From: Eretmocerus hayati
Taxonomy: Eukaryota; Arthropoda; Insecta; Hymenoptera; Aphelinidae
DNA length: 64,000 nucleotides
Direction of reading: 5' to 3'
Assembly: GCA_029851415.1 (NCBI GenBank)
Contig: CM056742.1
Span: 15,541,736 to 15,605,735, forward strand
In this document: positions 1 through 64,000 of the stretch, in pieces
Position numbering within the stretch: position 1 is the stretch's first letter
Layout of the letters: each line of letters begins with the position of its first letter
Made by a program: the position numbers and the translations under genes
Notes under the pieces: model-generated
What the model was told of the DNA's origin: nothing
What the model saw: only the letters and a program-made list of their open reading frames with translations
The model's database searches: none

Positions 1-5
1 AAAAA

Positions 6-980
6 CAGGGTTTGACTAGTAACATAACAAAATTGCGTTATCGATTTCGTTATGTTACGTTATCATAACAAAAAACGGAATTAAGAGGTAATTTCTTTAC
101 GTTAGGATAACATAACCAAATACCGTAACGTAATGTCGCTAACGTAATACAATAACGTAACGAAACTCCAATCCTTGGATTTCGTTTTGTTATCAATAAC
201 GTTATTCTATACTAACGAAACTCGACTCTTACGTGAATAACGTTATATGTGAATAACATTATCAATAACGAAACGAAATTCAAGTATTGGGGTTTCGTTA
301 CGGTGTTCGAGTAACGTTATTCACACTATAATTGATTTCGTTACGTTGATTCCGCGAGTAACGTAACGAAATAGAAATTGTATTTTGTTTCGTTTTTTGT
401 CTTCCGCCAAGTGATCAGGACGAAGTTTTGCCCCACGAGGGCCTTAGATAGAGAAGATCAGATATGACTGACTCCTAATGCGCCAGAAATAGACTAGGTT
501 GGTGGATACAACCAAGTATCCGGAGATACTTTTTTCAAAATTCTCCTACGACGCATAGAATCCGAGATACCTCCATTTTCAGAGAGGGTGATATTGCATT
601 CACTCAGAATTCATTAGCGGCTGTGAATATAATGGAAAAAATAACGTAACGAAACCCGGAAAAGAATTTCGTTATATTAACGTAACGGAAAACTTTAACG
701 AAATGTCTTGGAAATTACGTTACTCAATTTCGTTATTAGTTTCGTTAGTTTCGAATAACGTTATCCACATGAGTTTCGTTATACGTTTCGTTAAAAATAC
801 CGAAACTCATAACGAAACGAAATTCAATTCGTTATGATTTTAACGTTATTCTAGTAACGTAACGAAAAACATAACGAAATTCTACCCATCATTTAGCGAA
901 ATAACGAATATCATAACACATATCCGAGGGTTTCGTTAATAACGCACCATAACGAAACTAGCGTTATTTGTCAAACCCTG
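6..980. mobile_element. hAT-like non-autonomous DNA transposon packed with one short motif
   Basis: The element starts CAGGGTTTGAC and ends with its exact complement GTCAAACCCTG, an 11-bp terminal inverted repeat (TIR). CAGGG-type ends are usual for hAT elements, which make 8-bp target duplications. The 8 bases after the right end are CCAAAAAA, and the only 5 bases available before the left end are AAAAA, matching the last five. Both flanks, about 12-395 and 640-970, are almost entirely variants of TAACGTAACGAAA in both orientations. The middle, about 400-640, is unrelated. No coding capacity. hAT membership is inferred from ends and apparent duplication only. Confidence 0.7.
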
Positions 981-1769
981 CCAAAAAATGATAGTGACCT
1001 TTCACGAAAGGATAATGAAGTGGATTAAGCCCTCTCCGCTGGCTCATGTAAAACTATCATCCGTTATCAGAAACTCGAGTACTCGTAGAATTAGTGATCG
1101 ATGTTCTTTAGATACGGGGAATAGGCTAGTTTTAACGGATGGCTCGGCCAAAAAATGGTATTTATCCTAGTGGATAAGTTAGAGGCAGTATAGTTTGAAT
1201 CAGAAAATGATTTCAAGCTTATATTATAACTTATTCGGTGGTTCGTCGTTGTCAATAACTTCTATTTGTTTGGGTACAATAAAAAGTATTTCGGGCTACG
1301 CGCGGAGCTCAAAGTTCATGTGTCAAATAAGAATTTCGTCACATGGGGGTTGTAATGTTTTTGAACAACTTTGCGCCTAAGAACGTCATGGCTCATAACC
1401 CGTTTACATGCGGGAGCAAGCACAGAGCCCATGAAGCAAGACAGAATGTAATACAAATATGGTGGCTTGATTCGCTTATTGAGCGATGGCCGCGACGCCC
1501 ATGCAAAAAGCACAGACAAACTTTTCAACTCGCTCCAACTCACTCAATTTTTCTCGGTTTCAGACTCACAAGCACTCAAACTTTTTGAAACTCCCACATT
1601 TTTGTCGCATACTGTTGCCACATCCGAGCCATGGTTTTTGAGCTAAATGGATATAAGACGAACGCAGCCCACACTACATAAATACGTTCGACTGCTACCT
1701 TCCGGGGCATTGTCGCTTTCCACCACTAACATACTTTCCCATTGCCAATAATCTCATAGCCGTCAATCG
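981..1769. other. Gene-free stretch
   Basis: Only short overlapping open frames on both strands, none with recognisable domain content, splice context or codon bias. I see nothing assignable. Confidence 0.4.
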
Positions 1770-1906
1770 AAAGCTGCAAATGTAAGATTTTGATTGACTA
1801 TAGACAATGCAATTCTATTGCAATCATGATGCGAGATGTACAAGTTACACATGTTTCAAAGGGAAATTGCAATTTTTGGTCTAATTTTGCCCCAGTTGAC
1901 GATAAG
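1770..1906. mobile_element. Old right-end remnant of the TA-flanked family seen intact at 42382-43373
   Basis: The order of segments matches the right end of the 42.4-kb element: a stretch reading TTTTGATTGACTATAGACAA, then GCGAGATGTACAAGTT, then GCAATTTTTGGTCTAATTTT and CCCCAGTTGACGATA. The corresponding region at 43258-43375 has GAGACGTACAAGTT and CCCCGGTTGACGGTA. The left end is not seen, so this is a diverged fragment. Confidence 0.55.
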
Positions 1907-2949
1907 ATCTGTATAATTCAATTCTTCAAACGCTAGAAATTTCTTGGCCATGACAAATAATCCTGTCTCGGTGTACGTATATGAAAAAGGAGAAAATACG
2001 TTGCCCGATCTGCAAAAAAATGTCTCTGATCCATTTTATGAGTATTTGAGAGCTTATTGCAAACTCATTGCAAACTTTGCTGGTAGCAATTCACAAAACT
2101 GGCCAACATTTCGTGCCCAAACATATTCTTAGCCTCTTAAGATGACCGGTATCGTGTTCCAACGGATCAACATCCACAGGAAAACATACTCTCGGTGGGT
2201 TTTTATATATTCAATGGGAAGCTACTCTATCGCAAAAACGATGACACGCCCTTTCAGAAAAAATCAGTTTTTTCGCTGTTGATATCAAATTTTGCCGTCT
2301 GGTGATGAAACGAATTGCGGATTTGATTTCTGCATCAAAAAATACTTGAATGGATACGTCGACTCAACATCAGTTATTCAGCATTATCGAAGTTTCTCGG
2401 GAATAAATCTCGCACGAAAATTGAGTCAAAATATTTTCAAATATCTATGTCTCAGAGTATGAAGGAATTATCTGAAAATCTCTGGTTGAACAGAACTATC
2501 TAGTATATTAAAAAAATGCAAGATAGTACCATGTAAACAAAAACTTTTAGATAATTCCTTTTTAATCTGGACCATCGATATAATAATAATCGTATAATCG
2601 TGAATCATAATATTTGGGTGTCTGCAGACTCGAGACAAAATTCTTCGTGAGCTCCCGATAAATGGTTTCCAGTCACTACATAGGAGAGAGTCGGTTCTGT
2701 TGGCCAGTTGAATTATTCAAAAAGTCAACTAAGGCAGTAGAAATCTGAAAAAAATTTGATCCAGGAGATTTCGACACCGTCTAGTTCTCGAAAAAACGCT
2801 TTCGACCCCAATTTCACCGAACTTTAAGCATTTTTCATGGCTCAAAAAATCTATTATATCGTTTCTCAAACTCCACAAGTCAATTTATCAGAAAGTTTGA
2901 AGGTTTCGCGTTCAATTCATGTAATGGTGATTTGTATAACAATAAATAT
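1907..2949. other. Gene-free stretch
   Basis: AT-rich sequence with small open frames only. No domain, splice pair or terminal repeat recognised. Confidence 0.4.
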
Positions 2950-3510
2950 TTAAGGTAGTTGTACACCAAAATTTTTTATCAACAGAATTTCTCGAGATTC
3001 TGCAGAGAGATAGTTCTAATATCGAAGAGTACGTGTGCAAAATTCCAGAACGGCTGACCATCCCGTTTTAGAGTATCGATCGTCACAATTTGACCAGTTT
3101 TGTACATTTTTAACATTGCGCTTATGGGAGCGGGCCCCAAAAACAGCACAGAAATGGGTCCAGCGCAAAATCTGATCAACAGAAAATGGTGGGACTGCGA
3201 GAGATCCGAGTTTATGTACCAATGAATCATATGGCCAAGCCTGGAGACGATGGACCACGTCGTTTTTTAGTAATTGTTCATACAAAGCGTAGAATGCAAA
3301 AAATGCGACACGTGATTTTGATTTTAGGCTAGATAACTTTGGAAACCATGCATGATTCGGTTCAGGAAGTCTCAGATGACCGTTTTTGTTTGTTGTTTGG
3401 TGGAAAGAGTGCAGTTATTAACAAAAATAATAATTTCGACTATTTTAAAGTAGGCAAAAAAGTGAGGGTAAGTCTCTCTGACTCACGTAGTTGGTGTACA
3501 ACTACCTTAA
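2950..3510. mobile_element. TTAA-flanked MITE, 561 bp
   Basis: The element is bounded by TTAAGGTAGTTGTACACCAA on the left and its perfect 20-base complement on the right. If TTAA is the target duplication this is a piggyBac-type non-autonomous element; the class is inferred only from the TTAA. Short open frames inside are chance. A second copy of the same family begins at 5240. Confidence 0.7.
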
Positions 3511-3516
3511 GATGGA

Positions 3517-3941
3517 AAGGGGAGGTGTCGGGTGGGGCATAATGGCCGGGCAGTGAGAAATTTGCAGTCAAGCGCGCCAGCCGACGAGCGGACGACATAA
3601 CCCCATGCATTGTAGCGAAAATTGATATGTAAGAAAATTTATGTTCTGGCACTTTTCTGGTGTTGATTCATCATTCATACAATCATTTTCGACGCTTTAT
3701 AGTGAAATCATGCCAACTTGCCCGAGTGGGGCATGATGGCCGCTTCGAATATTTAATTCATTTACTCGCAAATTGTTGCCTCAAAAATTTTTTTAATTGA
3801 TGTATTGTATTCCTTAGAGTCTCTACTTTCAATTAATGCCATTGGTTTAATTTGTTCAGATAGTTCTTCAAATGAACGTTCGAGCGGTTCGAACGGCTTG
3901 AAAAGAAAGAGTGGCCGTCATACCCCTCTCTCCCCTAGTAG
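3517..3941. mobile_element. Probable short element with imperfect inverted ends
   Basis: The left end GGGGAGGTGTCGGGTGGGGC followed by ATAATGGCC pairs imperfectly with the right end GGCCGTCATACCCC followed by TCTCTCCCC. A third related string, GTGGGGCATGATGGCC, lies inside near 3727. Termini and any target duplication are uncertain. Confidence 0.4.
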
Positions 3942-5239
3942 GCAGAATTACACCCGCTCAAGTTCGATGCATAACTTCAGGCGACTATTTTTATCAATCA
4001 TAATTTCATAAAATGACTGTACAAAAGCAGAAACCAAAAGGAATACAATAATTCACTCTCCGCAATTGTAGAAAAATTTTTGGCAAACCTCGTAAATTTG
4101 AAGAGAAGAAAACAAAGGAAGAAAGAAGGGGTTGAACGAATTTTAACAACTATTGTCTACATGATACTCGTAACGAGACACAATCAAACGATGAATGTTC
4201 GCAGAATCCACCAAGGAGGTTAAGTAATACATTATTATCAAATGCAGAAGAATACTTACCATAGCTTTTCTGCTGTGATTTTTCATCACCTCCTTCCATT
4301 TTGAGAAAATCAAAATAGTCCTCTGTTCAAAACTTCAAAAGAGTGTTATATTCTCGTTGGATTAGAGGAACGAAACCAAATCGCTGACTGGACGTTTGAT
4401 ATTCAATATCCTCGTTGCGCACCCCATAATTCTGGGTACAGAGCTAAGATATCACTCGCAGAGCAGTCGCGGGGACCGTTATTGAACTGAGCATGTATTT
4501 TATGTTTTGTAAAATAATTCACTCCGGAATCGATCAGATCTGCGCCACGCTAAGGAGCTAACTGTCAGGGCTTTCCGAGAGTCTTTCAAGTCAAAGGAAC
4601 AGAACTTTGATTGGGTCTGGTTGTGGAGCCTGGATGATACTTCACATATACTATCGTATGAGCCTTATCGCTTGCACACACAAGCACCCCATACATCGGT
4701 GAAATATGCGACTGAAACTGAAACCGAGTGAGACCTCAACACAGTTGACTCATATATAAGTAGAATCATCAAATACCATATGAGATGGAATACAGCGTAT
4801 CGTTTAAGAGCACGATAAAAATTCATATTCACTTTCACTCATCGCCTTCATCAGATCTAACACTTATGCATTGAACAAGAGTAGTACTTATTCCTGAAAA
4901 AAAACATTAGTTTGCATGATCTTATTTTCGAACTGTGTAGCCATGCAAATGAATACTCAACTGTGTCACCCTAAGCAAAAAATGTCAAAAGTCGCCACAA
5001 CGACTTTTTTGGTTTTTGTCTTCGCAGCGCCCACCAATCTAATTTTCCATAATAGAGTTGACCATTAAAAGTGGGCATGAATGCTCTGCCATAACTGATG
5101 GCTAAAACAGTTATGCAGGGGTGGTCGTGATGTGCATTGAGATCTAATGAGATGACAGGAGAATATTTTGCGGACGAGTAATTCCGCGCAAAAGCGGACC
5201 ACAAATCGCAGTCATGGCTCGAATTGTTTCTTATTACTT
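3942..5239. other. Gene-free stretch
   Basis: No recognisable protein, RNA gene or TE end. Small open frames on both strands look random. Confidence 0.4.
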
Positions 5240-5560
5240 TTAAGGTAGTTGTACACTAAAATGCAATATATATCAGAATCACCAAAGTTGGTGAGGATCT
5301 AGTTCAAGTGTTAACGAACAATTGTGCGAAATTTCAAAATGATTGACCGTTTTGTTTCAGAGTGGTAGTCATCAAAATTTGTCACTTTTAGCATGGCGCT
5401 CATGCGGGATCGTCGACTCCCATATAAACGCAATGTTAAAAGTGACGGGTTTTTGATGGCTACTACTCCGAAACAAAACGGTCAATCATTCTGAAATTTT
5501 GCACAGGTGTTCATTAACACTTGAACTAAAGCCTCCCCAACTTTGGTGATTTTCTGGTAT
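5240..5560. mobile_element. Second copy of the TTAA family, foldback form, right end lost
   Basis: It begins TTAAGGTAGTTGTACACTAA, nearly the left end of the 2950 element. The left segment 5270-5400 (AATCACCAAAGTTGG through GACCGTTTTGTTTC to GTCACTTTTAGCAT) is mirrored by 5432-5557. It is therefore a hairpin with a loop near 5420. The expected complementary right end is absent, and a TA-flanked element starts immediately at 5562. Confidence 0.6.
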
Positions 5561-5561
5561 A

Positions 5562-6054
5562 CAGTGGAATCTCCCTTAAGGGCATGCAGTAGCCGTGCAG
5601 CCCGGCCGCTATCATCCGATTCATTCTCGACAACTCAGTGTTCAGCCCAAATCATTAGATTGTTGCAGAAAAGTGGGGACCATTGAGCGCCTGGGACATC
5701 CTAACCTATAATATACGCATATTTTTTTTCCCAGAATACTCAAATTCTTTTGCGATTTGGGCTAAACGACGAGTTGAGCCATTCAAGTTGGATGATAACA
5801 AGTGTGGCACAACTCGTCGTTTAGCCCAAATCGCAAAAGAATTTGAGTATTCTGGGAACAAAATTTAGCTTGCACGGCTACCGCATGGCCTTAACGGATA
5901 CCTCCTATTAGCGGACACCTCTCAATAACGGACAATTTTTTGCGACCAGCAGAAGTATAATCACAGAGATGAACTTCTGATTAGCGGACAGCTCCGAATA
6001 GCGGACAGTCATTTGATGCAACCAGAGGTGTCCGTGCGACCGGAGATTTCACTG
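5562..6054. mobile_element. Tigger/pogo-like MITE with TA target duplication
   Basis: CAGTGGAATCTCC on the left and GGAGATTTCACTG on the right form the TIRs, with TA directly outside both ends (5560-5561 and 6055-6056). Subterminal strings such as GCGGACACCTCTCAATAACG resemble the known style of pogo/Tigger ends. No transposase coding capacity. Confidence 0.75.
5730..5856. repeat. Perfect hairpin, 47-bp arms
   Basis: The arm 5730-5776 (starts CCCAGAATACTCAAATTC) is the exact complement of 5810-5856, with a 33-base loop. It forms the core of the MITE at 5562-6054. Confidence 0.9.
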
Positions 6055-6164
6055 TATTTTCAGCTTTAGTCAATTCTGTGGTCCAAAACCAGGTAAAAAA
6101 TCTCTAGATCTCCTACGGGTTTCAAAAAAAATGTTAGTATCCCTGGGAAATCTGCTAGATAGAA

Positions 6165-8333
6165 CAAGTGAGCTGGGCGATTTTTTGTGCTAAATTCCGG
6201 GATGGATGAAAAAGAGATATGTTACATGCGGCAGTTCAACTAAGCCTTCGGCGGTGTTCAGCGATTCTGTATTATAGTACCGAACAATTGTTATAGAACT
6301 ATTCATAATTTTCCAAAAAATTTGCTTATTCTGTACGTCGGTAGAAATGAAATGCTTAGGAACGGTAGATCTTGATGGGTTAGGATGAAAAAAAATGTTC
6401 ACCGATTTGTAAGTGGTAGCGCAATCGTTCAGGGCGGTGGTTGAACAATTTTTTGTTAGCAACAAAATACTTATTTGATGGAATTACAAAAAAACTTCGC
6501 GGAGACATGGCTCATATTTCGCTTCATTGAAAAATGTTTATTAATAAATTTTGCGCGTTGCTGTGACGTCCGCTGACGGTCTTCAAACATATTGTCGTTC
6601 GTACCAGTGCACCATCGAAACCAGTCACCGAGAAGATCTGAAAAATCCCGTAATGATTGTAAAGGCTACTCTATAATATCAGTAGTTCTGCGGGAACTTG
6701 GATATTTGGGGGTCTATAATGTGCCAGCACTAAATCTCACTTTCGAAGATTCTAAGATGTATTTCTCGACTTTTTGAAACATGTAAAGTATGAATAAACT
6801 CGCACACGAATGTAAATTTTCCCACTCATCAGTACCATAAGGATAACATGGAGTGACGCGGCAGCGTCACACGGACCCGACATTTCGCCACTAAAATTGA
6901 TCTCACGGCCAAACGGTTGAAGCTACAGCTTTGGGGTCTTGGAATTGTGATTTGACCATCAGATAATTTGGAAAAAAGTGACTAGGACCTCTGTAGTCTC
7001 GCGATCAAGGGTCGCACTAATACCACACGGACCTGACATAAAAATTTAGCAAAACTAGATTTTTGCCGAAAACTACTCCGCAGAGTATAAAAATCAATGT
7101 TTTTCGATCTCTTGGGTTATGGAAAAGTTGCGCCTGACAATTTACTTTAAGATTAAATTAGTGCGGAAAGACCTGGAATGAGACAAATTCATTTTATCGA
7201 GGATAACTTAGCAAGTAAAGTTTTAGGCAAAACTGCGCCACAAAATGTATGTGCTCAGCGCACACACAAAAAGTAGTCTTTGGGCCCTTATAGCAATAGG
7301 ATTTGATACTCCATACCATTATATTTGATAAATTTGCCCACTTGAATCCCAAACGAGCTTTTTGGTGGTGCTACACACTCACAGAGGCCGAAAAATGGAA
7401 AAACCCCATCACACGGACCTGACATTTTGACCCGTTTTTTGATGATAACATAATTGGGTAGCGCTGAATCAAAAAAACTAACGACTGAACCAGAAAGAGC
7501 ACCAGAAAACACATCGATAATGATCTTCGAGGTTTTTTCCTCAGGCGTTTTAAGGCTTCGTACAAGCAGATACACATGATTTCAAAGTTTCCACAAAACT
7601 ACTCATATGTATTTACATACACTCACTTTACTGCAAGGTCTATAAGTAGTCAAGAGAAATCCATGACCACTGCTAACATGTGCCATGGCTTTTGCATGTT
7701 AATTTGCCATTTGCTCAACAAATATGGCAGGTACAAATTTTCCTATTGGAACCGTTCACGTTGATCTGATCTACAAATCCGAATCCCATTTTTTTCCTTT
7801 GTTGTGAGTCCTTTTCGAGATAACAGCAATCTAACGTCAAAAGACTCTCTTCTTTGGTATCTAAAAAAAATGAAGAAAGACACGGCTTATATCAATGTAT
7901 GCAGAAAGAATTTTTTCTCCTTTACTATTGTAAAATGCCGTAATGATGTTCCTCGCCGCTCTACTTCAAATCATTACAAGAAGCGTGCTAGAGCTAGATC
8001 TCACTTGTCTGCATATTCATCTCGACAAATTGATCGTTACATTGGTGAGTGTTTTTTCTCAAAATAGGGGTAGCTTTGGGACTCTTGCTCATGTTTTCTC
8101 AAATATTTTCAAATACCTTTATCATCATCGAATCCTAATTTTGCAAGTAGGGGTTGATAAGAGATTCAAAGTGAGCAAAGTGAGCAAATGTGAAAGATTC
8201 AATAACAACTGTTCGGTACCGATACAGGATCGCTGAACACCGCCGAATAGAAGGCTAAATTCAGTTGCCACGTGTAACATATCTCTTTTTCAACCATTCC
8301 GGAATTTGGCACAAATAAAACCAGCTCCCTTGC
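6165..8333. mobile_element. 2.2-kb element with about 150-bp imperfect inverted ends
   Basis: The segment 6165-6315 (CAAGTGAGCTGG, then AAAAAGAGATATGTTACA, then GGCGGTGTTCAGCGAT) returns in inverted orientation at 8190-8333 (ATCGCTGAACACCGCC, then TGTAACATATCTCTTTTT, then CCAGCTCCCTTG). No obvious target duplication. The interior has only short open frames and three copies of a 16-base motif. Superfamily unknown. Confidence 0.65.
6868..7425 (+). repeat. Three dispersed copies of CACACGGACCTGACAT
   Basis: The 16-mer occurs at 6868-6883 (one mismatch, CCCGACAT), 7024-7039 and 7410-7425, all in the same orientation and inside the 6165-8333 element. It may be a binding motif or a relic of a tandem array. 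Confidence 0.8.
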
Positions 8334-9159
8334 ATACGAACACGCGATCAATGGCTTGAAGGTATTTGAGTAAGGACCCCCGCTCCGAGAGATAGGATTC
8401 TGGCTTTCGGTTAATCTTGTCGGGGAAGAAATATGTTGTCAAGCACAAAAATCTGAACAAAAAGTTCAATGGGCTCGAAGACGGAAAATGGCTAGTTTTT
8501 TCAGTATAAATCAAATAAATACCAATAAATGGGAGGTTATGAGGTTATCTGAAAAACAACAAGGCTTGTCTGCAGCGTTCAAATTTGAATTGAAAATGTA
8601 CAATTTGAGTGTGATGTAGCTAAAAGGTCATCACTTTGGTAATTGAAACATTTTATCTGAAACCTTCGATGCAAAAAGCAAATAAATGCATGCAAAAAAA
8701 GTGATAATGCGCGATTGACAAAGAAATCATAACGGCTTGTATTCTCAATAATTACATTCCATTTCAATCAATTTAGCAGCTAACGCTGCAGAGCTGGATC
8801 ATAAGGTGTGCTGACTCGATGCAACGAGTACATGATCTTGAGACCCCAGATATGGTGCGGGAGCGGCTTTTTGAATATCAGCATCTTCGCATAGCGTGAG
8901 TCTCGCGCTCTGAATAGTTGATAAAAGGTGTCCGATAGTGCCTGGCTGCAATCAAATTATATGGAATGAATCAAAATTAATCTTGGATCGCGTGAGACTA
9001 GTGTCTGCCAAATATTTCGAGGATATGGAGATCGAATCTCATATTGCCGTATCTCGAGATCATATCGCGTAAGAGGCTGCGGGGTCGAGAGCAAGCGACT
9101 ATCAAAATCGAGCTCGAAAAGTCTGGTGGAGGGTGTTTTTGAGGTATTTCAAGGTCGCT

Positions 9160-9620
9160 GAACACGAATATGGCATTGCTTCGCCTCCTAATCGTGTTAC
9201 GTGGGCGGCTGCGGAGGCGGAGGCGCGAATTGACCGAGATCGGAGCTAGAGACTTGAGTAAGGGTGTTTTTGGGGTATTTTGGGGTCGCTAAGCACGAAT
9301 TCGAGGTCGTCCAGCCTCCAAGTCATGTTGCGTGGGCGGTTGGGGGGGGGGGGGGTCGAGTAAAGGCACAAATTGACCAAGATTGGAGTTTGAGAGTTGA
9401 GTAGGGGTTGTTTTTGGAGTATTTTGGCATCGCTAAACACGTATTTGAGATTACACAGCTCCCGAATCGTGTTGAATGGGTGGCTACAAAAGCAAGGACG
9501 CGTGTTGAACTAGATAAAACTGGAAGAGCCGGCGGGGGGGGGGGGGGGGTCCTTGATATCTCGAGATCACTGGGCACAAATCTCAGATCACCCAGCCTCA
9601 GAACCTTATTGGGTGGACGG
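9160..9620. repeat. Minisatellite in the left foldback arm, unit about 125-145 bp
   Basis: Units begin near 9155, 9283, 9428 and 9560 with GTCGCTGAACACGAAT-like starts and contain GTTGCGTGGGCGG-like and GTTTTTGGGGTATTTTGG-like parts. Long G runs lie at 9341-9355 and 9534-9550. The mirrored units lie at about 14640-15030, with a C run near 14862. Confidence 0.75.
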
Positions 9621-11136
9621 CTGTGATGGTGAATTCGATGTAGTTATCTGACAATGATCATTTCTTGAGAAAGAATCTGACCAGGATTGTAAGCCGAATC
9701 AAGGCATCGGGACCAGACCACGAGCATACGCCAAGTATCTTCATTGACCGAGGGGTCGAGCGATATCCTGTTGAACGGAATTCCGATTCACTAGGTATGT
9801 AATCACAATTTTCGATCACGGAATAGGCCACAAATAGTTTCAGGCGTGAATCTGTGAGAGAGTGGTGACTGCAAGGAGATTCGAGAGATGAATCTCTATT
9901 CTGGCCAATTTTTCAGGCGGAGTCTCGTCTCATCATGCGCGAAGCATGACCACTTCACAAAGACCATGACCAAAGCGTGATGTGATAGCAGCGGGATTGG
10001 GTAATGACTTAGGGAGTGTGTTACTGAAATCTCAGCTCCGTAACCGGAAATCTTAAAAAGCAGTCGATTCTCATTTATTGACGGGCGTAAATCACGCATA
10101 CCACGAGCCTAAGCCAACTGTGTTTGTGGGATGGAGCACCGTGCAATATCCTAGGGATTCGAACCCTGATCCTCTAGCTATGTGATCATAATCCTCAACG
10201 ACGGAATGGACTACAAATCGTTGCGGGCGAGAATCTACGAGAGGGTGATGACTGCAAGAAGATTCAAGCGTTAGATCTCTATTCTGACTGTTTTCACAAG
10301 CGAAATCTGATCTCATGTACCGAGAAGCATGGTGTCCATACAACCACCCAGAACTATTACATGATCCAATAGCCTAGGGATCAGGAGATATCCCAGGACG
10401 TGCGATTATGAAATCTTACCTCTGTGATCATAAATCCCGAGAAGGAGCCTATTCTCATAGATTTATGGGCGTGAATCTACTTCTCGATAGTAACGGTTTG
10501 GAGATTTGAGTTTTTCCTTGCTGAATCTGGACATCCCCACGAGTTAAATCTGATCCCAAGTAGTGGGATGACTCACGTTATTCGGTCACCTTGTCACGAA
10601 CCTAAGCATAGTGTGTTCAGTGGCCGAAAATTCGAGCAATATTCTGGGCACGGGAACTACGATCCTCTAGCTATGTTATCACAATTATTGATAACGGAAT
10701 GGACTACAAATCCTATTGGGCGTGAATCTAGGAAAAGGTGTTGACTGCAAGGAGATTCCAGCATTAAATCTCTATCCTGGCCATCTTTACAAGCAGAATC
10801 TGATCTCATGTATCGAGAAGCATGGTGACCATACAACGGCCCAGAACCAACACGTGATCCAATAGCCTAGGGATCGGGAGATAACCTCGGACGTCCGATT
10901 CTGAAATCCTAGCTATGTGGTCGAAAATCTTGAGAAGGATTCGATTCGAATACATTGGCGGGCGTGAATCTACTACTTGATACTGACGGGTAGGAGATTC
11001 GAGTGTTCCTTTGCTGAATCTGGACATCCCCACGGATGAAATCTGATCCCAAGTCGTGGGAAGACTCACATTAAATTCACCTGATTATGCTGCTTCGGAG
11101 CGCTCCTACCCCCGAACCTCTCTTCCCAAACGCAAT

Positions 11137-11140
<4 letters not shown>

Positions 11141-11178
<38 letters not shown>
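11141..11178. repeat. GA microsatellite at the LINE 5' border
   Basis: 19 uninterrupted GA dinucleotides. A second GA-rich tract follows the A tract at 13268-13294, so the LINE is bracketed by GA repeats on both sides. Confidence 0.95.
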
Positions 11179-11180
<2 letters not shown>

Positions 11181-11219
11181 TGAAGAGGGAAGGGTCAAGG
11201 AGGTCAACGCCCTCTCAGC

Positions 11220-12797
11220 ATGCTCGACAATATCGGGAAAATGTACGAGAGGATGGTGCTCAACAGGGTGGAAAAAGCCTACGAAGAAGGCGGTGGGCTA
11301 TCACCAATGCAGTTCGGGTTTCGGAAGGGACGGAGCACTGTGCACGCGATCGAGGCGGTCCAAGAACGGGTTCAAGCGTCGGTAGGGAACCCATACCAAG
11401 GAAGAGGAGGATTCTGTGCCATCATTGCGTTGGACATAAAGAACGCATTCAACTGCGCGAGCTGGGAGCGAGTCTATCAATCCCAAGCAGGTAAAGTGCC
11501 CCCCTATCTATTAGCCGTCACGAGTGACTACCTGCGGAACAGGACCCTCGTGTACGACACCGACGAGGGACAAGAGATTCGGGTACTGTCCGCCGGAATC
11601 GGACAGGGATCGGTCTCCGGGCCGTTCAACTGGAACACCCAGTATGACAGCTTACTGTCTATCGAACTGCCAGAAGGAGTGATAATAGTGGCTTTCGCGG
11701 ACGACGCGGGACTCATAGTATGGGCTGACAACGAGGAACTCTTGGGTAGACGCGCGAACGAAGCGCTGGCCCGAGTCTACGAGTGGATGATTAGCAGGCT
11801 TCTGGAGCTCGCTGTCAAGAAGTGCGAAGCAATCGTGGTCACAAGGCGTAGGAAGTTTGACTTACCCCGGTTTTATATCAACGGGCAAGAGATTCCACGG
11901 AAGACAGAGCTGAAATACCTCGGTGTATGGCTCGACGACAAGTGGTCGTTCAAGAAGCACATCCAGAAAGCCGCCCAGAAGGCGAGCAGGGTCGGTGCGG
12001 CGCTCCAGCGGCTTATGCCGAATATCGGAGGACCCAAGGAAAAGAGGCGCGCACTTCTCAACACCGTCACTACCTCCATCATGCTGTACGGTCCACCCGT
12101 GTGGGGGAAGAGAGTAGAGAAGACCATCATCGAGAAGAGAATGGGGCCTGTCCACCGAAGAGCGGCCCTGAGGAGTATCCGTGCCTACCGCACTGTGTCA
12201 GGAGATGCGGCTTACGTATTGGCGAGTACTCCGCCCATCCACTTGCTCGTCGCGGAGCGAGTGAGGATCTGGGACCGCCAAAAAGTGATCGGAGCCGAAC
12301 GAGTACTCACTCCGACGATGAAGGAGATCATCCGCGACAACGAAAAGGAAACCACCCTTGAGCATTGGCAAACTGAGTGGGATTCGCCATTTGCAAACGG
12401 CAGATGGACGCACCGGCTGATCCGTGACGTAGCCAAGTGGGCGGAACGCACCCACGGAGAGATGGACTACTGGACGACGCAGGCACTGAGCGATCATGGT
12501 TGCTTCGGTTCTTATCTGACCAGGTTCAAGAAGAGGACGACCCCAGCATGTCAGTCATGCGGGGACGAATGGGATGACGCCGAACATGCCCTGTTCAAGT
12601 GCAGCGACACCCGGAGAGAGCGCGCCGAGCTGGATGAATGGCTGGGTGCTCAACTAACACCTGAGAATCTCGTCCCGTACTTGCTCCGCAACCAGGAGAC
12701 ATGGGATAGACTCACCGGATACATCAAGCTGGTGATGACCCGCAAAGAGGAGAAAGAGAGGGAAGTAAGGCGCCTCGAAACAGGCGAATTACAGTGA
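11220..12797 (+). CDS. R1-clade LINE reverse transcriptase, N-terminally truncated (525 codons)
   Basis: This is the C-terminal part of a non-LTR retrotransposon polyprotein, which copies element RNA at the nicked chromosome. The recognisable frame extends upstream of the ATG to 11184 (QRPLSMLDNIGK), where an in-frame TGA precedes it. In order: FGFRKGRSTVHAIEAV (about 34-49), ALDIKNAFNCASW (about 71-83), GIGQGSVSGPFNWN (about 126-139), the catalytic FADDAGLIVW (about 159-168), LKYLGVWLD (about 231-239), and near the C-terminus a CQSCGDEWDDAEHALFKC zinc-knuckle-like motif. That order, and the C-terminal LTPENLVPYLL, are typical of R1/TRAS-type LINEs. The first residue of the usual [YF]ADD box is F. 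The apurinic endonuclease half is absent, so it cannot move by itself, but 525 intact codons suggest a young insertion. It is clearly more GC-rich than its surroundings. Confidence 0.9.
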   Translation: MLDNIGKMYERMVLNRVEKAYEEGGGLSPMQFGFRKGRSTVHAIEAVQERVQASVGNPYQGRGGFCAIIALDIKNAFNCASWERVYQSQAGKVPPYLLAVTSDYLRNRTLVYDTDEGQEIRVLSAGIGQGSVSGPFNWNTQYDSLLSIELPEGVIIVAFADDAGLIVWADNEELLGRRANEALARVYEWMISRLLELAVKKCEAIVVTRRRKFDLPRFYINGQEIPRKTELKYLGVWLDDKWSFKKHIQKAAQKASRVGAALQRLMPNIGGPKEKRRALLNTVTTSIMLYGPPVWGKRVEKTIIEKRMGPVHRRAALRSIRAYRTVSGDAAYVLASTPPIHLLVAERVRIWDRQKVIGAERVLTPTMKEIIRDNEKETTLEHWQTEWDSPFANGRWTHRLIRDVAKWAERTHGEMDYWTTQALSDHGCFGSYLTRFKKRTTPACQSCGDEWDDAEHALFKCSDTRRERAELDEWLGAQLTPENLVPYLLRNQETWDRLTGYIKLVMTRKEEKEREVRRLETGELQ

Positions 12798-13249
12798 CTC
12801 TGCCGATTGAAACAGAAGAGGCCCAAATGATTCCAGGAGGAATCTGATGCACTGAAGAGGGAAGAAAGAAGAAAGAAGAGGGAAGAAAGAAGAAAGAGAG
12901 GGAACAATGAAGAATGAAGATAGAAGATGCCGACAAGTGGCCGAAGAGAGAAGATGGAGAAGAGGAACGCTCGCAATCGAGCGCGAGACATGCCGCTCAT
13001 CCTGAAGTAATGCTCACGCGGTTCCGGGATGAGATGGAAGATGCAGGTGGATCTCCTTCTTGATTGCCCGATGCCCTAGGTATCAGACATCGAGGGGAGA
13101 GGGATATTACACGGCCGGGCCCACCCAAACCCGTGTCCCGCCTGGTATGGCCTGCGTGGGCTATGCGTAGTCCGCGTAAGCTGAACCAGTCCGGTGTCTG
13201 GGGACGGATCCGAGGGATCCTGAGGCAGATTTTGCCCTCTAACCACCTT

Positions 13250-13267
13250 AAAAAAAAAAAAAAAAAA
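13250..13267 (+). other. A tract marking the LINE 3' end
   Basis: 18 consecutive A residues after ACCACCTT, followed by GA-rich sequence. This is the usual 3' signature of target-primed insertion. Confidence 0.85.
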
Positions 13268-13367
13268 GAGAGAGAGAAAGAGAGAGAGAGAAAGATCCCA
13301 GAGTTCGGAGCGCTCCGACCAGCATATTCGAATAAACCTGTTATCTGTCACCATACCTCGAGACTAA

Positions 13368-13823
13368 GGCCCGAATTTATAGTCGTTGTCATGGTTTTGG
13401 TCATGACCAATACCTTGCATGGTACGCATTCAAGGAATTCCGGCAGAAAATTAGTTTTGAGTCAAAATTTTCTGGCTCATGTACCTAATGTGACTACAGC
13501 CACTCGTTTGTCGAAATTCCAGTGTTGAAAACTGTCTTTCAGCATAGAATTGGTGATCCACGCGTTTGCTACAGCTATGGCCTCGATTCACAACCTTGTC
13601 ACTCACGATTCGCGCAAGAGCACGAATCATAATTTCTGTGCATGTAGGACAATTTTCACCACTGATATTTCAACAGACTTGCGGCTGTAGTCACATTTAG
13701 TACATTAGTTCGAAAATTTTGACTCAAAACTTATTTTCCGATCTAATTCTTGAATCGCGTACCATGCAAGGTATCGGTCATGGCCAAATCCATAACCAAT
13801 GCCAACGGCTATAAATTCGGGCC
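13368..13823. mobile_element. PIF/Harbinger-like MITE with TAA duplication
   Basis: GGCCCGAATTTATAG on the left and CTATAAATTCGGGCC on the right are complementary. TAA lies immediately outside both (13365-13367 and 13824-13826). TWA target duplications with GG-starting ends are typical of Harbinger elements. The whole element is a long imperfect hairpin around 13600. It splits one of the 490-bp foldback repeats, whose other copies read through the site (CACGAGCCTAAGCC near 10100). Confidence 0.8.
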
Positions 13824-15833
13824 TAAGCCGACCGTGTGTGGTCCAAAGATCGAGCAATTTCCTAGGGATTGAAACTACGATCCTCTAGCTATGCGATCAC
13901 AATTCTTGATAATGGAATGGACTACGAATCTTTTCGGGCGTGAATCTATGCGAGGGCAGTGACTGCAAGGAGATTTGAGAGCTGATTCACCATTCTGGCC
14001 GATTTCACAGGGGGTATCATCTGATCCTGCGAGAAGCATGACTACAATACAACGACCGTGGCCAGAGCACGATTTCAAAGCAGCTTGATCGAGTGGTGTT
14101 TTAGGGAGTGTGATCCTGAAATCTCAGCGTGTGATCAGAAATCTTGAGAAAGAGTCGGGTAGATTCTTGAGTTTTTTGCCACAGAGCTAAGATTTCAGAA
14201 TCGCACGTCCTGGGATATCTTCCGATCCTTAGGCTATTGGATCACGTGGTGATTCTGGGCGTTGTTTAGTCATCGTGCCTCTCGGTACATCCAATCAGAT
14301 CCTGCTTGTGAAGATGGCCAGAATAGAGATTTAACGGTCAAATCTCCTGGCAGTCACCACTCCCTCGCAGATTCACGCCTGAAACTATTTGTGGCCTATT
14401 CCGTGATCGAGAATTATGATTACATACCTAGCGATTCGGAATTTCGATAAACGTGATATCGCTCGATCCCTCGGTCAAAGGAGATACTTGGCGTATGCCC
14501 GTGGTCTGGTCTCGATGCCTTGATTCGGCTCACAATCCTGGTCAGATTCTATCTCAGGAAATGATCATTGTCAGAAAACTACATCGAATTCACCATCACA
14601 GCCGCCCACCCAATACGGTTCTGAGGCTGAGTGATCTGAGATTTGTGTCCAGTGATCTCGAGATATGAAGGGCCTCCCCCGCCGGCTCTTCCAGTCTTAT
14701 CTAGTTCAACATGCGTCCTTGCTCTTGCAGCCACCCATTCAACACGATTCGGGAGCTGTGTAATCTCAAATACGTGCTTAGCGATGCCAAAATACTCCAA
14801 AAACAACCCCTACTCAACTCTCAAACTCCAATCCGGGTCAATTTGTGCCTCTACTCAACCCCCCCCCCCACCGCCCACACAACATGATCTGGAGGCAGAC
14901 AATCTCAAATTTGCGCTTAGCGACCCCAAAATACCCCAAAAACACCCTAACTCAAGTCTCGAGCTTCGATCTCGGTCAATTCGGGCCTCCACCCAGCAAC
15001 ACGATTAGGAAGCAGGGCAATGTCATTTTCGTGTTCAGCGACCTCGAAATACTTCAAAAACCCTCCACTCGACTTTTCGAGCTCGATTTTAATAGTCGCT
15101 TGTTCTCGACCCCGCAGCCTCTTACGCGATATGATCTCGAGATACGGCAATATGAGATTCGATCTCCATATCCTCGAAATATTTGTCAGACATCAGTCTC
15201 ACGCGATCCAAGATTAATTTTGATTCATTCCATAGAATTTGATTGCAGCCATGCATTATCGGACACCTTTTATCAACTATTCAGAGCGCGAGACTCACGC
15301 TATGCGATGATGCTGATATTCAAAAAGCCGCTCCCGCCCCATATCTGGGCTCTCAAGATCATGTACTCGTTGCATCGAGTCAGCACAGCCTTATGATCCA
15401 GCTCTGCAGCGTTAGCTGCTACATTGATTGAAATGAAATGTAATTGTTGAGAATACAAGCCGTTATGATTTCTTTGTCAATCGCGCATTATCACTTTTTT
15501 TGCATGCATTTATTTGCTTTTTGTATCGAAGGTTTCTGATAAAATGTTTCAATCACCAAAGTGATGACCTTTTAGCTGCATCACACTCAAATTGTACATT
15601 TTCAATTCAAATTCGAACGCTGCAGCCAAGCCTTATTGTTGTTCTAGATAACCTCATAACCTCCCATTTATTGGTATTTATTTGATTTATACTGAAAAAA
15701 CTAGCCATTTTCCGTCTTCGAGCCTATTGAACTTTTTGTTCAGAATTTTGTGCTTGACAACATATTTCTTCCCCTACAAAATTAACCGAAAGCCAAAATC
15801 CTATCTCTCGGAGCGGGGTCCTTTACAATACTG

Positions 15834-16953
15834 GTAGCACACGGTGCGCTTCTGAGGAGGATGAGTTTTCCAAAATTGTCAAAATATGGATGTTTTTCTA
15901 CGAAACTTCGTGAGCAGAACCTGATTTTGAGCGAAATCGGATCAGCTCCTTTTTTTGAGTAGTTGTCAAATTGAACATTCCCCATGTATTGCTTATAGAG
16001 AAATTTGTCGACCTAACGTTTTTTTCGCATCTTCGAGGTTTTCCCGCAATTACTCAGAAAAGGTGGGTCTTAGCACAAGATGCTGTAAATAGTTTTTTGA
16101 AATTTTCTTGAAGAAGATCAAGTAGACGTAATGAGATCAATCGAGAATTCCTCGATGGTGTTGACAAGGAAATAGTAGATAATTAACAGAAGGTGCGAGG
16201 GTTTTGAGAAACTCGAGCTTTTACTGATAATATGTCAATCTCCTTGAATTGTATGATTTATTCACGCACGTCATTCTGTAGGTCTTCAAAAAATCTATAA
16301 AAAACTATTCTTGACATTTTTTGCTATGGCCCACCTTGTCTGAGTAATTACGAGAAAATCTCGGAGATGCGAAAAATAGCGACTCAACGTTTCTTTCGCA
16401 TCTTCGAGGTTCTCTCGTGATTACTCAGACAAATTGGACCATAGCAAAAAATGTCAAAAACAGTTTTTTATAGAATTTTTGAAGGCCTACAACATGACGT
16501 GGGTAGATGAATCATAAAACTCGAGGGGATTGACATATTATCAGTAAAAGCTCAAGTTCCTCACGAAAAACCTCACGCCTTCTATTAATTATCTACTATT
16601 TCCTTCAACACCATGGAGGAAGCCTAAGTGTTTCGATTGATCTCATTACGTCTACTTGTTGTTCCTCAAAAAAATTTTATAAAACTGTTTTCACAGCATT
16701 TTGTGCTATGATCCAAATTTTCTGAGTAATTGCGGGAAAACCTCAAAGATGCGAAGAAAACGTTAAGTCGCAAATTTCTCCATAAGCAATACATGGGGAA
16801 TGATTGATTTGACAACTACTCAAAAAAAGGAGCTGATCCGATTTCGCTGAGAATCAGGTCCTGCTCATGAAGTTTCGTAGAAAAACATCCACTTTCGAGT
16901 TTCTTTTGACAATTTTGAAAAACTCATCTTCCTTAGAAGCGCACCGTGAGCAC
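15834..16953. mobile_element. 1.1-kb foldback hairpin element
   Basis: The left terminus TAGCACACGGTGCGCTTCT is mirrored at the right by AGAAGCGCACCGTGAGCACTA. Inner segments are mirrored throughout, for example GGAGCTGATCCGATTTCGCT at 16838 against its complement near 15935. The centre is near 16375. No coding capacity or target duplication found. It lies 10 bp from the end of the giant foldback element. Confidence 0.75.
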
Positions 16954-17811
16954 TAATTAATCTGTGTCCTGTGAGCTGGCTGTAAAAGAAAGGAGGACAG
17001 GAAAAAAATTCTACACCTCAAAGATGTATTCTGTCTACATCTCAAAAGTTCAAATTTTTTATGGAATGTTTTGTTCTTCATAGAAAAAAAAGCACCAAAC
17101 ATTGTTTTTGGGTTCAACTTTGTTGTAGCACTTTTCATTGGTGTTTTTATTCTTCTCAGTTTGAGATATGAGTGTTACGCGTATCCGCAGAGTATCAGTC
17201 TCCCGAAACCGATTCCATTCGAAAGCCAAGGAAATTTTCTTCGAAATGACCACTTCGGAAAGTCAATTCGATGTACAGGGACCAAAGTTACACGGTTCAA
17301 TCAGTAATGATACCTCCACTCAAGTCACAGCACAAAAACAAGATTCCATAATAAATTTATACAAGACTCGCGTCCACTTCCCTGCTTGTAAATTTTGGTT
17401 CAATTTCTAATTACACCTCCTGGCTGTGCGCACGCGCAAGAAAACTCATGCCTCATGCTTCAAACTGAGGAGAAGGGAAACACCAATAGAACGATTCATG
17501 GAAGAAGATGATGATGCTGACGTATTCATTTCTTCACGGGTGTACGAGCTCTCTCTTACATATCTCTATCGGTAAGTGACACCATCATACGTACTTCTAT
17601 TTATCCCTCCTTACTTGAAACTGTGTGTACTGCCATAGAAGGCCCACGGGCATCCTGTTACAGATCATTGCACGCTCAATTTTGCAAGCTACCGTCTCAT
17701 CCATAAATAATAGTGGATTTAGACTGCTTGCAATCAATTTAAGTACATCTACGTGGAAGCTTTCTTGGAGGTTATGTTATAACCTATAATTCAACAACCA
17801 CATTGCCTGCC
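16954..17811. other. No assignable gene
   Basis: A 78-codon frame at 17071-17307 (plus) has a hydrophobic segment (VVALFIGVFILLSL) that could be a membrane anchor. Nothing else supports it as a gene. The rest is unrecognised. Confidence 0.3.
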
Positions 17812-19237
17812 ACACGTGTTTGGGAATCGCAATCGCAGACTCCATTCGGCTACCTACGTCAGTCGTCAGGTGGCGCCAAGAGCCTCCCACTACGCAGAGT
17901 TCTACTGTGCCATCTCAGTGATTTGTTTTGGTTCTGCAAGTTTGAAGCCCACTCACAAGTTCAGAATCGTGTTTCTGCTACAATTTTGTGTGTCTTGAAC
18001 TGGAAGTGTTAGTGTTTTTCATAAGTACTCATATCTTCTAGGATGCAAGCGCAGGGAATTGAGTTTAAGGACGATCCTGAGGCTCCTCCCTGGTTCAACC
18101 GTTTTATGCGTAGGTTTGATGAGCAGAACAGAGAAAATTATAAGAAAGTCGAAATACTTGTGACGCGGTTGAATGACTTAGAGAAATCAATTCGTATTTC
18201 TCAAAATCAACTCCATGCAGAATTCACTGATGTCCAGTCTCAAGTTAACAGTCTAGCTCGAAATTTGCTTATCGTTGACACGCCTGGAATTCGTATCGCT
18301 GGCATTCCTGATGAACTCAAATCTGAACCTGAACAAGCAGTCTCTAGAGTTTTAGAATCGATCGGAGTGAAAGAATGCGTCGCTCAAGTGAGTGAAATTT
18401 CTCAATGGGCTCCGCATAAAAGTGTGGCTAATTCCGCAGCAACACGCAACTCGATTTCACATACAAAATCTTGCTCTACTCATACTTTGAAAATCAAATT
18501 ATCCTCGACTCTTACGCGAGACAAGATTCTTTCTCGTGTTCCTAAACTCCGAAACATGACTGCGAATTAAATATTTGAAGCTGGTGGAAATGAAAGAGTA
18601 TATGTGTCTTCGCTCTGGCCGAAACCTGTGTATGAATTGCTCCGTGCTGCGTCTCAAAAGGCTAAAGATCTAAAGTATTTGCATCCAACTGTCTGCAACA
18701 ATATCGTATGTATGCGCTCCCAGAAGAATTCGGCTCTCATCCCTGTATACTCCCAAGGTGATCTCGATCGCCTCTCACCAATTATTTCGTGAATCAAGAT
18801 AGCTTCTGCTGTAGACATCCAATACACATTGTTTTTTTTCTCTTTTTCCAACAACTTCTAGATAATTTCCTCTTTTCCACTCGTAATGGAGTACTTCTCT
18901 TTCTTTTATCTGTGTAACTATACTAAGTCATAAGGCTGTATATTTCACAAGAATTTCCACTTTTCCTCGCTAAGCTATACTTCATATGCAATTCTTGTAC
19001 TTGACAAATCTTTAGATAATCCATCAATACTATTGTGAGTTCAAGTCTCGTTTATTCGTATCTCATTACGCATATACGTCCAGTACCTCTGTAATGACGT
19101 AATCCTTTGGAATTTTTGATATAATACCTCATTATTTACCTGAATATGTAAGCTATTGCTGTAAACATCTATAACAGGGCTAAATAGGGTCCCACCCCAA
19201 AGCCCCAATAAACAAAAATCAATCAATCAATCAATCT
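17812..19237 (+). mobile_element. ORF1-only retroposon with ATCA-repeat tail
   Basis: A single ORF1-type reading frame (18043-18792) is followed directly by a 3' region ending in AATAAA (19208-19213) and four to five ATCA repeats (19219-19237), the kind of simple-repeat tail left by several LINE clades. No reverse transcriptase is present. The 5' boundary is uncertain; a C/G-richer leader begins near 17800. The structure parallels half-LINE (HAL1-like) elements of mammals, by analogy only. Confidence 0.6.
18043..18792 (+). pseudogene. LINE ORF1-like protein with one in-frame stop
   Basis: I read one frame of 249 codons interrupted by a single TAA at 18568-18570. N-terminal residues about 20-85 are a likely coiled coil (RFMRRFDEQNRENYKKVEIL and on to QSQVNSLARN), as in LINE ORF1 trimerisation regions. 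The middle has IRIAGIPDEL, like the start of the ORF1 RNA-binding fold. The C-terminal part after the stop (VYVSSLWPKPVYELLRAA, then KDLKYLHPTV, then SQGDLDRL) resembles the Baculo_FP-type domain found at the end of many insect LINE ORF1 proteins. Such proteins bind element RNA and chaperone reverse transcription. The stop falls between the two conserved blocks, so any translated product would lack the last domain. Family assignment rests on visual resemblance. Confidence 0.6.
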
Positions 19238-20232
19238 TAGGGACCGTCAAACGAAATAAGAGCCGTTTTGGCACTTGGATTTGAGGATAGCGTTTTGTTA
19301 TTCTCAAAACATTTGATCAAAGAATTCATGAGCGTTACATCGTTTGATCAAAGTTCGATCGGTGTGTTCCAACATCGGATCAAAACTTGAACAGAATTTC
19401 ATAATCTCACAATCGTTCTCAATCGGGGCCTGAAGGTCTAAACTCGTAGACCCGAGAAAGCCATACGATGTAGATGATGGTGGTTCTTGAATTATTTCTA
19501 TATAAAATGAGGAAATTGCTCGTAGAGAGTTATATCTCTACTTTGTTCCACATGGCTTTTGGTGATTGACAATACATCTTTAGGTTCTCGAATGATTCAT
19601 TGATCCATTAGATCACTATCCAGACATCGTTTGCGTAGTTTTGAATAAGTACGAGTCGAAAGTGGATAGAAACAATATTTATTGATAAGCTTGATTCAAA
19701 GAAGATCAAAATTTACAGTGTGTATATTACATTCGTATTATGATTCTTGTGACATTCTATGGTGTATATGTGAGACAGGAGATCTATCGAAAGGCGATAT
19801 CAATCGCATCGGATCCTCGCAATTTGAAGTAAGCTTTGCAACTTCTTTATCGCGGAGGATGGTCTGATCTAGCAATTTACAATAACCTTATTCCTTTCCG
19901 CATTTACCCGGGAATCACAAGCTCGTGAGGCGGCGAGGGAAAACTTCTGACGAAAGATAAAAACCTGGCCCGGAAAGTTCAGCACCACTATACACCAGTC
20001 ATGCCTAACACCACAACGGTATCTAGGACACCTTCATAACTCTGAATATTCAAACTCGTGCAACATTTCGTGCCTCCTGCGTTATTGCGTTGTTGAGGAG
20101 AAAATATCAGCTAAACAGAATCAACTAAAGATAACAAGTGAAGGTAGTCAGATTAATAATCAGCCGACCTGATAGCCGTCAAAAATATGACCAGCCCGTC
20201 AGTCGAATGTTAATCCACTCATGTTACAAAAT
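19238..20232. other. Gene-free stretch
   Basis: No terminal repeats, domains or splice pairs recognised. Confidence 0.4.
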
Positions 20233-20638
20233 CGCACTGAGAAAAAAATATTGCCGTCAGCACAATACGACTGTATTGTTACGTGGTATTGCCGTCAGAC
20301 CAATACTGGATTGTCAACACAGCAAAATTATTTTGTTATTGCATGCGAATAACCTAAAAATCTTTCGATTATATTTGTTCCTTTACCGATTTCATTCTGT
20401 GCAAAAAATTGGTAGATTTTGTGGCAAAATAGCCGTAATGTGACTGTGAATCCATCAAGTATCGGAGCATTCGAAATATACGCGTTGATCTTAACTATTC
20501 TGGCAGTAATGCCTGACTGACAAACCGATCTGATGGATTGATGCGATGACAAAATCGGTATTGCTTTCCTGGCTATACCACTTTTTGATCGTACGGCAAA
20601 ACGCAAGATTGTACGACAACAATTTTTTTCTCAGTGCG
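20233..20638. mobile_element. MITE with CGCACTGAGAAAAAAAT ends
   Basis: CGCACTGAGAAAAAAAT at 20233-20249 pairs exactly with ATTTTTTTCTCAGTGCG at 20622-20638. ATTGCCGTC occurs twice just inside the left end. Open frames inside are unremarkable. No convincing target duplication, so the superfamily is left open. Confidence 0.65.
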
Positions 20639-21136
20639 TCACAGTGATGGATCATCGAGTCAGCGTTGGTGCATCACATGCATTTGACAGTTCAAAACTC
20701 CTCTAAACATATGTTCAGACCAATTTTCCCATGTTAAAAATGCACCCTGAACATCTTGTGAACTACGCCAACGCTGCGTCGAGTAGTTATTATAACCAAA
20801 AATAAAAATTGTCATCGTATTTTGGAGCATGAAACCATTCCCAGAGGGATCCGATTTCCTTATACTTGATGGGATTCTCTTCGCAAATCACTCCAGAGAT
20901 CTACGCGAAAGTTAGGAAATTACGTGTTTCTCTAGAGAACATGACAATTGATATGGAGTGATTCCCAAACTTTTAGTGGCTGCAATATTGTTCGCTTCAA
21001 TTTCACTCATCAGCTGCTATGAAGTATACTTTTGCCACGTGGGAGAATTTTATTAAGTTTCTTGTCTCTTTAATCTTATTCGCGACGATATAAGTAACAA
21101 AATCTTTTGACTGCTTCCATTAAAGACTCATAAATA
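20639..21136. other. Gene-free stretch
   Basis: Nothing recognisable. Confidence 0.4.
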
Positions 21137-21812
21137 CAGGAATCCCTCCGTATTCGCGGACTTTTCATTCGCGGTTTTGGTTATTCGCGATTGGCCGATT
21201 GCGGCACTCCGTCCGTATTCGCGGTCCTTGGCCTTGGTTATTCGCGAATTTGATCCCGGGTGTAACGATAGTAGGATACTCTGGTATACTATTCCACAAG
21301 AGATATTTCGACAAGTTTCAAAAAACGATGTCCCCAAATCAGAAGAAACCTTCAGAGAAAAATTGTAAAAGGAAGAAAGAAGTAATGAATAGCGGTGAAA
21401 AACTCAAAATTTTGGAGATGCTGGCAAAAGGAAAAAAAGTGGTTTATGTTGCTCAAAATTTCAAAGTCAATGAGTCAACGATTCGGTTAATTCGTGAGTA
21501 TCAAACACGGTTTCGAAGCACTGCTAGCCCCTTACAGAGATTTGTATGAAGATACTTGTAGGCGTACTAGACAATCAAAATTATAACTTATTTCTTTCAG
21601 GAGTAGCAATGGCTACATCTTTCATGATCGGTTTGTAGCTTCACTTGTATGAAGAGGAATCAATTCTGAATATGGTCCGGGGAATTGAGCTTCTCCGGTG
21701 AGATTGTGACGTAACCCCTAATTTCCCATAAGAGCAATGTCTTTTTATTCGCGATTTTCGTATTCGCGGTACTTTGCTGATACGTATATCCGCGAATACG
21801 GAGGGATTCATG
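21137..21812. mobile_element. Tigger-like (pogo) non-autonomous element, 676 bp
   Basis: CAGGAATCCCTCCGTATTCG on the left is mirrored on the right (CGAATACGGAGGGATTCATG), and TA lies outside both ends (21135-21136, 21813-21814). TATTCGCGG-type repeats follow inside both ends. These features are characteristic of Tigger elements. A remnant of the transposase N-terminus is still present (21328-21549), so it is an internally deleted copy rather than a pure MITE. It sits inside a decayed minus-strand coding region. Confidence 0.85.
21328..21549 (+). pseudogene. Tigger transposase N-terminal HTH remnant
   Basis: The frame from the ATG at 21328 encodes about 73 residues. KKEVMNSGEKLKILEMLAKG followed by KKVVYVAQNFKVNESTIRLI matches the psq-type helix-turn-helix at the start of Tigger/CENP-B-family transposases, which binds the element ends. 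A Tigger transposase is normally about 450-600 residues with a second HTH and a DDE domain. Here the frame ends at 21549 and no catalytic region follows. It could at most make a short DNA-binding peptide. I regard it as an internal-deletion relic. Confidence 0.75.
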
Positions 21813-21814
21813 TA

Positions 21815-22334
21815 ATGATTCGATATAAGCAACAAAACTATTCCTCACTGCCTCAATATGTGTCAGTTCGTTATTCCAAGATTCGGTTAATTGCATAAGA
21901 TTACCCGTTAATTTGGCAAGTTCTGAAAATGCTCCGGGTGCAGAAAGTTTAGAATTTGACTTTTTCTCCACTGGTTGGGTGATGCTTGGTCAAGATTCTC
22001 CAAATGGATCTAGAAAACGATCAAAGGAACCATATATATGAGGCTCTAAAGGTGCATTGATCGAGAGTGGAGTAAAATCCATTCTTGATTGATGCCAAAA
22101 ACGTCATCAATATCTGCTGACTTTAACTCGCAAAGACCGAAAAATTATATCTTCATAAAGATCAAAGGAACCCCATTGTTTGTGAGCAACAGTAGTTGTT
22201 CGAACTGATTATTGCGGCAAAAATTTACATTGTCGTCTTAAATTTACACCACTGACGAATTGATAACAGTCAAATACCTTGGTAAAACTATCGGAACAAT
22301 TTTGAAGACTCAATTTCAACGAGGCAAGCAATCC
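21815..22334 (-). pseudogene. Decayed coding sequence split by the Tigger-like element
   Basis: On the minus strand, in the frame of the neighbouring secreted-protein gene, coding-like stretches alternate with stops. The first is GLLASLKLSLQNCSDSFT onward, 40 codons to a TAA. Then come SINAPLEPHIYGSFDRFL and finally KKSNSKLSAPGAFSELAKLT to NSFVAYIES, which runs into the Tigger element at 21814. At least five in-frame stops, mostly TGA, separate them. It could be a broken tandem copy, or 3' exons of the upstream gene with introns I cannot place. No family recognised. Confidence 0.35.
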
Positions 22335-23583
22335 TCAGTTTTGTTCAAAATTTCGAATAAGCTGAGTAATATTTCGTGATACACATAAAGTGTCTACACG
22401 CGGATTTTCACACTCGTAGGATAAAACTCCAGAAAAATTGGATAGACATATTAAACAACAAGAATCTTGAAATTTGACCTTAGCGATTGCTGTAATAGAA
22501 GTATTAGTATCAGCATCAGAAACATTTCTGCCACTGATATATTGAGTGGATTGGGCGGTGAAAAGCCTACGTCTCGATGGTCAGGCATCGGGGTAAACTT
22601 GACTGAACTTACTTTTAAGATTTTCTAAGATATCTAGATAAACCACTGACGAGTCCGACGACTCAGTCGTATGGTTATAAAAGATACCGCGATTTTCTAT
22701 CATATGGATATATCGATCGAAAAAAGTCTTCGATCCTCCAACATGCCCATCAGCTAATTCCAAATGTTCCAAATGATTTTCGCAATCTGATATGATTTCT
22801 CTGCATTTACCGTTCATAGTGAGTAAATAATCGATGAGAGTTTTCGTCGTTCTGAACAGGTCCTCCAATTCCAATTCGTGATGCTTTTTTGATTTTTGTG
22901 CCTGTTCCCACCTACCTCTGTCGCCACCAATTGCGATAACGGAAACTTGTAACACTGGTGAAGCCTTTGCGATGACATTCTTTTGTTCATTTATCAAGTC
23001 TTCCTCTCTGGCGCTGATTGAGTCTCTTGTCGTTATAATAGCAACGATAAGGTGAAATATTGACTTGAGAACTTGTTTCTCCAACACATCAATAACCTTC
23101 ATCGTAAGATTTTGACTATCTTGAATGTTCTTATGAATATTTACAAGGGTTTTGGATACGATACCTTTGCGTGCTTCATATATGCTATTGATGCCCTCGA
23201 AATCGTATTTTATACTTTCGGCTGAGGAATCCACGTCTGTTACAATAACTTTTACTAGCAAAGATGCTTGTTTGATATACTCTTCGGCATGGCTTATCTC
23301 ATTAAATAATGCTCTCTGAATAAAATTATGACTCGGTACTCGTGCCAAAAACATATGCATCCTTGAACAGCGGAATCAAGATTTTTCTATTTCGCATTTT
23401 GAATTCAAAGATTTTTCCATAAGTTGTGAGGAATCTTATATACTCCCCAGCGAATGAGGCAGGTGCACTGACCGCTGCCATTTCCAGTACCGCGTTTGAT
23501 TCCTTACTCCCCCAGAGTAATACTAAACACCAAAATGCGCTCCAGAAGACGGATAACCGCATGATGAACAAAAAAATCAACAA
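22335..23583 (-). CDS. Secreted cysteine-containing protein of unknown family, two exons, one frameshift
   Basis: Translation starts at the ATG ending at 23583 with a signal peptide (MLIFLFIMRLSVFWSAFWCL plus VLLWGSKESNA). The first frame runs to 23326; the next begins just after, in the +1 frame, and continues to 22613 with mainly helical sequence. The overlap is under 50 bases and contains GTTTTTGG. Removing one T joins KDAYV to LARVPSHNFIQ. A canonical intron follows, AAAA|GTAAGT to TTCTATTACAG (22612-22490, 123 nt) with CTAAT upstream. Exon 22489-22335 encodes a Cys-rich tail (DSCCLICLS, YECENP, TLCVS) ending FEQN. With the frame corrected the total is 1125 nt, 374 residues, consistent with a real gene. 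I do not recognise the family. The frame stays open 40 codons beyond the terminal TGA. Function is not inferable beyond probable secretion. Confidence 0.6.
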
Positions 23584-24519
23584 AGACTAAACTAGAAATA
23601 CCACTTGGGATAAACTTTAATGAAGAATAGTAAGAAGTTGAAGCTCTTAGCAGAGACTTGACTGTGCTTAATGGCAGATTTGCACACCTCTTTTATAGTA
23701 TTCCAAAGTAATCCAATCCCTCTCCGTGTATGATCGATAACGAGCTCTTCCAAGTCAAAACAATGGTGCGGACACATTACTGTTGGTGCCGTTATTTGTT
23801 TGGCTCGATATATCATGCCTACTCGCGGAGTTGAAGGCAATAGCATTCATGCAGAATCTAGGACGTATTACCCGCGCGCGGAATATTATAATATTCTCGT
23901 GGATTCATAAAACTAAGAACCAACCAATACCATGATGTACGGGTTCTTGATCGGTTGACCCGAGTTCCAAGTTTCACCGGCAACCATCGAAGTTTATCCC
24001 ATTCTTTATGAGAATCGTGAAACAACGAGTACAATTTTTCATGTATCTTCTTGCGGGAACGCATCTTCTTCGGGACAAATTTCTTGTACTGAAAATTCAC
24101 TTCTTCCAAAATCCTAACTTGGCGGATATGGCCGTCCTTTTCCCTTATAACTTCATCTTGGATCAAAATATGGATTTCAACTCTTGAAATTCACGAGATC
24201 AGGGTAAACATGTCGAGTACATTTTTGCAAAAATCTGAACGTGGGACGCACGGAAATTGACTGATTACACAGAGATTCAATTATCTCTGTAATTGTTACT
24301 AAACTTGAGTTACCCACCATCTCTGCTATTTACTAAATATATATCGAGAATAATGATCTATCTGAACTAATGAGGAGGGAAAAGGAGCGAAAATTAACCC
24401 AGCATTGATATTTCCATTCCAAAAGTCAGTAGAGATGGTGAGTAACTGAAGTTGAGTCAAAATTACAGAGAAAATCAAATCGTAATGTCATCAATCCTTT
24501 TCTATGCATTTCATGTTCG
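23584..24519 (-). other. Upstream region with two unassigned open frames
   Basis: Minus-strand frames 23592-23846 (84 codons) and 23858-24166 (102 codons, containing REKDGHIRQVRILEE and a basic KKMRSRKKIH stretch) look somewhat coding-like but match nothing I can name. They may be 5' exons, a neighbour or chance. The promoter of the secreted-protein gene should lie here; I see no clear TATA box. Confidence 0.3.
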
Positions 24520-24836
24520 AAGGACCCCGCTCCGAGAGATAGGATTTTGGGTTTGGGTGAATTTTGTCGGGGAAAAAATATGTTGTAGAGCGGAAAATTC
24601 TGAACAAAATGTTCAATGGGCTCGAGGACGGAAAATGGCTAGTTTTTCCAGGATTAATTGAATAAATATAGATGAATGGCAGGTTATGAGGTTATCTAGA
24701 ACAACAATAAAAGCTTGTCTACGGCGTTCGAATTTGGATAATTCGAGATGTACAATTTGAATTTGATGTAGCTCAAGAGTCTTTTTCTTGTAATAGGAAC
24801 ATTTTATCTCAAACCTTCGATGAAAAAAGCAAATGA
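24520..24836 (+). mobile_element. Solo end of the giant foldback family
   Basis: AAGGACCCCGCTCCGAGAGA followed by TAGGATTTTGG, then TGGGCTCGAGGACGGAAAAT and GGTTATGAGGTTATCTAGA, reproduce the outer 320 bp of the 8372 element in the same order. No partner arm is found nearby. The copy ends exactly where a hairpin begins. Confidence 0.75.
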
Positions 24837-25109
24837 ACATTGACGCCATTCTAATTATTTATCCCAAATAGTTGTTTTTTGCAATGGCCGTAAAAATTTT
24901 CCAAGTGCACTAAAGTCGTCGCAAGAAATCAGACAGCTTGCTGGGACCTTCAACTACAAGATGCAATCATTAAACTGGTCACTTTGTTACACAGGTCCCA
25001 GCAAGCTGTCTGATTATTAGCGACTACTTATTTAGTGCACTTGGAAAATTTTTACGGTTATTGCAAAAAACAACTATTTGGGATAAACAATTAGAATAGC
25101 GTCAATGTT
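24837..25109. mobile_element. 273-bp hairpin element, arms about 110 bp
   Basis: AACATTGACGCCATTCTAAT at the left is mirrored by ATTAGAATAGCGTCAATGTT at the right, and the inner CAGACAGCTTGCTGGGACCT (about 24929) by AGGTCCCAGCAAGCTGTCTG. It is apparently inserted into the foldback end at 24520. Confidence 0.75.
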
Positions 25110-25965
25110 TATTGACCGATTGCTCTGATTTTTTTTAATATAGTACCCTGTGAAGGCTAAATTTTCCAGGAAGTGCACATCGATCCATTGGCTTTCCTTG
25201 AAATGAAAAATAAAGCAAATTTTTGATATATTCTAGCTTTGTTGCTAATTATCTCGAATTAAGTAAAAGTTTGACACATGATTTTTTTCAGAAATTCAGA
25301 GAATTTCATTGCCTACAACATGGTACCATAAGGAACCATCCAAATATTATAACAGCTCCCCGGGATGCGAAATAATGTTAAAGAAATACAAAACTCTCCA
25401 CTATTCTGTTGTTGTAATTTTTTCCACACCCCTGGAGTTGTTCCATTTGATGGGGGGTTGTTCACTAGGGTATTCCGCACCCAAAAAAAAAAAATAAAAC
25501 CATTCTTCAGCAGTCATGTCGAAAACGGATAGATTCTGAGCTAGAATTACTGGCCTAATGTTTTGCTTCAGAAACTCTTGCCGTGTTTTGGTTAGCCTCC
25601 TATTGTGAGCGAAGTGAGCTTGAGACGTACTCTGTTGAAATGAATTAGTCAGCCAATCTGTCAATTTTTCAAGCTCAAATTAGGAAGATCCAGATTCGTA
25701 CTGATGACAATAAATAATGCCATCTCGAAGTACGTGGGAAGACCTTCAAAGATCAATGATGAAAGGCATGCCCAACTATCTGAAGATCAAAGGTTAAAAA
25801 AAGTAGAGATAACAGCAAGATTTAGATGCTGCAACGGGTGGAGAGCAGTAAGATACTGGGAAAACCAAAGAGTTGAGAATATGCCGGGTATGCAGGTGGG
25901 GGGAAGAAACGTGGCAACACATAATAAATTGGTTAAAAACGCGTTTTAGACATCGCTTTGACTGG
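25110..25965. other. Gene-free flank of the OTU transposon
   Basis: Small open frames only; a short A run near 25481-25496. Nothing assignable. Confidence 0.4.
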
Positions 25966-26686
25966 TACAGTGAAACTTGTCTAAGTTGGGCACTCTCGGT
26001 TTCGGAAAAATCTGCCCAACTTAGACAAGTGCCCAGCATACAGAAATTAGGACTCAGAACCATTTTTTCGATCCAAGGAGGTCAATTTTCTATGAAATTT
26101 TGAATGTCTTGGATGAAATACGTTATTCACTGATGATCATGTAAATACATTAGTTCGGAATAGTCATAAAGTATCCTCTTTTATCAAAGAACATACACGG
26201 ACAATACAGTAATGAAGAAATAGGAAGACAGATGCATTTAATTCAAATCGGAAACTTGGTACATGTCGATTACTCCATTCATGAGCAAGGCAACTACCGA
26301 TTCTTGACTGCTCCATACTGGATATTTTTTTGTAAATCTTTGATCCATGGATGCATTATGATTAAGTTTGCCATCATTGATGATTCATTGTGTGACGGTG
26401 GATACGCTATCAACTTTGCTACAATTTCTTCAATATCGATTGACCCTGATCTTACAGTAAAATCATGATTTATTTGGATGATTGACTCGGTTGACAATTA
26501 ATGATGCTGATAATCAATCAATAACCACGACTTCTTATTTATCAAACTCTGTCGCTTATTTGTGAACTCATAATCGAGATGATCAGGACGAGGATACGGT
26601 ATCATATCTCGAGCTTCGAAGTAAGTGCCCAAAATACACAGTCCTCATGTTATTATGTTCGACGAAAGGCCAGAATGCGCCCAACT

Positions 26687-27676
26687 TACTATCGGTTTAA
26701 AAATTATAGGTCCCTGAATGCTGCAGGTATCCTAGACTTCTAGAAAATTATTTAATTAATCTCACCTAACCAGGGTGGTAGAGTATCTATCTGCGGACAG
26801 AGTAAGCTTTGATCAGACGAGATCGGATGATATGCAACATTACAGCAACTGATTATATGTAGAAAAGTGCGGAAATTTGGAGGATTTTCCAACAACCGCT
26901 CCTAGAAAGCACCGAATCTCGATGAATAATGATATTATAACCTATCAAAAAATAAGGTGGTTAGAGGAACATTTGAGGATGACGCTCGTTTAAGAAATTT
27001 TGGAAAATGTTGATAACATCCGGAGTTATCGAATTTCTTCCGAAAAACGACGATCTCTGGATCCATGATATGTACGGATTTGGTTCAAATTCGACAAATC
27101 AGAGAAAAAATGTGTCGCCTGTTTGATCGATGAGGGATTGGAGTTTAATTAATATGTTCATGGGAAATTTTATTTAAAAAATTGGAAAATCAGGGCAAGA
27201 TAAGACGATCTCTTCCATAAAACGAAGTGACCGGGAAACCGCGAAGGGACAGAAGGCTGTAAAGGGTGGTAAATAATATTTTTCACTTAATGGCTTTATT
27301 GGTCTACTCCGCGGAGGACTTGGTTGCCGAGACAGCCGCGTCTTTTCATACCTGGATGGTAATGAGAAGGAGGCGATCTGGCGGATTAGCTCGGTTCCTG
27401 CCTTTCTGCCTTCTTTCGGTCTTCTACACCTGGAATACAGCACGCTTCATTCTCTCGTCAGGTGAACACCGATACGATCAATGCATCAGCCATTGTCTTG
27501 TATACTGCCAAAAGTCATCAACATACCATTCAAAGGCTTTGACTCGACTGTCATTATCTTGGAATATATCGATATACTCACGTTTGCACTCGTAAATCGT
27601 TGGCTATTCAAAGCATTGCTATATAGCATTCCACAATGGTTGCAAACTCATTTCGTTGGGCGCATGAGTCCTGTCC
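26687..27676. repeat. Left 990-bp internal inverted repeat
   Basis: It runs from TACTATCGGTTTAAAAATTA to GTCCTGTCC and is reproduced inverted at 30930-31919 with equal length and very few substitutions in the parts I compared. Open frames in it are mirrored in the partner and are not treated as genes. Confidence 0.9.
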
Positions 27677-27997
27677 CGTCTAACTTGGGGACGCATCATT
27701 CATAGCGTCAAGCAGTTGAAATCTAAGCTGCGAACCCGAGTGCAAACCCAAGTGCAAACCCCTCCATCAGCAGTCTCTGCCTCGGCACCGAGATTGCGCT
27801 TCTTATATCTTTAGCGCTAAGGTATGGCCTCGTCAGTTACGAACGATTTCGCAAGCAGTTCACAAGTGCCCTTGGTTTCGTCGATGTGAGCCATCATGCA
27901 ACTGTCCATCATCGCAACAGAATAGTTCCAAAATTAGGAGGTTGATTCAGTGATAATTGATATTTCAAAATGTTCGCTCTCTTCTGATGTAATCAAG

Positions 27998-29986
27998 ATG
28001 AATTCTAGACCCGTGATTATCAATCGACAACAGTTCCATCCAATAGACTGTGGTGGGAGAGGAGCTTGTTTGTTTAAGTGCTTATGTCCAAATGTGAGTA
28101 ATACTGATCATTATCGCACCAGGCGTTCCATCGTCAACCATGTGATCATCAATTGGGCTAGGTACAAGCTTTGGGTGAACCTTGTTCTTCAGATCAAGAA
28201 CCCTGAAGACTATCGTCGAGTCATGAGCATGTCAAAAACGTATGGTTCTGAAATTGAAGTTCGGGCTGCTAGTGAACTGTACAGCGTGGATATTTCTCTT
28301 GTTAGGAGGTTGAAAAACAGAGAAGATTTTGTCGTCGACTTCAGTTCGGGAGATAATTCGATTCCTCAACGGGATCGCATCTACCTTCTTTTCACCGGTA
28401 TGGAGGAGTCAAATGACCTGGATGGACATTATCAGATTCTTCAACGGTTGAGCCATAATCGTCAAGAAAATTCGGAAGTTCAGGATGTCAGAGTCGGTGA
28501 GGGTCACAGTCAACATATCATTGACAGTGCGGTATATGAAAGTGATGGCGATAATTCAGGACCAGATGCTGTACCTTCTGACAAGAAGAGGAAAGTGTTC
28601 ACCAAGGATTTCAAAGAAAAGATCGTTTCCACCCGAATGACTCTCGAGGGCAGTGACGAACGTGTTCGGAAGGTGGTTGAACTGACAGCAAACTGTCTAC
28701 AAATTTCAAAAACAAGTGTCAAACGAGTGTCGAGAGAGTTTAGAAATAATGGTGGTTATGTTGAGGCACCAAAAAATCATCTTGCTGGTCGAAAAGCTGT
28801 TCAAATCGACCCTTTCTTTCAGAGTGCCATACGCCGAAGCATGTTTGATGCTTACTCAAGAAAAGAGTACCCAACAGCCGAAAATATCTTGCAAACGATG
28901 TTAGACTCTTTCCCAGATTTTCCAGATCTATCTGCATATCAGATTAGGAAATGTATGAAAAGTATGGGTTTTCGATACGGTAAATTCGTAAAGAAGCCTA
29001 TCCTGATGGAGAGTCCATCGATGGTAGCGAAACGAATGAATTACCTCATGCTAAAGAAGCTTTTGAAAGAACAGGGGTATACATTCTATTACACGGATGA
29101 AAGTTGGTGTGGAGCCAACCACGTGAAAAAATATGGCTGGGTTCAACTTATCGGTAATGATGACTTTATCGATAACTTTGACCAATATCTTAATTGTGTC
29201 CAGCAAGTCAATGGTGTACGAGGCGGATTCTGTTCGCCATCAGGGGCAGGTAAGAGAGTCATCATCCTGCATATTGGCAGCGAAAATGGTTTCTTGGTGG
29301 GAGGTTTGGACTGCTTCATAGGTGATAAATCATCGCAAGATTATCACCAAGAAATGAATGCTGAACATTTCATTGAATGGTTTAAGAGAATACTCGCCAT
29401 CTTGCCTGCAAAATCTGCAATCATCATTGACCAAGCTCCTTACCATACCATGATTGATCCAAATTTTAGAAATCCGACCACTCGATGGAAAAAACATGAG
29501 ATAATTGAATGGATGGTTCGAAGAGAAATTCCTCTGCCAAACCAAGTTCAAGACTTTGGTAGTTTGCTGAAAGTAGACCTTTTGGAAATCAGCAAGCCAT
29601 ACCACTTCGAGAAGCGATACCTGCTCGACACTTTAGCTAAAGAAGCACGCGGGGATGACGTAAAGCTACTTTGGCTACCTGTCGCACATTGTGAGCTCAA
29701 CCCAATCGAGCTTATTTGGGCCAATTTGAAGAATGAGGTTGCCAAAAGGAATAAAACTTTCAAAGTGAAGGACGTCCACGAGTTGTGCCTTGATATTATG
29801 GAAAAAATGCCGAACAGTCTGTGGCGTAAATGTGTCGATCACACAAATAAGTTGGAGGAGTTTTACAGAGGAAAAGAGTCAACTCTTGCCGGACTAATTG
29901 GTCCGGTTATTTTCAATACCGGGGATGATAGCAGTGACGAAGAAGACGACAATGGAGTTGATGATGTTAGAGGGAGTCAAACGTGA
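27998..29986 (+). CDS. OTU-domain / Tc1-mariner-like transposase fusion (662 aa)
   Basis: The protein joins an ovarian-tumour (OTU) cysteine protease domain to a DDE transposase. Residues about 10-150 are OTU-like: IDCGGRGACLFKCL places the catalytic Cys at 24 and LDGHYQIL the catalytic His at 144. OTU proteins usually cleave ubiquitin chains; the role here is unknown. A basic SDKKRKVF (195-201) looks like a nuclear signal. A helix-turn-helix follows (about 203-260). The DDE domain has YYTDESW (D367), IIIDQAPYH (D478) and CELNPIELIW (E571), with 92 residues between the second D and the E, much longer than the usual 34-41. The tail is acidic (DDSSDEEDD). I chose the first ATG; an in-frame GTG lies 48 bases upstream. 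A preceding TTGATTCAG could be a splice acceptor, so a 5' exon is possible. No stop or frameshift. Confidence 0.85.
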   Translation: MNSRPVIINRQQFHPIDCGGRGACLFKCLCPNVSNTDHYRTRRSIVNHVIINWARYKLWVNLVLQIKNPEDYRRVMSMSKTYGSEIEVRAASELYSVDISLVRRLKNREDFVVDFSSGDNSIPQRDRIYLLFTGMEESNDLDGHYQILQRLSHNRQENSEVQDVRVGEGHSQHIIDSAVYESDGDNSGPDAVPSDKKRKVFTKDFKEKIVSTRMTLEGSDERVRKVVELTANCLQISKTSVKRVSREFRNNGGYVEAPKNHLAGRKAVQIDPFFQSAIRRSMFDAYSRKEYPTAENILQTMLDSFPDFPDLSAYQIRKCMKSMGFRYGKFVKKPILMESPSMVAKRMNYLMLKKLLKEQGYTFYYTDESWCGANHVKKYGWVQLIGNDDFIDNFDQYLNCVQQVNGVRGGFCSPSGAGKRVIILHIGSENGFLVGGLDCFIGDKSSQDYHQEMNAEHFIEWFKRILAILPAKSAIIIDQAPYHTMIDPNFRNPTTRWKKHEIIEWMVRREIPLPNQVQDFGSLLKVDLLEISKPYHFEKRYLLDTLAKEARGDDVKLLWLPVAHCELNPIELIWANLKNEVAKRNKTFKVKDVHELCLDIMEKMPNSLWRKCVDHTNKLEEFYRGKESTLAGLIGPVIFNTGDDSSDEEDDNGVDDVRGSQT

Positions 29987-30929
29987 GATCTGATCGGGCG
30001 GCTGGTACGGTGTGGGACAATGTCTGCCCAAATCATCATCAGTACAATGATTACGATATCTTGGAGGTTTACTCCTCTGTTAGCAACGATGTACTTCTTG
30101 AAACCAGCGAATAATGGTACAATATTTCAACGCCAGGATAATGTTTCCATCAACCCTTTCCCCAATTACCCATATTCCCTTTGCCCATCCTATCCCGATG
30201 GAAGGAGACTGTCACCTTCTCGTGGTTTCCATTGAGTGATATCAGTTTGCACAATGAACCATACAGATTGCTTGCAAGAAACCTAATCGTTTTACAAACT
30301 GATATCAGCTAAGAACAGTCGATCAATCATACTACTGTAAGAAAATTATTGCTCCATCTTAACAAGTTTTGGGCGACGAAGCAAACTCCCTTTCATTTTG
30401 CCATACTTGATCTTTGCCGATTCGTAAGGATTCAAAAACTATTTGTAATAGCATTCCACTGTCATGATTGAATTTTTTGGAACAAATATTGACCCAAGAA
30501 GAACTTCACATCAATTTTGGCGTTTTTGGAAAGATGTAGAAGTTAAGTCCGTGGTCGGGATGGAATCTCGAAAAACCAGCGGATCGTTAGTTGAAAATAT
30601 TGTCCCAATTAAATAAGTCTGCATCACTCTGGACTCACGATGATTAAGAGAGTATGATTGGATCTCGAGGGGTAATCTATATTTTATTCAAGAATTCGAT
30701 GAATTTACGATAACTCGATGATCTTGCGTAGCAGTCATCAATTCAAGGTATTCATCAAGATTCGCTTGATCGTCCGCGGCAGTACGGAGCTACCCAAAAT
30801 TAGATCTGACTGAGCAAGTATTCGTGTTGACAACCCGTACATGCGCTTGGGGTGAGAAGCTATTATTTGGATTACCGATCATCCTCCCTCTGCAAACATG
30901 AACACATCGATATTTATTCTAAGATTCAA

Positions 30930-31919
30930 GGACAAGACTCATGCGCCCAACGAAATGAGTTTGCAACCATTGTGGAATGCTATTTAGCAATGCTTTGAAT
31001 AGCCAACGATTTATGAGTGCAAACGTGAGCATATCGATATATTCCAAGATAATGACAGTCGAGTCAAAGCCTTTGAATGGTATGTTGATGACTTTTGGCA
31101 GTATACAAGACAATGGCTGATGCATTGATCGTATCGGTGTTCACCTGACGAGAGAATGAAGCGTGCTGTATTCCAGGTGTAGAAGACCGAAAGAAGGCAG
31201 AAAGGCAGGAACCGAGCTAATCCGCCAGATCGCCTCCTTCTCATTACCATCCAGGTATGAAAAGACGCGGCTGTCTCGGCAACCAAGTCCTCCGCGGAGT
31301 AGACCAATAAAGCCATTAAGTGAAAAATATTATTTACCACCCTTTACAGCCTTCTGTCCCTTCGCGGTTTCCCGGTCACTTCGTTTTATGGAAGAGATCG
31401 TCTTATCTTGCCCTGATTTTCCAATTTTTTAAATAAAATTTCCCATGAACATATTAATTAAACTCCAATCCCTCATCGATCAAACAGGCGACACATTTTT
31501 TCTCTGATTTGTCGAATTTGAACCAAATCCGTACATATCATGGATCCAGAGATCGTCGTTTTTCGGAAGAAATTCGATAACTCCGGATGTTATCAACATT
31601 TTCCAAAATTTCTTAAACGAGCGTCATCCTCAAATGTTCCTCTAACCACCTTATTTTTTGATAGGTTATAATATCATTATTCATCGAGATTCGGTGCTTT
31701 CTAGGAGCGGTTGTTGGAAAATCCTCCAAATTTCCGCACTTTTCTACATATAATCAGTTGCTGTAATGTTGCATATCATCCGATCTCGTCTGATCAAAGC
31801 TTACTCTGTCCGCAGATAGATACTCTACCACCCTGGTTAGGTGAGATTAATTAAATAATTTTCTAGAAGTCTAGGATACCTGCAGCATTCAGGGACCTAT
31901 AATTTTTAAACCGATAGTA
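30930..31919. repeat. Right 990-bp internal inverted repeat
   Basis: Partner of 26687-27676. A visible difference is one codon in the mirrored 109-codon frame (31011-31340 against 27266-27595, C for Y near the end). Confidence 0.9.
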
Positions 31920-32065
31920 GACAGGTGCCCAACATACAGAGTGCCCAGTGTATAGAACAAAATCCCCATAAGAGCTGATGTAATTATGAGCGTTCCGCGG
32001 AAAAGTGCCCAAGTTAGGCAGGTGCCCAATTTATAGAGGTGCCCAACTTGACAAGTTCCACTGTA

Positions 32066-32985
32066 CTAAAATAATGTACTAAAATAATTAAGCATAAAAG
32101 CCATAAAGCTCGAGATAAAAATACTCTGGGAATACGATCTCTTCTTTGATTTCAATCGTTTTCGACCTAATTATGCCTGATATCACACAATTAATCTCCG
32201 AGACAGTCGCTCTAATAATACTGCACAGATTAGGAATGTTGAAAAAAAAACTTGGAGTGTTGCATAGGGTATTCGCGAATTTGTGTACGTTTTGTGACAG
32301 CCGACCGCGAAAGAGTTCGACGTGCTGCCCGCGATCGAAACGATTTGAAACGTCATTCGAGATCAATGATGCCACCGCACTCATAGGAAAGATGACGATA
32401 TGTGCATTTCTTCTTACTAATACGATCGCTACATACTGCAGCGAGCGACGATGCATCAGGTTTTGACAAGTTCGGCAGGGGCGGGGCGACCACGCGGAAT
32501 TGCGGTGCACAGCCAATTACCCAAAAGTTTACCGTAGAGAGGGTAAAAACCCGCCTAAATAGCTCACACGGACACACCAACACTTATCCGGTATTCAAAC
32601 TTTCCAGGAAAAAACGCCGGAATTCGTGGAAAAAGGCGGGGTATTCGTAGGGAGGGGAGACGGTGAAGTAGAATAAAAGCGATGAAAAAAGGAAAGTTCA
32701 ACAAGAACGAGTCTATCAGAACAAGATATAATGCTCCGAGATGGAGGATAAGCTTCACATGGATGAGAAAATCACCAGTAAGAAGAGAAATAGCAGCAAA
32801 TCAAGAATGAGAAAAAGATCAAGATTCAAGAAAGAAAACGAAGAAAGATGTATGAACAACGTATCACCCAATACATAAGAAATAACTTCATCATTTAATT
32901 CAGGGCTCAAGAAATGGAATCAAATATATCCTTTGAACCCATTAGTCCTATAATGGGAATCATTATCGGTATAATAAGAAAATTG
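32066..32985. other. Gene-free stretch
   Basis: Frames of 82-142 codons on both strands (32088-32650) overlap one another without recognisable motifs. Nothing assigned. Confidence 0.35.
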
Positions 32986-33038
32986 TTTTATACGTCCATA
33001 CGCAGAAACAGCGTGTTTCTGCGTACAGACGTATAAAA
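32986..33038. repeat. Near-perfect 53-bp palindrome
   Basis: TTTTATACGTCCATACGCAG is mirrored by CTGCGTACAGACGTATAAAA around GAAACAGCGTGTTTC. Confidence 0.85.
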
Positions 33039-33055
33039 CTGCATACGCGTGTGAT

Positions 33056-33147
33056 GCGGAAACATTTTTTCTCTACGTAAACCACGCTGGACGTCGGAAA
33101 AGCCGATGTCCAGCCCGGTTTTCGTGAAGGAAAAATGTTTCCAGCAC
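33056..33147. repeat. Second hairpin next to the first
   Basis: GCGGAAACATTTTTTC pairs with GAAAAATGTTTCCAGC, and the inner CTGGACGTCGG with CCGATGTCCAG around AAAAG. With the preceding palindrome it may form one small MITE-like unit. Confidence 0.65.
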
Positions 33148-34087
33148 TCGACGTATAATGTACTATACATTTTATTGGTTATGATTATAATCAGAATTAT
33201 CTTCAAAATAACCTGAATTAATAATTTCATTGAATATGCACCTTGAGTATTTTAGCCAATTGACTACTGTGTAGAGTTGAAAGTAAAAGCAACATAAAGG
33301 TCATAACTCAACCGTAGATTGTCATTATTCAATAATTTCAATGCAGCCGAACTATCTGCTCTGGAGAAATGATGCGGAAAAAATGTGTATTATGATTTGA
33401 TGGAACCAATTTATTTCACGTGAAATCACTCAGCAACGAACAATAGGATGCGATAGAGGCACATGAAAAGGGCACAAAATATTCTTGGGTCTAGAGTGGG
33501 TTGTTCTAGGAGTGAAACCATGGATCAAGTTCTGTGTGCCAAACATTTCCTTACAATAAAAGTCCATACACATGTTTCCTCTTCCTCTTCAACTACAAGA
33601 GTGTGCCCTTCCATTTCTCACACAGCATTCAAGAAAGAGCTGTACAAGTTTGACAAAAATGTCAAAGAAACATGGTGATTTAGTATCACGCCCATGGATA
33701 AAAATCTTTTGAGAATTGAGATCCCGTGATCTCCTTTTCTGAAATGCAAACTTCATTCATGTTTTCACATGATTATTAGATCAAGTTTGTGGAACAAAAG
33801 ACTGTTTGATGAAAGATGTTAAAATGAATTTGAATCATGGACGTTGCAAGCTTTGTTTTCGTTGATCGGGTCAGAATTTTCAAAAAAAAAAAAAAAATGT
33901 CCATGACTGAACTCACTCCTAAGAAATATTGATCCTTGGGCCATAATATTGAATCGTTACGTAGTGGTAGTTTACCATGACACCTTTGTTAATCTTATAT
34001 CGCAAAAGTGCAAAAGTTAAAGTTCACCTTCATACTCGGCGTATTTTCAGAATAGAAATTTTATGCCAAAGCTCTGTGATATCAAAT
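33148..34087. other. 3' flank of the SLC44 gene
   Basis: Contains a 14-base A run near 33882. No exon, TE end or clear polyadenylation signal assignable. Confidence 0.4.
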
Positions 34088-35958
34088 TCATTTGCGCTCA
34101 GAATTCTCTTGTGCCCGTGTTTGAGCCTCTAGCAACAGGTTCGTCAATTCCGCATTCATAAAAAATGGTTTTTCAGTTGAACCATTGTGTAGATACAAAT
34201 CTTCTAAAGCACACAAAATGAATGCTTCTACACTTGTGCTCAGTAAATTTAAAACAGCTCGTGCAAGTATGGCGGAGCTTACTACTGCCATAATTGATGC
34301 GTGTAATATCTCTTTCTGCGGTATTCCATTCATTCTACAAATTCCGTATGTAACTGCGACGGATGTTCCAACAACAAACCCTGTTCCAGCGTGAAAGACT
34401 GCCGAAGTCACCTGAATAAAAATTTGTACTTCACCGAATAAGCTTCAATGCATGAGATTCACATGAGGGCAAAAATGTTAATAAATAACATACCTGATCC
34501 ACAGTGAAAACAATTTCCTTATTATTTCGGTTGAGTATGGAATAAACGTGACTGGCTGATTGGCAGAAATTCTTGCCGTACAAAGCGCATATCATGTATG
34601 TATTGTTACCAATTATCCTGGTTAATTCTTCTAAGCCTGCAAATGCCACTCTGAATAATGGGCAAAAATATCGTTCTATGAAGTTGCTAAAGTCACATGT
34701 CTTTCCTTTAGTCAAAATTTTCATGATAGCTCCTATGAGCTCATTCAATGCCATAAGGAAAGACCCAAGAGCTGCAGTTCCTAGATGATACCTAAAATAA
34801 AAAAGATGATGTTGACAGTATTGGACTTGAATTCAAGATGCCATTGATCTTATTTTCCACAACAAATTTACCTGGCAACAATTTTTGCTGCCCGGGTCAC
34901 AGTGTTTCTTGGGATGAATTTTTTTCTGTACTCCAATACCAACACGTGTAAGTTCCATGTAGTATCATCCGTAGAGAGCCACCCACGGAAAAAGCTAACC
35001 AGAAGTATCCAAAGAAATTAACCAAAGAAAGGACTAATCGTAGGGAAAAAGTTTCATCACTTGATAAAGTTGGTATTCTGTATAAGCAGATGAATACCGA
35101 TACTGAGAAAGCTAATACAATCGAATTCAAGATGAAGTGAACTACTGCAATGATGACGAGTGACGGAAACGCCATGGTAGCTCTGAAACAAGACAAAATT
35201 CGTAAGTTTCGGAGATATGGTGAATCTCATGTCTATATCGAAACACTACTGATAGACTCACTTGATTGATTCCCTGATCACCTCGCAAGCTAAAGGAATT
35301 TCTTTTCGATTCGACTTTAAAATGAATAAACAAAAGAAGAACATGAACATATAGTACCAAGCGAATGACCACATCCGAACATTTTCACCATTTGTATCAT
35401 CTTCCATGAGGCATTTAACCAATGCCACGAAGAGTGATATCAAGAATACAGGAATGGCACTATATATAACAAATTTCGTACACCATTTAAGCAGCATCAA
35501 GTATAAAATTGATATAATCCCTGAAAGTACGACACACCCTGCAACGATATGCCTAAAATGATGATAAATTACTTGATCAGTCCGAACCAGATAGCTGGCT
35601 AGAATTAATAAAAAATTGAGCATACCAGGGCCAAGAGTGAGCAAGATAGCCGGATGCAAGATCCGATATGAAAGTTGAATCCCAATCCTTGTGGGAAGGC
35701 ATTGATATTTTCTTCTCATTTTGGGATCCATCATTGTTCTGTGCCATTGACGTAGAATATGCTGAAAAATTTAATGTGATTTTTTATCAATATTCCCATA
35801 CGCCGGAATTCAGTTTTTCGCGAGGAACTTACCAAATGTCGCTATCATCATCCACAATAGTAGAAAATAGCGTAATATACTCAACCATTGCTTGTCGGTG
35901 GAAGAATGTACCACGTTGAAAGGATCCAGATGCGAATCAGTTTTTTGGATTTCTTTTT
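34088..35958 (-). CDS. SLC44 / choline transporter-like protein, C-terminal six exons
   Basis: SLC44 (CTL) proteins are multi-pass membrane carriers for choline and ethanolamine. Minus-strand exons: 35958-35833 (TM1, LRYFLLLWMMIATF), 35761-35626, 35552-35262 (three TMs), 35182-34872 (two TMs), 34791-34494, 34411-34088. All junctions have GT-AG and agree in phase, giving for example SWPW|HIVAG, ESIK|ATMAFPS, IVAR|YHLGTA and TVDQ|VTSAVF. Family hallmarks are CEVIRESIK before a TM pair, ARYHLGTAALGSFLMAL, FIERYFCPLF, MICALYGKNFCQSA, and CALEDLYLHNGSTEKPFFM near the C-terminus. About 495 residues are covered; the start exon or exons lie upstream and were not found. The loop after TM1 is about 45 residues, far shorter than usual (150-200). 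Exon 35182-34872 lacks one base: A7 where A8 would keep the frame (STEK to FIPRNTV). Confidence 0.85.
34915..34932 (-). other. Homopolymer frameshift in the SLC44 exon
   Basis: Plus strand reads GATGAATTTTTTTCTGTAC. Upstream frame WYWSTEK and downstream frame FIPRNTVTRAAKIVAR join only if one more T (A on the coding strand) is present. Exon length 311 instead of 312 gives the same answer independently. Confidence 0.7.
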
Positions 35959-36194
35959 CTGAAAACAGAATGAAAAGAGGATTACGATGGGATAAACTTG
36001 ACCCTCCTTCAATTAAAAAACAACTAGAAACTCTTCACGCGCGCAAGCGCGCTGTCAAAATTCTATGAAAAACTTAACAACACATACATAATACAATGGT
36101 TGAGTCATGTGTTGTAAAATCAGATAATTCCTTTTGATTTAAGATTCGTAAATGGTGGTACCTTGGGTGGTACGTTCAGTACCACGAGTTTATG

Positions 36195-37078
36195 CAGTAC
36201 CCTGTATAAAAAATGGAACCCAGAAACCTTTTCAGTAAAACAGCGTTTACTCCGACGCTCTGGAGCCTCCGGCAATTTTTCAAAACGCACTCGAAAGATG
36301 AGAGAAAAATCTATCAAATCATGTGTTTTGAAAATTATTTCAATTGAAATTTCTCGCTTTCAATCGACGCCCAAAACTTCAAAAATCTCCGTTTTAATCA
36401 ATCACCCTCCATATCCATACAAACACCATGCTGTTGTAAAGATCCTTAGAAAATCTTGTAGTTCTTCTCAATATCTATAGAATCACTTTTTACACACTGC
36501 TCTACGATTTTTCAAACCCGAGTTACAAGTGATCTCGCGAAAGGAGTTTAGTACGGGTTGGGGGTTTTGAAAGTATGGAGTTATGCGTTTTTCCTGAGTT
36601 GAAACGGACGAACATCCTTCCGAGCAGTCTTTGCGATAAGTCTGAATATAATAATTCAATAAAATTCGGAAGATCTTTCGTCAAAATCGTGGATTATGAC
36701 CGTTTTTGTATTTTTGATACCTAATCATCCGTGCCAAACTCTTTTGCGCGATCGCTTGTAACTCGGCTCTAAAAGATCGTAGAGTAATGTATAAAAAAGA
36801 TTTTGAAGATATTGAAAAGAGCTACAAGATTCTTTGAAAATTTTTTCAACAGCATGATTTGCATAGAATTGAAGGTTGGTTGATTGATATGTCGACTTTT
36901 ACACTTTTGAGCGTCGATTATATAAGCAAGAAATTTTAATCAAAATAATTTTTGAACCTCATAATTTGATAGTTTTCTATCTTTCAAATGCTTTTTGAAA
37001 AATTGCTGTAGACACAGGGGCGTCGAAGTAAGCTGTTTCAGTGAAGCTTTCCATGTTCCATTTTTTTCCAGGGTACTA
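36195..37078. mobile_element. CAGTACCC foldback element, copy 1
   Basis: The left CAGTACCCTG and right CAGGGTACTA ends are inverted. Further in, TTTTCAGTAAAACAGCGTTT (left) mirrors the CTGTTTCAGTGAAGC region (right), and AGCAGTGTGTAAAAAG-like parts mirror across the centre. It belongs to the family of 52553-53438. No coding. Confidence 0.65.
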
Positions 37079-38897
37079 TAAACTATGGACACAAACTTGT
37101 TTTGTAGATTTGGAGTTCAACGTTTCAAGTAATCGTAGGCTTGTTTAATGAGACCATTCTCAACGTTTGAAACCCCGAGATCTATTTCACTTAGACTTGC
37201 GGAAAGAAAGAGAGACTCGATCGTTTCGAACAGCCCAAATCGTATAAATTTTATAACTCTATATATAAGTGCAAGTTGAACGCAGATTACGCAGAGTTAT
37301 AATCAAATGTATGGGATCAGACTCTCGTGCACTCCTATACATTTTCCTTCGATTTTTGAATAAAGTCAAGTCTCAGACTGCACAGTGCTTGAAATCCCCA
37401 ATCTTGTATTGAGTATGAAAATATGACGTGGCTTAAGCCGCATCACATTAGAGTTTAAGGTCTAAGTAGCTTGCAAATTTGGAAATTATAATATTTTTGG
37501 AACAATGATTGGATTATTCATAATTGATTTGCTAATGGTCAATTCATCACAAAACAGCCATGAGGCTATTTTTCGGATTTTTTAATGAAATGCTGAAAAC
37601 TAAAAATTGAATTATAACCTGAAAAAGTATCCAAATCATACCCACTCAATCTTCAGGAAAACGTTTTTGGGCATTGAATTGCGCACGGGTTTCTTTTTAC
37701 ATCTTAGACGTATGTAAGTATCTAGTTTTTTTGATGAGTTATTTTTTCTCATCAAAGCGTAATGCCAATCTTCATCACACATCTCATCATTATGATCACT
37801 ATTATTTGCACAATAAGAGTGGAAAACAGAGATATCTGTATCTTGGATTTTGCGACAATGCCTTCTCTGTTGATAACGCGCAGATTTCAAAAATATCAGA
37901 ACTTGAACCAAACCTCAAACTTTTTTCATCACAACAAAAACATCAACCCTCAAATTCAAAACATCTAAATCAAAACAAAGTATGATGGAAATGAGATATC
38001 GAAAAATTCGAGATACGCCAACTTCTCGATAGCCTGCGGATTAATAGGAGGGACCAATTGGAACAAACGATTACTTTGGTTATTACTTTTTTTGTGTTCA
38101 GGCGGATCGAGGATTTTTGGTTCGATGCATAGAAATACGTTCATCAACTGTGACTTGATTGTGAAACCTACACCTTTTATACAGCCCTGAAGAGGCCGAA
38201 ATGAAGGTTGGCGAAACTTTTTCGATTTAGTTAAAGTTAAAAAGGTTTGCCCAGAGTACCCACGTTTTTCTACATGAAACCAAACTGGAACAAAAGCTGT
38301 TACAAAATTCCCACGGTAAGACCAAGAAGCTCGCGAAGTACTGTTTGTCAAATCATGAAGACCGGTAATGAGTTTTTTTTAGAAGACCAGTCTTAAGAAT
38401 CGCAAAAGAGTTTCCTTTTTTGAGAGTCCCATATTCCTTTTCTTCACGTCATTGCCACAATTCTGGATGATACAACCATTCGGTCAAATTTAGATAACCC
38501 ATCTCCACACTTAGCGTAGAATTCCAAGAGATTTTTGTTGATAAGTGGGTGGAGTTACTTATTGCAGATCAATCAATAGATTTCTAGCATTGTATAAGAC
38601 AGTTTGATCAAGTCAAATCGGCTGCCACGGAATTCAAGCTTGATAACATGGATTCGTGCTACCGCAAAGGTATCCAAGAGAAAAAACTCATGCAAAAGTT
38701 GAACCAAAATTAATATTTTCTTAATACACCATGGTCGATCAAGGTGACGCTACACCTCGACAAGACGAGGCCTGCGATACAAAAGAATGAGATGTAACAT
38801 GAAACTGATGCTCGATATGAGCGTAATTAATATACTAACGTAAGACTTGAATAATGCTCGCTATGAGTCACGATAACCAGCAGTACAACATTTTAAC
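37079..38897. other. No assignable gene; upstream of SLC44 on its coding strand
   Basis: The missing 5' exons of the SLC44 gene should lie upstream, possibly here, but I could not identify one. A 128-codon minus frame at 37965-38351 has no recognised motif. Confidence 0.3.
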
Positions 38898-39620
38898 TTA
38901 AGGGGGTTCGATATAATTACTGACTTTTTCGGCGAGGCAAATGCAGATATGGGATTGAGAGCTAACATGCGATAAGCGCTCTCATCTTTCCTCCGTGTTA
39001 TTCTTATGGGAGAAATTTAGGATTTGCCATATTGCTTTTTTCTGTCATTTAAAATTACACGTATTTTAGTTCCCAATTGATAAAATGTGTAGATTGAGAG
39101 CCCCTGAATCGATTGCCGTTGAGAAAAATATGGGTTGACGATGACATTTTTGAGAGAAACTTATTTGAAAATTGGATGTTTAACCCACGTCTTACGGGCG
39201 TATCAAAATTTCCGACAGGAAAGTGACGCGAAATAAATCTGTATTTATCGGCCAAAATGATGAAAAACTAGGTGTAGGAAACTGTGATTTTATACTTTCT
39301 GATGAATCGATGAAACTAAGGGGTTGACGGACATTTTGAAGAGAACTTTTGAATACAAACTGATGACGTGGAGGTTATACATGTAATTCCCGTGCTTGCT
39401 GCGACGAGGTTACGGTAGTCAAGCTATGCACCAAAAATTATGAATTATGATTTCACAGACTTTATCATTGTGAAAATGATTTCTGACCTCGTCTAAATTC
39501 ATATTTTGAATTTACAGATGGAAATCAAAGCAGTCAGGATGAATGCGAATATGGATTTTTGGGTTTATTGCTACTATTGGTTTTCACCTTGACTCACGCG
39601 TGGCTATCGAACCCCCTTAA
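38898..39620. mobile_element. TTAA-flanked MITE, 723 bp
   Basis: TTAAGGGGGTTCGATA on the left and TATCGAACCCCCTTAA on the right are exact complements. TTAA at both ends fits a piggyBac-type duplication. No transposase. Confidence 0.75.
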
Positions 39621-40458
39621 GGCAATTTTCGCGGTTCATTAATTTGCACATATCACGATGACGTACACCGTGCGGTTTGCTAAAATTTTGCCAATTCTAT
39701 CAACTCCACTGTAACTGTTGAAAAATAGAATGTGTTGGGGCAGAACCATCCGCTCTTGTAGGTTACAACGGAATTTTGGAGAGCCTCATGAATTTGAGAA
39801 AGAAAATAGAAAGGTAGAGAGCACCGATGGATCATGAGTAATACGAGATGCACGGTATTCCGTGAAGAAATTTCTGGAATTGAAACATTGAATTCAACCA
39901 ATAATCATACCATGATTCCTTTGAGATTCTACTTCATCTCCTCCTGCCATTTTCGGTAGATTAGATTAATCTGTGCGTATTCCAATTTCGATTTTACGTT
40001 CTGGACGAAGATGATGAGGCAAGATAGCTCTCGAGATTGCTGTGCACTCCACGACGCTGGACACACAACTGAGACACCATTATCACGTGAACAATGAGTT
40101 CTGCAATCAGAACCAATCAGTCCTGCGTCACGAGCGAAACAGCAGGGAATCTTCCAAAAGATCCCAACCCTAACTGTCAAGTTTTCCAAGAGGTCTGGTC
40201 TTCGCAAAAAGGAGTGTCCTATCATATTTTTCTTATCCTCGAATCTTAACTTCTGTCATGGATTTCTGTGGTGCTCTCGCTAAATTCTCCGAATTTATTT
40301 CATTTCGAGACTCAGTCTTTTTGCATTGATTACTAGAAATTGTTCAAACACTCGAGGCACGCAATAGTTCTCGCGACTCGACTGCAGGCAGGCTTCAAAC
40401 TGTCCAAAAAATTAAGCTGAGTTCTGTAAGAATGAGACATCTCCTCTCATTCTTTTCC
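39621..40458. other. Gene-free stretch
   Basis: Short minus-strand frames (73 and 98 codons) without recognisable content. Confidence 0.35.
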
Positions 40459-40566
40459 ATTTGTAAAACAGTGATCATTAAAGAAGCACCCAGGTCGCTA
40501 GCACGCTATAGACTGAATTGCCGCGAGTGACCTGGGTGCTTCTTTAATGATCACTGTTTTACAAAT
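40459..40566. repeat. 108-bp hairpin, arms about 41 bp
   Basis: ATTTGTAAAACAGTGATCAT and onward to CCCAGGTCGCT is mirrored almost perfectly by AGTGACCTGGG to ATGATCACTGTTTTACAAAT. It resembles a very small foldback element or a precursor-like hairpin. Confidence 0.85.
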
Positions 40567-42381
40567 AAAGAAACGACAGTTTCGCCACAGTCAAAGTAAT
40601 TCAGTTTTTTGAAACAGTTCGGATTGGAGTTCAGTCAATATTTAAATCAAGCGAGATTGATTGCGATCCTGATAATGCCTCCAATTTCGGAAAGTAGTGC
40701 AAAAAGACTACGTTTGCTAATATAGCGGATTTGATAGACTCGATTTAAATGCAACGGAAAACAGTGGAGCAAGTCACAGTGTTAGAGACAAAAAATGCGC
40801 ATCAAAATATGCTAATACAGCCCTGTTTGGTCATAATCATGTAAGGTAAGTGTACCCAACTTGCCTCTGTACCCAACTTGCCCCCATATGCCGATCTCAG
40901 GAATGGGCGCTCGTTGACCTTCCCGCAATTTTTTTTACGTTTATTATGTTAAAATATGAGGAAACACGTAGTTTGCATCGACCCCAAATCATTCCTGCGT
41001 TCTCCAGAAAATATAAAGTGAGTTTTCCATTTTTCGTGTTTGCACGGCTAAGAAATCGAGGAGGAAATCGCATTCGCTAAAACCGGTGCCAATTTATTTT
41101 TATTAGACCAATCTTGACGTACCTTAGCGCATTCGATTCCTTGTCTCAAGGCCTTCAAAATCCGCTCTTTAAAGTTGCAGAACTCTGATTTGGAGCGATT
41201 TTATGTACAAAACACGAAGATGATTTGAGAATCAAGAAGGCCGACATCGGAGTGTACCCAACATGCCCCCAATGGTTATCTCGGAAAGGCGTGCAGTATG
41301 GCTTTTTTACCACTCAGAACGTGTTTATCACGTCAAAATAGGTCGGAAACGATGTCTTGGGCCTGCTAAAAGCTACAAATGTCGCTGCACGGTGATCAAA
41401 ACGGATCAAAGCGATTCTATCCACTTCATTGCCAATTTACATTGTTTTAAATGATGGGGGCAAGTTGGATACACCTTTTTGTGTTTTCCACCACGTAGTT
41501 TTCCATCATTCTGAAGGGATAGGTTGATACGGAATTTCGATTAACAATCCCATTTTGCGGAAAAAAAATAATTTTTTTCTTCATTTTTAGGTCATTTGAA
41601 AACCTGCGCACACTTCCGCTGATCTCTTCAAAGTGTTGATACATTTCTCAACCCCCTCTTGCGACGGGCTCACTCATTTTTGAGCGACATTCCTCGATTC
41701 ATTATGACTTTACGAATTCATTCAGATTGGGAGATTAATTATAACATCAAGCGGAAAATACAGCATCCGCAAGTGAATATGGAGAGAATCCAAATAGAAA
41801 TGATGAAAAAATATTTTTGATACATGTTGAATCTTCAATTTTTTGGTTGAGAAAATTATTTCGTAGACGAACTGTGTAATTTGATAATGAATATTGATAA
41901 AGAAAATTTAAATGGTCGTTAAATGAATGCGAATAACAAAGAGAGGTTTTCATGATTCTCAATTCTTGGATCATCGGCAAGAAACAAGGAAGCATTCCGC
42001 AGATGGGTTTTTGCAGCGCATTTGCACTATTTGCAGTGTTTGCTCACTTGAAAAATCCCCAACAAAATTGCATTTAGTAAAACCAGTGCCAAAAATTTTT
42101 GATTAGACCAATCTCAAAGTACTTTAGCGCATTCGATTCCTGTCTCAAAGATATTTGGAATCCGTTTCCAAAAACTACAAAACTTGAATTTGGAGCGATT
42201 TTATGAGCAAAATACGGCGATGATTCTCAAAAATGGGGGCCAAAATTGGTGTGTACCCAGCATGCCCCCATCCTGTTATCTGGAAAAGGTGAGCAGAATG
42301 ACTTTTTTGACATACTGCGCGAGAAAATAACTTTTCCGCACTGATTTTCCACTTTCTCTCACAGTTTGTCAAAAAATAGTA

Positions 42382-43373
42382 CCGTCAACCGGGGTAACTT
42401 TGGAACGACCCATGAAAGAGTGGTTATCACGCACAGTTGGCGAGGCAGATGATCCTGAGGCCTTAATACCGGTTCCCTCCACTTGGAACAAGCATAAACA
42501 ATGTCTTGCATTGGCGCGAGGGCCTTCGTCAGGTATCAATCCGTTTATTAGCTGACTTCTTCAAAAGTGCGTTTTCAACCCAACAAACAGTCTCTCGGAA
42601 AAAGTGGTGTGGTTCCGACTCGAGTAGGTCGAATTCGAGGTAGCTGAGCTAGATTTCACTTGTCTGTACACATATCTGGACGAATCCATTGGAGTATTCT
42701 TAGCCAGTTTCAATTTTGTAGAGTAAAAAGTGACAGTATGTATTTTTTTTTTCAGAAACCGGGGTAACTTTGGAATACCTGTTCATGTACTTTCAATGAT
42801 TTCCCAAGATTCATATCCTCCTCAAATTCTACATACCTGAGTAGCCGTTGATGAGAGCTTCAAAATGAGCAAAAGAACGTCTCATTTCGACCCATGAAAG
42901 CCGAGTTATGGCAGTTTTTGTCAGAAACCGACTGTGAAGGTATTTTCCTTCTCGAGAGTTAGCCGCGACGCGGGCAATGAGGTAATATGCTGAAAGTGTC
43001 TATGCTCGATTATAGAAGTTAAATTCAACCAAATGGACTTTCATAATAGGTCAATGGAAAGCTAAGACACTCAGCTTTCGATGACTGATGGTGAAAATCG
43101 ATGGCGTGACCTAGTTTATGAATCAATTGACGAATAAATGATGATAACAATTTCTGTTCCAAAGTGACCCCAGTCCGTGTCTAACTTTGGAACACGACTT
43201 TCAGCGCTCTTTACTCCATCCAAATAGACCTTATAAACACCTCAATCAAAAGCTCAGACTGTAAGCTTTTGATTGACCACAGATGCAATGCACTTCTGAT
43301 GTGAGACGTACAAGTTTTGCGAGGTTTAAGGAAAAAAATGCAATTTTTGTTCCAAAGTTACCCCGGTTGACGG
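42382..43373. mobile_element. TA-flanked element with CCGTCAACCGGGGTAAC ends, 992 bp
   Basis: CCGTCAACCGGGGTAACTTT on the left pairs exactly with AAAGTTACCCCGGTTGACGG on the right, with TA outside both (42380-42381, 43374-43375). Internal copies of GGGGTAACTTTGGAA occur near 42764 and a diverged one near 43180. TA duplication suggests the Tc1/mariner group. Nested in the 40842 element. Confidence 0.8.
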
Positions 43374-43443
43374 TATTCGATACACAGGTGTAAAACTTAT
43401 TTTTTGCAATTTTCCGATGTTTGGGCGCTTACAAAATTGTAAA

Positions 43444-43585
43444 AAATAGTATTCGCAACTCGTTCATGAGGTTCCCCGCTTCCGAGCGATTATTTCGACC
43501 TTCGCCTGCGGCTCAGGCCGAAAACCAATCGCTCAGAAGCGAGTTACAACCTCATAAACTTGGTGCGAAATCTACTATTTCGCAC
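43444..43585. repeat. 142-bp hairpin nested in the 40842 element
   Basis: AAATAGTATTCGCA pairs with TGCGAAATCTACTATTT, and GAGGTT, CGCTTC and CGAGCGATT pair with AATCGCTCAGAAGCG and AACCTC around a GC-rich loop. Confidence 0.65.
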
Positions 43586-44089
43586 CCTTGCATCGAAATG
43601 TACTATTTTCACCACTTGGAACGTCTTTAACTGGTCGGAATAGGTCGGAAGTGGTGTTTGGAACCGGCAAAAAGCTTCAAATGTGGTTGCTTGCCGATAA
43701 ATACGATTTCATGCACTCTACCACCGATTCCCATAGGTTTCTTAAGACAGCTTGACTTGAGGTGATCAAAATTAGGGTCTTGAATCGAACACTTGAGCTT
43801 CAAATGAGCTAAAGTAAATTGAAAAATGTTGAGGTAGACCGGAGTTGTTGAAAAATTGCATCATGGGGGAATGTTGAGTAGGCACTTCCGCGAACTCGCA
43901 AGAAATCACTTTTTAGTAGAGAAGTTGTGAGGGTCGGCTTTGGTTGGTTGGAATTGAACTTACTTAAACTCGTATTGGAGTTCTTAGAACAGACTTCAAA
44001 CTGCGAGGAAGTGCGTTGAAAAATATTGAAGTGGGCCGAAACTATTGGCAGAACGGCTTGAGGGGGACATGTTGGGTACACTTACCTTA

Positions 44090-44885
44090 TATGTATATGG
44101 TGCTCGAGCGAGGGCCCTGTGCACTAGAGTTGTGGGTTTGGAATAACCTACTAACCTTGATGTTGAGACCGAATTCGTGTTGTATTATGTCCCTGAGAGT
44201 AGAGATTTTTCTTCCATTCGCGAATACTCGAAGTTTTTCTCAATGTTCCGAATTAAAATCTTGATAGCGTTCTACAAGCACTATAATGCTTAAATAATTA
44301 TCCAAAATTGAAATTAGAATCGTGTTTCCTGTCGTATTTTGACTTGCTGAAGACGATCTCAGTGGTTTTATGATTCAAAAACGCATCTGGCAAGGGCTTT
44401 AGGACGTAGATTCGAGTTGCCTCTAAATTAAAATTAATCTCATCCTTAACGAAGTGATGGAGAGCTTATTTTATGGACCAGGAACACCGTGTACTCAAAC
44501 TATTTTGTTTCAAACATGTGATCCTAGAGGTTGTCATGATTGCAAAATCCTGAGGATGTATGGCAGACGCGCGTAGAAGCCCAGATTTTGAAATTGCATT
44601 CTTACACTGTGAAAAATTTGCGACCAAAACTTCAACCAATTGGTTGAAGTTTTTTCCTCAACCAGTGGTTGATGCCGATAATGAACCAATTGGTTGACTT
44701 TCGATATCAACCAATAGTTGATTACGATGCCACATGATTGATCATGCGCTCGGGAAATGGGTAAATGGAGGACCCTAGAGAACATTATTTGACAAAGAAA
44801 GTCTCATCACAGTTTTTGCACGAATCGAATAAAAATAAGCGTGATAGGCATTAGTCGTCACGGTTGGACATTCATTATTCGTATG
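44090..44885. other. No gene; contains palindrome cluster
   Basis: Unassigned sequence apart from the CAACCAATTGGTTGA cluster at 44630-44716. Confidence 0.4.
44630..44716. repeat. Cluster of CAACCAATTGGTTGA-type palindromes
   Basis: Four variants of the 15-mer palindrome (CAACCAATTGGTTGA, CAACCAGTGGTTGA, AACCAATTGGTTGA, CAACCAATAGTTGA) at spacings of about 20-30 bp. Confidence 0.8.
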
Positions 44886-45616
44886 TAAGGTAAGTGTACC
44901 CAACTTGCCTCCGTTCAGCCATTTTCTTAATAACTCTGGCCCATCGCAATATTTTCCAACGTACTTCAACTCACTTTACCGTATTGATTCTCCCGAAAGG
45001 TGATTTTTGAGAGTTTACAAAAGTGTGTACCCAATTTGCCCCCATCATTTAAAACAATGGAAGTCGGCGATGAAGTGCATAAAATCGCTTTGATCCGTTT
45101 TGATCACCGCGCAGCTGCATTTGTAGCTTTCAGATGGCCCGAGACACTGCTTCGGGCCTATTTTGACGTGATAAACACCTTCTTAATGGTAAAAAGGCCA
45201 TACCGCACGCCGTTCCGAGATAACCATATGGGGGCATGTTGGGTACACTCTGATGTCGGCCTTCTTGTTTCTGAAACCATCTCTGTATTTTCTACATAAA
45301 ATCGCTCCAAATCAGAATATTGCGACTCTGAAGGGCAGATTTTGAAGACCTTCAGACTAGGAATCGAATGCGCTAATGTACGTTGAGATTATTGGTCGAA
45401 TGAAAATAAAATCCCACCAGTTTTAGGCGTGCCAACACAAAAAATGGAAAATTCACTTCAAATTTTCTGGAGAACGCAAAAATGATCCGGGGTTGATGCA
45501 AACTACTTCCTTTCTGATATTTTAACATAACAAACGTAAAAAAATATGCGAGAAGGTCAACGAAGTGCCCATTTCTGAGATCGGCATATGGGGGCAAGTT
45601 AAGTCCCCTTACCTTA
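44886..45616. mobile_element. AAGGTAAGTGTACCC family, copy 2 (731 bp)
   Basis: It begins TAAGGTAAGTGTACCCAACT and ends GGGCAAGTTAAGTCCCCTTACCTTA (final part CCCCTTACCTTA). Interior blocks match copy 1 in inverse order, for example ATATGGGGGCATGTTGGG near 45226. Confidence 0.75.
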
Positions 45617-45631
45617 ATAAATTTGAGGAAG

Positions 45632-46480
45632 CACCCCGATTAGAAATGAACTTCAAGCCAAGATCAAGTTTTGATCAAGGGCTTGATCAAATTTATCAAG
45701 CCTTGATCAAGAAAAAAACTCCTACTTGATCAAACTTGACGTTCTCACTTGAAGTTTCTAGGGAGTTGTAGGGTCACTATGTGTTGACAAGTTCAACTTA
45801 ACCTCAAATTCGATATCACTAATATTTCAATTTTGAAATCAAATTCGAAAACGAACTGTAATTCACTCCTTTTCGGAATTCTTGGTTGATATTTGAATAT
45901 CTAGGATTATTTTTCCGGAATGCGACTACTCTATCATATAATTACTGTTAAGATTTGGTTGCTCCAGTATTCATTGACTCTCTCTTGGGAACACGAGACT
46001 CACGTGATAAAGGATTACATAAACTTTTTACGGCACTTATTCATGAATATCAACCATCGCACTAAATCTATTAACGCAATAAGGCATAAGTGATCTTTGC
46101 AGTTAGTCCATATCCTATCTAGGCACCACATATCCTAAAGACACCTAACCTCAAAGATTGTCGGAGTCTCTGTTACTGTTCAAAATATTACTTCGTAATC
46201 AACAGCATCACGCGTGACATTTCTAAGTCTGCAAAGAGCTGCAAATAATTATAATTCCTCTGGGGCCACAGAACTATAACAATAATAGGCGACACAGACG
46301 CGTTTTGCTTCCCGTTGTCTACAGCATGAGGTAAACAAACGACCAAACATCAAGTAAACATCAAGAAGAAAGTCAAGTTTGATCAAGTAGGAGTTTTTTT
46401 CTTGATCAAGTCTTGATAAAAAACTTGATCAAGATTTGATAAAATCTTCAAGCGGCTTGAACATATTTCTAATCGGGACT
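45632..46480. mobile_element. Element with TTGATCAAG-rich inverted ends
   Basis: CCCCGATTAGAAAT followed by TTGATCAAG-rich sequence (45634-45745) is mirrored by TTGATCAAGTAGGAG to CTAATCGGGA (46385-46478). The palindrome TTGATCAAG or close variants occur several times on each side. No coding; target duplication unclear. Confidence 0.7.
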
Positions 46481-46611
46481 CTGCTTATCTCTTTCACCAG
46501 CTTATTTTCAATCGATAACTGAAAAATTTTTCCTGTGAAAGCTCTACCTTACCATACGAGCCGATTACGACTAAAATGAATTTTCCTAAAAAATTGGCAA
46601 AATATCTCAAA

Positions 46612-46835
46612 ACCCTATATATAGTTTAGGTTGTTGTTTGTGATCACATCTACCATTTGGTAAAAGTTTGAAGTTAATTGGAATTGTTGTTTTGACAGAG
46701 GTCTGAGGACTGTAGTTACGCCGGTGAACATGAATTACAGTCTTCAGACTCCTGGCTAAACCATCATTCCAACCAACTCCAGACTTTCAGCAAATGATAA
46801 ATTTGATCTTCAAGTACAACCTAAACTATATACGG
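46612..46835. mobile_element. 224-bp hairpin MITE
   Basis: CCCTATATATAGTTTAGGTTG at the left mirrors CAACCTAAACTATATACGG at the right, and GTCTGAGGACTGTAGTTAC mirrors GAATTACAGTCTTCAGAC around the centre near 46727. Confidence 0.7.
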
Positions 46836-46969
46836 TTCCATAATTTTCCCGAAAAAGATAGGAACCAAGTGGAAAACGAGTGGCGATGCTTATACCGACA
46901 TAATCACGGCGTCCGCGGCGCATAATCCTTCGTCTGCTGCAGCCACAACAACTACAACGACGACGCACA

Positions 46970-48380
46970 CATACCCGTCTTACGGCCTTGCTCCGATATC
47001 GCCCATCACCTCCCGGGTAGAAAATGCGATCCGGCAAAGATCCAGCCCGGATCCGGGGCAAAGCTAGGAGGACGATGTCCGGATCCGTCGGTCGTCCGGC
47101 CAGCTAACCCGGCTAGGATCAAAAACGGACGATTCTCCGGATCAAGTTCATAAAGCTGTGTTCCCCGGATCACAGACGGATGATGGACGGATCAGCTGTT
47201 GGACGGGATGCGAGCCCCCATAACCTTGTTTACTATTTACTCTTGCGGTTATAAGATGATGAAGACGAAATCTAAGGTGCATGTTGGGAAGCACATTTTT
47301 TATGTACGATTGCTAAGATTGGATAGACAATATTAGTTGTAACGATAGAGCTGATGTAGTTATTAGAATATACCCACAGTTTTTGTGCCGCTAGTTGAAT
47401 TTGCTTCATACTTGGTCACTGTGTCGTGCACACTCATTTTGGATGAATAAATTTTCTTGGATTACTTTTATCCACACAACATATTTAGATTGATTTTTCA
47501 GGCATATCTCAACAACATTGATCTAAAAATCATTCATGATTTTGATTTGTGTCATTCGAGCACTGTGACTGAGCTTAGGATGTTTCTTCGAAAGATGAAA
47601 ACCAATGGTCTTCGAAGAAAGTGACTTCAAGAATCCCATGAGAAATGGAGTTACAAACTATATTCACCCATAGCTTTGCTATGATCTAAGATAGTTGGAG
47701 TGCAGCTTTCTAGGATTTCATTTGAATATTTCGACTGATGGATTCTCTCCTCCTTGTTATCCTTTAATTGATGACACATTATGTTCAAACCCAAGTGTTT
47801 TACGCTAGCTTAGAGCAACTTTGATTAAATTTCTATATTTTTGAGGTAATTTCGTCCCATTTAGTCTTCGTAAAGTCCTAGATAATATGATGATAATCTC
47901 AGAGAGATGAAAAACACTATAAGTGTCAGAATGCCAGAAGTAGCTGCGCTACTCAACGCTCGAATGCGAGAAATATATAGCAGCTGGATGTTGGCATTTT
48001 TTGGATCAATAAAATCACATCATCCAGTAGCTGTTGGGTGAATTGACTAATATCAATTCAATTGTGAAACTGTTGCGAGATACAGAAATTAAGAAATATA
48101 AATGGAATACAAGGTTATGTAGACCTTACAACCTGCTCTGAGTGTTCATCCGGGCACGGTCCGTCCGTGGTCCGGCTGCAGTACTCAAAAAAGTTGATCC
48201 GGAGAATCGTCCGGCTTGGGTCCAAACCGGGTTAGCTGTCCGGACGACCGACGGACGTAAGCTCCGGCCAGCCGGACGAAGCTCGGATCCGGGTCGGATC
48301 TTTCGTCCGGCCTATCTTGAGCATTTTCTACCCGGGCTTGTCACCGATTTCGGGCCCCCCGGTGGCGTCGCGTGTGCCCG
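46970..48380. mobile_element. GC-rich inverted-arm element
   Basis: The arm 46970-47165 (GGGTAGAAAATGCGATCCGG, CCAGCTAACCCGG, ACGATTCTCCGGATCAA) returns inverted at 48185-48380 (TTGATCCGGAGAATCGT, CCGGGTTAGCTG, GCATTTTCTACCCGGG). Both arms are crowded with CCGGAT/ATCCGG and GGACGGA strings and stand out as GC-rich islands. The outer limits are not clear. The 96-codon frame in the right arm is treated as chance. Confidence 0.6.
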
Positions 48381-49670
48381 ATTTGTCATCCTCGAGTGCT
48401 CGAGTAGACGGGATCGCCCCGGTTGTGGGTGATATTGTAGTGCTGGTGGAAAAGTGATTGTGATTGTGGGATAAGGGTGCTTACATCTGGCAACAGTCTC
48501 GCATCTCGCAGTAACAACAACTTGTCGACTGCTTTCAAGCCGATTTTTTGTACGTAAGTATAGAAAGAAAATTGAGTTTTTCGTGAAAATTATTGGACGT
48601 CGGAGGTACTTGATACCAGTAGCATCCGATGACGCTTGAAGCCAACTCGCTGTGCAGTATAGTTCTTCTACCCGCGAGGTTATAAGTTGTCTGCTTTTGC
48701 TATGTTGCTCAATGGGGCTAGATGTCAACAACTCTTGTTGCAGATATTTTCTATAAATTCCACCTCAACTCAAAGTTTTTGTATTCAAATGATTGCAAAA
48801 ATTGTGATCTCCCTATATAATTCATATGAGATGGAAATTAAAGAGTTTTCTTTATTTTTTCCTATTTCCAGAACCTCGCACTTTGAGACAGAGGTATATG
48901 TTCTGGTCCGAAACATACCCAGAGTATCTCAAAAGCCGATTACTCACTCCGGATACTAATACAGAGCCCCAGCAACCACTTTTGGGTACCTAATTAAGAA
49001 ATCGGAAGGGTGTCCAGGTATTTATGGTGTGGTGGTCTAGTTGGACCAAGTGCGGATCTCTGACTGTAAATTTTGATAAAGGAGAGTGAGTAGACTACAC
49101 TATTATTGTTTCAAACCGCCTCTGTATGGTGAGATTTTTCTGATTGTCATGGTGGTGGCTTCATGGTTTTCTACTTTTGCTCGGAAAAAGTTTAGTAATT
49201 CATCTTTACGTTATTCTTCCAAGTTACAGAAGTGATATCTATCTGACTCTGTTGAATGTGATGGTTCATCGGTTAATTATTGAAAACTAATTGTACTAAT
49301 CTTCACAGGTGAAACTTCAACAAAATTGCTTGCTCTAGTTCCAACACATTCATTGAAATCTAGTGAGGGGCATGTGGCATACACTCGATACTGTATTAGA
49401 TTTTAAGAGCCAGCGAGATACTGCAACGCCACTAGTTTCTCATGCAAAAGTTCATAAAGGAAAGTACTTTGTCGTTTCTCATTCGTAGTACCGGTAACTT
49501 GCTGATTCACTTGTTCTATTTTCACTTGACTAATGATAATTTAATACTGATAAATCATATTGGTCATGTATCTCCTTTTTTCCAGGTATAGGTTCAGAAG
49601 GAATTTATAGTATGATTGTCATTTTTTCTATACATGGAAATTTTGATACTTTGATAACTCCCCCGTCGCA
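48381..49670. other. Gene-free stretch
   Basis: Overlapping small frames only. No TE end or splice pair recognised. Confidence 0.35.
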
Positions 49671-49878
49671 AGTGACAATAACAGGAATTCAAGCAGATTT
49701 CTGCATAAGAGTTCCTGAGTCAAGGATCGGGAGTTGAATTTCAGATTAAATATTCAAGCAGTTTTCTACGCTCAGAATTTCCCAGCTAGAATGTGAAGTG
49801 AGTGGCGACAACAGAAATTCAAGCAGATTCTGCAATAAGAATTTCTGAGTCACCACTTCACCAGTTGGGAAATTGAAG
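49671..49878 (+). repeat. Short direct repeat, period about 134 bp
   Basis: ATTCAAGCAG occurs three times, and the blocks GACAATAACAGGAATTCAAG to TTCCTGAGTCA and GACAACAGAAATTCAAGCAG to TTTCTGAGTCA are clear copies. Confidence 0.6.
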
Positions 49879-50045
49879 CCAGTGATAGTCGGTTTGTGTG
49901 CGAGTAAAGTGAAAAAAGTGTTATGTATTTCAGTGAAGTGAAGTGGAACAGTGGAAGTGAGATAGGTGGAATTTTTTTAGAATGCAGTTTTGTCATGGGC
50001 TATTTTCCCTTGATTTCATAAAATAGTGTAAATGTGTTGTAGTAG

Positions 50046-50084
50046 AAACGCGTTTTTTCACGACTCGTGAAAAACACGCGTTTT
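50046..50084. repeat. 39-bp palindrome
   Basis: AAACGCGTTTTTTCACGA pairs with TCGTGAAAAACACGCGTTT. Confidence 0.85.
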
Positions 50085-50111
50085 CCCAGCCCGACCTCTG
50101 ATAGTGACTAT

Positions 50112-50724
50112 TTATGTATGTCGGAGTAGTTTACTGTGGCGCCTCTCCCCCAAGGCCCAAACGAGTACCCGCTCGGCCGGTAAGGGTAGAGCTTTCACTG
50201 TTACGACCTGTATGTCGATTAGATGGCGTTGTTGTGCCAATTTGGCGGTAGGTTTCGAATCCAGGAACTGTAGACGGCGAGTAAATAGAACTGGAGGTTT
50301 ATTCTTCCTTTGATACAATAATTGAGATATGGTATTCGTCACACTTGACGATACACAATGACTGAGGTAATACAATGAGGTAATAATCGTTGTCAGAGTT
50401 ATAATAGATACTTGTAAAGAGAGATGCCGCGCCACGATGTGTGCGTGAACGCGGAGAATATGGAAGTCCTCGATCGGCTTGAGACCGGCTGTATTTATAG
50501 GCTCTTCCCCTGGGATAAAGTATGCTGTGGTTTGTACGGAATCTAAGATGGTTGTTTATGAGTTGAATAAATGTTGTATAGTTATGACAATTGTGGGACG
50601 AGTTATCTTGTCGACCAAGGAAGTTCGGAAATCCAGAATAGGGGAACTAAGCCTTTCTGATGACTGCTTTTCGCTATAATTCAGACGATGATAAAACAAG
50701 GTCAGATGCGAATTCTGATCTAAC
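50112..50724 (-). mobile_element. Possible LTR fragment or solo LTR
   Basis: On the minus strand, CCTATAAATACAG near 50490-50500 looks like a TATA box. A GAAGAATAAACC polyadenylation-like signal lies about 185 bp downstream (near 50305), the spacing expected within an LTR R region. A TGTTAGATCAG start near 50724 is a candidate 5' border. No second LTR, primer site or gag/pol is visible, so this is tentative. Confidence 0.3.
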
Positions 50725-51343
50725 AAGACGAGTTATCATCGTTTCGATTTGACATTATTATATGAGCTTCCTGAGACGATGTCCATACTCTTCACGTCAC
50801 GATCATTCTATGGGAGGACTCAATCTATGTTATAAACAATATAAGTGTGAATCCGTTGACCTAAATCATAAGTGCGATAGCGTTAACAGGTATTTGAGCT
50901 TGTCAACTGCAATTATGATGTTGGATGGCTGTTCTATATTGTAATCCTGAGTATGACAGGAAAAGGCTGAAGTCTCTATGATTCGTGTATCTCAATTTAT
51001 GAAGCTAAACATACTTTTAAGAAGGGTTCATTCACCTGGATTTTGGGTACAATTACGTTATTAGGTGCTTGATCTGATATTGTTTAGGTATGATACTAGA
51101 TGGCTGATTCTCATGGGAATGCCAATCACAATGCAAAAAGGCTGAACGCTCTGCGACTCCCCTAACTTAAAATATACTGTTGGACAAATATTCTACTATT
51201 CAGGCGCAGCGTTATGTTCATCTGGGCGGTGTTTTTCATACTTGGCGCGCGAGACCCGAGACAGGCACACAGTTGCGTTCCGTACACGTACACGAGTCCG
51301 GTGTACGTCACATCATGCATGCCCTTAATTGTATGCATCGCAA
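50725..51343. other. Gene-free stretch
   Basis: Nothing recognisable; small frames only. Confidence 0.35.
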
Positions 51344-51504
51344 TCGGAGTTGTAACTGCTTCAGTTGGGGTTCCAGAGAGTGAAAGACTTCAAGGTATCA
51401 AATCCGTGAGGTTAGGGATAGCAGACAAACGCTAGACGGCCCAAAAATTTGATACCTTGGACTCTTTTACTTCCTGAAACCGCAGCCACAGCTCTGATTG
51501 TAGT
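51344..51504. repeat. Diverged inverted repeat, arms about 58 bp
   Basis: GGAGTTGTAACTGCTTCAGT through CTTCAAGGTATCAAAT is mirrored by ATTTGATACCTTGGACTC through CCGCAGCCACAGCTCTGATT. Translated outward, both arms give similar peptides (GVVTASVG..ERLQGIK and AVAAVSG..KRVQGIK). Confidence 0.6.
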
Positions 51505-52552
51505 GCCTATGTTGACTCCATAAGGGAGGCTCGCGCAAATTTTAACAAAACGAAGGAATAGTTTGAAAGTTTCTTGTATTGGTAGATAAACTAATGACGA
51601 ATCATAATCCATCAAGAAAAGTAGGGGTTGGCGATGAAAATCCCGAGAAATTCCATTTGCCAGGAAAAATCTTTACACACGTACTTTTATGGGATAAACA
51701 TTTCAAAACGAGATGGTGCGATAACTACACGACCAAATTCCACAATCAAGGAATAATTCGACGCTATTTTGCATGATGCGTTTGATGGTGGTAAACAGTA
51801 AAAGAAGTTTTTCTGTACCAAAAATATCTGTACAATCAGAGGGCAATAGTACTTAATTGCAACACAATTCCTAGTGGGAATGATGTAGGTACATTAATTC
51901 CACTTCCTCTCTCATCACAGGAGTAAACGCCTATTCTTGACACAGCATAGTGCTCGAAAATGAGCTGTAGGTTTATCAAAAAATGTCTAGTGAAATTGTA
52001 AACGTCACAATTTACGGATTGAAATCCCATCAGAATCGGGATCCTGTTGGAAATGCAAACTTGACCCGTGTCATTTTATGGTCATTAAACGGAGCACCTC
52101 TGAACATCTCCACCTCCTCAATTTTCCTGCAAATCATTTCTGAAGTTATTTCAAGACCTTCTGAAGGAGTTGTTGTACGTTCCATTGATTTGCGTCAAGT
52201 GATACCAAAGCTATCTTGTGAATTATAAACTCAAAACGCCGCAATTTGTTAGGAGAAGAAATTCCGGGCGTCGATTCAAATTGAGATGGCTTGGTTTTAC
52301 TTAATGCGAATCAAACGTATCTCGGCTTATTTCAAGGTTTTTGAAATAATCGAAATAGGATGAGGTGTGGTTGTACCCTGGGAATTAATTAACACTTTTT
52401 GAACGTGATTGAAGAACTTGACTCACCGCAATTATTACGTCACTTCCGGCAACTCGGAGGGGCTAGTATTATATCAGGCATTGCATCGGAATGATGAAAT
52501 TCTTGTCCCGGATGAGTATCTCATATCAGGTCGGGATGGTCTTCGAAGAGTT
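51505..52552. other. Gene-free stretch
   Basis: An 81-codon plus frame (51983-52228) has no recognised motif. No other signal. Confidence 0.3.
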
Positions 52553-53438
52553 ACTTTACCCGCCGAAATTGGTGGAACACGGATTCCTTCACTAAAACAA
52601 CGATTACTCAGACGTCCTTGAATCTACGGCAATTTTGAAAAAAGCATTCGAAAGATGAGAAAAAAATCTATCAATTCGTGTCCTTCGAATTATTTTTTGA
52701 CGCAAAATTCATAGTTTCAATTGGCTCCGGAAAGTGAAAAATTGTTCATCTCAGTCAATCATCTATCATTCATCGGGGAATCATGATAGCGCAAGAAACT
52801 TCGCGGGATCTCGTGGCTCTCTTCAAAACCTTCAAAATCATGTTTCTCATATACGTTACTCTGCGGTTTTTTTCACCCGAGTTACGAGTGATCTGGCAAA
52901 GAGAACTTGGTGCGGGTCGAGGGTACTGTTGGTCAAGAGGTATGAGATTTTTCTCCTTCAAGCTGTCTGTGGTCGTTTCGAGTGCATTCTAAAACATAAC
53001 TGATCCATATTTCATGATTTTTAGAAGATTTCACGTCGAAATCGTGGATTACGCATTCTTTTGTATCTCCGGTACCCTCAACGCGTGTGAATTTGCTCTC
53101 ACTTGATCGCTCGTAACTCGGGTGTGAAAAACCGTAGAGTAATGTATAAAAGACGATTTCAAAGGTCTTGAGAAGAGCTACAAAATTTCGCAAGGACGTT
53201 CGCGCTATCATAATTTCCCAATGAATGATCTGATTGATTGAAATGAAAAATTTTCCACTTGTTGGAGCCAACCAAAACCATGAATTTTGCGTCAAAAAAT
53301 ATTTTGAAGGACATAAATTGATAGCTCTTCCTCTCATCTTTTGAATGCTTCTTGTTAAATTGCCGTAGACTCAAGGGCATCCGAGTAATCGCTGTTTTAG
53401 TGAAGGAATCCGTGTTCCATTCATTTTGGCGGGTACTG
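52553..53438. mobile_element. CAGTACCC foldback element, copy 2 (about 886 bp)
   Basis: The right end GGCGGGTACTG, followed by TA, mirrors a left end ACTTTACCCGCC. The next parts GGAACACGGATTCCTTCACT and TCTACGGCAATTT pair with AAATTGCCGTAGACTC and AGTGAAGGAATCCGTGTTCC. The inverted match runs to the centre (GCGGTTTTTTTCACCCGAG near 52862 against CTCGGGTGTGAAAAACCG near 53116). Confidence 0.75.
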
Positions 53439-54048
53439 TATAAACTGATTTCATCAGAATAAGATCACATTTTTCCTATACTTCTGAGTTTGCTTCCTTT
53501 ACATCGAAAAATGTTCAGATGACTTTTACTTATGGACGTTGGAAGTCTGGTTTGTGTTTATGAGGTAAAATCTTCGAAACAACCTCTATAACTACCGAAT
53601 AAAAAACATATCAAGTTCGCATTTCAAACAAATTCATCGCAAGGTTTCCATTTTTGCAGGATGTTGTGCCTTGGGGATAGTATACCAACTAACAAGGGAT
53701 AACCACAGTGTTTGGGTCGTCAATCACCTTCAAAATTTTTTTACAGTTTGGTACTACCTAGAATATAAAAAATCCAGAGTAACTCCGTTCAATGGGCCTC
53801 CTGTTCAGGGCTATAGTAAAAAACTTTAGCATTGTTAGTGTATGTATAGGTATCATTTCTTAACATAGGCCTATATGAGCAATACTAATCTCACAAGGGG
53901 AGTCCAAGGGCTTCAGGAGCTGGATCTGGCTGAAACTCTGGGAATCATCTCCTTTTGTCACCAAAAAATGATACCCAAAGCCGCAGAGTCTAACGCTCAA
54001 GGGTTTCCGAGCTACAGACCACAACCCATGCATTACAGTATATCTATA
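53439..54048. other. Gene-free stretch between foldback elements
   Basis: A 62-codon frame at 53875-54063 runs into the next element. No gene recognised. Confidence 0.35.
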
Positions 54049-54836
54049 CAGTACCGTTCATAAGTTCTCGATGGTCGATCCCTCGATTACCCTGACTTGG
54101 AACAGCAATAAGTCAAATTCTATGCGTTGTACGAAAATTTTTAAGAAAGCATCTTACAGAGCAGAAAAAATACTAACTTTTACTGGGTTTTGATGATTTT
54201 TATCGAATATTTTTGACGGTTCTACACGCTGATGAAAAAATAGAAAATCTAAAAATTTTTTACTTTCATTGAGACACCTGCAGTTTTAATGCAAATAAAG
54301 ATACGGCAATTCTGAAAAAAGCATCTTGTAGAGCGGAAAAAATGCTATGTGTAGCCATTTTTTGATTATTTTTTACGTACCGCGTGTGAGAACGTGCGAG
54401 CTGTCCAAATCCCCAAAATCATGGTTTTTCACCGTTTTCTGTGCCGTTTCCGATGATAAGCAGTCATTTTGGGTATCTAGACAGCTCGTACGTTCTCATG
54501 CGCGGTACGTGAGAAATAATCAAAAAATGGCTACACATAGCATTTTTTCCGCTCTACAAGATGCTTTTTTCAGAATTGCCGTATCTTTATTTGCATTAAA
54601 ACTGCAGGTGTCTCAATGAAAGTAAAAAATTTTTAGATTTTCTATTTTTTCATCAGCGTGTAGAACCGTCAAAAATATTCGATAAAAATCATCAAAACCC
54701 AGTAAAAGTTAGTATTTTTTCTGCTCTGTAAGATGCTTTCTTGAAAATTTTCGTACAACGCATAGAATTTGACTTATTGCTGTTCCAAGTCGGGGTAATC
54801 GAGGGATCGACCATCGAGAACTTATGAACGGTACTG
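54049..54836. mobile_element. 788-bp almost perfect hairpin with TA duplication
   Basis: CAGTACCGTTCATAAGTTCT (54049) is mirrored exactly by AGAACTTATGAACGGTACTG (ending 54836), with TA outside both. The mirror continues essentially without break to a small loop near 54450 (CGTACCGCGTGTGAGAACGT against ACGTTCTCATGCGCGGTACG). CAGTACC ends relate it to the 36195 and 52553 elements. No coding. Confidence 0.9.
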
Positions 54837-55195
54837 TATATACCATTTCCCCACATATATAGATATATGGGCAATTCTCAGGAACTTTTGATTTTTGGCG
54901 TTTTGAGATTTTTTTTCTCAAACTTGGAGCACATCTCTGAGGTTTTGCTCACCTTGAGATACATCTTCCTGAATGATGATTTCGAGTTTGTGCACGATTT
55001 TCGATACACGGCATCGTCGTTAGACGTGAAATGCCCAAAATTGAGTTCTAGACCGAAAAATCGTATGGAGGCTGAATATTCCTATTTACAGGTATTCTTT
55101 GAGAGTAAGACGACACCGTTATAAGTTTTTGCAGAAATTTTTTTTTACTTCTATTTTTATTCTTTCGTTCGCGCCCCCTTCAACGAATCGCCAAA
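54837..55195. other. Gene-free stretch
   Basis: An 85-codon plus frame without recognisable content; T-rich tract near 55136. Confidence 0.35.
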
Positions 55196-55722
55196 TCCAT
55201 ACGACATTCCACTCAAATCCATAAATTATAACCCTGACATAGATTTTAGAACGTTCGTCAAGTTATGTCGGACTAGTTCCATTTTTTCATGTCTGAATTC
55301 TGAATTTTCTCAATAAAATGCCTCAAAACTCGAGAAATATCGGGTTTTTCGGAAAATCACATGAGTATTTTTTTTTTTGCTAGATGGAAAAACACATCGA
55401 AATGATGGAAAATGGATTGCAAGAGTCGAAGTTGTTATGAAAGAATTGGACATATAATCATATAATTTTCGATGGTATCTTTTCCTCACGCTTGAGCAAT
55501 TTTTTCCCACTTTTCTTATGTATTTCTTTGATCCAAACACGACAGTATCCCGGTAGTTTTCCAAAAAGTCGATATTTTCCGAGTTTTAAGGCCCTTTAAA
55601 TAGAAAAATCAGAGTTTTCTTTCCAAAAAATGGAACTAGTTCTACATAACTAGACGAATCGGTCTAAAACTTATTGCGGGGCTATGTATTCCATGAATTT
55701 GAGTGAAATTCTGCATGGGAAA
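55196..55722. mobile_element. About 530-bp foldback hairpin
   Basis: CCATACGACATTCCACTCAA is mirrored by TTTGAGTGAAATTCTGCATGG, and GTCGGACTAGTTCCATTTTTT by AAAAAATGGAACTAGTTCTAC. The inner TTTTCTCAATAAAATGCC and CTCGAGAAATATCGGG mirror their partners at 55555-55600. Confidence 0.65.
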
Positions 55723-57014
55723 GAGAGTGGGAGTACCGTAACTCACTTGTGAGGAAATAGTAACTTTGCCGCGATAGAATTCGGAGAATTTTATGTTTAC
55801 AACGTGAATGCAAACATCACATAATTAATTACAGTGTTAGTAGATGAAGTCCATGATGTACGCATTGACATTGTATTGTGATGTGTGTACCCGAATCCAG
55901 GCTTAAATCCAGAAATCAACGTATGAGCTTGCCATGTGAAAAATTAGCAAAGCAGTCATGGAAATGAGCATGCACAACCATACCCAGCTCCAAAAAATTA
56001 GATTCGTTGATGTGCCGTTGAAAAAACCAGATCTATCTAGAAATTCACGCGGGTGAAAAATTTTTTCTCCAAGGTTTCAATCGAAGGCAGATCGCAGCAC
56101 ATCATCGAGCGATAGCTGGATCTCTTCGTTTTTGACTATATTTGAATATATTTCTTCGCCAGTCAATTTGTGTATACGGCATTGACAATATGAGTTGAAT
56201 GGTATGACAATTCAGAAAACCTAAAATTTTGGTAACACTTCTTTAAGTACTCGTCATTTTGTTTCTACTCACAGCACATTAGTGGGGCAAATTTCAGGTA
56301 TATCTAATACTATGGTCTTGCTTATTCCGTTCGAATTGAGACAATTGCTCGCTCGGCATAGGAGTGGTTCGGAGAATAATAGGGAAAACTCGAGCTAGTA
56401 ACAGTCAGTCTCTCTGTTTTTCTCTGATTCAAGTGATTATGATGAGTTTTGAGTCGTTCGGAATGATCTAAAACTCCACAAATATATTGTTTTTCTATCA
56501 TTCAAGAACTTCTGAGTGTTATCAAGCATGAAACTAGAGTGAACGTAATGCAGTATTAGACGAAAGTCTGGTAACACAAAAATCAAAAGTTTCTAAGAAT
56601 CGCTCATATGAGAGGTTCTACAGAACTTTTGACATTTGGGTTACTGCAGAATCAAATTTTTTTTTTCATGGCACGCGTCTGGAATCAATTTGAGTGGTAA
56701 CTAGAACCTCAAAAAGGAGTGGAAAAGTGCGTGCCCACTAATTTGGGGGAATGTTATTTCTGTACCAACCAAAAACGTTCACAGACATCCAAAGGACTTT
56801 TAGATACTCTCAGTCGAATGTAAACCCATCGGATCATTCGCGCACTGCTAGATGTGGTTATTGGTCAGATTTTTGAGTAATTCTGACTAAAAAGCAACGA
56901 TTTTTCTGCCTTGCCAGCTCGTTATTACACCACGAGGGGTATTCGAGGAAAATGGCTCTGGAAACTAGAATCATTTCAACGCGTCTTTGTATGATTCGGG
57001 ATCGTGGTAATATA
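55723..57014. other. Gene-free stretch
   Basis: No gene, terminal repeat or RNA gene recognised. Confidence 0.35.
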
Positions 57015-57976
57015 TAAGGTAAGTGTACCCAACTTGCCTCTGTACCCAACTTGCCCCCATATGCCGACCTCATGGATGGGCACTCTTTGGCCTCCCGGCA
57101 ATTTTTTTTAACGTTTGTTATGTTAAAATATGAGAAAGTAAGTAGTTTTCTTCGACCCCGAATCATTCCTGCGTTCTCCGAAAAATGTAAAGTGATTCTC
57201 CTATTTTTCGTGATTGCTTAGCTAAGAAAGCACCGACGGAATCGCCTTCAGTAAAATCGATGCCAAATTCTTTGAGTTCAATCAATCTTAACGTACCTTA
57301 GCGTATTCGATTCCTTGTTTCAAGAACTTCAAAATCCATTCGTCAAAATTGCAAAATTTGAATATGGAGCTGTTTTATGTGCAAAACACAGAGACGATTT
57401 GTAAACAAGGATGCCAACATCGGAGTGTACCTAACATGCCCCCATATGTTTATCTTGAAAGGGCGTGCAGAACGACTTTTTTTTACTAATCAGAACGTGT
57501 TTATCACGTCAAAATAGGTTAGAAATGATGTTTCGGACCACCGAAAAGCTCCAAATGCGCGTGCATGGCGATAAAAACACTTTATCGCCGATTTCCATCA
57601 TTTATTTCGGAAGAATTGCGACAGTTCGGCTCCAATTTATCCAAATTGGACGTAGTTTAGTGCATTTTAAAGGTCTTCAAACAAGCTTCAAAATGAGCTA
57701 AAGCACGTTGAAAATTGTTGAAGTGAAGTAAAGTTATTAAGAAAAAGGCTTAATGGGGGCAAGTTGGGTACACACTTTTGTAAACTCTCAAAAATCACCT
57801 TTTGGGAGAATCAAAACAGTTTGATTCCAGTTGGTTCAAATTGGATGTACCTTAACGTATTTTGTAGGTCTTAAAACAAGCTTTAAAATGAGCTAAAGTA
57901 CGTTGGAAAATATGGAGATGGGCCAAAGTTATTAAGAAAATAGCTTAATGGGGGCAAGTTGGGTACACTTACCTTA
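57015..57976. mobile_element. AAGGTAAGTGTACCC family, copy 3 (962 bp)
   Basis: The left TAAGGTAAGTGTACCCAACT and right AGTTGGGTACACTTACCTTA are exact complements, extended by TATA on both sides, which fits a TA duplication. The inner GTGTACCTAACATGCCCCC and GGGGGCAAGTTGGGTACA motifs repeat. The best-preserved copy of the family here. Confidence 0.8.
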
Positions 57977-57997
57977 TATATATATATATATATACTA

Positions 57998-58014
57998 GGG
58001 GGGGCAAGCCCCCC
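57998..58014. repeat. G7/C6 hairpin with CGCTCGCTCCGCTCGC tail
   Basis: GGGGGGGCAAGCCCCCC is a tight hairpin followed by TGCTCGCTCCGCTCGCC. It marks the abrupt start of the G-poor region and may be one end of an element whose other end I cannot find. Confidence 0.6.
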
Positions 58015-58464
58015 TGCTCGCTCCGCTCGCCAACCCCCCATTTTAATTCGATCTTATTTGATAAAAATGAATAAAAATCCCTTTAAAACCCCAAAACCAT
58101 CTAACAATTACTTCCATCTATCACTATTATTATACTGTCAATTCGGGTGCTCACGTCCCGAACCCTTATGACTCTGATACATATATATCAAACAATATAT
58201 TCATCACTAACTTCATACATATTTCAACGCAACATAACACTAATCATACAATTTTTCACTCAACACATTCACAGAACTCAAATGAAACATCCATATATTC
58301 ATACTATACCCAACATATCATCTTTACCCCCTCCACAATAACTTTCCCTACTCATGCCTACGTTCAATTCATACTTCTTCCCGCTCGCGCTTGTCACTCA
58401 TGGGAACCAATGAACTCCTCATCATTTCCCATACTTTCGCTTGATCTGCCTGTCACTATTTAAG

Positions 58465-59477
58465 CTCTTTAATTTTTATCTGCTTTCCGCCCCTGCCTAC
58501 CACATTCCCATTTCTTCCTATTCATTCCCAGTTATAACCGTGTACAGAACCAAAACTCTCATTAATTCATACTCTACCCCCCCCTGCGCGTCACACAACC
58601 ATTCCTTAACATTTATTCCCATTTAAAACTTTCAACAGAATTGAAACTCTCAAATATTCATAATCTTTCAACCTATTATCTTACCCCTCTACATGAAATT
58701 CCATTTCACTCTCTCAGCCGAACCAATTCACCTTTTATTATTTTTTATCCTATCCCCTATTCACCACTTTATTTCCACTAATCGGTACCGTCTATCCGCG
58801 CATGCGCACAACACTCATTTCTCCCCATTAATTCCTCCCCACCTCATAGTACCTCTTACACTCGCGGAAACTTCTTTCCTATCCCTTCATACATTACAAA
58901 TCCTCCCTATATTCTTATTTCTTAATAAAATTATCCATACTTCCCTCTATTACATTTTCCCATTTTCTCAGTGTCACAATTTCTGTAAACCCCACATGTA
59001 ACGCTAAATTTATTCACTATGTATCCCTCTACACGAAATTTCATTTCACTTTCTCATCCGAACCAATCCACCTTCTATTATTTTTCATCCTATCAAGCCA
59101 TCCCCTTATCACCTATTTTCACTAAGGCCCTCGACAAGAAGTTGCCGCGCCTGTCCGCAGTCCGCGTGGCCGCGAAAAAAGTATATGGTAAGCAATGGGA
59201 GTAGATCTCGCATGCGCCCAAATTGTAGCAAACCTCGTGCATACCTATCCTACTCTTCCCATTACTTCCCATGTATTTTTTTCGCGGCCGCGCGGACTGC
59301 GGACAGGCGCGGAAACTACTTCTCGTGGCCCTAATTGTCACCGTCTGTCCGCGCATGCGCTCAACACTCTCATGCCTTCCCATTAATTCCTCTCTACCTC
59401 ATACAACTTCTGACACCCCACAGGTGGCGCTTAATTTGTACCTTAACTATCCCGCGAAACCTGTCTCATTTTTTTTT
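58465..59477 (+). repeat. Tandem duplication, unit A (about 1.01 kb)
   Basis: CTCTTTAATTTTTATCTGCT through the Harbinger-like MITE to TTAACTATCCCG is repeated as unit B at 59478-61480. The two differ by few substitutions once the 983-bp insertion in B is set aside. Confidence 0.85.
59126..59331. mobile_element. 206-bp Harbinger-like MITE with TAA duplication
   Basis: GGCCCTCGACAAGAAGTTGC on the left mirrors the right end GAAACTACTTCTCGTGGCCC, and CGCCTGTCCGCAGTCCGCG mirrors CGCGGACTGCGGACAGGCG. TAA flanks both ends (59123-59125, 59332-59334). Confidence 0.7.
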
Positions 59478-60204
59478 CTCTTTAATTTTTATCTGCTTCC
59501 CGCCCCTGCCTACCACACTCCCATTTCTTCCTATTCATTCCCAGTTATAACCGTCTACATAACCAAAACTCTCATTAATTCATACTCTACCCCCCCCCCT
59601 GCTCGTCACACAACCATTCCTTAACATTTATTCCCATTTAAAACTTTCAACAGAATTGAAACTCTCAAATATTCATAATCTTTCAAACTATTATCTTACG
59701 CCTCTACACGAAATTCCATTTCACTCTCTCAGCCGAACCAATTCACCTTTTATTATTTTTTATCCTATCCCCTATTCACCACTTTATTTCCACTAATCGG
59801 TACCGTCTATCCGCGCATGCGCACAACACTCATTTCTCCCCATTAATTCCTCCGCACCTCATAGTACCTCTTACACTCGCGGAAACTTCTTTCCTATCCC
59901 TTCATACATTACAAATCCTCCCTATATTCTTATTTCTTAATAAAATTATCCATACTTCCCTCTATTACATTTTCTCATTTTCTCAGTGTCACAATTTCTG
60001 TAAACCCCACATGTAACGCTAAATTTATTCACTATGTATCCCTCTACACGAAATTTCATTTCACTTTCTCATCCGAACCAATCCACCTTCTATTATTTTT
60101 CATCCTATCAAGCCATCCCCTTATCACCTATTTTCACTAAGGCCCTCGACAAGAAGTTGCCGCGCCTGTCCGCAGTCCGCGTGGCCGCGAAAAAAGTATA
60201 TGGT

Positions 60205-60418
60205 CCCGACAAACATTTTTTGGTCTCAAAGTCGTCTTTAGGACGTCCCCAATCACCTCTGGGACGTCCCCAAAATCGTCCAAAACCCGTACCAAGGACC
60301 GTCTCATTTCATTCTTTGGGACGTCGAATGCTCGTCCCAAAGCATAGAAATGGACGTCCCGCGCGAGACGGCCGAAAAAGGTCCCAGGTGGTAGGCTTTT
60401 GGAGGGCTCATTTTTGTT

Positions 60419-60505
<87 letters not shown>

Positions 60506-61187
60506 CATATAATAAGGAAGGAAGTCATATATGTAATAATGAAATAAAGTTATAAACTTCTTTTTATTGAATCAATATCACGAAACAGAAAAACTTGTGC
60601 CCAATAATTCACTCACAAAGCAGGACTCAATGATGATTCATCACAGAAACAATTAAAATATGAGAGCTAATTTTTGTGTAGCAAACTTGTAAAAACGCTT
60701 AACCTCGTTGAGGTTAGCTTACAATCAGAGTAAATTTTGAGATCAACTTCTACACAAAACTGATGCACTTATAATTCACTGCACTGTGAACGTCGCACTG
60801 AATTTTGATTCGAACAGAATCGATCTAAATATATCGCTGATTAGTGAAAACTTGAGAGGTTTCCCTGGAGAAATTGCATCCCGGTCAACTCACGCGGTGC
60901 TACTGCTCCGAAATGCTACAAAATGACGCTTCCCAAATGGGACTTAGAGAGGCTAGCTTTTGGACTAAAACCAGTAGTCCGTCCCCGCGAGGACTTCGAT
61001 AAGACCACATTTGGAATTCCCGCGCGGTCATCTGGGATCAATCTCATCTCGAGACCACTCGAGACGTCCCCGGAACGACTTTGAGACTGCTTTTTCAGGA
61101 CGTCCACGCTGGGACAGATTTTGGATGGATTTTGGGACGTCTCTCAGACGGGGACGTCCCGGGACTTTCTGAAAAATGTTTGTCGGG
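60205..61187. mobile_element. 983-bp element with CCCGACAAACATTTTT ends and readable empty site
   Basis: CCCGACAAACATTTTTTGG on the left mirrors AAAAATGTTTGTCGGG on the right. Unit A reads TATGGTAAGC uninterrupted (59185-59194). Unit B reads TATGGT, element, GTAAGC, so GT (or GGT) is duplicated. The interior has GGGACGTCC-type palindromes near both ends and a CA/TA microsatellite. No coding beyond chance. Superfamily unknown. Confidence 0.85.
60419..60503. repeat. CA/TA microsatellite
   Basis: A short CA run passes into about 36 TA dinucleotides. Confidence 0.95.
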
Positions 61188-61499
61188 GTAAGCAATGGGA
61201 GTAGATCGCGCATGCGCGCAAATTGTAGCAAACCTCGTGCATACCTATCCTACTCTTCCCATTACTTCCCATGTATTTTTTTCGCGGGCGCGCGGACTGC
61301 GGACAGGCGCGGAAACTACTTCTCGTGGCCCTAATCGTCACCGTCTGTCCGCGCATGCGCTCAACACTCTCATGCCTTCCCATTAATTCCTCTCTACCTC
61401 ATACAACTTCTGACACCCCACAGGTGGCGCTTAATTTGTACCTTACCTATCCCGCCAGACCTCTCTCATTTTATTGATCCACCCATTCTTCATCTACTT

Positions 61500-62695
61500 T
61501 ATCGATTTCCCGTTACCATGCCCACCATCTAGCTCGTTAGTTTGAAAAGACAAATTGTCTTGTTTCCCCCGGCCGTTCATTCTGGCAACACGTATTTTTA
61601 TACGAGTTTTACATTTTATTCCTCGAAATTTACCTTTTAATCAAGTTTCTCTCTCACGGTCCAGGCAACCCATCATCTAGACTGAATTCACGTCTCATCC
61701 AGGATCCGAATACTAAGAAATACAGGTAAGTAAAATATTCAACATTTCACAAAATTTTCCTAACCCCCAACAAAAAATTTTTTTACCAATATACATACAC
61801 CATCTCACATTTTTCCTCTCATCCATCCTAACAATATACACACGACCTCAATATCTTATGATTCTAATATCCCTAATCAACTTACACCAAATTTTCTGTT
61901 CATGTGTTTTTTGTCTTCCCGCACCTCCCCACTATTCTCTAACTAATTTCAATATAATCATTTTTTCAATCTCTCAAAATTCTACTCACTATTATATGAT
62001 TCTTCAATCTTTCCACATATTTCTTTTCATTCGAAAACTACCATAACAATATAATGATCAAAAAATAAAATCCTCTTCTCCCCCATTTCACCTGTATCAA
62101 AAATCACTTTACCTAAAATAATCTACAAAATAATCAATTATATTCCAGGCATCCTTCACGTTCCTGAACTGTGTTCACTGTCTGATCTTCAGCCTGATTT
62201 TTTCGTCACAAAAACAATCAGATTTTGTCTGGCTACGCCTGTCCTCCAAGTTGACAAGAACAGATATTTGGAAGTTCCTCATCTACACTGACTTCATCTC
62301 GTCTAATACTCAACTGCTTTCTGAAATTTTTTGCTTCTACACCTGATTTGCTACTTCACATAGAACACAGTTTCAACATATATTTTGATTGCTGTTTGTG
62401 ATTTACAACTTTTCAAGATCAGTATTGGAAATCTCTCCGAATACCCATTCATCTGAAGGTTAGTTCATGTATATCCATTTTTTATCACATTTATATTATA
62501 TTTCATATCAACTCATCCTCTAATTACGAATTCATTCTTAATCAATAATATTATTCCAGGACATCTCCAAACCACTTCGCCCACGATAATCAGAAAATCC
62601 AAACAATCTCAAACCATCAGTGGACATTTATATTTGAAGATTTACATTTTTTGAATTATATAACGACATCCATTCGGAAGACCAGTAACACAGAG
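61500..62695 (+). ncRNA. Putative spliced transcript without clear coding frame
   Basis: Three apparent exons have strong splice sites: exon 1 ends 61725 (TACAG|GTAAGT), exon 2 is 62149-62458 (TATTCCAG|GC to CTGAAG|GTTAGT), exon 3 is 62560-62695 (TTATTCCAG|GA to CAGAG|GTTAGT). Introns are 423 and 101 nt; a third starts at 62696. Exons have more normal composition than the G-poor introns. Exon 2 has one frame open for about 62 codons, then a stop; no conserved motif. It may be a long non-coding RNA or a 5' UTR of a gene beyond the window. Start site unknown; 61500 is approximate. Confidence 0.45.
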
Positions 62696-63040
62696 GTTAG
62701 TTTTAATATTTCAATATCATTTGAATATCTCATCCTCTAATCCCAATCCTTGTGACCTAATCTCCCGTTATGACAAATTATCACACCAACAACGACCCAC
62801 ATCCTCTCATTTATCCTCCCACCCATATTGAACTCCTAAATTATCTCCTTCCCCATTATGATTTATTATGATTCCTACTCTGATTATAACTAACATCTAT
62901 TCAAACTCGCCCAATATCAATGAACAGTTGAAATTCGCTTACAAGATTGATCACGATTCCAGTTATTTCTCATTCCAACTTTTGGAATCGAACCAATGAT
63001 GTTTTGGAATCGAAACTGATGATCTTCACTTCTTTTGATT

Positions 63041-64000
63041 GTCTCATGGTCTTCACCTCTTTCAACTAGAGACTTTTGACTTTTCTTAGTTTTGATCATG
63101 CCTACTCGAAACTTATGAGTTTATAGTTTGTCAACTTAGACAGTCTACTAAATTTTTTGGTAATCACACCAAGTCAAGTAATTGATTCTGAATATCTCTT
63201 TCTGAACATAACCAGACTTGAGTTGTCAAGTCTATGACGCGCCCAAGATAATTTCTTGTTTCTCAGTGTCTCTGCTTTTGATTTTTTCAGGGTCATCAGA
63301 TTTGACATTTCACTTCTTTCAACTGGAGACTTGTGACTTTTCTTAGTTTTCATCATACCTACTCGAAACTTTTGAGTTTTTACTTTCCCAACTCACACAG
63401 TCTACTTTTTTTTTGGTAATAACAGAAAGTTGAGTTATTCATTCTCAGTCTCTCTTCTGAAGATAACCAGACTTGATTTCTTGGTAATCACACCAAGTCA
63501 AGTTATTGATTCTGAGTCTCTGTTTCTGAACATAACCAGACTTGAGTTGTCAAGTCTATGACGCGCCCAAGATAATTTCTTGTTTCTCAGTGTCTCTGCT
63601 TTTGATTTTCTCAGGGTCATCAGATTTGAAATTTCACTTCTTTCAACTGGAGACTTGTCACTTTTCTTAGTTTTGATCATACCTACTCCAAACTTTTGAG
63701 TTTTTACTTTCGCAACTCACACAGTCTACTTTTTTTTTTTAATAACAGAAAGTTGAGTTATTCATTCTCAGTCTCTCTTTTGAAGATAACCAGACTTGAA
63801 TTGTCAAGTCTATGACTCGGCTGAGATCATTTCTTGTTTCTCAGTGTCTCTGCTTTTGATTTTCTCAGGGTCATGAGATTATGACGGGCCCAAGATCATT
63901 TCTCGGTTCTCAGTTTCTCTGCTTTTGATTTTCTCACGGTCATGAGATTTGACAAGGTCATGAGCCTTTTGACTTTTCTTAGGTTTGATCATACGTACTC
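63041..64000. repeat. Tandem satellite, unit about 324 bp, runs off the window
   Basis: The anchor TTTTCTTAGTTTTGATCAT occurs at 63081, 63338, 63662 and, varied, 63974 (spacings 257, 324, 312). Other shared blocks are CATAACCAGACTTGAGTTGT, TCTCAGTGTCTCTGCTTTTG and TTCAACTGGAGACTTG. Minus-strand frames of 60 codons (63174-63356 and 63498-63680) are copies of each other. First units are shorter and more diverged. Confidence 0.85.

Follow-up and report, generated by a model that had tools for sequence, protein, structure and literature searches.

Why would a mariner-type transposon, of all elements, carry a deubiquitinase-type domain at the start of its transposase? Transposases of the Tc1/mariner type are considered to make few demands on the host, and we know of no ubiquitin-handling part described in any of them. 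The question is raised by a locus of the wasp Eretmocerus hayati, lying within the 64,000-nt stretch analysed here (the window; C2:15541736-15605735), to which all coordinates without a contig refer. An earlier note on this DNA had described a single intact 662-codon frame encoding an OTU domain fused to a long-spaced Tc1/mariner-like transposase. This description holds: the frame at 27998-29986 (+) translates without an internal stop into a protein (P0001) with a predicted OTU fold and a DDE_3 match above the Pfam cut-off, and the motifs that had been pointed out are all in place, namely GACLF from residue 22 (containing Cys24), DGHYQIL from residue 142 (containing His144), KKRKV at residues 196-200 and the triad D367/D478/E571. 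The features of the locus are as follows.

26689-31917 (+): whole transposon, 5,229 bp excluding the TA duplications; placed by the outer ends of the inverted repeats, the identical right end of a copy on contig C1 and an empty related site
26687-26688 (unstranded): left TA target-site duplication; placed by the TA preceding family termini and the single TA of the related site
31918-31919 (unstranded): right TA target-site duplication; placed on the same basis as the left
26689-27676 (+): left terminal inverted repeat, first letters CTATCGGTTT; the arm including TA is 26687-27676
30930-31917 (-): right terminal inverted repeat; the arm including TA is 30930-31919
26014-26044 (+): short related site without the element and with a single TA; 93.5% identical over 31 bp to the joined flanks, across the junction
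27998-29986 (+): transposase gene, one open frame of 662 codons
27998-28447 (+): OTU domain, residues 1-150; Cys24 codon at 28067-28069, His144 codon at 28427-28429
28583-28597 (+): KKRKV, residues 196-200, a likely nuclear localisation signal
28604-28963 (+): putative DNA-binding region; a predicted three-helix segment at residues 203-250 and another at 272-322, separated by a stretch that contains GRK (264-266)
29015-29896 (+): DDE nuclease, residues 340-633, by Pfam DDE_3 and the structures of Mos1 and Sleeping Beauty; D367 at 29096-29098, D478 at 29429-29431, E571 at 29708-29710

The transposase frame is the sole long gene inside the transposon and is enclosed by inverted arms of about 990 nt that are 99.6% identical (4 mismatches in 990 nt, TA included), the termini reading TA-CTATCGGTTT...AAACCGATAG-TA. 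When the flanks are joined with one TA, they match the related site at 26014-26044 over the junction (E 7.7e-8 within the window), so that the pre-insertion site most likely held one TA, which the element duplicated. A search for the terminus pattern CTATC[GC]GTT in the window and in 18 merged loci of E. hayati returned 16 occurrences. One of these, in the window but away from any element end, was set aside; TA directly precedes 13 of the 15 family termini that remain. Together, the TA before the termini and the related site with one TA delimit the element proper as 26689-31917. A DDE nuclease of the appropriate type, a TA duplication and terminal inverted repeats place this recently active DNA transposon in the IS630-Tc1-mariner group; its D-to-E spacer is long, and it is best read as an autonomous cut-and-paste element. 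Recurring GTGCCCAACTTA-like motifs flank it on both sides (25980-26050 and 31919-32060), and the joined flanks also match, more weakly, at 32007-32045.

The nuclease half is recognized by DDE_3 (41.3 bits, E 1.7e-10, against a cut-off of 28.6) and finds its best structural matches in Mos1 and Sleeping Beauty; the IS630 model scores 52.8 bits, under its curated cut-off of 100. A Pfam scan of P0001 at E up to 5 listed DDE_3 and no integrase family, and a PHROGs search returned nothing useful. The same protein gave no HTH profile match in the Pfam scan, and HTH_Tnp_Tc3_2 is weakly matched by 3 of 29 relatives (best E 0.0014); on predicted secondary structure, we read the two helical segments with GRK between them as the probable DNA-binding region. 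The paired-type DNA-binding domain of the IS630-Tc1-mariner group has a GRPR-like motif between its two helix-turn-helix motifs. Within the triad, 110 residues separate the two aspartates and, as the earlier note had counted, 92 lie between D478 and E571, the spacer being 91-95 in 22 of the 29 members of set A2 (those where it is measurable). This spacing falls inside the range reported for Sailor (DD78E-DD111E, with spacers above 90 in arthropods among others; PMC8533490), a group that likewise has an IS630-type DDE nuclease and in which very long inverted repeats are described for one fungal element (PMC8533490). In contrast to the TATA duplication and GT/CC termini described there as predominant or usual, not universal, in Sailor, the E. 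hayati element has TA and CT ends, and it possesses an OTU domain, a word absent from the text of PMC8533490. Because of the differing ends, and because the tree described below contains no Sailor reference, we call the element Sailor-like and do not file it under Sailor, membership of which is not established. The only Sailor stand-in compared, L049 (DD83E), is 30% identical. It was the single relative found when genome contigs were scanned with A4 (9 stretches); scans of viral contigs gave no relatives with A1 (31 stretches) or A4 (9 stretches). L049 itself (NZ_CAHJWD020000450.1), a DD83E transposase whose spacing is Sailor-like, comes from a contig of 3,270 bp that is filed under a gill symbiont of Bathymodiolus and is perhaps DNA of the mussel host.

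Searching the 692,130,109-bp E. hayati assembly (described as 692.1 Mb with a scaffold N50 of 192.5 Mb in PMC10482854) with P0001 yielded at least 76 matches. A copy on contig C1 has an unbroken frame and is 99.7% identical over 5,137 bp; its right end is identical within a different flank, and its left end is short of the outermost 97 bp. A third copy, on contig C2, is 96-97% identical and broken, and is counted among the 18 merged loci. Two of these loci hold intact fused frames of other subfamilies: one of 686 aa on contig C1 (P0030) and one of 733 aa on contig C2 (P0031), the latter in an element with inverted repeats of 1,042 nt that are 98.75% identical. At C3:128834256, inverted repeats of 1,094 nt are 98.7% identical and the match covers transposase residues 229-655 only, from which we infer that internally deleted forms may also have moved. 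Four partial E. hayati models bear the OTU (P0002, P0018, P0022 and P0028). These public gene models of the OTU-transposase family are cut short, and P0002 continues beyond the transposase into the contig C1 copy's right inverted repeat. That P0018 and P0028 could be genuine short proteins was rejected, the DNA at the matching loci encoding full fused frames.

Is the N-terminal part truly an OTU domain? Both profile matches had been named as checks in the earlier note: DDE_3 passed its cut-off, and the OTU profile in P0001 stayed below it (15.4 against 23.3 bits, E 0.027). The intact paralogues do exceed it (P0030, 24.7 bits; P0031, 24.9 bits), and structure comparison identifies the predicted fold of residues 1-150 as OTU; structure and paralogues together rule out a false profile match. 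The domain shares its fold, domain ends and order of Cys box and His box with OTUD3, OTUD1, OTUD5/DUBA and the nairoviral vOTU, from which it differs in its low identity (11-22% in the structure comparison) and its want of a third catalytic acid. Cys and His are invariant in six of six aligned OTU-bearing sequences; an OTU fold and the conservation of these two residues were the points on which the earlier note had let its reading stand or fall, and on both it stands. Among the 18 merged E. hayati loci, Cys is kept at 13 of the 14 that cover the position and His at 11 of 12, the exceptions (Ser and Asn, respectively) belonging to one and the same decayed copy.

OTU enzymes usually have their third catalytic residue either at Cys-3 (Asp) or at His+2 (Asp or Asn). 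Across the transposon OTUs, Cys-3 is occupied by R, K, E, G or Q (Asp at none of the 14 E. hayati loci read) and His+2 by Gln, with Arg instead in P0005 and at one E. hayati locus (Gln at 11 of the 12 read); in all six aligned sequences, Cys-3 lacks its Asp and His+2 its acid. Judged from the alignments, then, both customary sites of the third residue are altered, and the earlier note's statement that each half retains its catalytic residues stands for Cys and His and fails for the third acid of the OTU. A Cys-His dyad could still be at work, or Gln146 could replace the Asn of papain-like enzymes. Nonsynonymous divergence among P0001, P0030 and P0031 is 0.37-0.45 for the OTU, 0.33-0.37 for the nuclease, 0.52-0.54 for the segment 201-330 and 0.74-0.79 for the linker, with dS saturated in most of these comparisons and dN/dS ratios accordingly inexact. 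On this measure of sequence change, the OTU is constrained about as strongly as the nuclease.

Protein searches found 28 distinct relatives. The OTU-transposase fusion is seen at full length in P0003 (8 member sequences), P0004 and P0005, at 40-43% identity over 94-97% of the query, and it is present in six diverged sequences altogether; a chance fusion was rejected on this ground. P0006, P0007 and other members of the same larger family have no OTU, which indicates that the domain is dispensable for transposition in general. In a tree of the transposase part, all OTU-bearing rows fall inside one 13-row group (support 100/99) that is nested among OTU-less relatives and itself includes P0006 and P0007. 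If every OTU-less row is taken as absence, the OTU label requires two changes on the tree (one change in only 4% of 200 bootstrap trees); one change is enough once the 8 rows that we took to be 5'-truncated are left out. A search with the OTU region of P0030 found only two E. hayati models, and not P0003-P0005.

The nearest OTU relatives found for the transposon OTUs are Helitron-type OTUs of the same genome (24-33% identity). The clearest case is L032:1886-6808 (C2:167784001-167791000), a frame of 1,641 codons in which Helitron_like_N (180 bits) and PIF1 (189 bits) mark a Helitron and an OTU (37.9 bits) occupies the N terminus. A profile of the transposon OTUs scores 70.9 bits against L032 and 72.8-84.2 bits against four related E. 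hayati OTU loci, the best solved OTU reaching 41.5 bits. L043 is 80% identical to L032's kind; L039, L046 and L048 are 41-59% identical to the other OTU loci and are assumed to be of Helitron kind, a status shown for L032 only. By score and identity, Helitron-type OTUs are thus the nearest found to the mariner-type OTU, in a comparison that covered OTU loci of this genome and solved OTU structures. OTU domains are known in Helitrons and Helentrons (described in PMC4067079, PMC6431247 and PMC9741609), which share with the E. hayati element a related OTU domain in the same genome, N-terminal in L032 too. They differ in having a rolling-circle Rep/helicase and no DDE transposase, and in that their OTU keeps its acids: at 14 OTU-like loci of E. 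hayati whose match to P0001 is confined to the OTU part, His+2 is Asp throughout and Cys-3 is Asp at 13, the remaining locus having Asn. Among the listed genome matches to P0001, about 30 are OTU-only, several of them in frames of 1,000-1,641 codons, which suggests that the E. hayati genome holds a sizeable family of OTU-bearing Helitrons.

What, then, might the domain do? Our results suggest that a mariner-like transposon acquired a tool to interfere with the protein-tagging system of its host. We favour, with a probability of roughly 0.6, the view that the OTU serves the transposase as a built-in ubiquitin hydrolase, with an activity, a substrate and a benefit that we infer. Going by what is known of the family, binding of the inverted repeats would fall to the helical segments, and excision of the element and its insertion at TA to the DDE part. 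The OTU, with catalysis resting on Cys24 and His144 and perhaps on Gln146 as a third residue, might act at the inverted repeats to deubiquitinate either the transposase or proteins present at the transposon ends, such as chromatin, repair or silencing factors, and the de-ubiquitinated complex might then escape clearance and persist until transposition or integration and repair are complete. The earlier note's suggestion that the domain may protect the transposase, or element complexes, against removal through ubiquitin stays plausible. Counting against this best explanation are the existence of OTU-less relatives, the contig C1 copy lacking part of its left end and the partial match at C3:128834256; against enzymatic activity in particular count the changes at both third-residue sites and the sub-threshold Pfam score of P0001.

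The loss of the third acid at both usual sites in every transposon OTU read, with fold and constraint persisting and with the acids retained in OTU-like sequences of the same genome, would also suit a ubiquitin-binding module that is not an enzyme; by holding ubiquitin, it would anchor the transposase at ubiquitinated chromatin or at repair foci and influence the time or place of movement. We consider such a binder unlikely, if deserving of attention, because it would not need both Cys and His, which are invariant in the aligned sequences and kept at nearly all E. hayati loci. A protease acting on another target, either the transposase itself or another ubiquitin-like conjugate, would find some backing in the linker that separates OTU from transposase and is predicted to be disordered (pLDDT <50 at residues 153-197), but this linker is poorly conserved (29-41% identity among P0001, P0030 and P0031) and OTU enzymes, some of them solved in complexes, are known as ubiquitin or ubiquitin-like hydrolases, so that we give the idea little credence.

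Nor do we put much trust in the OTU as a passenger, caught by chance and retained without function: relatives without it exist, and the E. hayati locus with well-preserved repeats at C3 matches in the transposase part only, but its dN lies near that of the nuclease and at about half that of the linker, and the fusion recurs in six diverged lineages. An intact frame under constraint might also be expected of a gene domesticated by the wasp and no longer mobile. Such an origin is highly improbable and was rejected on the mobile structure of the locus, with its near-identical long inverted repeats, TA duplication, second near-identical copy on contig C1 and many decayed copies.

The fusion as such has a precedent in Ginger1, in which a DDE transposase is likewise fused to an OTU or Ulp1 domain and for which the authors propose a role of that domain in transposition or repair (PMC2836005). 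Going by its description there, Ginger1 is set apart by a Gypsy-integrase-like transposase of another superfamily and by an OTU that is C-terminal to the transposase, as opposed to N-terminal (residues 1-150) in the E. hayati element. The Ginger paper is the only OTU-DDE fusion among the listed literature matches, none of which places an OTU or deubiquitinase in an IS630-Tc1-mariner element, within a scope that excludes subscription literature, Repbase and preprints; a term search of the 2026 E. hayati genome paper (PMC13116730) gave no occurrence of mariner, Helitron or OTU. As far as these searches go, the fusion is new for the mariner group, the theme of a transposon with a deubiquitinase-type domain being already known.

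Deubiquitinase-type OTU modules would have been taken up by three or more unrelated kinds of transposon (Helitrons, Ginger1 and an IS630-Tc1-mariner lineage), with the mariner type operating on a reduced Cys-His(-Gln) site. We tentatively propose, as a conjecture that may well prove wrong, that disarming ubiquitin at transposon ends is a general problem that has been solved repeatedly, and that OTU domains have been exchanged between Helitrons and mariner-like elements sharing insect genomes. The constrained and conserved fusion opens the proposal of ubiquitin control over transposition, as put forward for Ginger1 (PMC2836005), to a test by a single point mutation, in an element that is small, has one gene and has ends that are defined. 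It further supplies a naturally occurring OTU whose active site is unusual, and an instance of one domain common to a mariner-type element and the Helitrons of the same genome.

Elsewhere in the window, the frames at 18043-18570 (+; 175 codons), 22581-23360 (-; 259 codons) and 35258-35734 (-; 158 codons) gave no Pfam match at E up to 0.01. A 525-codon frame at 11220-12797 (+) contains a reverse transcriptase domain (RVT_1, 65.8 bits) and is probably a piece of a non-LTR retrotransposon. Just upstream of the element, nested inverted repeats at 24832-25113 (83 nt at 94% and 37 nt at 89%) possibly represent a small hairpin-forming element.
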